In this document: piece after piece, positions 1 through 28,332 of the stretch | Layout: every line of letters begins with the position of its first letter | Position numbering within the stretch: the stretch's first letter is position 1 | Source: Candidatus Daviesbacteria bacterium RIFCSPLOWO2_02_FULL_41_8 | Lineage (GTDB): Bacteria > Patescibacteriota > Microgenomatia > Daviesbacterales > UBA10151 | Assembly (NCBI GenBank): GCA_001777455.1 | Contig: MFDZ01000058.1 | Location: forward strand, 1 to 28,332 | Direction of reading: 5' to 3' | Length of the DNA stretch: 28,332 nt | Notes under the pieces: generated by a model | Seen by the model: only the letters and a program-made list of their open reading frames with translations | Database searches by the model: none | What the model was told of the DNA's origin: nothing | Translations under genes and position numbers: made by a program

Positions 1-63
1 GCCATCAACAGATTTTTCTAAGCTCAATAGAATTAAATTTGTTAGACTTTTCTTTATTCTCAC
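1..63 (-). CDS. PaaX-like winged-helix regulator, N-terminal fragment cut by window edge
   Basis: On the minus strand a GTG at 63-61 opens a frame that runs to the window edge (21 codons). The translated stretch KKSLTNLILLSLEKSVDG lines up with RRTLTNLILLILEKSIDG near the N-terminus of the PaaX-like protein at 15559-16065, so this is very likely a paralog and a transcriptional repressor. The GTG is preferred because a TATATT -10 (76-71) ends 7 nt before it and a TTGACA -35 (100-95) lies 18 nt further up, giving a leaderless transcript. A palindrome with core ACGGCCGT sits between the two boxes, as in the other copy. The frame and similarity are seen directly; the repressor role is inferred from the family. 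The rest of the gene lies outside the window. Confidence 0.75.
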   Translation of the reverse strand, partial: MRIKKSLTNLILLSLEKSVDG

Positions 64-70
64 AAAAACA

Positions 71-100
71 AATATACGACGGCCGTCATGTTTTTGTCAA
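71..100 (-). promoter_or_regulatory. Promoter with PaaX-type operator in the spacer (operator at 74-91)
   Basis: On the minus strand TTGACA (100-95), an 18-nt spacer and TATATT (76-71) form a good sigma-70 promoter. The spacer holds an imperfect palindrome of two 9-bp half-sites (7 of 9 positions symmetrical) centred between 82 and 83 with core ACGGCCGT. Its centre is 6.5 bp from the -10, exactly as in the promoter of the paralog near 16075-16092. A repressor bound here would block the polymerase, so autoregulation or cross-regulation is inferred. Confidence 0.7.
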
Positions 101-166
101 ATAATCTTTTGCGAAAATTGAGGAAAAATCCATCAAACTTTATCACTGAGAAAGTTATTCCTTTAC

Positions 167-664
167 TTAAACTTTTAAGAAAGTACCCACAATTAATCCG
201 ATGGCTGTTGCCAGTCCTCCGATAATCAACATCTCAACCGCACTCCGCATGGCTTTGTGTCCAACAACTTTACCCTTAAAATAGCCAATCACAAAAAGAC
301 CTATTAGCGCAATTATTATACTTATTACCCTGGCAACATCAGGAGGAAAGATTAAAAACGGCGAAATGGGGATTAAACCTGCGCCCAGATAGGAAAAAAA
401 CATTAATAGCGCTCCCATTATTAAACTGTCCCTGTGTCTGCCTTTTCTATCCATTTGATGGACTGCTTTTTCCGAGGAATATTCGCCCGCGGCCATAGAA
501 GAAGCCTCCACCGATATTGCCACGAAACTGGCCAAAATAATAATTGCCCGGTCGGAAACCCCGGCAGAAATCCCCACCACTACCCCGGTGGTGGAAACCA
601 ACCCATCCTGCAGTCCAAACATTATGCTTCTTAAATAATCCTCATCCAAAGCAATCTTCATCAT
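167..664 (-). CDS. VIT1/CCC1 family metal transporter
   Basis: A 165-residue membrane protein of the VIT1/CCC1 family, which moves Fe2+ or Mn2+ out of the cytosol. The N-terminal part has the family pattern SIMFGLQDGLVSTTGVVVG, a first helix with the conserved GLxDGLVST-like motif, followed by an EASSMAAGEYSS stretch matching the conserved ExxSMAxGEYxS segment. Two further hydrophobic segments follow (about 82-125), then a C-terminal pair (about 140-163). It is shorter than plant and yeast VIT1 (about 240) and similar to short bacterial members lacking the cytosolic metal-binding domain. A TAAAAT box preceded by TGC ends 7 nt before the ATG at 664, so the mRNA is probably leaderless. The second ATG at 661 is an alternative start. 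Substrate metal is not visible from sequence. Confidence 0.85.
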   Translation of the reverse strand: MMKIALDEDYLRSIMFGLQDGLVSTTGVVVGISAGVSDRAIIILASFVAISVEASSMAAGEYSSEKAVHQMDRKGRHRDSLIMGALLMFFSYLGAGLIPISPFLIFPPDVARVISIIIALIGLFVIGYFKGKVVGHKAMRSAVEMLIIGGLATAIGLIVGTFLKV

Positions 665-671
665 CTCTATT

Positions 672-680
672 ATTTTAGCA
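672..680 (-). promoter_or_regulatory. Extended -10 promoter of the VIT1-like gene
   Basis: Reading the minus strand, TGC followed by TAAAAT (677-672) makes an extended -10. Seven bases separate it from the ATG at 664, so transcription should start at or next to the start codon. No convincing -35 is visible, which is normal for extended -10 promoters. Confidence 0.5.
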
Positions 681-704
681 GAAATTTACTTGTTATGATT
701 ATTG

Positions 705-732
705 TTGACAAATTTCAATACAATGATACAAT
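705..732 (+). promoter_or_regulatory. Promoter of the vapBC-like operon
   Basis: TTGACA (705-710), 16 nt, then TACAAT (727-732). The ATG of the antitoxin at 741 lies 8 nt after the -10, giving a leaderless or nearly leaderless message. TACAAT also occurs at 719-724, and the sequence around the -10 repeats ACAATG, so the exact start is uncertain. Confidence 0.6.
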
Positions 733-740
733 GGTATTGT

Positions 741-983
741 ATGAATTACGTCGTCACCAACATCAGGCTTCCTGAAGAGGACTACTTAAGACTCAAGGGG
801 GAAGCTGCTAAAAAAAGAATAAGTCTCGCTGCTATCATTAGGGGGAAAATCACTGAAAAAAGACCTGATGATTATGAAAAAATCCTGCTTACCCCCACTG
901 ACTGGTTTACTGAAAGAGATTATAAGGATTACAAAATTAGGAGGTCGGGGCTCAAAAAAAGAACTAAGACGTATGACTGGTAA
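741..983 (+). CDS. VapB-like antitoxin (probable ribbon-helix-helix)
   Basis: 80 residues from the ATG at 741. A TTG-initiated form from 702 would run over the -35 and is rejected. The N-terminal pattern VVTNIRLPEEDYLRLKGEA with a following KRISLAAIIRGKI helix resembles ribbon-helix-helix antitoxins that bind their own promoter as dimers. The C-terminal half is basic and poor in structure (RRSGLKKRTKTYDW), which would be the toxin-wrapping tail. Its stop is one base before the ATG of the PIN-domain gene, so the pair is translationally coupled and functions as a type II toxin-antitoxin module. Family assignment rests on pattern and neighbour; moderate confidence. Confidence 0.7.
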   Translation: MNYVVTNIRLPEEDYLRLKGEAAKKRISLAAIIRGKITEKRPDDYEKILLTPTDWFTERDYKDYKIRRSGLKKRTKTYDW

Positions 984-984
984 A

Positions 985-1368
985 ATGGGCAAAATTCTTA
1001 TCGACACCTCAATTATTATTGAGCACTTGCGTCTAAAAAATAAAAAGCAAACAATTCTGTACAAATTGTTTCAAAACAAACATAGTTTATTCGCTTCCAT
1101 CCTGACCCACACAGAAAGTTACGCGGGTAAAAGTGTTTGGGAAAAAGAGTCTGTGCGAAAACATCTGAAAAATATTCTAGCCGGCATAAAGATTCTCCCA
1201 TTAGAAGAGATTACTTCAGAAAAAGCTGGAGAAATCAGCGCGCGATTTAATTTGGAAATTGTTGATGCCATTATTGCAGCCACCTCAATAATTCATAATT
1301 TAGATCTTGCTACCTTAAATATAAAGGATTTCAAAAAAGTTGACGGGATAAAACTTTTTAAAAATTGA
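985..1368 (+). CDS. VapC-like PIN-domain ribonuclease toxin
   Basis: 127 residues from the ATG at 985, one base after the antitoxin stop. Longer upstream starts would overlap the antitoxin and lack the clean PIN start. The usual PIN acidic residues are present: D7 in ILIDTSIIIEHL, E44 in LTHTESYAG, D94 in IVDAIIAAT, and a C-terminal TLNIKDF motif (N112/D115). PIN toxins are Mg2+-dependent endoribonucleases that cut tRNA or rRNA when the antitoxin is degraded. Length fits the family (about 130). The first of two ~40-bp direct repeats begins at its stop codon. Confidence 0.87.
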   Translation: MGKILIDTSIIIEHLRLKNKKQTILYKLFQNKHSLFASILTHTESYAGKSVWEKESVRKHLKNILAGIKILPLEEITSEKAGEISARFNLEIVDAIIAATSIIHNLDLATLNIKDFKKVDGIKLFKN

Positions 1369-1408
1369 TGTAGCCGTCATCCTCAATGCCCTAAGGGCTA
1401 TATTTGAC
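1369..1408 (+). repeat. Direct repeat copy 1 flanking the HigBA cassette
   Basis: About 40 bp containing the small palindrome GCCCTAAGGGC and the phrase GCCGTCATCCTC. Copy 2 is at 2101-2140 in the same orientation with only three or four differences. The two copies bracket the toxin-antitoxin pair at 1411-2078, one on each side. Confidence 0.8.
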
Positions 1409-1410
1409 TT

Positions 1411-1722
1411 TTAAAACTTGAATTGGACTTGTAAGGAAGCATTAAGGGCTTTTGCCACCCTTTTTAAAAATGAGATGGACGGGCTTGTTCCGGCTTGCTC
1501 AACTCTTGAGATAACAGATTGAGTGGTGTGCATTCTTCTAGCCAACTCTTTTTGGGTCATCTTTCTCTCGATTCTCGCCCGGATAATCGCCTTTGCAATC
1601 TCAAACTCCGGTTGAGATTCTTCATAAAGCCTTTTAAACTCAGGGTCTTTTAACCACTTTTTTTTAATTTCATTCCAATCTTTCATATTGTTATAATATC
1701 GCAAATCTGCTATATTTGTCAA
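1411..1722 (-). CDS. higA: HigA-like XRE-family antitoxin
   Basis: 103 residues (91 if the inner ATG at 1686 is used). The C-terminal half is a Cro/C1-type helix-turn-helix: RKMTQKELARRMHTTQSVIS, with the recognition helix around TTQSVISRVE, followed by LKRVAKALNASLQV. It would bind the operon promoter and neutralise the toxin encoded just upstream. The start ATG at 1722 overlaps the toxin stop by 4 nt (ATGA), so the two are co-translated. The toxin-first order is characteristic of HigBA modules. The N-terminal helix (KDWNEIKKKWLKDPEFKRLY) is typical of HigA partners of Gp49-like toxins. Confidence 0.85.
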   Translation of the reverse strand: MTNIADLRYYNNMKDWNEIKKKWLKDPEFKRLYEESQPEFEIAKAIIRARIERKMTQKELARRMHTTQSVISRVEQAGTSPSISFLKRVAKALNASLQVQFKF

Positions 1723-2078
1723 TGGCCAATTATTCTTGACTGATACTCCTTTAGGCGTTTCTGTGTAATTACTATTTCCCTTCTAGGTGTTTTTTGGGAT
1801 TTTTTCTTAAATCCATGTAGAAGTAAAAATGCTTTTCCTGTTACGGTAATATAAAGAATTCTTATGCTATCACTACCAAGTATACGAAGTTCCCAAAGCG
1901 GAGTCCCGACAAGTTTTTTAGAATGCGGATAAGCGCCTTCTAAACCGTACTGCTCTAAAAGTTCAAATGTTCTAGCAACTTTTAATCTTGCTCTTTCATC
2001 GAGGGAGTTTAAAAACTCTTCTACTGACTTATCTCCATTAGGTGATTCATATACCTTAACTTTCCATTTACCTTCCAT
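1719..2078 (-). CDS. higB: HigB-like toxin (Gp49-like, RelE superfamily)
   Basis: 119 residues. The sequence has the pattern of phage-derived Gp49-like HigB toxins: a start with KVKVYESPNGDKSVEEFLNS, a central LEQYGLEGAYPHSKKLVGT.LWELRI, then IRILYITVTGKAFLLLHGFKKKSQKTP and a basic C-terminal helix. These are RelE-fold ribonucleases that cut mRNA on the ribosome. It is the first gene of the pair and overlaps the antitoxin by 4 nt. A TATACT box (2091-2086) ends 7 nt before its ATG, predicting a leaderless message; the -35 is weak. The gene lies between two direct repeats. Confidence 0.88.
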   Translation of the reverse strand: MEGKWKVKVYESPNGDKSVEEFLNSLDERARLKVARTFELLEQYGLEGAYPHSKKLVGTPLWELRILGSDSIRILYITVTGKAFLLLHGFKKKSQKTPRREIVITQKRLKEYQSRIIGH

Positions 2079-2085
2079 AATCTTA

Positions 2086-2091
2086 AGTATA
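2086..2091 (-). promoter_or_regulatory. -10 box of the higBA operon
   Basis: TATACT on the minus strand, preceded by GA, ends 7 nt before the ATG at 2078. The -35 region falls in the direct repeat copy 2 and has no good hexamer. Confidence 0.45.
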
Positions 2092-2100
2092 TCAGGATTT

Positions 2101-2140
2101 TGTCGCCGTCATCCTCCATGCCCTAAGGGCTAGTATTTGA
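2101..2140 (+). repeat. Direct repeat copy 2 flanking the HigBA cassette
   Basis: Same unit as 1369-1408, 732 bp downstream, same orientation, with the palindrome GCCCTAAGGGC intact. It begins with the GTCATCC phrase seen in the dispersed REP-like family, so it may be a short member of that family. Confidence 0.8.
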
Positions 2141-2168
2141 ATAATTGTGACTCAAAAACCAACAGGTC

Positions 2169-3728
2169 TTAGAAAAAATCGCTCATACAATTCTTTCCAC
2201 AAACTCTTCCTTGATCTAATATATCTGACGCCTCTTCCTCTTTGATAGACTCCTCTGATTGACTCAAAGCCTCATACGATCTTTTTCTTTGATCAAGCTT
2301 GATTGGCACATAAAACAAACCCATTAATAAATATCCTGCCCTGATTATGGCAACTTCCGCTCCTGCCCTCATTACTCTTTTGTATATCTTTTGATAGTTG
2401 TAGAATTTATCCTGAGCTATTTCGAGATCGCAGGCAGGAATTGATATTAACCCTTCTGTTCCTGCGACGGCCCGTTGACCTAATCTGCGAACTAATCCGG
2501 CACGACCTGTTTTTATAAGTGCCATATTCCTAAGAGTACTAAATTCTTTTTTGAGAACTATGCTACCGCTTTCAAGATTACAGGCATACGCACATCCCGA
2601 ACACCCGGAAACTATAGCTTTTCTTACCTTTTTCCATTCTTCACTTTTCAAATCTGTGCTGCTATCTAATTGCGTTGCTCTTTCCTGACAAACTCCTAAT
2701 TGTCCGTTTTCCCCAAGAGCCCAAGCGTGAACAAGATAATTTTGATCCGGATCACATTTCCAAGGACGCGAAATAAGCTCAGCCAGATTTTGCAAATAAG
2801 CCTCAGTATTGAAAATAAACCCCTTTCTTTTTAAGGGCAATAAACTATCAGAAACTCTTTGCATCTGCTCAGAAGTAGGAGATTCTGTTTTCTCCGGGCC
2901 TGCTGAAAACATACCACCAATCCTTTGAACCGGAGCGGTGCTAAAAAGTATGCCATTGGCAGCACATATCTTGGCGTACAAAGGAATAGTCTCTGCCCGC
3001 TCAGCCGTACAAACAACGCTCACAACAGGAATAATACCTTCCCGCGCAACTGCCCTAGCCAATCCCACTATAGTTGTTAAACCGGCAATATTATATGAAT
3101 GTAAAGAAAGAGCCAATATATCCAAGCCTGCTCGTTTGAGCTTTCTAAGCTTAATCAAATTATCCGGCATCAAAACTCCAGATTCATCTTCGGTTTGGTT
3201 AAACTGTGGTCGCCTTAGAAAATCACCATTGCTAGTAATACAAGTAACCATGTGCTTCTCGGAAGCGTGTTTAACTAATCCCTTGGTGTAATCAAAAAAA
3301 GACATACCTTCTTGTTCAGTCCTAAACCGTGCCTCTGTTGCCCTAACTTCAGCAACCTTGATACGACGGTTGCTGTTACCGGAACAAGGCACAACTTCCT
3401 TTGAAATAATTGCTCTCTTAGGAGGACAATCAGCCAAGCTTTCTCCTCCTTTATAATTGAAGGTCCCAAATCCTTGTCTTTTAGCCCAATCTACTATTCC
3501 TGTTGCCGCAGGAAATGAAGACCAATTTTGTCTATCATCTTTAGCAGGAACCTCGCAGTATGCACAAGTTCCCAATCTATTGCAATCATTCGGGCCTTGC
3601 ATTAAAAATAAACTGTGTCCACCTTTTGCAGATTGATATGCTCCCCAGACTTTAGGCACATCTCTGACAATTTCTCTGAACATGGAGGCATTATCCCATA
3701 ACAGCGGAGTTGCCGCAAATAAAAGCAC
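2169..3728 (-). CDS. Radical SAM / SPASM-like protein with atypical CX5CX2C motif
   Basis: 519 residues from a GTG; an ATG 15 codons in (3683) is an alternative start. The cluster motif is C49-X5-C55-X2-C58 (CNRLGTCAYC) instead of the usual CX3CX2C. It is followed by a GGE motif (94-96) that normally contacts the SAM amino group, by TSNG (165-168), and by LSLHS (207-211), in an order expected for a radical SAM TIM barrel. The C-terminal third has cysteines at 325, 347, 376, 379 and 383 (GCSGCAYAC), resembling a SPASM/twitch auxiliary cluster domain. A final C510/C515 pair closes the protein. About 45 residues rich in charges lie between GGE and TSNG. Function and substrate cannot be told; neighbours give no clue. 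A REP-like element lies just upstream. Confidence 0.7.
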   Translation of the reverse strand: MLLFAATPLLWDNASMFREIVRDVPKVWGAYQSAKGGHSLFLMQGPNDCNRLGTCAYCEVPAKDDRQNWSSFPAATGIVDWAKRQGFGTFNYKGGESLADCPPKRAIISKEVVPCSGNSNRRIKVAEVRATEARFRTEQEGMSFFDYTKGLVKHASEKHMVTCITSNGDFLRRPQFNQTEDESGVLMPDNLIKLRKLKRAGLDILALSLHSYNIAGLTTIVGLARAVAREGIIPVVSVVCTAERAETIPLYAKICAANGILFSTAPVQRIGGMFSAGPEKTESPTSEQMQRVSDSLLPLKRKGFIFNTEAYLQNLAELISRPWKCDPDQNYLVHAWALGENGQLGVCQERATQLDSSTDLKSEEWKKVRKAIVSGCSGCAYACNLESGSIVLKKEFSTLRNMALIKTGRAGLVRRLGQRAVAGTEGLISIPACDLEIAQDKFYNYQKIYKRVMRAGAEVAIIRAGYLLMGLFYVPIKLDQRKRSYEALSQSEESIKEEEASDILDQGRVCGKNCMSDFF

Positions 3729-3769
3729 TTGCCCATTTGGGCCACTCTCTGCTAGGATAGTGACGTATA

Positions 3770-3824
3770 GTCATCCCAAACTTGATTTGGGATCTATATA
3801 GATTCCTGCCTTCGCAGGAATGAC
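3770..3824 (+). repeat. REP-like element, intergenic copy (family A)
   Basis: Starts GTCATCC and ends GGAATGAC. It has two inner hairpins (CCCAAACTTGATTTGGG and TTCCTGCCTTCGCAGGAA) joined by TCTATATAGA. It sits between the divergent radical SAM and ligase genes. Related copies are at 7436-7502, 24059-24134 and 25840-25875, and inside several genes. Confidence 0.85.
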
Positions 3825-3830
3825 AAACGT

Positions 3831-5957
3831 ATGCTAGACCGAATAATTACTTACTCTTTTTACCTGCTATTTTTCCTGACCCCCCTTTTTTGGTCTTCTG
3901 CAAATTACGAACTGTTTGAATATAACAAAATGATTTTGGTGTATGGCCTTACTGTCATTATTGTCGGCACCTGGGCTTTAAAAATCATAAATCTGGCACA
4001 CCCCTCCTTCGGAGGCAAATCATTAATCTTTAATCGAACTCCTTTGGATATTCCGCTTTTATTATTCCTGGGAGCCAATATCCTCTCCACCATTTTCTCA
4101 ATTGACCCTCACACCTCTATCTGGGGCTATTATTCTCGCTCAAACGGGGGCTTACTTTCAATTATTTCCTATCTGCTGCTTTACTGGGCCTTTGTTTCCA
4201 ATATGGACTTTCCTAAGCTTAAAACCGCCCTGAAATTCGCTTTGGCTTCCGGGTTTATTATTTCCCTCTGGGCAATTTCTGAACACTTCGGAGTGTCCCC
4301 GTCTTGTGTAATTTTAAGAGGAGAATTTAATGCAGATTGCTGGATTCAAAGAGTACAGGAACGGGTTTTTGCCACTTTAGGCCAACCAAACTGGCTGGCC
4401 AGCTACCTGGCCATGCTGATCTTCCCGGCTTTGTATTTCTTACTAACTGCAACCAAAAAATCCTCCCAAACTACCTACTACCTACTACTAACTACCTATT
4501 ATCTGGCTTTTACTTTTACCTACTCCAGGGGACCGACATTGGGGCTTATTGGAGGGATGGTGATATTTTTGTCATTCTGGCTTGTCCAGAATCGATTCTG
4601 GAGTCGTCTCCGGCAAAAGCCGGATTCTCCCCAGAATGACACTACCAGATTATTAACCATCACTATAATATCTTTTCTGATAATCAACCTCCTCTTTGGA
4701 TCAGCTCTAACTTCTTTCAGATTAGTTTCCAAATTTGCCGCCCCGGCCAGACCCGGTATATCCCTATCTTCACCAGCCGGCGGAGGATCTATCGGCACAC
4801 AACTCGAAAACGGCGGGACTGAATCCGGCCAAATCAGGTTAATTGTCTGGCGCGGAGCTTTAGATATTTTCAAACACTACCCGATTTTTGGCTCCGGCGT
4901 AGAAACTTTTGCTTATTCTTATTATCAATACCGCCCGGCGGAACATAATTTAACTTCCGAGTGGGATTTTCTCTACAACAAGGCCCACAATGAATTCCTA
5001 AATTACCTGGCTACTACGGGAATCGTGGGGTTTGGGGCATACATGTTAGTTGTCGGAACATTCATTTTTTGGTGTATCAAAAAAATTTCTAAATCCGAAT
5101 TTCTAATTTCTAATCAAATCCCAAACCCCAAATCCCAATTAGGTCAATTAGAAATTAGGTCAATTAGAAATTTAATTCTTGCATTGTTGGCTTCTTACCT
5201 CTCCTATCTCATCTCCAACTTCTTCCTCTTTTCGGTCGTAATAGTAGCCGTCTTTTTCTACCTCTTCCCTGCTCTTGCTTTCGTCGCCACTGATTCTCTT
5301 TCCACCTTCCATCTTCCAACTTCAAAATTCAATCATCTATTTTCTATCATCTACCGTCGAAAAGCTTATTCCCAAATTGCCAAAGGTATTGTCATCTTTT
5401 CCGTCCTCTATCTTCTATATTCCATCATCCAGCTTTGGTCTGCCGACACTCTTTTTGCCAAAGGCAACCGCGCCTCTGATGCCGGTAACCCCGGCCAGGC
5501 ATATAATCTGCTGGCAGAGGCTGTTGACTTAAATAAAGGTGAGCCTTTTTACCGGTCAGAGTTGGCCTTTGCGGCCGCCCAATCTGCGGTTGCTTTGCAA
5601 GAATCTGATGCAACTCTTTCGGCAACGCTGAAAAGTGAGGCTGATATGCAAACTGCTAAAGTTCTAAAGGAACACCCCAACAATGTTTCATTCCTGCGGA
5701 CGGCAGTCAGAACTTATTTTGAATTGGTTGTTGTAGATCCAACTTTTCTTGTTAAAACCCTGGAAACGCTGGATTCCGCCATTAACTTAGCTCCCACCGA
5801 CCCCAAACTTTTTTACAATAAAGCCCTGATTTTAGATGCCGCCGGTGAAAAGGAAAAAGAAGTTGAAATGCTGCAGGAGGCGATCAGATTAAAACCGAAT
5901 TATTTAGAAGCGCTGACCCAGCTGAAGGAAGCAACGGGATCTGGCGCAGCCAGATAA
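3831..5957 (+). CDS. O-antigen ligase/polymerase-like membrane protein (Wzy_C) with TPR tail
   Basis: 708 residues. The N-terminal ~520 residues hold about ten to twelve hydrophobic helices. The long periplasmic loop carries the Wzy_C/WaaL signature region (RGALDIFKHYPIFGSGVETF followed by AHNEFLNYLATTGIVGFGAY). Such proteins transfer or polymerise lipid-linked glycans outside the membrane. The C-terminal ~170 residues are soluble and TPR-like (repeated helical pairs such as KLFYNKALILDAAGEKEKEVEML). Several loops are encoded by repeat-like DNA: residues 247-270 are an in-frame REP-like element (4571-4640), and the stretches near 4450-4505, 5090-5170 and 5295-5375 are CTACCTACTA-, CTAATTTCTAAT- and CTATCTTCTA-type filler. 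No clear promoter or SD is visible at the ATG. Confidence 0.8.
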   Translation: MLDRIITYSFYLLFFLTPLFWSSANYELFEYNKMILVYGLTVIIVGTWALKIINLAHPSFGGKSLIFNRTPLDIPLLLFLGANILSTIFSIDPHTSIWGYYSRSNGGLLSIISYLLLYWAFVSNMDFPKLKTALKFALASGFIISLWAISEHFGVSPSCVILRGEFNADCWIQRVQERVFATLGQPNWLASYLAMLIFPALYFLLTATKKSSQTTYYLLLTTYYLAFTFTYSRGPTLGLIGGMVIFLSFWLVQNRFWSRLRQKPDSPQNDTTRLLTITIISFLIINLLFGSALTSFRLVSKFAAPARPGISLSSPAGGGSIGTQLENGGTESGQIRLIVWRGALDIFKHYPIFGSGVETFAYSYYQYRPAEHNLTSEWDFLYNKAHNEFLNYLATTGIVGFGAYMLVVGTFIFWCIKKISKSEFLISNQIPNPKSQLGQLEIRSIRNLILALLASYLSYLISNFFLFSVVIVAVFFYLFPALAFVATDSLSTFHLPTSKFNHLFSIIYRRKAYSQIAKGIVIFSVLYLLYSIIQLWSADTLFAKGNRASDAGNPGQAYNLLAEAVDLNKGEPFYRSELAFAAAQSAVALQESDATLSATLKSEADMQTAKVLKEHPNNVSFLRTAVRTYFELVVVDPTFLVKTLETLDSAINLAPTDPKLFYNKALILDAAGEKEKEVEMLQEAIRLKPNYLEALTQLKEATGSGAAR
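4571..4640 (+). repeat. REP-like element inserted in frame in the ligase gene
   Basis: Begins GTCATTCTGG and ends CCCAGAATGAC, with inner inverted pairs (CCAGAATCGATTCTGG and CCGGCAAAAGCCGG). It keeps the reading frame and encodes residues 247-270, a charged loop (NRFWSRLRQKPDSPQND) between two hydrophobic helices. Confidence 0.8.
5090..5375 (+). repeat. Simple filler repeats inside the ligase coding region
   Basis: Two low-complexity patches: 5095-5170, with CTAATTTCTAAT and repeated AATTAGGTCAATTAGAAAT units, and 5295-5375, with CCATCTTCCAACTTC and CTATTTTCTATCATCTACC. The same style of sequence forms the intergenic stretch 19460-19570. Both patches encode polar segments (SKSEFLISNQIPNPKSQ; STFHLPTSKFNHLFSIIY) between hydrophobic helices. 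Confidence 0.6.
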
Positions 5958-6083
5958 TTTTCAGTTTACAATTTTCAATTTACAATGAATTTTCAATATT
6001 ACAATGATCAATAAGCGAAGCTTGCGAGCTAATCGCTCTTGAAAACTCATTGAGAACTGACAACTGAAAACTAAGAACTAACC
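5958..6083 (+). repeat. AT-rich filler repeat (family B) with GCTTGCGAGC insert
   Basis: Degenerate repeats of CAATTTACAATGAATTTTCAAT followed by the inverse-sense GAAAACTCATTGAGAACTGA...GAAAACTAAGAACTAA. The centre holds GCGAAGCTTGCGAGCTAATCGC, a near-palindrome. The element resembles 8636-8738 closely. No promoter or gene is visible in it. Confidence 0.75.
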
Positions 6084-6362
6084 ATGAAGTCTATTGCCAA
6101 AGCTATAGCTGAAGCCAAATTCAAAGACCGGCCGAAGAATATTTCCCGGGAATTTCAAATGTATGGAGTATATCTCGCTGAAAGCTTACAAGATACAAAA
6201 CGCTACTCTCTTTACATTAAACTGGCCAAAACCGTCAACCGCGGAGTATTGGAAGAAGCCCTCAACTTCACTAAAGGCTACTACAGCGCCAAATCCAAAG
6301 CCCGGGTGTTTATGTGGAAACTTAAGGAGCTGAAGAACCTGAGCGTTTTACGCGAGAAATAG
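6084..6362 (+). CDS. Small helical protein of unknown function
   Basis: 92 residues, mostly helical and basic, with no signal peptide, membrane segment or cysteines. I do not recognise a family. The sequence is well composed for a real protein (AEAKFKDRPKNISREFQMYG, then YIKLAKTVNRGVLEEALNFT). Codon use matches its neighbours. Its 3' end overlaps the convergent HTH gene by 41 nt. There is a family-B repeat directly upstream and no obvious SD, so its promoter may lie within or before the repeat. Confidence 0.6.
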   Translation: MKSIAKAIAEAKFKDRPKNISREFQMYGVYLAESLQDTKRYSLYIKLAKTVNRGVLEEALNFTKGYYSAKSKARVFMWKLKELKNLSVLREK

Positions 6363-6837
6363 GAAATCGAGTAGGTAAATTAGAAGCATCTTGAAATCGT
6401 TGATCTTCTTGTGGATGCGCTCGACTAGTAGATTCTACCTCCTGAAGAGCTCCACCTATCATACTGATTTGACGAAGTATTAAACTCTGCAAGAGAGCTC
6501 TGCTTGTCTGGCTTAAACCTAATTTTTCAACTGCCCGATCCACCCTTTGGGCAAAAGGACTAATATAGTTATTAAATACAGGAGAAGATTCCGCTAAATT
6601 TCGAAGTAGATCTCTTTCTTCTTCGTTATTAGTGAGACCTAAGACCACTCTTGAGAAAGTATCCCAACTAACACCTTTTCTATCATTCGGATTTAGTATT
6701 CTATCCACAGTAGAAACACCAACATGAACCTGATTTGCTAATGTTCTAACAGACAAGCCATGCCCAAGCCTTATATCGGTAAAAGCTTTTGTTAGCTGAG
6801 GACTTCTATAAATACTATGTTCAGCTTTACTGCCCAT
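6322..6837 (-). CDS. HTH-domain protein (XRE-like N-terminus)
   Basis: 171 residues. Residues about 15-50 look like a Cro/C1 or LacI-type helix-turn-helix (LTKAFTDIRLGHGLSVRTLA, then NQVHVGVSTVDRILNP). The rest is helical (to about 130) and ends in a polar tail of about 40 residues rich in Ser, Arg and Pro. A regulator role is inferred. The promoter is clear: TTGACA (6878-6873), 17 nt, GATAAT (6855-6850), with a 5' leader of only about five bases. It diverges from def, whose promoter lies next to it, so it may act there; this is not shown. The tail overlaps the convergent gene at 6084-6362. Confidence 0.7.
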   Translation of the reverse strand: MGSKAEHSIYRSPQLTKAFTDIRLGHGLSVRTLANQVHVGVSTVDRILNPNDRKGVSWDTFSRVVLGLTNNEEERDLLRNLAESSPVFNNYISPFAQRVDRAVEKLGLSQTSRALLQSLILRQISMIGGALQEVESTSRAHPQEDQRFQDASNLPTRFPISRVKRSGSSAP

Positions 6838-6849
6838 TTTGACGCATGG

Positions 6850-6878
6850 ATTATCTCAGATTAGCATTTTTGTGTCAA
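6850..6878 (-). promoter_or_regulatory. Promoter of the HTH gene
   Basis: TTGACA (6878-6873), 17-nt spacer, GATAAT (6855-6850) on the minus strand. The ATG at 6837 is 12 nt after the -10, so the leader is very short. Confidence 0.7.
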
Positions 6879-6880
6879 AT

Positions 6881-6909
6881 TTGGCAAGTTAAACCTAAGA
6901 TGATACAAT
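6881..6909 (+). promoter_or_regulatory. Promoter of def-fmt
   Basis: TTGGCA (6881-6886), 17-nt spacer, TACAAT (6904-6909). The ATG of def at 6916 follows after 6 nt, so transcription should begin on the start codon. It is back to back with the HTH gene promoter at 6850-6878. Confidence 0.7.
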
Positions 6910-6915
6910 TCCCTC

Positions 6916-7434
6916 ATGTTGTCTGTTATTAAAGCGCCTGATGCAAAGCTAAGAGTTAAAACCAAGCCGGTTAAAAAGATTAACCAGACATTAAAAGATA
7001 CCTTAAAAGAAATGGTCAAATTGACCAAAACCTTTAAGGACCCGGAAGGAGTTGGTTTGGCCGCCACTCAAGTGGGACTCTCGGAAAGCTTTTTTGTAGC
7101 CAAAAACGGGGAGGAATTTATGCCGGTAATTAACCCTAAAATTATCTCCATGGGAAAACGGACCAAGCTGTATTTTGAAGGTTGCTTGTCTGTGCCGAAT
7201 ATGTGGGGTGAGGTGAGAAGATCTACTAGTATTAAAGTGAGTTACCAGGATAATACGGGAAAAACCGTCACCATACCCTTAAAGGGGGTTTTAGCCTGGA
7301 TATTCCAACACGAAGTTGATCACCTAAATGGGGTTTTATTTTCTGACCGGGTGCTGGAACAAAAAGGCAAATTCTATAAATTCACCGGCAAAGATAAGGT
7401 GGGTACAGATGTGTACCAGGAAGTGACCCTTTAG
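6916..7434 (+). CDS. def: Peptide deformylase
   Basis: 172 residues, normal length. It removes the formyl group from the N-terminal methionine of new proteins, at the ribosome exit. All three family motifs are visible: motif 1 GVGLAATQVG (45-54; the more usual form is GVGLAAPQVG), motif 2 EGCLSVP with metal ligand C90, and motif 3 QHEVDHLNG with ligands H132 and H136 and catalytic E133. The next gene is fmt, which adds the same formyl group, so the pair forms a formylation-deformylation operon. Expression is predicted from a leaderless mRNA, with the -10 ending 6 nt before the ATG. A REP-like element lies between def and fmt. Confidence 0.96.
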   Translation: MLSVIKAPDAKLRVKTKPVKKINQTLKDTLKEMVKLTKTFKDPEGVGLAATQVGLSESFFVAKNGEEFMPVINPKIISMGKRTKLYFEGCLSVPNMWGEVRRSTSIKVSYQDNTGKTVTIPLKGVLAWIFQHEVDHLNGVLFSDRVLEQKGKFYKFTGKDKVGTDVYQEVTL

Positions 7435-7435
7435 G

Positions 7436-7502
7436 GTCATCCTGAACTTGCTTCAGGATCCATACAATAATTATATAGATTCCGGATCAAGTCCGGAATG
7501 AC
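7436..7502 (+). repeat. REP-like element between def and fmt (family A)
   Basis: Starts GTCATCC and ends CCGGAATGAC. Its inner hairpins are CCTGAACTTGCTTCAGG and TTCCGGATCAAGTCCGGAA, joined by an AT-rich linker with TATATAGA as in the copies at 3770 and 25840. Confidence 0.85.
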
Positions 7503-7511
7503 AGAACCATT

Positions 7512-8315
7512 ATGATTAAAATAGCTTTTCTAGGCACTCCGAATTTTGTTCAACCCATCAAGGATACACTGGCCAAACGCTTTACTCTGGTTGACTCTTT
7601 AAATGAAGCCGATTTGGCAGTTGTGGCGGCTTTTGGGAAAATACTTACCAAAGAAGAACTTAATACTCCTAAATTCGGCGCTGTTAATGTTCACCCTTCT
7701 CTTCTGTCCAAATACCGGGGACCTTCTCCTATCCAATCAGCTATTCTAAACGGCGATAAGATTTCCGGAATAAGCATAATTAAGATGGATGAGGAAATGG
7801 ATCATGGGCCCATATTATATCAAGAAAGTTTAGAGCTTTCTGATAGGGATACTTTCGACACTTTGAGTAAAAAAATGTTCCTCCAAGCGGCGGCAGTTTT
7901 ACCAAAAATTATTGAAAAATTTTTAGCCGGAAAGATTCAACCAAAAGAACAAAATCATATCAATGCCACTTTTTGCAAACTGCTGACCAAAGAAAGCGGC
8001 TACTTTGACCTGCCTGCCGGCAGGCAGGTATCAACTGATTTTCTGCGCACTTTAGATAAAAGGATCCGAGCCTATTATCCCTGGCCAAGTGCCTGGACTA
8101 AATGGAATGGAAAAATTGTAAAGTTTCTCCCTTTCCGTCATCCTGATCCGCCAGTTGGCGGAGAAGGATCTCTGGATTTATTCCAGAACAAGTCTGGGGA
8201 TTCTTCGCTAGTCACTCAGAATGACAGATTTCTACTTCAAATGGAAGGCAAAAAAGCTATTTCCTTAAAAGACTTCCTAAACGGCTACCCCGATTTTCCC
8301 ATTAAAAACCTGTAA
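7512..8315 (+). CDS. fmt: Methionyl-tRNA formyltransferase, short form with in-frame insertions
   Basis: 267 residues against about 310 in most bacteria. It transfers a formyl group from 10-formyl-THF to Met-tRNAfMet. The catalytic triad is present: N59 and H61 in NVHPSLLSKYRGPSPIQ, and D97 in MDEEMDHGP. The N-terminal Rossmann part is shortened: after GTPNF and KRFTLVDSL the chain jumps straight to ADLAVVAAFGKIL, so some 40 residues are missing, including the region of the loop that contacts initiator tRNA in E. coli. The C-terminal domain carries two insertions of repeat DNA in frame: DLPAGRQV (residues 166-173) from a 22-bp palindrome, and about residues 209-239 from a REP-like element. 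It follows def after a REP-like spacer. Confidence 0.88.
   Translation: MIKIAFLGTPNFVQPIKDTLAKRFTLVDSLNEADLAVVAAFGKILTKEELNTPKFGAVNVHPSLLSKYRGPSPIQSAILNGDKISGISIIKMDEEMDHGPILYQESLELSDRDTFDTLSKKMFLQAAAVLPKIIEKFLAGKIQPKEQNHINATFCKLLTKESGYFDLPAGRQVSTDFLRTLDKRIRAYYPWPSAWTKWNGKIVKFLPFRHPDPPVGGEGSLDLFQNKSGDSSLVTQNDRFLLQMEGKKAISLKDFLNGYPDFPIKNL
8008..8029 (+). repeat. 22-bp perfect palindrome inserted in fmt
   Basis: ACCTGCCTGCC followed by its exact reverse complement. In frame it encodes the added residues LPAGRQV in the C-terminal domain. Confidence 0.85.
8137..8225 (+). repeat. REP-like element inserted in frame in fmt (family A)
   Basis: Begins GTCATCCTGATCC and ends CTCAGAATGAC. It contains inner inverted pairs such as CCGCCAGTTGGCGG, and encodes residues 209-239 (PDPPVGGEGSLDLF...SSLVTQND) without breaking the frame. 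Confidence 0.8.
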
Positions 8316-8363
8316 CTACACTGGGACATACATTGATACGATCGTGCACATGCGCGGGGTAAG

Positions 8364-8615
8364 TCAGGCTGAAGCAGAAACAACCGGGGCAGATAGGGAT
8401 TCAGTTTTGTATTGAACCGGTAAACTTTTTTTAAGCGTCCTTAAGCATTTGGTGCAATATTTTTTACCTTTAAACATATGTAAATTCGGTCTTTGATATC
8501 TTTTGGAAATCGGGGCGCGCAGGGCCCAGTTTCCACCGGCTCCGGAAGAACCCTTTTTGTGCCTGGAGAAATTAACAGTATTCTTACTTTTCCCGCAACT
8601 GATACACGCTAACAT
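8364..8615 (-). CDS. rpmB: Ribosomal protein bL28, zinc-binding form
   Basis: 83 residues. The pattern ACISCGKSKNTVNFSRHKKG, then KRYQRPNLHMFKGKKYCTKC LRTLKKSL, matches bL28 of the large ribosomal subunit. C4/C7 and C54/C57 form a zinc-ribbon, as in C+ versions of the protein. The usual RxFxPNLQ segment appears as KRYQRPNLH. The ATG at 8615 follows a TATAGT -10 after 7 nt, so the message is probably leaderless. The C-terminal tail (TESLSAPVVSASA) is extra and polar. Confidence 0.85.
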   Translation of the reverse strand: MLACISCGKSKNTVNFSRHKKGSSGAGGNWALRAPISKRYQRPNLHMFKGKKYCTKCLRTLKKSLPVQYKTESLSAPVVSASA

Positions 8616-8622
8616 GTGGTAA

Positions 8623-8651
8623 ACTATATCATAGTAATTTCCAATTTACAA
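8623..8651 (-). promoter_or_regulatory. Promoter of rpmB
   Basis: TTGTAA (8651-8646), 17-nt spacer, TATAGT (8628-8623) on the minus strand; the ATG at 8615 is 7 nt further. The -35 lies inside the family-B filler repeat. Confidence 0.5.
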
Positions 8652-8738
8652 TTTTCAGTTTTCAATGAATTTCTAATGTTACAATTATCAATGTAAACTC
8701 ACTGGAAACTTGGAACTGACAACTAAAAACTAAATTTA
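8636..8738 (+). repeat. AT-rich filler repeat (family B)
   Basis: Units like CAATTTACAATTTTCAGTTTTC, then CAATGAATTTCTAATGTTACAA, then GGAACTGACAACTAAAAACTAA. Same order and sense as 5958-6083 but without the GC-rich centre. Confidence 0.75.
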
Positions 8739-8739
8739 T

Positions 8740-9378
8740 ATGGATCCAATCTTTTTTGCCGGTTCAATACTGATACTGCTTTTTTCCGTCATCCTGCATG
8801 AAGTCATGCACGGAGTTGTGGCTTTAAAATTCGGGGATCATACGGCCGAGCGCGCCGGACGCTTAACTTTAAATCCCATTCCCCACATTGACCTTTTCGG
8901 GACAATTCTTTTACCGGCGCTCCTTATTTTCACCGGTTCCCCGATTCTTTTCGGCTGGGCTAAGCCGGTACCGGTTAACCCTTTGAATTTTTCCCATTTA
9001 CGCAAGGGCGAACTGATGGTTTCAGCCGCCGGAATTTTGGCCAATTTTAGCCTGGCTATTGCCGCAGCTTTAATCTACCATTTACTGAATGCCATGCCGC
9101 AAACATTTCCGGCGATTGTCGGATCACTCCTGCGTTTTACAGTTTTAATTAACCTGGTTTTGGGAGTTTTTAACCTATTTCCCATTCCGCCATTGGACGG
9201 GTCAAAAATACTACTGTCGCAACTGCCGTATAACCTGGCCAGATCATATTCCCGGATTGAACCTTATGGATTTTTGATTCTTTTAGTCCTACTGATGGTA
9301 CCCATCGGCGGAACTTCGCTTCTGCAGGGAATTCTGGGCTTCTTTGTGGGACTGCTTTCCGGCCTGTTGGGGTTTTAA
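8740..9378 (+). CDS. Site-2 protease-like M50 family metallopeptidase
   Basis: 212 residues, an intramembrane zinc protease. Motif HEVMH (H20, E21, H24) lies in the first membrane helix, and the third ligand D153 is in FNLFPIPPLDG, as expected. About five hydrophobic segments are visible; the GWAKPVPVNP loop is a family hallmark. There is no PDZ domain, so it is of the compact type found widely in bacteria, whose substrates are not known. Its stop codon overlaps that of the convergent MFS gene by 4 nt (9375-9378). A family-B repeat precedes it. Confidence 0.92.
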   Translation: MDPIFFAGSILILLFSVILHEVMHGVVALKFGDHTAERAGRLTLNPIPHIDLFGTILLPALLIFTGSPILFGWAKPVPVNPLNFSHLRKGELMVSAAGILANFSLAIAAALIYHLLNAMPQTFPAIVGSLLRFTVLINLVLGVFNLFPIPPLDGSKILLSQLPYNLARSYSRIEPYGFLILLVLLMVPIGGTSLLQGILGFFVGLLSGLLGF

Positions 9379-10553
9379 TTCCTGAAAAACCCTTTAATTT
9401 GCACCACAAAAACTAAAGTTAGTAAAATCAAGACTGCAGAGATTGTGAAGGGTGAATGAAAACCAAAGGTGGAAAAGAGCCAACCTCCCAGAAGCGGGCC
9501 AAACACCCTGCCAAGACTTTCAAATGAGGAAAAAATTCCCATAGTGATACCCTGCCCTTCTTTCGTCTGCTTTGACACAAGTGTAACCAGCGTTGGCCTG
9601 GTCATAGAAGACCCCAGGGTCATCAACACCATAAAGAGAAGTAACAATATGTGGCTATTGGCAAAGGGCACCAAAAACAATCCAATGGCCATAATAGTCA
9701 GCCCCAAAACAACCGCCCGGTGTTCACCAAAAAAATGAGTAATTTTATACAGCAGGACGGATTGCATAATAACTGCCAAAACCCCCTGAACCGAGAAGAA
9801 ATAACCGATTGTCGCAACGGATAAATTTAGGTTTTCCATACCAAAAAGCGGTACTGCCACTTCGTTGTTAGTCAGGGCAAAAGACCAAAGAAACGCCAGA
9901 ATAAAAAACGACCCCATCTCCCCTTTTAAGGCATTAAACATGCGCTTTAAGTTAAAAAGCCCTTCTCTGATATTTAATTTCTCAGTTTTTTTACTCAAAG
10001 ATTCAGGCAGGAAAAGAAAGACTGAAATAAAATTAACTAAAGCCAGGGCGGCGGCCAAAAAAAATGGAAATGACAAGTGTACTGCAGATAAAACCCCACC
10101 AATCCCCGGGCCGAAGATAAAACCGGCCGAAAAAGATGCTCCGAGCAGACCCATACCTTTAATCCGCTGATCTTTGCTGGTCACATCTGCTACATAAGCT
10201 GAGGCGGAAGAGATGGCGGCGGCAGAAAAAATGCCCTGCAGAATCCGGGCAATAAACAGCCCAAATAAGCTATCTGACAAACCGAAAAAGAGAAATGAAA
10301 GACCCAATCCCAAAAGGGAAATTATAATAATCGGTTTTCTGCCATACCGATCGGAAAGCCTGCCCCAAATCGGAGACAGTAAAAACTGGGCAATGGCGTA
10401 GCTGGCCGCCAAAAGGCCCACTGTCCACTCCGAGGCATTAAATTGCCTGGCATAATAGGGCAAGAGAGGGAAAATCATCCCGAAGCCGACAATGGTGATA
10501 AAAACCGTGAGGTATAAAAAGAATAACGGTGGTTGTTTGCGGATTTTTTCCAT
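9375..10553 (-). CDS. MFS transporter (drug-efflux/TetA-like)
   Basis: 392 residues with twelve hydrophobic segments. The loop 2-3 motif GRLSDRYGRKPIIII is the classic MFS signature, as is LGPGIGG-like FIFGPGIGGVLSA in helix 5, typical of drug/H+ antiporters of the TetA type. The C-half has a long loop (GEHRAVVLG). Export of a small hydrophobic compound is inferred; the substrate cannot be seen. A TTGATC -35 (10589-10584), 18-nt spacer and TATACT -10 (10565-10560) end 6 nt before the ATG, predicting a leaderless mRNA. Confidence 0.9.
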   Translation of the reverse strand: MEKIRKQPPLFFLYLTVFITIVGFGMIFPLLPYYARQFNASEWTVGLLAASYAIAQFLLSPIWGRLSDRYGRKPIIIISLLGLGLSFLFFGLSDSLFGLFIARILQGIFSAAAISSASAYVADVTSKDQRIKGMGLLGASFSAGFIFGPGIGGVLSAVHLSFPFFLAAALALVNFISVFLFLPESLSKKTEKLNIREGLFNLKRMFNALKGEMGSFFILAFLWSFALTNNEVAVPLFGMENLNLSVATIGYFFSVQGVLAVIMQSVLLYKITHFFGEHRAVVLGLTIMAIGLFLVPFANSHILLLLFMVLMTLGSSMTRPTLVTLVSKQTKEGQGITMGIFSSFESLGRVFGPLLGGWLFSTFGFHSPFTISAVLILLTLVFVVQIKGFFRN

Positions 10554-10559
10554 CCGATC

Positions 10560-10589
10560 AGTATAGTATGACCCGGTCTAGTTGATCAA
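10560..10589 (-). promoter_or_regulatory. Promoter of the MFS gene
   Basis: TTGATC, 18-nt spacer and TATACT on the minus strand, with the ATG at 10553 following after 6 nt. Confidence 0.6.
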
Positions 10590-10599
10590 GGATGGCTTT

Positions 10600-11163
10600 T
10601 TAGTTACGTTCTTTTTGATTTTCATCCTTACCATGATTTGCAACTTCAATTGCCTCTTTTAGTTCATCTTTCCCGGATTTACTTTCTTCCAATAAATTAT
10701 TAAATTTACCGCTGTGGCTTTCCAATTGCTCTTTGAAACTTTCATCTTCTTTGCCTGAACTATCTAGTTCCTGTTTAACTTCTAAAACTTGTTTTTTATA
10801 ATCATCAACAGCCTGTTTTAACCCTATTGAATCCTGCTTTTTTTCTACCAGGCCGACAATCTCATCCGCCCGGTGTTCAAGTTGCGGCGTTTTATCACCG
10901 GTAATTGCTGAAACTGCTTGTTCCGAGGTCCTCTTTAGCGGATACAAAATTTCCCCGGGCAGTGCTGCCTGGGCCAGATTGACACTTATGCCTCCTCCGA
11001 TCATCACTACAGCAAATAAAACCACCGTGAGCGAACGTATCTGCCTAAAACGCTCCTCCCCGGTAATCCTCTTCTCCAGGTTAGACCAGCCCTGATCCAT
11101 AAAATCCCGGGATACCGGTGTGTCTTGGAAATCATTTTTTAAATTATCTAATAATTTATTCAT
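10600..11163 (-). CDS. DUF5667-like membrane protein, probable anti-sigma factor
   Basis: 187 residues: a cytoplasmic N-terminal part (1-40), one membrane helix (about 43-65), then an exported helical domain. The pattern ALPGEILYPLKRTSEQA after the helix is the DUF5667 signature. The rest is coiled-coil-like, rich in Lys, Glu, Gln. It is co-transcribed with the ECF sigma gene and starts 8 nt inside that gene's 3' end, with a strong AAAGGAG Shine-Dalgarno. Sequence position and topology are those of an anti-sigma factor that senses signals outside the membrane; this role is inferred. Confidence 0.8.
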   Translation of the reverse strand: MNKLLDNLKNDFQDTPVSRDFMDQGWSNLEKRITGEERFRQIRSLTVVLFAVVMIGGGISVNLAQAALPGEILYPLKRTSEQAVSAITGDKTPQLEHRADEIVGLVEKKQDSIGLKQAVDDYKKQVLEVKQELDSSGKEDESFKEQLESHSGKFNNLLEESKSGKDELKEAIEVANHGKDENQKERN

Positions 11164-11701
11164 ATTTTGCTCCTTTCAAAATTTTTTTAAGTTTCTCTAA
11201 AGCGCGATACAAAGCCACTCTTATTGCCCCATCTTTTTTATCCATAATTTTGGCAATTTCCCGGGTAGGCAGCTCCTCAAAAAAACGCAGCATCACAATC
11301 TGCCGATCCGGACCATCCAACTTTGCCAAAGCGTATTGTACCTGCTCTTGCCGTTCTTTCCTGATCATCTGATCTTCAATATCCTCACCGGAGGCAATAG
11401 CCTCTGCAATTTCCGGATCAAGGCGGAATTCTTTTTTCCGACGCGAGTAATCAATTACTAAATTGTGAGCGACGGTAAAAAGATACGATGTAAAAGTGCC
11501 TTTTTCTTCCTGATACTTTGATAAGGATTTCCAGACCTTAAAAAAGGTATCCTGAGTTAAATCCTCTGCCAGCTTTATATCGTATACCATATAATAAATA
11601 AACCTATATATTTTCTTTAAATTTAAAGTATATAGTTTTCCGTACGCCTCCTTACTCCCTTTCCTAGCCTGATGCACCAAATCCGAAACTTCCTGATCCA
11701 T
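11156..11701 (-). CDS. ECF RNA polymerase sigma factor
   Basis: 181 residues from the ATG at 11701; an upstream ATG at 11767 would pass through the candidate promoter and is rejected. Region 2 is clear (LAEDLTQDTFFKVWKSLSKY and FTSYLFTVAHNLVIDYSRRK), as is the region 4 HTH (LPTREIAKIMDKKDGAIRVA, then LYRALEKLKK). It has no sigma-1 or sigma-3 regions, as usual for ECF factors. It directs RNA polymerase to a small regulon. The next gene encodes its likely anti-sigma. The promoter region carries TGTTAC and CGTA on the minus strand 17 nt apart, which fits autoregulation, though a TAAAAT just before the ATG could also serve as a -10. Confidence 0.92.
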   Translation of the reverse strand: MDQEVSDLVHQARKGSKEAYGKLYTLNLKKIYRFIYYMVYDIKLAEDLTQDTFFKVWKSLSKYQEEKGTFTSYLFTVAHNLVIDYSRRKKEFRLDPEIAEAIASGEDIEDQMIRKERQEQVQYALAKLDGPDRQIVMLRFFEELPTREIAKIMDKKDGAIRVALYRALEKLKKILKGAKYE

Positions 11702-11731
11702 GCCTGCTATTTTACTACATCCATATGTATA

Positions 11732-11758
11732 TACGCAGACCTTAAGCATTTTGTAACA
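11732..11758 (-). promoter_or_regulatory. Candidate ECF-type promoter of the sigma gene
   Basis: TGTTAC (11758-11753), 17-nt spacer, CGTA (11735-11732). The form resembles promoters of SigW-like factors (TGAAAC and CGTA). The TGTTAC overlaps the TGTAAC of the divergent promoter. Confidence 0.4.
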
Positions 11759-11777
11759 TTTTGGCACTACATCCGTT
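11752..11777 (+). promoter_or_regulatory. Candidate ECF-type promoter of the DUF5666-like gene
   Basis: TGTAAC (11752-11757), 16-nt spacer, CGTT (11774-11777). This matches the layout of ECF promoters of the SigW type and is divergent from the sigma operon. The leader to the ATG at 11819 is about 35 nt. Confidence 0.45.
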
Positions 11778-11818
11778 TATACCTATAGAAACAGAAAACG
11801 GAAGGGGGTGAGAAAAGA

Positions 11819-12193
11819 ATGAAACATTTAATTGCAATATCAGCTTTATCATTACTTCTATTCATAGCAACACCTGTGCTCATAACGGCACACGGGGGGG
11901 ATGAAGATGGGACTAGAGTAGAAATTAGAAACGAGGCTGAGGAAGTCGAAGACGAAGCAGTAGAAGAAGCAGATGAAGCGGTTACTGCCGGTACTGCTAG
12001 CTTTGAAATCAGAGGTGAAGTCACTGCTATGTCCGGTAATACTTTTACAGTAGCCGGAATCTCTGTCACCAGCGACCCGACTATGGTTTCTGAGTTTGAG
12101 CAAGAAGGAACCTTAGCTGTGGGCAGTATGGTCAAGGTTGAAGGGATCATCAGCAGTGGGACGTTCCTGGCAGAAGAGATTAAGGTGGAGTAA
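11819..12193 (+). CDS. Secreted DUF5666-like protein
   Basis: 124 residues. Residues 1-24 are a signal peptide (HLIAISALSLLLFIATPVLI, ending at TAHG). An acidic linker follows (EEVEDEAVEEADEAV), then a small beta domain from about residue 61 (FEIRGEVTAMSGNTFTVAGI, VGSMVKVEGIISSGTFLAEE) typical of DUF5666, an OB-like fold. Function is unknown. The gene has the strongest Shine-Dalgarno in the window (GGAAGGGGGTGA, 8 nt before the ATG) and diverges from the sigma operon with a candidate ECF promoter between, so it is a likely target of that sigma. Confidence 0.82.
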   Translation: MKHLIAISALSLLLFIATPVLITAHGGDEDGTRVEIRNEAEEVEDEAVEEADEAVTAGTASFEIRGEVTAMSGNTFTVAGISVTSDPTMVSEFEQEGTLAVGSMVKVEGIISSGTFLAEEIKVE

Positions 12194-12210
12194 AAATCTT
12201 CTTAAATTTC

Positions 12211-12243
12211 TTACGCACACAGGGCATAGCCTTGTGTGCGTAA
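12211..12243 (+). repeat. Long hairpin downstream of the DUF5666-like gene
   Basis: TTACGCACACAGG, loop GCATAG, CCTTGTGTGCGTAA, with one bulged base. It lies 17 nt after the stop and lacks a T-run, so it may be an mRNA 3' end or a processing site rather than an intrinsic terminator. Confidence 0.6.
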
Positions 12244-12256
12244 ACATAACTTGCAG

Positions 12257-12286
12257 TTGACAAGGACCCCTTTTTAGTACTAGTAT
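12257..12286 (+). promoter_or_regulatory. Promoter of the non-coding stretch before tRNA-Thr
   Basis: TTGACA (12257-12262), 18-nt spacer and TAGTAT (12281-12286). No open frame of note follows. Confidence 0.5.
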
Positions 12287-12292
12287 TAAATT

Positions 12293-12540
12293 ATCCTAAA
12301 GGACATTAAAGTAGATGGCCTGAAGGACAAACCCCGTACCGTAATGGTACAGGGCTGCCCTGCTTAGCACGTTTAAAGCCAAAATATTTTTCTTCACTGT
12401 TTTGTTTACTTTAGGGAGTCCGCAGTTGACGTACCAGAACGATACATCACAGGACACCCACCTCAAATTTCTGAGGAGAAAATTTGGCTAACGACTTAAG
12501 TAGGGAGGAATTATTTATTTTCTGACCTGATTGATAACTC
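12293..12540 (+). ncRNA. Candidate structured non-coding RNA (family not recognised)
   Basis: The stretch 12194-12638 (445 nt) carries no protein gene that I trust. Downstream of a good promoter, the sequence holds hairpins: CCCCGTACC-GTAAT-GGTACAGGG (with one mismatch), CAGGG-CTG-CCCTG, and CCTCA-AATTTC-TGAGG, with alternative pairing CAAATTT/AAATTTG. A long-range pairing CCTAAAG (12295-12301) with CTTTAGG competes with TAAAGTA/TACTTTA. GTACC also recurs at about 12430. It is not tmRNA, RNase P, SRP or 6S by any motif I can see. The boundaries are estimates; the end is put at the drop in structure. Confidence 0.35.
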
Positions 12541-12638
12541 TAAAAGTTCATTTGAATGGATTAGAAAGTCCGTTTGCTTCTGTTATTTAAATTTCCACTA
12601 ACTTTTTAGATCCAAACTTGGTAAAATATAGCTTGTGT

Positions 12639-12712
12639 GCCGATGTAGCTTAAATGGATAAAGCAATGCTTTTGTAAAGCAAAGACTACCGAATCATACT
12701 CGGTCATCGGCT
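12639..12712 (+). tRNA. tRNA-Thr (anticodon UGU)
   Basis: 74 nt, cloverleaf: acceptor GCCGATG/CATCGGC with discriminator T, D-arm GCTTAAATGGATAAAGC, anticodon stem TGCTT/AAGCA with loop TTGTAAA (anticodon TGT), T-stem ACCGA/TCGGT. The T-loop is ATCATAC in place of the usual TTCRANN. No CCA is encoded. A TAAAAT -10 (12622-12627) lies 11 nt upstream, and a T-run follows directly. Its promoter resembles that of the tRNA-Thr remnant at 13497. Confidence 0.93.
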
Positions 12713-12736
12713 CCTTTTTGTAACCCAACTGACTTC

Positions 12737-12765
12737 TTGACTTTCGGGATTACTTCGGATATTGT
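12737..12765 (+). promoter_or_regulatory. Promoter of the HNH endonuclease gene
   Basis: TTGACT (12737-12742), 17-nt spacer, TATTGT (12760-12765). The ATG at 12772 follows after 6 nt, so the message should be leaderless. Confidence 0.65.
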
Positions 12766-12771
12766 ATTTAT

Positions 12772-13416
12772 ATGCCTGCCAGTTTTTATAATGATTCTGC
12801 TTATAAATTAAGGCAATCCGAGATCACGAAAAAAGCGTGGCGGAACGGAATCTATGACTCCCTCAGAAAACCACTCGAACATCGTAAGTGCTGTAATCCT
12901 GCATGCAATAAGGGTTTTAAGGCAAAACCTCATAACGAAAAAGTATATTGTAGTTCAAGTTGTTCTGCTATTGTTAATAACTCTAAACGGCCAAAACAAT
13001 TTTATTTCTGCGAAGGGTGTAACAAACAAATATACGGATCTAATCGTAAATATTGTTCTGTTAAATGCCAATGTGATTACTATTACAGGCACTATATAAC
13101 CAGATGGAAACAAGGCCTAGAAAACGGAAATAGAGGTATAACTACTAAAACGCTCTTCGGTCATATCAGACGGTACCTTTTAAAAAAATATGGAGAAAAG
13201 TGTTCCAATTGTGGATGGAACCAAAGACATCCGGTAACAGCAAAAGTCCCGTTAGAGGTAGATCATATTGACGGGAATTCAGAAAATAACAAAGAAGGCA
13301 ACTTACGACTAATCTGTCCCAACTGTCATTCCCTAACTCCCTGTTTTAGAAATTTGAATAAGGGCAACGGTAGAAGCTGGAGAATTAAGTATCTAAAGAG
13401 ATTGGAAACTCACTAA
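12772..13416 (+). CDS. HNH endonuclease with N-terminal zinc fingers
   Basis: 214 residues. The C-terminal domain (about 140-195) is an HNH nuclease: CSNCGW, then LEVDHIDGNSENNKEGNLRL with the metal-binding His and Asn, then CPNCHSL; two CXXC pairs hold zinc. The N-terminal part (about 38-105) has two further zinc-ribbon-like units (CCNPACNKGF...YCSSSC and FCEGCNKQIY...YCSVKC), possibly for DNA recognition. It lies between two tRNA-Thr genes, one with a broken copy next to it. The genomic setting and architecture suggest a free-standing homing endonuclease; this is inferred. There is no RuvC domain, so it is not an IscB-type protein. Confidence 0.85.
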   Translation: MPASFYNDSAYKLRQSEITKKAWRNGIYDSLRKPLEHRKCCNPACNKGFKAKPHNEKVYCSSSCSAIVNNSKRPKQFYFCEGCNKQIYGSNRKYCSVKCQCDYYYRHYITRWKQGLENGNRGITTKTLFGHIRRYLLKKYGEKCSNCGWNQRHPVTAKVPLEVDHIDGNSENNKEGNLRLICPNCHSLTPCFRNLNKGNGRSWRIKYLKRLETH

Positions 13417-13456
13417 TCATTAAAATAGCAGATCAGGAACAGATTAAGAAAAAGGG

Positions 13457-13486
13457 TGCTAAAATCCACGAAATCTGTGCTAAAAT
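13457..13486 (+). promoter_or_regulatory. Duplicated extended -10 elements before the tRNA-Thr remnant
   Basis: GTGCTAAAAT occurs twice, with TGCTAAAAT at 13457-13465 and again at 13478-13486. Either copy could serve as an extended -10; the second lies 10 nt before the remnant at 13497 and resembles the region before tRNA-Thr(UGU). It is the only evident promoter for the intact tRNA-Thr at 13664. Confidence 0.5.
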
Positions 13487-13496
13487 ATTGTCTTGT

Positions 13497-13660
13497 GCCG
13501 ACTTGGCCCGCTGGCAGTCGCCCTAGGCGACAGCTAATTGCGGGCAGGCTCAGTGGGTTAAAGTCGTAAACCGACTTTAACGGGATAACTACAACCAAAT
13601 CCGCGATAGCGGATAACTTGAAATAGTTGTTATCCCAGGAAGAGCACGTTCTTAATGGTA
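13497..13660 (+). pseudogene. Fragmented tRNA-Thr 5' half invaded by hairpin elements
   Basis: Compared with the intact tRNA-Thr(GGU) just downstream, the pieces GCCGAC.TGGC (13497-13507), CTCAGTGG (13549-13556) and AGAGCACGTTCTT (13641-13653) are in the same order, separated by inserts. Insert one (about 13508-13548) is a hairpin with outer stem CCCGC/GCGGG and inner stem TCGCC/GGCGA. Insert two (about 13557-13640) holds GTTAAAGTCG-TAAAC-CGACTTTAAC (perfect 10-bp stem), ATCCGC-GATA-GCGGAT (perfect), and GGGATAAC paired with GTTATCCC. No 3' half (anticodon, T-arm) is present, so it cannot make tRNA. Confidence 0.7.
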
Positions 13661-13663
13661 AAT

Positions 13664-13735
13664 GCCGACATGGCTCAGTGGTAGAGCACGTTCTTGGTAA
13701 GAACGGGGTCGCGGGTTCAATTCCCGCTGTCGGCT
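13664..13735 (+). tRNA. tRNA-Thr (anticodon GGU)
   Basis: 72 nt: acceptor GCCGACA/TGTCGGC with discriminator T, D-arm GCTCAGTGGTAGAGC, anticodon stem CGTTC/GAACG with loop TTGGTAA (anticodon GGT), T-arm GCGGG/CCCGC with loop TTCAATT. No CCA is encoded. Its own upstream sequence is the decayed copy, so it must be read through from the promoter near 13457-13486. Confidence 0.96.
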
Positions 13736-13754
13736 CAGATTCAAAATGTCCCGC

Positions 13755-14360
13755 TTATTTAATTTTATTACCTCGTGACCGAAACCTCGAATTCAACCAA
13801 ATAATTGAAAAGCTGACAAGACCTGCTACTACTGCGCCACCCTCAAGCATTTCTCGCTCTCCAAATTGTCTATCTATTTCTGATTTCACAAAATCATTGC
13901 ACCTTCGGGAATTATCTAAAGTATCCAGAGATTGAGCTAATAAACGATTTCCTTCGGTCAACCCCTGCCTGTATGAAGGACTCCAGTTTGGAAGAGATCC
14001 AGGATTATTTGGGTCGTAGTAAGTGAGTCTATTAGCCGCTACTATTCCAAAAGCTCTCTGAATTTCATTTTCCGATGGCTGAGGACACTGAAGAGCAGTA
14101 ATCGACCTAATCTTATCTATCTGTGGCTGGATATACACCATATCTACAGAACCGGCAGTCAATACTGCCAAAGGAATCGCAAGTATTAACCTTGCTTTAA
14201 ATTTTGGGTGATACCGCAAAAAACCCTTAAGCGAATATGCTGGATGCCGCAACCGATCAAACAAACTCCTGTCTTTCTCTATCTTCTCCTCTACGCCTAC
14301 TGCTTCTTCTAAATACCGCGGTAGCCTCACGCCATCAAATCCTGAAGATTCCTCTTTCAT
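13755..14360 (-). CDS. Two-helix membrane protein of unknown function
   Basis: 201 residues from the ATG at 14360; a TTG 13 codons upstream is less likely. The cytoplasmic N-terminus (about 60 residues, charged) is followed by a hydrophobic helix (LILAIPLAVLTAGSVDMVYI), an extracytoplasmic domain of about 100 residues with two cysteines (ALQCPQP and SRRCNDF) that could form a disulfide, and a C-terminal helix (GGAVVAGLVSFSIIWLN). I recognise no family. TTGCCA, 17 nt and TAGAAT precede the start, with a leader of only about three bases. It lies just beyond tRNA-Thr(GGU) and is convergent to it. Confidence 0.65.
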   Translation of the reverse strand: MKEESSGFDGVRLPRYLEEAVGVEEKIEKDRSLFDRLRHPAYSLKGFLRYHPKFKARLILAIPLAVLTAGSVDMVYIQPQIDKIRSITALQCPQPSENEIQRAFGIVAANRLTYYDPNNPGSLPNWSPSYRQGLTEGNRLLAQSLDTLDNSRRCNDFVKSEIDRQFGEREMLEGGAVVAGLVSFSIIWLNSRFRSRGNKIK

Positions 14361-14412
14361 ATCAGAGGAGATTCTAATATAAAATCCCGAAACTGGCAAG
14401 CTATAAGATACT

Positions 14413-15321
14413 TTATGGCGTTTCTACTTCCACCTGGATGTGTTTAACTTCCGGCACTTCTTTTTTGATATTGGCTTTAATCCTGTCTATTATGCCTTCA
14501 ATATCCTTAGTGGTTAAATTACTTTTTAGGCTCACTTCCGCATTTACCAACAACTTTTCCGAACCAATATGAATAGTTTTTAAATCCAACACATCTTTTA
14601 CTTCCGGCTGGGTCATAGTGGCTTCCCTGATTTTGCCCTCTATCTCGGACGAGGCGCTTTGGCCAATAATCAGCTCCCTGATAGGGATAATTAAAATAAC
14701 TCCGAAGATGGCCAAAATAACACCTATTGCTACAGCTCCCAAACCGTCAAACATTAAATTACCGGTAATTCGGTAAAAAACCAAAGCTAAAAAGCCGAAA
14801 ACTGCGGCTAAAACACCCATTAAGTCCAATACAAAAGCAGTTTTTGTTTCAATTAAAGAAGAACTGCCAAAAACTTTTCTTATCCTTAAAATACTCCTTC
14901 CTCTAAGCAATCTCTTTACGCTTAAAGAGAACGCATACCCGTTTGTCGCGATAGATAACCCTAATATGGCAAAAGCAAAATTAATATTATGAATTGGTAA
15001 AGGATTAATGAATCTTTGCCAGCCAAAATAAATTGACATTGTAGAGGTGACACCCAAAATTAAAACGCCGGAGAGCATAGTCCAAAAATATATCTCCCGG
15101 CCATACCCGAAAGGATGCCTTTTGTCAGAAGGCTTTCCGGACCTAGCCAAACCTATCAGCAAAAAACCTGATGCCGCCAAATCAGCCAGACCCTGCAAAG
15201 CTTCTGCGATCATCACCATACTCCCAGTAATGACCGCCACTATAATACTTGTGCTTACATCCACAAAATCAACCAGGAAAGATGTAATAATTACTTTGGT
15301 GGCGGAAGGACGTTGAAACAT
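14413..15321 (-). CDS. Cation diffusion facilitator (CDF) transporter
   Basis: 302 residues from the ATG at 15321 (a TTG three codons upstream is rejected, since the -10 lies across it). Six helices, then a C-terminal ferredoxin-like cytoplasmic domain (from about 215: GKIREATMTQPEVKDVLDLK). It exports Zn2+, Fe2+ or Mn2+ by proton exchange. The usual metal-site HXXXD of helix 2 is replaced by QXXXD (EALQGLADLAAS), and helix 5 has VLDLMGVLA. This pattern resembles the SLC30A9-like branch, whose metal site differs from ZnT/YiiP. The DKRHPFGYGRE loop is typical of CDF. A TATAAT lies 8 nt before the ATG, so the message is nearly leaderless; the promoter shares its -35 with rpmG. Confidence 0.87.
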   Translation of the reverse strand: MFQRPSATKVIITSFLVDFVDVSTSIIVAVITGSMVMIAEALQGLADLAASGFLLIGLARSGKPSDKRHPFGYGREIYFWTMLSGVLILGVTSTMSIYFGWQRFINPLPIHNINFAFAILGLSIATNGYAFSLSVKRLLRGRSILRIRKVFGSSSLIETKTAFVLDLMGVLAAVFGFLALVFYRITGNLMFDGLGAVAIGVILAIFGVILIIPIRELIIGQSASSEIEGKIREATMTQPEVKDVLDLKTIHIGSEKLLVNAEVSLKSNLTTKDIEGIIDRIKANIKKEVPEVKHIQVEVETP

Positions 15322-15329
15322 ATTATTCA

Positions 15330-15381
15330 ATTATACGCTAAGACCTGCAGCTTGCAAAATCGGACGACTCTCGTATATAAT
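15330..15381. promoter_or_regulatory. Divergent CDF/rpmG promoters sharing one -35 palindrome
   Basis: The self-complementary hexamer TTGCAA (15352-15357) can act as -35 on both strands. To the right, 18 nt away, is TATAAT (15376-15381) for rpmG at 15389. To the left, 16 nt away, is TATAAT (15335-15330, minus) for the CDF gene at 15321. Both -10 boxes end 7-8 nt before their ATGs. Confidence 0.65.
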
Positions 15382-15388
15382 CTGTCCC

Positions 15389-15556
15389 ATGGCCAAAAAA
15401 GGTAACCGCAGTTTATTTTCATTCCAGTGTTCTGTCTGCAAAAGCAAGAATTATACTGCAACGAAAAACACGGTAAATATAAAAGAAAAGCTTACTTTGA
15501 GTAAATTTTGTAAACACTGCAGAAAAACTACAGAACACAAAGAAGTAAAATTATAA
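15389..15556 (+). CDS. rpmG: Ribosomal protein bL33, zinc-binding form
   Basis: 55 residues. The frame reads MAKKGNRSLFSFQCSVCKSK, then NYTATKNTVNIKEKLTLSKF, then CKHCRKTTEHKEVKL, which matches bL33. C14/C17 and C41/C44 form a zinc ribbon, as in the C+ form. It belongs to the large ribosomal subunit, near the E site. The promoter TTGCAA-18-TATAAT ends 7 nt before the ATG, so the message is leaderless. The gene is convergent with the PaaX-like regulator (2 nt between stops). Confidence 0.93.
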   Translation: MAKKGNRSLFSFQCSVCKSKNYTATKNTVNIKEKLTLSKFCKHCRKTTEHKEVKL

Positions 15557-15558
15557 AA

Positions 15559-16065
15559 CTAACGTCCGATATTATCTGATTCGAAAACCAATACCCAATC
15601 CTCTATTCCTATATTTTTAATATATTCTCTCAAGGGTCCTGTACAGTTTTTCTTGGTTACCCAAACGCTCTGCTGCCAGGGTGTAAATCCCCAAGCTTTT
15701 AAGTTGTGTCTAAATAAATCCCTGGCGCTTCTTCTTTTTTCCGGTATATCAAATATCACTATTCTCCATTTATCATCCCATTTTCCTTCTTGTGACCTTA
15801 ACTGCTCCACCACAGCTTTCATCTTACCATCGTCAGTTAAACGCCAAGCTAATTTTTGATCGTCAATAAGCTCAATTAAACCCCTTTCCCTTAACCTCTT
15901 AAGAGCCTGTGATAAAGTTCTTTTTTTAAGTTCCGGAATTCCATAATGGTATCTATAATGATGATAAGTAAAGTCTTCAAATCTGGCATAGCCGTCTATA
16001 CTTTTTTCCAGGATTAAAAGAATTAAGTTGGTCAGTGTTCTTCTTTTGGTTTGTGGAATCGCCAT
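15559..16065 (-). CDS. PaaX-like regulator with Cas2-like C-terminal domain
   Basis: 168 residues. Residues 1-75 form a winged helix (RRTLTNLILLILEKSIDG, then LKKRTLSQALKRLRERGLIE and LAWRLTDDGK). Residues about 95-165 match the PaaX C-terminal/Cas2-like ferredoxin fold (KWRIVIFDIPEKRRSARDLF, then GFTPWQQSVWVTKKN and EDWVLVFES). PaaX-type proteins are repressors; the Cas2-like part is a dimerisation fold, not evidence of CRISPR, and there is no array or other cas gene here. The ATG at 16065 is preceded by a TATAAT 6 nt away (leaderless) and by an 18-bp perfect palindrome that overlaps that -10. A paralog with the same kind of operator begins at position 63. Confidence 0.82.
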   Translation of the reverse strand: MAIPQTKRRTLTNLILLILEKSIDGYARFEDFTYHHYRYHYGIPELKKRTLSQALKRLRERGLIELIDDQKLAWRLTDDGKMKAVVEQLRSQEGKWDDKWRIVIFDIPEKRRSARDLFRHNLKAWGFTPWQQSVWVTKKNCTGPLREYIKNIGIEDWVLVFESDNIGR

Positions 16066-16071
16066 ATCACA

Positions 16072-16100
16072 ATTATATCACGGCCGTGATATGTTTGTGA
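16072..16100 (-). promoter_or_regulatory. Promoter and perfect 18-bp operator of the PaaX-like gene (palindrome 16075-16092)
   Basis: The palindrome ATATCACGG|CCGTGATAT is perfect. Its left end overlaps the TATAAT -10 (16077-16072, minus); the -35 position (16100-16095) reads TCACAA, a weak match. Geometry relative to the -10 is the same as in the operator at 74-91. Confidence 0.75.
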
Positions 16101-16148
16101 CTGATCTATTGTAAGTATGTTGGATTTCAGCTACAATTATGAATGTTT

Positions 16149-16219
16149 AGGGATGTGATGAAATGGTATCATAGAGGTCTCCAAAACCTTTTTTTCAGGT
16201 CCGAATCCTGACATCCCTG
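16149..16219 (+). tRNA. tRNA-Trp (anticodon CCA)
   Basis: 71 nt: acceptor AGGGATG/CATCCCT with discriminator G, D-arm GATGAAATGGTATC, anticodon stem GAGGT/ACCTT with loop CTCCAAA (anticodon CCA), T-arm TCAGG/CCTGA with loop TCCGAAT. No CCA is encoded. It sits alone between the PaaX-like gene and a small membrane protein. Confidence 0.94.
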
Positions 16220-16237
16220 CAAGTATAGATAAAGAGA

Positions 16238-16582
16238 TTACTTTTTCTGTTCTCTAATAATGAAGTAAATAGCGCTTCCAACTAAAGTACCAAGGACTAC
16301 CCCTGCGCAAATTTTAATCACTCTATTACGATCATTGTCATCAGCTAAAAATCTACCGGCTACAACATCTATCCCACCACCCCTGGGTATTACTAAAACA
16401 TCCGAATCATCTTCCTCAGCTTGGCGCATTATACCTTGAATGGCGGGATGATTAGAATCTACGTCACCGTTGGGATGACGTATCCTTTCGAGAAATCCCA
16501 AAAGCTTATTCGGAGTTGGCGCACCAACTGAAACCCGTCTACTGGCAAATGCATGCTGCTCGCCTTTTTCTGTATCTGGCAT
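16238..16582 (-). CDS. Small membrane-anchored protein of unknown function
   Basis: 114 residues: a polar cytoplasmic part (1-86), then a C-terminal membrane helix (VIKICAGVVLGTLVGSAIYF) ending in basic residues, a tail-anchor topology. No family is recognised. Upstream on the minus strand are TTGAAG, 17 nt, TAGTAT, then 9 nt to the ATG, so the leader is about two bases. It lies between tRNA-Trp and an exported coiled-coil protein on the same strand. Confidence 0.6.
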   Translation of the reverse strand: MPDTEKGEQHAFASRRVSVGAPTPNKLLGFLERIRHPNGDVDSNHPAIQGIMRQAEEDDSDVLVIPRGGGIDVVAGRFLADDNDRNRVIKICAGVVLGTLVGSAIYFIIREQKK

Positions 16583-16625
16583 AGGGGAAAAATACTACAC
16601 TACAATAGCGAAAACTTCAAGCTTA

Positions 16626-17369
16626 TTAAAAACTCACCTTAATCCTGGCTGATTGAATATAAATCTGTCTGTCGTTGGTACTTTTAATCTGCAATTTGTA
16701 TGTTTTTTGACCACTGGCTAACTTAAAAGTATTGGTGGTATATAACTTAAAACTCGTGGCGCTTGTGTCCAGCTGTGAAGACACCACACTGGCATCTGTA
16801 ACATTATACAATCTGATTGATCCTGTACCTGTCGGATCCACCATCCGGTAATTAACTTCCAGATTCATATTAGAATAGCCTGGATAATTATCCGGGTTAA
16901 GTGAAATCTCATATTCATTGAGAAGTTCCCAATTAGAGTTAGTCCAGGGACCTGATGTTGAACCGATTGGTATATAAATAATAGATTGGGAAGAGGTAGC
17001 CGGAGCGGGTGCAGTTTTTTCCAAAGCCGCAATCCGGGTTTTCAAATCTGTGACCGCAGATTCCAAACTAGTTATCCTTGAATCAAGCGCACCGGTGGAT
17101 GAGGTTAACGTTCCGGAAGGCTTCAGGCTATTAACCTGAGGCACAATTTTGGCCATGGTATCCTCTAAACTCTTTACTCTATCTTCAACTGTAGCCTGAG
17201 GCAGAATCTTGGGCACTTCCACCGGACCTGCATCCTGAACGGTGGAGCTGGCCTCCGGCAAAGAATCAGTATTTTGTTTTGATACTGTAAAGCGCCAAAA
17301 ACCTAACCCGGCAATGATTAAAACAGGCACCAATATAAAGGGCAGAAACCGTATCATTAAATTAATCAT
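16626..17369 (-). CDS. Membrane-anchored surface protein with coiled coil and beta domain
   Basis: 247 residues. An N-terminal membrane helix (FLPFILVPVLIIAGLGFW), then a Pro/Ser/Thr-rich linker, a coiled-coil segment (about 65-120: ITSLESAVTDLKTRIAALEK), and a C-terminal beta-sandwich-like domain (about 130-247), probably outside the cell. No family is recognised. ATGs at 17369 and 17357 are both possible starts (MINLMIRF). A divergent VanW-like gene starts 55 bp away. Confidence 0.65.
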   Translation of the reverse strand: MINLMIRFLPFILVPVLIIAGLGFWRFTVSKQNTDSLPEASSTVQDAGPVEVPKILPQATVEDRVKSLEDTMAKIVPQVNSLKPSGTLTSSTGALDSRITSLESAVTDLKTRIAALEKTAPAPATSSQSIIYIPIGSTSGPWTNSNWELLNEYEISLNPDNYPGYSNMNLEVNYRMVDPTGTGSIRLYNVTDASVVSSQLDTSATSFKLYTTNTFKLASGQKTYKLQIKSTNDRQIYIQSARIKVSF

Positions 17370-17424
17370 ACCACAACTTTTTAACTTGACTTTTTGGCCT
17401 ATAATAGGTTAAAATACGTGGTTC

Positions 17425-18123
17425 ATGTTTAAAAAGTCTCTTCATGCTTTGGCCATTGTTCCCCTAACTCTCGGGTCGCTATTGGGACCCGCTAATTTTC
17501 AAAGTATTACTGCCCCGTCCCCTACAGAACATTTAGTAGCTCAAAAAGAGATGTCTTTGGATAACCGCTATGGAAATGCATTTGTAAACAATGTTTTCAA
17601 GGGTAATATCCTATTGAATCTCGCCTACCTCAGCAACAAGGTTAACTCCTCTAAAGATATTAAGTGGGATGAGATCGGAAAACCTTTCCAATATGAATTT
17701 AAGCTGGATCCCGATAAAACTTTTGCTTTTCACTCCGATATAGAAGATAAATACAAAGACAAACTAGTTAAAACCACCAATGCCCACTTTAACTCTCAAG
17801 AGGGCTTTAAAACAGACGGGTATCTATTCGGAGACGGAGTTTGTCACCTGGCCTCTTTAATCAACTGGGTGGCTAAAGAAGCCGGACTCTCAGTTGAAGC
17901 CCCGACTAATCACGATTTTGCCAATATCCCGGATGTCCCTAAGGAGTATGGCGTCTCTATTTACTCAAATCCCTTCTCCAAAGGATCCAATACCCGGCAA
18001 AACCTCTATATTACCAACAATAAACCCAAACCCATCGCTTTCAGGTTTGAATATAAGCAGAGCTTGCGTCCTGACGGTCTGAAGGATGACAAACTTAAGG
18101 TATCTGTTGTTGAGTTAAATTAA
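17425..18123 (+). CDS. VanW-like exported protein
   Basis: 232 residues. The N-terminus (1-30) is a signal peptide or anchor (SLHALAIVPLTLGSLLGP). The C-terminal half matches the VanW family: YLFGDGVCHLASLINWVAKE AGL (C140 in the usual GGGVCQ-like position), then TNHDFANIPDVPKEYGVSIY. VanW-type domains are linked to the cell envelope and peptidoglycan, but their activity is not defined. Upstream TTGACT, 18 nt and TAAAAT lie before the ATG with about two bases of leader. The GH1 gene follows after 15 nt on the same strand. Confidence 0.78.
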   Translation: MFKKSLHALAIVPLTLGSLLGPANFQSITAPSPTEHLVAQKEMSLDNRYGNAFVNNVFKGNILLNLAYLSNKVNSSKDIKWDEIGKPFQYEFKLDPDKTFAFHSDIEDKYKDKLVKTTNAHFNSQEGFKTDGYLFGDGVCHLASLINWVAKEAGLSVEAPTNHDFANIPDVPKEYGVSIYSNPFSKGSNTRQNLYITNNKPKPIAFRFEYKQSLRPDGLKDDKLKVSVVELN

Positions 18124-18138
18124 TGGTAATATGGAATT

Positions 18139-19461
18139 ATGCCGGATAATCTTCCTTCTGAACACCATGACCATGAAACTTTAAAATTTCCTGAAGGATT
18201 TTTATGGGGAGCCGCCACTTCTGCCCACCAGGTTGAAGGAAATAATATTAATAGTGACTGGTGGGACTGGGAAATGAAAAACCAGCCTCCGGAAAAACGC
18301 TCCGGAGCGGCCTGCGATCAATATCGCCTCTTCGAACAGGATTTTGACCTGGCAAAATCCCTAAACCACAATGCTCACCGGTTATCTATTGAGTGGTCCA
18401 GAATTGAACCCCGGGAAGGTGAGTTTGACGAGGCCGAAATTAAACATTATGTTAAGGTGCTTAAATACCTTAAGTCACTTAATCTTACCGTGATGCTGAC
18501 TCTCTGGCACTTTACCCTACCCAAATGGGTAGCTGATAAAGGCGGCTGGGAGAACGGAGCTACCGTCAAGTATTTTGAAAGGTTTGTCAAAAAAATCGCT
18601 CCTGAAATCGCCGAATATGTTGATTTATGGGTCACGCTTAATGAACCCGGAGTATATATCTATGAAACATATATAGCAAAATCCTGGCCCCATTCAAATA
18701 AAAGCTGGTTTGGCCAAATAAAAACCTTTTTAAATTTAACTTCCGCCCACCGCAAAGTTTATAAATTCTTGCACTACCTCTTTCCGGCCGGCAAACCGGT
18801 TGGTATTGCCAATAATATTCTTTCTTTTGAATCGTATCACAAACATTCTTTATCAGCGCAAATTGCCGTTTTCTTAAACGATCTTTTTGTTAACCACCTG
18901 TTTTATATTTTTACCAAAGGCACCCATGATTTTCTGGGGATTAATTATTACTTCCATGTCCGTTTCAAAGACAAGAATTGGATATCCCAGCGGATAGACA
19001 TGGCGCCGCAAACACATGACGTATCCGACCTTGGTTGGGAAATTTACCCGGAAGGAATTTTTGATGTTCTTACCGATTTGGCCGATGACATACCTATATA
19101 TATAACCGAATGCGGCATTGCTTCCACCAACGATGACCGGCGAAACCGCTTCTTGATTTCGTATCTACAAGAAGTAGCCAGGGCTGTCAGAACCGGAGTT
19201 AATGTCAGGGGATTTTTTTACTGGTCTCTTATAGATAATTTTGAATGGCATTTAGGGTTTGAGCCCAGGTTTGGTCTGGTAGAAGTAGATTATTCCAACC
19301 AATCCCGGCATATCAGACCGTCAGCGCTGGTGTACGCAGATATTATTCAGCATAACGGGATTCCTCATTCCCTGCTACGATTCATCGGCCACACAGTCCA
19401 GGCAGAGGAAGTGTTGGAGAAAAGATATAAAGAAATAGGAAAGGAGCTGGAAGGTGGATGA
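18139..19461 (+). CDS. GH1 family beta-glycosidase
   Basis: 440 residues, the normal GH1 length. It has the N-terminal GH1 signature (FPEGFLWGAATSAHQVEGNN), the acid/base E169 in TLNEPG and the nucleophile E324 in YITECG (usually TENG; here Cys replaces Asn). NFEWHLGFEPRFGLVEVDY, which holds the aglycone-site Trp, closes the family set. GH1 enzymes hydrolyse beta-glucosides, galactosides or related glycosides by retention. There is no signal peptide, so it is cytoplasmic. It lies 15 nt after the VanW-like gene and is probably co-transcribed. Downstream is filler repeat. Confidence 0.93.
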   Translation: MPDNLPSEHHDHETLKFPEGFLWGAATSAHQVEGNNINSDWWDWEMKNQPPEKRSGAACDQYRLFEQDFDLAKSLNHNAHRLSIEWSRIEPREGEFDEAEIKHYVKVLKYLKSLNLTVMLTLWHFTLPKWVADKGGWENGATVKYFERFVKKIAPEIAEYVDLWVTLNEPGVYIYETYIAKSWPHSNKSWFGQIKTFLNLTSAHRKVYKFLHYLFPAGKPVGIANNILSFESYHKHSLSAQIAVFLNDLFVNHLFYIFTKGTHDFLGINYYFHVRFKDKNWISQRIDMAPQTHDVSDLGWEIYPEGIFDVLTDLADDIPIYITECGIASTNDDRRNRFLISYLQEVARAVRTGVNVRGFFYWSLIDNFEWHLGFEPRFGLVEVDYSNQSRHIRPSALVYADIIQHNGIPHSLLRFIGHTVQAEEVLEKRYKEIGKELEGG

Positions 19462-19572
19462 TGGAAAATAGAAGGTAGTATTTTGAGGATGGAAGTTAGA
19501 AATTAGAAATCTATCTTCCAACATCTATCTTCTACCACTATCTTCTATCCTCTAACATCTATCGTCTAAAAC
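19462..19572 (+). repeat. CTATCTTCTA-type filler repeat (family C)
   Basis: Runs of GGAAGTTAGAAATTAGAAATC, then CTATCTTCCAACATCTATCTT, CTACCACTATCTTCTATCCTC, which form inverted repeats with the preceding GGATGATGGAAAATAGAAGG. Same style as patches within the ligase gene. No gene or promoter is visible. Confidence 0.7.
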
Positions 19573-20469
19573 ATGAACCATTTACCATTCACCCTCACTG
19601 CATATCTTTTTAATGCTTTTTCAGTTTTAGCCAGTAAATTTCTACTAAATAAAACTATTCCTGACCCATTAGTTTATATTTTTTATATCAGCCTGATTTC
19701 TATCCTGGCAATTTTCGCTCTGCCTTTCACTCATATTCCTTCTGTGGCGATTTTTAATCTGGCATCTTTATCTACCTTACTTTGGACTTTGGGAGCATAT
19801 TTAATGTTTAAGGCCTTAAAAATAGGTCATGTTTCCCGGGTCGTCCCCGTTATTGGCACACTTATACCTCTGATCCTTTTAATTACAGCTTCGGGAACAA
19901 ACGCTATTGCAACCATTCAAGCTTGGGCTATTTTAATTTTGATTTTGGGGATGGTTTTTTTATCCCTGCAAAATCTTTTACAAAGATCTTTAAGTAAACG
20001 GGAAATAATATATGAAGTTTTATCTGCGGGAAGCTTTGCCCTTTCCTACATTATTTTAAGACAGGCATATTTGGGAGCAGATTTTTTTTCAGTACTAGTT
20101 TGGTCAAGGCTAATACTACTACCCCTTTGTTTTTTAATGCTGATTATTCCTAGCTTACGGAGAAAAATTATTACTTCAAAAGGCACACAAATCAATTTCT
20201 TCTCCAAAACGGGTTTCATATTCCTGGGAGGACAAGTAAGCGGCGCCTTATCGGAATTTTTGTTGCTTTTCTCTATCTCCCTGGCCAATCCGGCCCTGGT
20301 AAATTCGCTTCAGGGCAGTCAATATGCATTTTTATTTATTCTGGCGATAATTTTAGGCAAAAAATATCCGCAAATCTTTGAGGAAAAATATACTTTACTA
20401 ACTTTGATTCCTAAAATTATTGGGATAATTCTAATCACCCTGGGGCTTTATTTACTGAGCACCAGCTAG
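19573..20469 (+). CDS. EamA/DMT-family transporter
   Basis: 298 residues with ten hydrophobic helices in two similar halves, the DMT superfamily layout. The first half ends in helices like LLWTLGAYLMFKALKIGHVS, with the family pattern of small residues followed by polar ones (SRVVPVIGTLIPLIL). Substrate unknown; members move amino acids, nucleotide sugars or other metabolites. The start ATG at 19573 lies right after the filler repeat, and no SD is seen. Confidence 0.8.
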   Translation: MNHLPFTLTAYLFNAFSVLASKFLLNKTIPDPLVYIFYISLISILAIFALPFTHIPSVAIFNLASLSTLLWTLGAYLMFKALKIGHVSRVVPVIGTLIPLILLITASGTNAIATIQAWAILILILGMVFLSLQNLLQRSLSKREIIYEVLSAGSFALSYIILRQAYLGADFFSVLVWSRLILLPLCFLMLIIPSLRRKIITSKGTQINFFSKTGFIFLGGQVSGALSEFLLLFSISLANPALVNSLQGSQYAFLFILAIILGKKYPQIFEEKYTLLTLIPKIIGIILITLGLYLLSTS

Positions 20470-20478
20470 TAGCTCCTA

Positions 20479-21249
20479 TCATTTAATAACCGGCGCCTCT
20501 TGTGGAGTTTGTGCAGAAAGATCTTTTCGAAACATATCCTCAATTTGAACCTCAATCTCTTTTTTCTCTGGATCAAAACTTTCAATGGTGGCTTTTACTA
20601 AACTCCAGCCATTAGCGTAAATTGCCAAATACTCTAATCCTTTTTCACCTGCACGAGCGGCAAAAATAGTAATTTCCCCACTCTTGTCATCCTTCCTTAC
20701 CACAAACTCGGAATAAACACCCGCATCATCTCCATTTGGCAGAGCTTTATAGACATATCCGTCTTGATCTGTTTTAACTCTGTTATCTGATTCCTGATCA
20801 GGAGAATAACGTACATTAACCCCTTCCTGCACATCAATCCGAAATCTAACCGGTGTAAAACTGGAAACTGGCTTTAAGTTAATTCCTTCTTTTATAGGCA
20901 TGGTTTGTATGTCACGGGAAACCACATCAGCAAACCTGGGCAAAGGATAAGGATCTATGGGTAAACTGAAATCTGAAGCAGCCTGAGTTACCGTTTCCGG
21001 GACAGTATTTATATTTGGTGAGTTGCTTGAGCGTGAATCCCATCCGGAAGCTACATTAACAACCAAAGCAAGAAGCAAGACCGTAGCAAGCCCAGCGACT
21101 ACTCTTCTATCAGCTAGTACCCTTGTTGGTAGTCTAGACCCCAAAGGCTCACCTCGCAATTCTTGTAATCGTCGGAATCCCTCAGCAAACACTTTTGCTC
21201 CTAATTCAGATCCCTTCAAGTTTTCTCCAAAATCGGGGCTCTTATTCAT
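20479..21249 (-). CDS. Single-pass membrane protein of unknown function
   Basis: 256 residues: cytoplasmic N-terminus (1-50), one membrane helix (VVAGLATVLLLALVVNVASG, about 51-70), then an exported domain of about 185 residues rich in beta strands (FTPVRFRIDVQEGVNVRYSP). The phrase EGVNVRYSP recalls SH3b-type domains; weak. No family is recognised. It has the best promoter in the window: TTGACA (21289-21284), exactly 17 nt, TATAAT (21266-21261), and a leader of about four bases. It diverges from the PBP gene. Confidence 0.65.
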   Translation of the reverse strand: MNKSPDFGENLKGSELGAKVFAEGFRRLQELRGEPLGSRLPTRVLADRRVVAGLATVLLLALVVNVASGWDSRSSNSPNINTVPETVTQAASDFSLPIDPYPLPRFADVVSRDIQTMPIKEGINLKPVSSFTPVRFRIDVQEGVNVRYSPDQESDNRVKTDQDGYVYKALPNGDDAGVYSEFVVRKDDKSGEITIFAARAGEKGLEYLAIYANGWSLVKATIESFDPEKKEIEVQIEDMFRKDLSAQTPQEAPVIK

Positions 21250-21260
21250 ACTAACAACAA

Positions 21261-21289
21261 ATTATACACTATGGGTTTGCATTTGTCAA
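21261..21289 (-). promoter_or_regulatory. Consensus promoter of the 256-aa membrane protein
   Basis: TTGACA, 17-nt spacer, TATAAT: full consensus on the minus strand. ATG at 21249 lies 11 nt after the -10. Confidence 0.85.
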
Positions 21290-21366
21290 GTTGCCCTCTT
21301 GTGGGCTGGGAAAAAATCTTTTAGAATGCGGCTACAGATCTCCCTGCTGGCCTTAAGCTTAAATTT

Positions 21367-23679
21367 ATGCCTAGAGGACCGAAGAAAAAAACTACTACTA
21401 AGCCGCCTATTTATATAGCTCTGCTTTTGGTTAAAATTTTCCTCATTAAGGTTGGCAATACACCCTTACAGCTAATGAAATTGTTTGCCTATTTTGCGAA
21501 AGGAGGCTATCTCCGAACGCAGCAAGCTCTAGAGTCGACGAAGTCGACCGTATCCGAGGTGATTAGCCGCAGGACGCTTGCGTTAGCTTGCAAGAGAGTG
21601 GGGTTGCCGGCTGGAGCAACTAAACGCAGGCGCGGACGTCCCAAGAAACTACGGCTCTCCGGAAAATTCAAAATTGCTCTTGGCGCAGGGGCATTTTTGG
21701 TCTTTGTTGTCTCCTACACCATTTTCCTGCTCACGGCGGCCTACCAGCTGCCCTCACCTACCAGGCTGATTTCCTCTGATCAACCGGTTACCACCGAATT
21801 TTATGACCGCAGTGGCGTTTTACTTTACCGCCTCTATGAAGGCAAAAACCGCACCCTGGTTAAATTGCCGGAAGTCCCGCAGGATTTAATCAGGGCCACC
21901 ATTGCTACCGAAGACCAAAATTTCTACCGCCATCCTGGCATTGATCCTATTGCTATTATCCGGGCGCTTTACCACAACCTTAAAACAGGCAGTATGGAAG
22001 GCGCGTCCACCCTGACCCAGCAATTGATTAAAAATTCACTGCTCACTCCGGAGAAAAGCTATGTCCGCAAAATTAAAGAAATCATCCTGGCTTTGTGGGT
22101 TGAAAGGGTTTATTCAAAAGAAGAGATCCTGCAGATGTATTTTAATGAGGCTCCCTACGGCGGCACCAATATCGGTATTGCGGCGGCGGCGCAAACTTAT
22201 TTCGGCAAGGCTCCCCGCGACCTGACCCTCTCCCAAAGCGCATTTCTGGCCGGCCTGCCTGTTTCCCCCACCGAGTTTTCTCCGTACGGCCCCCGGCCGG
22301 AACTGGCTAAACTGCGGCAAAAAGAAGTCTTAAACCGGATGAAGATAGCCGGTTATATCACTCAAAAACAAGCCGAGAATGCTTTTGCGGAAGAATTAAA
22401 CTTAAAACCACCGGTAAATAATATTCTCGCCCCGCATTTTGTGATGTACGTCCGGGATCTCCTCTCGCAAAAATACGGGCCAAGGGTGGTTTCCCAGGGA
22501 GGCTTGAAAATCTACACCACTTTGGACCTTAACTTACAAGAAATTGTTGAAACAATTGTCAAAGGAGAGGTAGATAAACTGGCTCCCTTGAATGTACAAA
22601 ATGGGGCAGCTTTAGTCACCGACACAAACGGCCAAATTCTGGCTATGGTCGGGAGCAAGGACTACCATGAACCGGGTTTCGGTAATTTTAATGTAACAAC
22701 AGCCCTGCGCCAACCGGGCTCTTCTGTTAAAGTTATCACCTATGCCACAGCTTTTAAAAAAGGTTTTAGTCCGGGAAATACAATATTGGATACGCCGGTG
22801 AGTTTTAAGGATGGCACCAACAGGTACGCCCCCGTCAATTATGACGGTCGGTTTCACGGGCCCGTTTCCATCCGGACAGCACTGGGATCTTCCTATAATA
22901 TCCCGGCGGTTAAGTTGTTAGCCACAGTCGGCCTCGACAATATGATCAAAACTGCCCGGGATTTAGGCATTACCACTTTTACTGACCCCGGCAGATACGG
23001 GCTCTCCCTAACCTTAGGGGGAGGAGAAGTAAAGATGATTGATATGATGTCTGTATACGGCACTTTTGCTAATCTTGGGGTTAAAAAGTATCCAACGCCG
23101 TATTTGAAAGTAACGGATTCCGGTGGCAATGTACTGGAAGAGTACAGCAACTCCGGTGAGCGCGTTCTCGAACCGCAAATCGCTTATTTAATCACGGATA
23201 TTTTAAAAGATAACAAGGCACGCACTCCTGCCTTTGGCCAAAGTTCCCTGCTGAATATCCCCGGATATGAGGCGGCAGTTAAGACCGGCACTTCCGACAG
23301 TAAAAAAGACAACTGGACTTTTGGCTACACCCCAAAGTTTGTGGTGGGAGTTTGGGTAGGCAATCCGGACAGCTCACCCATGAATCCGGCTTTAACTTCC
23401 GGAGTCACCGGCGCCGCCCCGATTTGGAATAAAATCATGTTAACACTTTTATCCGAAACAAAGCCTCTGGCTTTTGAAAGACCAATCGGGATTGCAGAAG
23501 GAGTAATTGACGGCAGAAAAGATTTAACCCTAAATAATACGATCCCAAAATCCTTAGTCAGGATACAAAAACAGGAGGATAAATTGGTTTTTTCCGATGC
23601 CTTTTCTTCCTATGCCACCCCTTCTGCCTTGTCAAACCAGGAGGCAAACCAACCTAACCCAGCGCCACCCAACCTCTAA
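21367..23679 (+). CDS. Class A penicillin-binding protein (GT51 + transpeptidase)
   Basis: 770 residues, PBP1A-like. It polymerises and cross-links peptidoglycan outside the membrane. Residues 1-100 are basic, including KRRRGRPKK; a membrane helix follows (about 104-122). GT51: catalytic E182 in ATEDQNFYRHPGID, then EGASTLTQQLIKN and RKIKEIILALWVE. Transpeptidase: S452-S-V-K455 (SXXK, nucleophile S452), S509-Y-N511 (SXN), K639-T-G-T642 (KTG). The N-terminal 100 residues are longer than usual; the DNA at 21520-21600 contains a GC-richer stretch with GTCGAC twice and GCTTGCGTTAGCTTGC, unlike its surroundings. The 3' end overlaps the convergent ASCH gene by 26 nt. Confidence 0.95.
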   Translation: MPRGPKKKTTTKPPIYIALLLVKIFLIKVGNTPLQLMKLFAYFAKGGYLRTQQALESTKSTVSEVISRRTLALACKRVGLPAGATKRRRGRPKKLRLSGKFKIALGAGAFLVFVVSYTIFLLTAAYQLPSPTRLISSDQPVTTEFYDRSGVLLYRLYEGKNRTLVKLPEVPQDLIRATIATEDQNFYRHPGIDPIAIIRALYHNLKTGSMEGASTLTQQLIKNSLLTPEKSYVRKIKEIILALWVERVYSKEEILQMYFNEAPYGGTNIGIAAAAQTYFGKAPRDLTLSQSAFLAGLPVSPTEFSPYGPRPELAKLRQKEVLNRMKIAGYITQKQAENAFAEELNLKPPVNNILAPHFVMYVRDLLSQKYGPRVVSQGGLKIYTTLDLNLQEIVETIVKGEVDKLAPLNVQNGAALVTDTNGQILAMVGSKDYHEPGFGNFNVTTALRQPGSSVKVITYATAFKKGFSPGNTILDTPVSFKDGTNRYAPVNYDGRFHGPVSIRTALGSSYNIPAVKLLATVGLDNMIKTARDLGITTFTDPGRYGLSLTLGGGEVKMIDMMSVYGTFANLGVKKYPTPYLKVTDSGGNVLEEYSNSGERVLEPQIAYLITDILKDNKARTPAFGQSSLLNIPGYEAAVKTGTSDSKKDNWTFGYTPKFVVGVWVGNPDSSPMNPALTSGVTGAAPIWNKIMLTLLSETKPLAFERPIGIAEGVIDGRKDLTLNNTIPKSLVRIQKQEDKLVFSDAFSSYATPSALSNQEANQPNPAPPNL

Positions 23680-24046
23680 GGTCGGACTTTTTAATTTTAA
23701 CCGGCGAAGTAATGAACCTCGAAGAATCTCCTATGAAAATAAGGGTGCCGAAACGGGCTCTTGCTGCCATATTCCAATAATCTTTTTCTACCGCAAGGTC
23801 GCTTTCATACCTGCTTTTTAAATCATTTATATCATCCGCATTCAGGCCGTCAAAAAAGATCACTTTTTTTACCCGGAACTCCCCGATTATATCTTTACCG
23901 GAAGGCTTTATGTAAACTAAATCTCCACTGGAAATGACCCCAAAAGGCGGGTTTTTCATCTGGGAAAAACGGGATTCAATAGTTTTTTTACCGGAAAGTA
24001 TCAACTCCCCTGCTTCCCCTTTAAAAATTGCCAAATGCTTTTTCAT
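23654..24046 (-). CDS. ASCH-domain (PUA-like) protein
   Basis: 130 residues. The N-terminal LILSGKKTIESRFSQ matches the ASCH signature (GxKxxExR), and the following beta strands (GDLVYIKPSGKDIIGEFRVK) fit the PUA-like fold, which binds RNA or acts on modified nucleosides. Target unknown. The 3' end overlaps the PBP gene by 26 nt. A REP-like element is directly upstream; no promoter is seen before the ATG. Confidence 0.8.
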   Translation of the reverse strand: MKKHLAIFKGEAGELILSGKKTIESRFSQMKNPPFGVISSGDLVYIKPSGKDIIGEFRVKKVIFFDGLNADDINDLKSRYESDLAVEKDYWNMAARARFGTLIFIGDSSRFITSPVKIKKSDLRGWVALG

Positions 24047-24058
24047 AATTTTCTTCTT

Positions 24059-24134
24059 GTCATCCCGTACTTGTTACGGGATCTAATTCCGAACTAGAGA
24101 TGGTTAATTGGATTCCTGCATTCGCAGGAATGAC
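24059..24134 (+). repeat. REP-like element (family A)
   Basis: Starts GTCATCCCGTACTTGTTACGGGAT and ends CCTGCATTCGCAGGAATGAC: two hairpins joined by a linker. It lies between the ASCH gene and the secE promoter. Confidence 0.85.
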
Positions 24135-24151
24135 AGAGGAAGTTTTCATTG

Positions 24152-24181
24152 TTGCAATTATATCATTGTATTTGTTATACT
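24152..24181 (+). promoter_or_regulatory. Promoter upstream of secE-nusG
   Basis: TTGCAA (24152-24157), then TGT-TATACT with the -10 at 24176-24181 (18-nt spacer), an extended -10. The predicted start is near 24188, just before a terminator-like hairpin. Confidence 0.55.
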
Positions 24182-24190
24182 TGACAAAGT

Positions 24191-24213
24191 GCCTCCAAAA
24201 TAGGAGGCTTTTT
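24191..24213 (+). terminator. Terminator-like hairpin in the secE leader
   Basis: GCCTCC, loop AAAATA, GGAGGC, then TTTTT. It is a well-formed intrinsic terminator a few bases after the predicted secE transcription start, so it may act as an attenuator or stop read-through from the PBP gene. Confidence 0.6.
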
Positions 24214-24284
24214 GGTAGGGTAAAGCGTTAAGGGGGAAGGACAAAGTTAACTTTACCCTTTACGCTTCCCCCTTTACCCTAATT
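24214..24284 (+). repeat. GGGTAAAG-type inverted filler repeat (family D) before secE
   Basis: TAGGGTAAAG.CGTTAA.GGGGGAAG pairs with CTTCCCCCTTTACCCTA 40 bp further on, with a six-base bulge. A related non-inverted fragment lies at 25322-25350 between nusG and rplK. Confidence 0.7.
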
Positions 24285-24286
24285 TA

Positions 24287-24478
24287 ATGAATATATTTGG
24301 CTTTTTAAAAGAAGTTAAGGAAGAGTTGTTAAAAGTTGCCTGGCCCAGCCGTGAGCAAACCATTCGCTACACTATTTTAGTAGTAATAGTGGCTGTGGCG
24401 GTGGGACTGTTCCTGGGGGGATTGGATTATATTTTGACAGTTTTAACAGCTTTTATACTGGATCAATATGGACAATAA
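24287..24478 (+). CDS. secE: Preprotein translocase subunit SecE
   Basis: 63 residues, normal for bacterial SecE of the short type. N-terminal amphipathic segment FGFLKEVKEELLKVAWPSRE with the hallmark KVxWPxR/xE, followed by one membrane helix (YTILVVIVAVAVGLFLGGLD). It clamps SecY in the translocon. The stop overlaps the nusG start by 11 nt, so the two are co-translated. The leader holds a terminator-like hairpin and an inverted repeat. Confidence 0.96.
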   Translation: MNIFGFLKEVKEELLKVAWPSREQTIRYTILVVIVAVAVGLFLGGLDYILTVLTAFILDQYGQ

Positions 24479-25322
24479 CCAGATAGATCAGAAAAAATCG
24501 GAAAAAATCGGAAAAGATCAGATAGTGGATACATCGGAAAATAAACCCTCCGATGCTCTGGCTCCTTCCGATGCGCCGTTATCCGATCTATCTGACACAC
24601 CGTCATCCGATTCTGCTGACACTCCGACCTCCTCCGATCTATCTGAAAATGCAAGTGGTGCTTCGCGACCAAGCGAGCCGGCGATTTCTGCCGATGAACC
24701 AGTTTCTGCTGATGAACCAGCGGACGAAGGAGATCCTTCTCCGGCAGAGCCGGATCAGGATGACAAAAATGAAAGTCGGAATGACAAAAAACAAAACCCC
24801 AATGCCAAATGGTACGTTGTCCACACGTATTCCGGTCATGAAAATAAAGTTTCCCATACCCTAAAACAACGGATTGAATCTGAGCATTTGGGAGATAAAA
24901 TTTTGGATGTGTTAGTACCAACCCAGGATAAAATCGAGATTAAAGGCGGAAAAAAGGTTAATGTCAAAGAAAAAATCTTTCCCGGTTATATTTTGGTTAA
25001 AATGGTCCTCGATGATATTTCCTGGCTGGCTGTCCGGACCACCCAGGGAGTGACCGGCTTTGTAGGTATGGGTAATAAACCCACTCCGATTTCTGAAGCA
25101 GAAGTGGCCACGATTGTTAAATTTACCCAAACCGAAGCCCCGATGTACAAACAAGCCTTTATGGCCAATGATACGGTTAAGATTGTGGACGGGCCCTTCG
25201 CCGACTTCATCGGTAAAATTGACTCGGTTGATCAGGAAAGAGGCAAAGTTAAAGTCCTAGTCTCGATCTTTGGGAGAGAGACCCCGGTGGAATTAGATTT
25301 TTTGCAAGTGCAGAAGCTCTAG
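24468..25322 (+). CDS. nusG: Transcription factor NusG with long acidic N-terminal extension
   Basis: 284 residues against about 175-180 in most bacteria. The core begins around residue 113 (AKWYVVHTYSGHENKVSHTL), with KEKIFPGYILVKM and GVTGFVGMGNKP of the NGN domain, and a C-terminal KOW domain (FADFIGKIDSVDQERGKVKV). It couples RNA polymerase to the ribosome and to Rho. Residues 1-109 are an acidic, Ser/Pro/Asp-rich tail (SDAPLSDLSDTPSSDSADTP); its DNA has repeated CCGATCTATCTGA and ends in REP-like GGATGAC/GGAATGAC fragments (24731-24786), so it probably grew from repeat insertions. It overlaps secE by 11 nt. Confidence 0.93.
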   Translation: MDNNQIDQKKSEKIGKDQIVDTSENKPSDALAPSDAPLSDLSDTPSSDSADTPTSSDLSENASGASRPSEPAISADEPVSADEPADEGDPSPAEPDQDDKNESRNDKKQNPNAKWYVVHTYSGHENKVSHTLKQRIESEHLGDKILDVLVPTQDKIEIKGGKKVNVKEKIFPGYILVKMVLDDISWLAVRTTQGVTGFVGMGNKPTPISEAEVATIVKFTQTEAPMYKQAFMANDTVKIVDGPFADFIGKIDSVDQERGKVKVLVSIFGRETPVELDFLQVQKL

Positions 25323-25357
25323 GGGAAAGGGGTAAGCGTAAAGGGTAAAGAAAAAAT

Positions 25358-25402
25358 ATGGCCAAAAAGATAAGCAGAGCTTGCCTTTTTGGCCAAGAAT
25401 AA
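25358..25402 (+). CDS. Possible 14-residue leader ORF before rplK
   Basis: ATG at 25358 opens [14 protein letters not shown] then TAA. Its first 12 bases copy the beginning of rplK (ATGGCCAAAAAG), and its end (25385-25395) is the exact reverse complement of the first copy. It may be no more than a leftover of a duplication; translation is not shown. Confidence 0.3.
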
Positions 25403-25424
25403 AAAAAATAACATGGCCAAAAAG
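25359..25424 (+). promoter_or_regulatory. Alternative-pairing leader at the rplK start
   Basis: Segment 25385-25395 (CTTTTTGGCCA) can pair perfectly, over 11 bp, either with 25359-25369 or with 25414-25424, the latter covering the rplK start codon. The two structures exclude each other. Confidence 0.45.
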
Positions 25425-25838
25425 GTAAAAACATTCATTAAATTAAACATTCCGGCTGGGGAAGCAACACCTGCTCCTCCGGTTGGACCCGCTTTGGGCC
25501 AACACGGACTGCCTATTATGGAATTCGTCAAAGCTTTTAATGATAAAACAACCGAGAAAAAAGGCAATATCTTGCCGGTAGTTATTACCGTCTACATAGA
25601 CCGGACATTTTCTTTTATTACCAAAGAACCGCCGGTAGCGGAAATGATCAAAAAAGCCCTAAATTTGGAAAAAGGATCCGGCACGGCTATGAAAGCACCG
25701 GTTGGAACTTTGACCGCCGCCCAGGTAAGAACTATTGCCGAAGCCAAATTGCCTGATTTAAATACCAAAAATATCGAAGCGGCTATGAAAATTGTCGAAG
25801 GCACTGCACGTTCGATGGGAGTGAAAGTGACGCAATAG
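25413..25838 (+). CDS. rplK: Ribosomal protein uL11
   Basis: 141 residues from the ATG at 25413; a TTG eight codons upstream is unlikely. The pattern [20 protein letters not shown] and [16 protein letters not shown] is diagnostic. The C-terminal RNA-binding domain ends with [18 protein letters not shown]. It forms the GTPase stalk base with 23S rRNA. It follows nusG and precedes rplA, the standard order. A REP-like fragment lies between it and rplA. Confidence 0.97.
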
Positions 25839-25839
25839 C

Positions 25840-25875
25840 GTCATTTATATAGATTCCCGCTTTCGCGGGAATGAC
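25840..25875 (+). repeat. REP-like element, short copy (family A)
   Basis: Starts GTCAT and ends GCGGGAATGAC, with linker TTATATAGA and the hairpin TTCCCGCTTTCGCGGGAA. It has one hairpin where the full copies have two. It lies between rplK and rplA. Confidence 0.8.
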
Positions 25876-25886
25876 AAAGGAAAATT

Positions 25887-26789
25887 ATGGGTAGACCAAG
25901 AATAAAAATTATTGACGATGCGCAAATAGAAGTTGAAGAAAAGGCTTCAAAAAAGATAAAGAAGGCGAAGTCTGAGTCGCCTAACGAATCTGTCATTCCG
26001 AGTGAAACGAGGAATCTTCCCGGATCGGAAGATCCTTCACTAATCGTTCAGGATGACAAAATTGAAGCGGAAGATCGCCACGTCGTCTCGCAAAGCGGGA
26101 CTCCTCGCGATGACGAGAAAAAAGAAGCTAAAAAAGCTACCAAGCCCGGTAAAGCCAAGCCCAGAAGCAAAAAATACCAGGAATTGACCAAGGATTTAGA
26201 CAGAACCAAAATTTATTCTTTGACTGAGGCAATTGACATGGTCAAAAAGCTGTCTTATTCCAAATTTGATGCTACCCTCGAAGCTCATGTCAACACGGCT
26301 CAAATGGGACTCCGTGGTTTAGTTTCCCTGCCTTTTGCTACCGGCCGCAAACTTCGCATCTTGGCTTTTGGAAAAGGTGCTGAGACAGCGGGTGCAGATA
26401 TTGTTGGTTCTGATGAAACCATTGAAGAAATTAACAAGGGAAAAATAAATTTTGACATAGTAGTTACAACCCCCGAGTGGATGCCAAAGTTGGCCAAAGT
26501 AGCGAGAATTCTGGGTCCCAGGGGTTTAATGCCCAATCCTAAAAATGGCACCATAACCGACGATCTAAAGAAAGCAGTGGAAGGTTTCCAGGCCGGAAAA
26601 ACAGAATATAAGACAGAATCAAAAGCGCCTGTAATTCATCTTGCTTTAGGTAAGCTAAACCAGCCTAACGAAGAATTAATGGCCAACATTAAGACTCTTT
26701 ATCAAACTATCGGCAAATCCAGAGTCAAAAAAATCACCCTTTCTCCTACCATGGGGCCGGGGATTAAAATTGATCTATCTTCTCTTTGA
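25887..26789 (+). CDS. rplA: Ribosomal protein uL1 with N-terminal extension
   Basis: 300 residues against about 230. The core starts near residue 90 (KKYQELTKDLDRTKIYSLTE) and ends with KSRVKKITLSPTMGPGIKID; LGPRGLMPNPKNGTIT is the uL1 signature. It forms the L1 stalk and usually represses its own operon with uL11. Residues 1-90 are lysine-rich with two pieces of REP-like DNA in frame: VIPSETRNLPGSEDPS... (residues 36-57) and DRHVVSQSGTPRDDE. It uses TGA as stop, so the code is standard. Confidence 0.96.
   Translation: MGRPRIKIIDDAQIEVEEKASKKIKKAKSESPNESVIPSETRNLPGSEDPSLIVQDDKIEAEDRHVVSQSGTPRDDEKKEAKKATKPGKAKPRSKKYQELTKDLDRTKIYSLTEAIDMVKKLSYSKFDATLEAHVNTAQMGLRGLVSLPFATGRKLRILAFGKGAETAGADIVGSDETIEEINKGKINFDIVVTTPEWMPKLAKVARILGPRGLMPNPKNGTITDDLKKAVEGFQAGKTEYKTESKAPVIHLALGKLNQPNEELMANIKTLYQTIGKSRVKKITLSPTMGPGIKIDLSSL
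25992..26057 (+). repeat. REP-like element in frame in rplA, copy 1
   Basis: Starts GTCATTCCGAGTGAAACGAG and ends TTCAGGATGAC. It encodes residues 36-57 of the extension. Confidence 0.8.
26070..26114 (+). repeat. REP-like element in frame in rplA, copy 2
   Basis: GAAGATCGCCACGTCGTCTC then AAGCGGGACTCCTCGCGATGAC. Ends GATGAC like the others and encodes about residues 62-76. Confidence 0.6.
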
Positions 26790-26829
26790 CATCCAGCTTC
26801 AGGTAAACTATTCTTAAAAGAGGCATTTA

Positions 26830-28332
26830 ATGGTCAGACATTTCATTAAGGTTAAAAATTACCTGAAAAATCAAACCATCAGAAAAAAACTGATTATTTC
26901 CGCAATTGTAACTGTCAGTTTTATCTTACTCTTCTGGGGTGCAGTTTTTCTGGCTCTACGTATCAGTCTTGAAAAAAGACAAGAATCATCTCCTCCGGCA
27001 GACGTCGGATCGACGGGCCAGGTTTTAGGGACCGGCAACATCTCTTTTAAAACCTACAAGGGGTTGGATTTTCCCTGGGGCCTTTCCAGCGGGGGTTTTT
27101 CTACCTATACGGACTGGCTCTCCACCAAATATGAAGAAGCGGCCATGGTGACTTCTTTTGATGCCATCAAGGATATGGGGGTCTTGACAGTCGGCAAATT
27201 CCTTTTCCTGGACCGGATGCTTGTTAAAGATTCAAGCTGGGGCACGAATGCTTACCGAACCCAATGGAACCCGACTTACAAAGCCAACTGGGAAGGGCTT
27301 TTGAAAAACGTGGTTAAACCCCGGGGGATGGAACTGGTTGTTACTTTACTTAATCCAGTTTCTGATACTGACCGTGATCCGTATAATTTTGAAAAAAATG
27401 CCTTTGTACCTGTATTCTCCGGAGCGGCGAATATTTTGGGAGCAAACGTTCAAAACGGCGATATGACCCAAGATACAAGTCCTGCAGATATTTTCCCCGA
27501 TGGCTGGAGCCTTAAACCAACAAATTCCAACAATACTGCCTCCTATGAAGGAAGCGACGGGACTACCGGCAGTCCAGCTAAATTTCTTAAACTAACTTCC
27601 AACTCTACAGTTGGCATGACGCTCACTTCTCCTAAGGTTTCCTTTACCCCGGGCACTCTTTATGCCCTTTCCGCCACCTACAAAGGAAGGCTGGTCCGCT
27701 TTTATACCAATTATTACGACAGTAGCGGCAATCCTATCTCTTCTTCGCCGCAAGACTGGATCACTATTGGCGGCCCAAGTACCAATTACAAAGGCTACAG
27801 CGACAACTGGACCACTGTAACCTGGCCCTCCCGGACAGCTAACCTGCCGGCAGGCACAGCTAAAATCGCCATATCTGCTGATACGGATACAGGCGGCATT
27901 ACCAGTATCGGACCGGTCAGAATTGCCCCCGCAGTAAGGAATGCTAAGTGGAAAAATTATATGGATGCCATCAAAGAGTGGGTATCAATGTACGGCAGTA
28001 ATACTGAATACGGGCCGGCTGTCGCTGCCTGGATTGGCATAAAAGAAGTTTACGACTCCGTACCGGTATATGTAGCCCATGATTTTTCCCGCGACCTTTA
28101 TCAGGCTATCAAATCAACCGGCACTTCCCAACCAGTGGGAATTGACTCCAGTCCACTGGCTAAAGCTCCTGTCACGGATTCTGTCAACCTGGGCTGGTAC
28201 AATGATGCCGCTGATTTTTACAGTATTCACATTTACAAAAATGACGGAATCTTGCCTGATACTTCTAGACTGGACAAACCATTCATTCTGGGAGAATTCG
28301 GGGCAGACTGGAAATGTCCCAATGGCGGCATA
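26830..28332 (+). CDS. Membrane-anchored GH5-like glycoside hydrolase, cut by window edge
   Basis: The frame is open from the ATG at 26830 to the window end (501 codons), so the C-terminus is missing. A membrane helix lies at about 19-42 (KLIISAIVTVSFILLFWGAV), so the enzyme faces outward. The catalytic domain looks like a TIM barrel of the GH5/clan A type: the putative acid/base E406 in WIGIKEVY and nucleophile E489 in ILGEFGADW. A beta-sandwich of about 165 residues (from ANVQNGDM near 215 to PVRIAPA near 375), like a carbohydrate-binding module, is inserted in the barrel. Activity on beta-mannan or beta-glucan is inferred only. It follows rplA after 40 nt. Confidence 0.7.
   Translation, partial: MVRHFIKVKNYLKNQTIRKKLIISAIVTVSFILLFWGAVFLALRISLEKRQESSPPADVGSTGQVLGTGNISFKTYKGLDFPWGLSSGGFSTYTDWLSTKYEEAAMVTSFDAIKDMGVLTVGKFLFLDRMLVKDSSWGTNAYRTQWNPTYKANWEGLLKNVVKPRGMELVVTLLNPVSDTDRDPYNFEKNAFVPVFSGAANILGANVQNGDMTQDTSPADIFPDGWSLKPTNSNNTASYEGSDGTTGSPAKFLKLTSNSTVGMTLTSPKVSFTPGTLYALSATYKGRLVRFYTNYYDSSGNPISSSPQDWITIGGPSTNYKGYSDNWTTVTWPSRTANLPAGTAKIAISADTDTGGITSIGPVRIAPAVRNAKWKNYMDAIKEWVSMYGSNTEYGPAVAAWIGIKEVYDSVPVYVAHDFSRDLYQAIKSTGTSQPVGIDSSPLAKAPVTDSVNLGWYNDAADFYSIHIYKNDGILPDTSRLDKPFILGEFGADWKCPNGGI

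Follow-up and report, generated by a model that had tools for sequence, protein, structure and literature searches.

Two PaaX-like genes lie in this stretch of DNA, each preceded by a palindrome. Do they form a pair of repressors with one shared operator and a small regulon, as the original prediction had it, or do gene and palindrome belong together in some other way? The window (the whole stretch of 28,332 nt that was analysed) is contig C58 of a 989-kb genome in 70 contigs that is 84.7% complete. At 8 of 8 loci in a GTDB contig scan, the closest named relatives were Candidatus Daviesbacteria. The features on which the question turns are these:

1 to 63, minus strand: start of a second PaaX_M-type gene, first 21 codons with a GTG start, truncated at the contig end.
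68 to 97, palindrome: 5′ palindrome of this edge copy, core ACGGCCGT; strict pattern match, 27.0 bits with the covariance model at 64-101.
71 to 100, minus strand: putative promoter of the edge copy by consensus match, TTGACA (100-95), 18-bp spacer, TATATT (76-71).
15559 to 16065, minus strand: PaaX_M-type protein of 168 aa (PF20803), N-terminal winged helix plus Cas2-like domain, by model and fold search.
16069 to 16098, palindrome: 5′ palindrome of the full-length copy, core ACGGCCGT; strict pattern match, 31.9 bits with the covariance model at 16065-16102.
16072 to 16101, minus strand: promoter-like region of the full-length copy by consensus match, weak GTCACA (16101-16096), 18-bp spacer, TATAAT (16077-16072).

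Read on the minus strand from position 63, the window edge gives GTG and then VRIKKSLTNLILLSLEKSVDG down to position 1, which is the end of contig C58. The translation resembles TLTNLILLILEKSIDG, the N-terminus of the protein encoded from 16065. A genome search with that protein returned the edge copy at C58:1-54, where 18 residues aligned with 72% identity. The E value, 0.07, is weak because just 21 codons are present; the remainder of the gene was not among the genome matches listed. Independent support comes from the adjoining VIT1-family gene (167-664), which is 84.8% identical to a G020 gene that itself adjoins a full-length PaaX-like copy. The predicted second PaaX-like gene is thus borne out, as is the layout upstream of both genes: each palindrome lies in the spacer between the putative -35 and -10 elements, with its centre 6 nt from the -10 hexamer, and the -10 ends 7 nt before the start codon in the edge copy and 6 nt before the ATG in the full copy. 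Further into the window lie two toxin-antitoxin-like modules, one of a PIN-domain protein and a small upstream ORF (702-1368), the other of an HTH_3 protein and a Gp49-type partner (1411-2078).

The full-length protein scored 77.9 bits against PF20803 PaaX_M (cut-off 24) and has an N-terminal winged helix DNA-binding domain. Its best fold match by Foldseek was E. coli PaaX (8a39), aligned over the first 175 of the 305 PaaX residues. The two differ in that the window protein, at 168 aa, is without the PaaX C-terminal domain, which was also not among the five Pfam families listed at E ≤0.1, and no paa genes were seen adjoining the window copy. The C-terminal domain of the window protein has a Cas2-like fold (5zyf, TM 0.62 by target), and one Asp, which we take to be the Cas2 active-site Asp, is invariant in 40/40 copies in an alignment of close copies. 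Unlike Cas2, the protein carries a fused winged helix, and it scored 18.6 with the Pfam Cas2 model, below the cut-off of 23.8. Y1_Tnp, which would mark an HUH/Y1 transposase as in RAYT/REP systems, was not among its Pfam matches; a PDB sequence search gave no credible match and a scan of viral contigs no relative.

A covariance model built from 52 related sites exceeded 25 bits at only two places in the window, both of them PaaX-like promoters; the next best match, at 25358-25396, scored 18.1 bits. Across the 989-kb genome the strict two-armed pattern gave 11 sites against 1 for a reversed control pattern, so that the palindrome is, as predicted, non-random. Another pattern search found 3 places, one of which (C40:18774) lies within a gene and has one mismatch. 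The two window palindromes have the core and some inner bases in common and differ in their arms; the claim of a single shared operator therefore holds for the type of operator and not for its sequence. When four sites were folded as single-stranded DNA, one formed a strong hairpin, and the rest were modest or no better than shuffles.

PaaX of E. coli shuts down its own promoter by keeping RNA polymerase from acting there, as described in PMC9493321, and the window protein, with the same winged helix and PaaX_M/Cas2-like domain, is probably an autorepressor too. It would most likely bind the promoter palindrome as a dimer and repress its own gene. The sites themselves differ, since the palindrome here is 30-40 bp long with a CGRYCG core, compared with the TGATTC(N27)GAATCA given for PaaX in PMC9493321. 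We consider autorepression a likely additional role of the promoter palindrome.

The genes are not two repressors, as first proposed, but members of a family. Besides the edge copy, the window genome (G000) contains four close full-length copies and one distant copy, and five of its genes exceed the PaaX_M cut-off (C58, C27, C44 and C31, close; C40, distant). A match to the window protein was found in 22 of the 37 relatives searched. We extracted 42 close copies from 12 genomes; within one genus, the number of close copies per genome ranged from 0 to 6 (copies, solo sites and Y1 matches were counted by hand for each genome).

The family is marked by palindromes in pairs. By script, CG-NN-CG palindromes were located to either side of the gene in 40 of the 42 close copies, a tally that includes the window copy, at which the covariance model found no credible 3′ palindrome. 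The close copy G005:C5:22609 has lost its 3′ site, and G011:C9:15810 has a CGGCTG core only. At 38 of the 40 pairs the core hexamer was identical at both ends (26 CGATCG, 11 CGGCCG, 1 CGGTCG), against a mean of 20.5 and a maximum of 30 in 20,000 permutations; the exceptions were the window copy, with its 3′ ‘site’ that is not credible, and G001:C43:2645. Identity between paired sites averaged 26.4/36 in direct and 22.9/36 in inverted orientation, compared with 16.8/36 between copies, and the direct orientation was the better one in 31 pairs, the inverted in 3, with 6 ties (n=40). The arms are alike within one copy and different between copies, so the cross-talk that had been suggested is not the default expectation. 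A promoter operator, moreover, gives no account of the second palindrome at the 3′ end of most close copies.

The two sites of a copy also change together. Where orthologous copies at matching loci of close relatives differ in core, both ends were altered together: one G001 copy has CGGCCG/CGGCCG where G011 and G002 have CGATCG/CGATCG, and the G002:C22 copy has a CGGCCG pair where G011 has a CGATCG pair. Protein similarity tracked site similarity (Mantel r 0.51 for 5′ sites and 0.43 for 3′ sites; 0/2000 permutations). At 8 of 11 distant PaaX_M loci, among which is the distant copy of the window genome, the gene also had paired flanking repeats that exceeded the maximum of 100 shuffles; the repeat sequences at these loci are unrelated. 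In the locus sequences compared, palindromes of distant copies had matches essentially at the copies themselves, the exception being CCGGCCGG, a short distant-copy palindrome that is common by chance.

Given sites at both ends of a discrete unit, the gene might be an autonomous transposon of its own, with the direct repeats as its ends and the gene moving as a unit. The patchy presence of close copies within one genus, and the occurrence of different PaaX-like lineages in different species at one locus, dnaB-pepN, are what such an element would produce. In a ranked list of copy pairs, however, the most similar copies had flanking genes in common, and the first listed pair without common flanks stood at 78.3%. 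Near-identical copies at different loci were absent, and no target-site duplication was seen at the dnaB-pepN and glycosidase loci or in comparisons of 61 strict sites. Because the most similar copies have common flanking genes, we reject a hot autonomous transposon as the main reading and think it very improbable; the same observation points to PaaX-like genes that are mostly vertically inherited. Palindrome presence or absence at the 61 strict sites did differ between species, and no empty site with exact borders was found in the same set of comparisons, in which each genome is a separate species.

At the dnaB-pepN gap of G005 (L091), all that is left of a C31-type PaaX-like gene is its 3′ end, together with the 3′ palindrome. 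At the glycosidase locus of G011 and G001 (L108, L110), the PaaX-like copy has next to it a gene of about 260 aa to which no function is assigned, and a decayed piece of that gene is present there in G002. In-frame stop codons were seen within two conserved genes, TatD of G007 (L205) and DnaB of G004 (L098).

Palindromes of this kind are also scattered away from the genes. Two strict patterns, derived from the same genomes that were searched, gave 39 + 68 = 107 sites in 16 genomes; their reversed forms gave 0 + 3. Of these 107, 74 were solo sites away from any close copy, at 0 to 12 per genome. With the covariance model, whose row counts are minimum values in some genomes and may include two rows for one site, there were matches in at least 17 of 22 family genomes and at least 1 of 15 class-level genomes (G031, at least 2 rows). 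Solo sites resembled a flanking site of their own genome most closely in 24 of 53 cases (permutation mean 7.9, maximum 21; 2000 permutations), and in the other 29 of 53 the nearest was a site of another genome; the pairing of gene to site family is loose.

The genes might instead be plain autorepressors that control a small regulon: every palindrome would be an operator, those near other genes would control these genes, and the 3′ site would assist as an extra operator, through looping or as a roadblock. Solo sites would then be expected in promoters. A number of them are indeed located upstream of genes; the 5′ sites of the window copies between -35 and -10, and the autorepression of E. coli PaaX (PMC9493321), also agree with this account. 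We obtained contexts for 61 of the 74 solo sites and ran a position test on 59 distinct ones, having dropped two exact G014 repeats, one of them the YchF site; gene calls were plain ORFs of at least 90 aa. The outcome was the opposite of that for a promoter regulon, which we reject: 17 of the 59 sites lay within predicted genes, and among the 42 intergenic sites 13 stood between convergent genes and only 6 between divergent genes, where random intergenic positions gave expectations of 15% and 19%, respectively. The palindromes elsewhere in the genomes are thus not chiefly in promoters. The spacing of the paired sites, which ranges from 507 to 612 bp with no phasing evident by inspection, would also speak against the regulon account.

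The sites within genes add to this. In TatD, one variable loop held an in-frame match to the model in 5 of 21 orthologues (G008, G014, G017, G011 and G012), and the palindromes in that loop belong to several different families. One variable loop of YchF held a model match in 2 of 20 orthologues, G014 and, weakly, G002, with CGATCG-centred palindromes visible by eye in four more (G000, G004, G012, G017). In-frame palindromes of different families, in one loop of each protein and in different species, argue against a regulon, and on balance we consider the autorepressor account unlikely. What stands of the small-regulon reading is the second paralog, the palindromes between -35 and -10, and autorepression as their natural use; the pair, the cross-talk and a promoter placement of the other sites are not supported. 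Matching flanking palindromes, together with scattered copies of which some lie within genes, make the genes look like partners of mobile repeats, not plain switches.

Among the solo sites in G014, two (L162 and L163, ~2012-2050) lie in unrelated genes and have about 14 further right-side bases in common, as if copied together with some flank.

If the palindromes are mobile, the mover could be a RAYT, since Y1_Tnp matches occur in 35 of the 37 genomes; the palindromes would then be REPs whose movement is due to RAYT-like Y1 transposases in the same genome, and the PaaX-like genes would merely use or tolerate them. The YchF loop of G001, G005, G006, G013 and G020 in fact holds another palindrome type, which by eye resembles RAYT-type REPs and may, by that resemblance, belong with them. 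Y1 matches did not track the number of sites, however (rho 0.12, both in 16 genomes and in 22), and on this lack of correlation we reject Y1 transposases as the mover. G009 has 5 Y1 matches and no site; 14 of the 15 class-level genomes had no covariance model match among the rows listed, though 13 of the 15 have Y1 matches; and the flanking sites pair with PaaX-like genes. We therefore hold a Y1 mover to be improbable.

Site number did follow the number of PaaX-like genes. Close copies correlated with strict solo sites at rho 0.73 (p 0.001, 16 genomes) and at 0.76 within the genus (n=12). With covariance model rows, which include flanking sites, rho was 0.88 in 22 genomes, and it fell to 0.30 (p 0.18, 22 genomes) when four rows were subtracted per copy, which overcorrects, as many of the flanking sites go undetected by the model. 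A strict link is at odds with G004, where three close copies occur and solo sites are absent, and with G003, G008 and G010, which lack close copies and contain 1, 3 and 2 solo sites; in these last three genomes gene loss and incomplete MAGs may be the cause.

The reading that we favour, with a probability of roughly 0.6, is that each of these winged-helix Cas2-fold genes has as its partner a particular family of mobile, REP-like palindromes, and that the upstream palindrome doubles as an autoregulatory operator. Both window genes would be members of a family of short PaaX-like proteins in Patescibacteria; every gene would be present once, be passed on mostly vertically and go with palindromes that are its own and have the core CG(A/G)(T/C)CG. 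In most copies a second, matching palindrome stands at the 3′ end of the gene in direct orientation, and others are dispersed in REP-like fashion, both between genes and, in frame, within variable gene loops. The pairing of sites, their concerted change, the dispersal and the correlation with gene copies are observed; we infer that the protein binds these sites, represses itself and, possibly by means of its Cas2-like domain, copies the palindromes or inserts them.

In layout and evolutionary behaviour this would work like RAYT/REP, a Cas2-fold protein taking the part of the HUH tyrosine transposase. According to published descriptions, RAYT genes occur in single copy, differ from one another within a genome and are inherited vertically (PMC3116915, PMC8049555), and they always lie between inverted REPs (PMC2817692); the likeness lies in such genes, in the flanking palindromes and in dispersed relatives that occur also within genes (PMC2817692, PMC3116915, PMC8049555, PMC3733652). 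The present system differs in its partner protein, a winged-helix Cas2-fold relative of PaaX, in flanking repeats that are direct (31/40; inverted 3) where those of RAYTs are inverted, in a 5′ palindrome within the promoter of the gene, and in having far fewer palindrome copies. Rickettsia palindromic elements, as presented in PMC10969869, are likewise short palindromic repeats in frame in genes; they differ in being about 150 bp long, and the available part of that source names no dedicated gene. Title searches of the open-access literature found no comparable system of a PaaX/Cas2-like gene and palindrome.

Whether this amounts to a new class, in which the protein recognises the palindrome, nicks or cuts by its Cas2-like domain and seeds copies in the genome, is a more tentative matter, to which we give somewhat less than even odds. 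If true, Patescibacteria would widely possess a counterpart of RAYT/REP that works by a protein other than an HUH enzyme, and the system might preserve a trace of the way in which Cas2 began to work with palindromic repeats. REP-like repeats for which no mover is known remain puzzling; the CGTC REPs, for instance, are said in PMC3733652 to lack a dedicated transposase. A Cas2-fold family with its own matching palindromes would add to the known kind of REP partner another one unrelated to it, and would do so in bacteria with genomes too small to have much room for useless DNA; the function of PaaX_M/‘Cas2-like’ genes in Patescibacteria would become directly testable.

The gap between def and fmt contains a palindrome in G001 and is a 21-bp gap without one in G014; in the window (7434-7505) it holds imperfect palindromes, GTCATCCTGAAC../..GGAATGAC, which resemble RAYT-type REPs, a matter of resemblance only.
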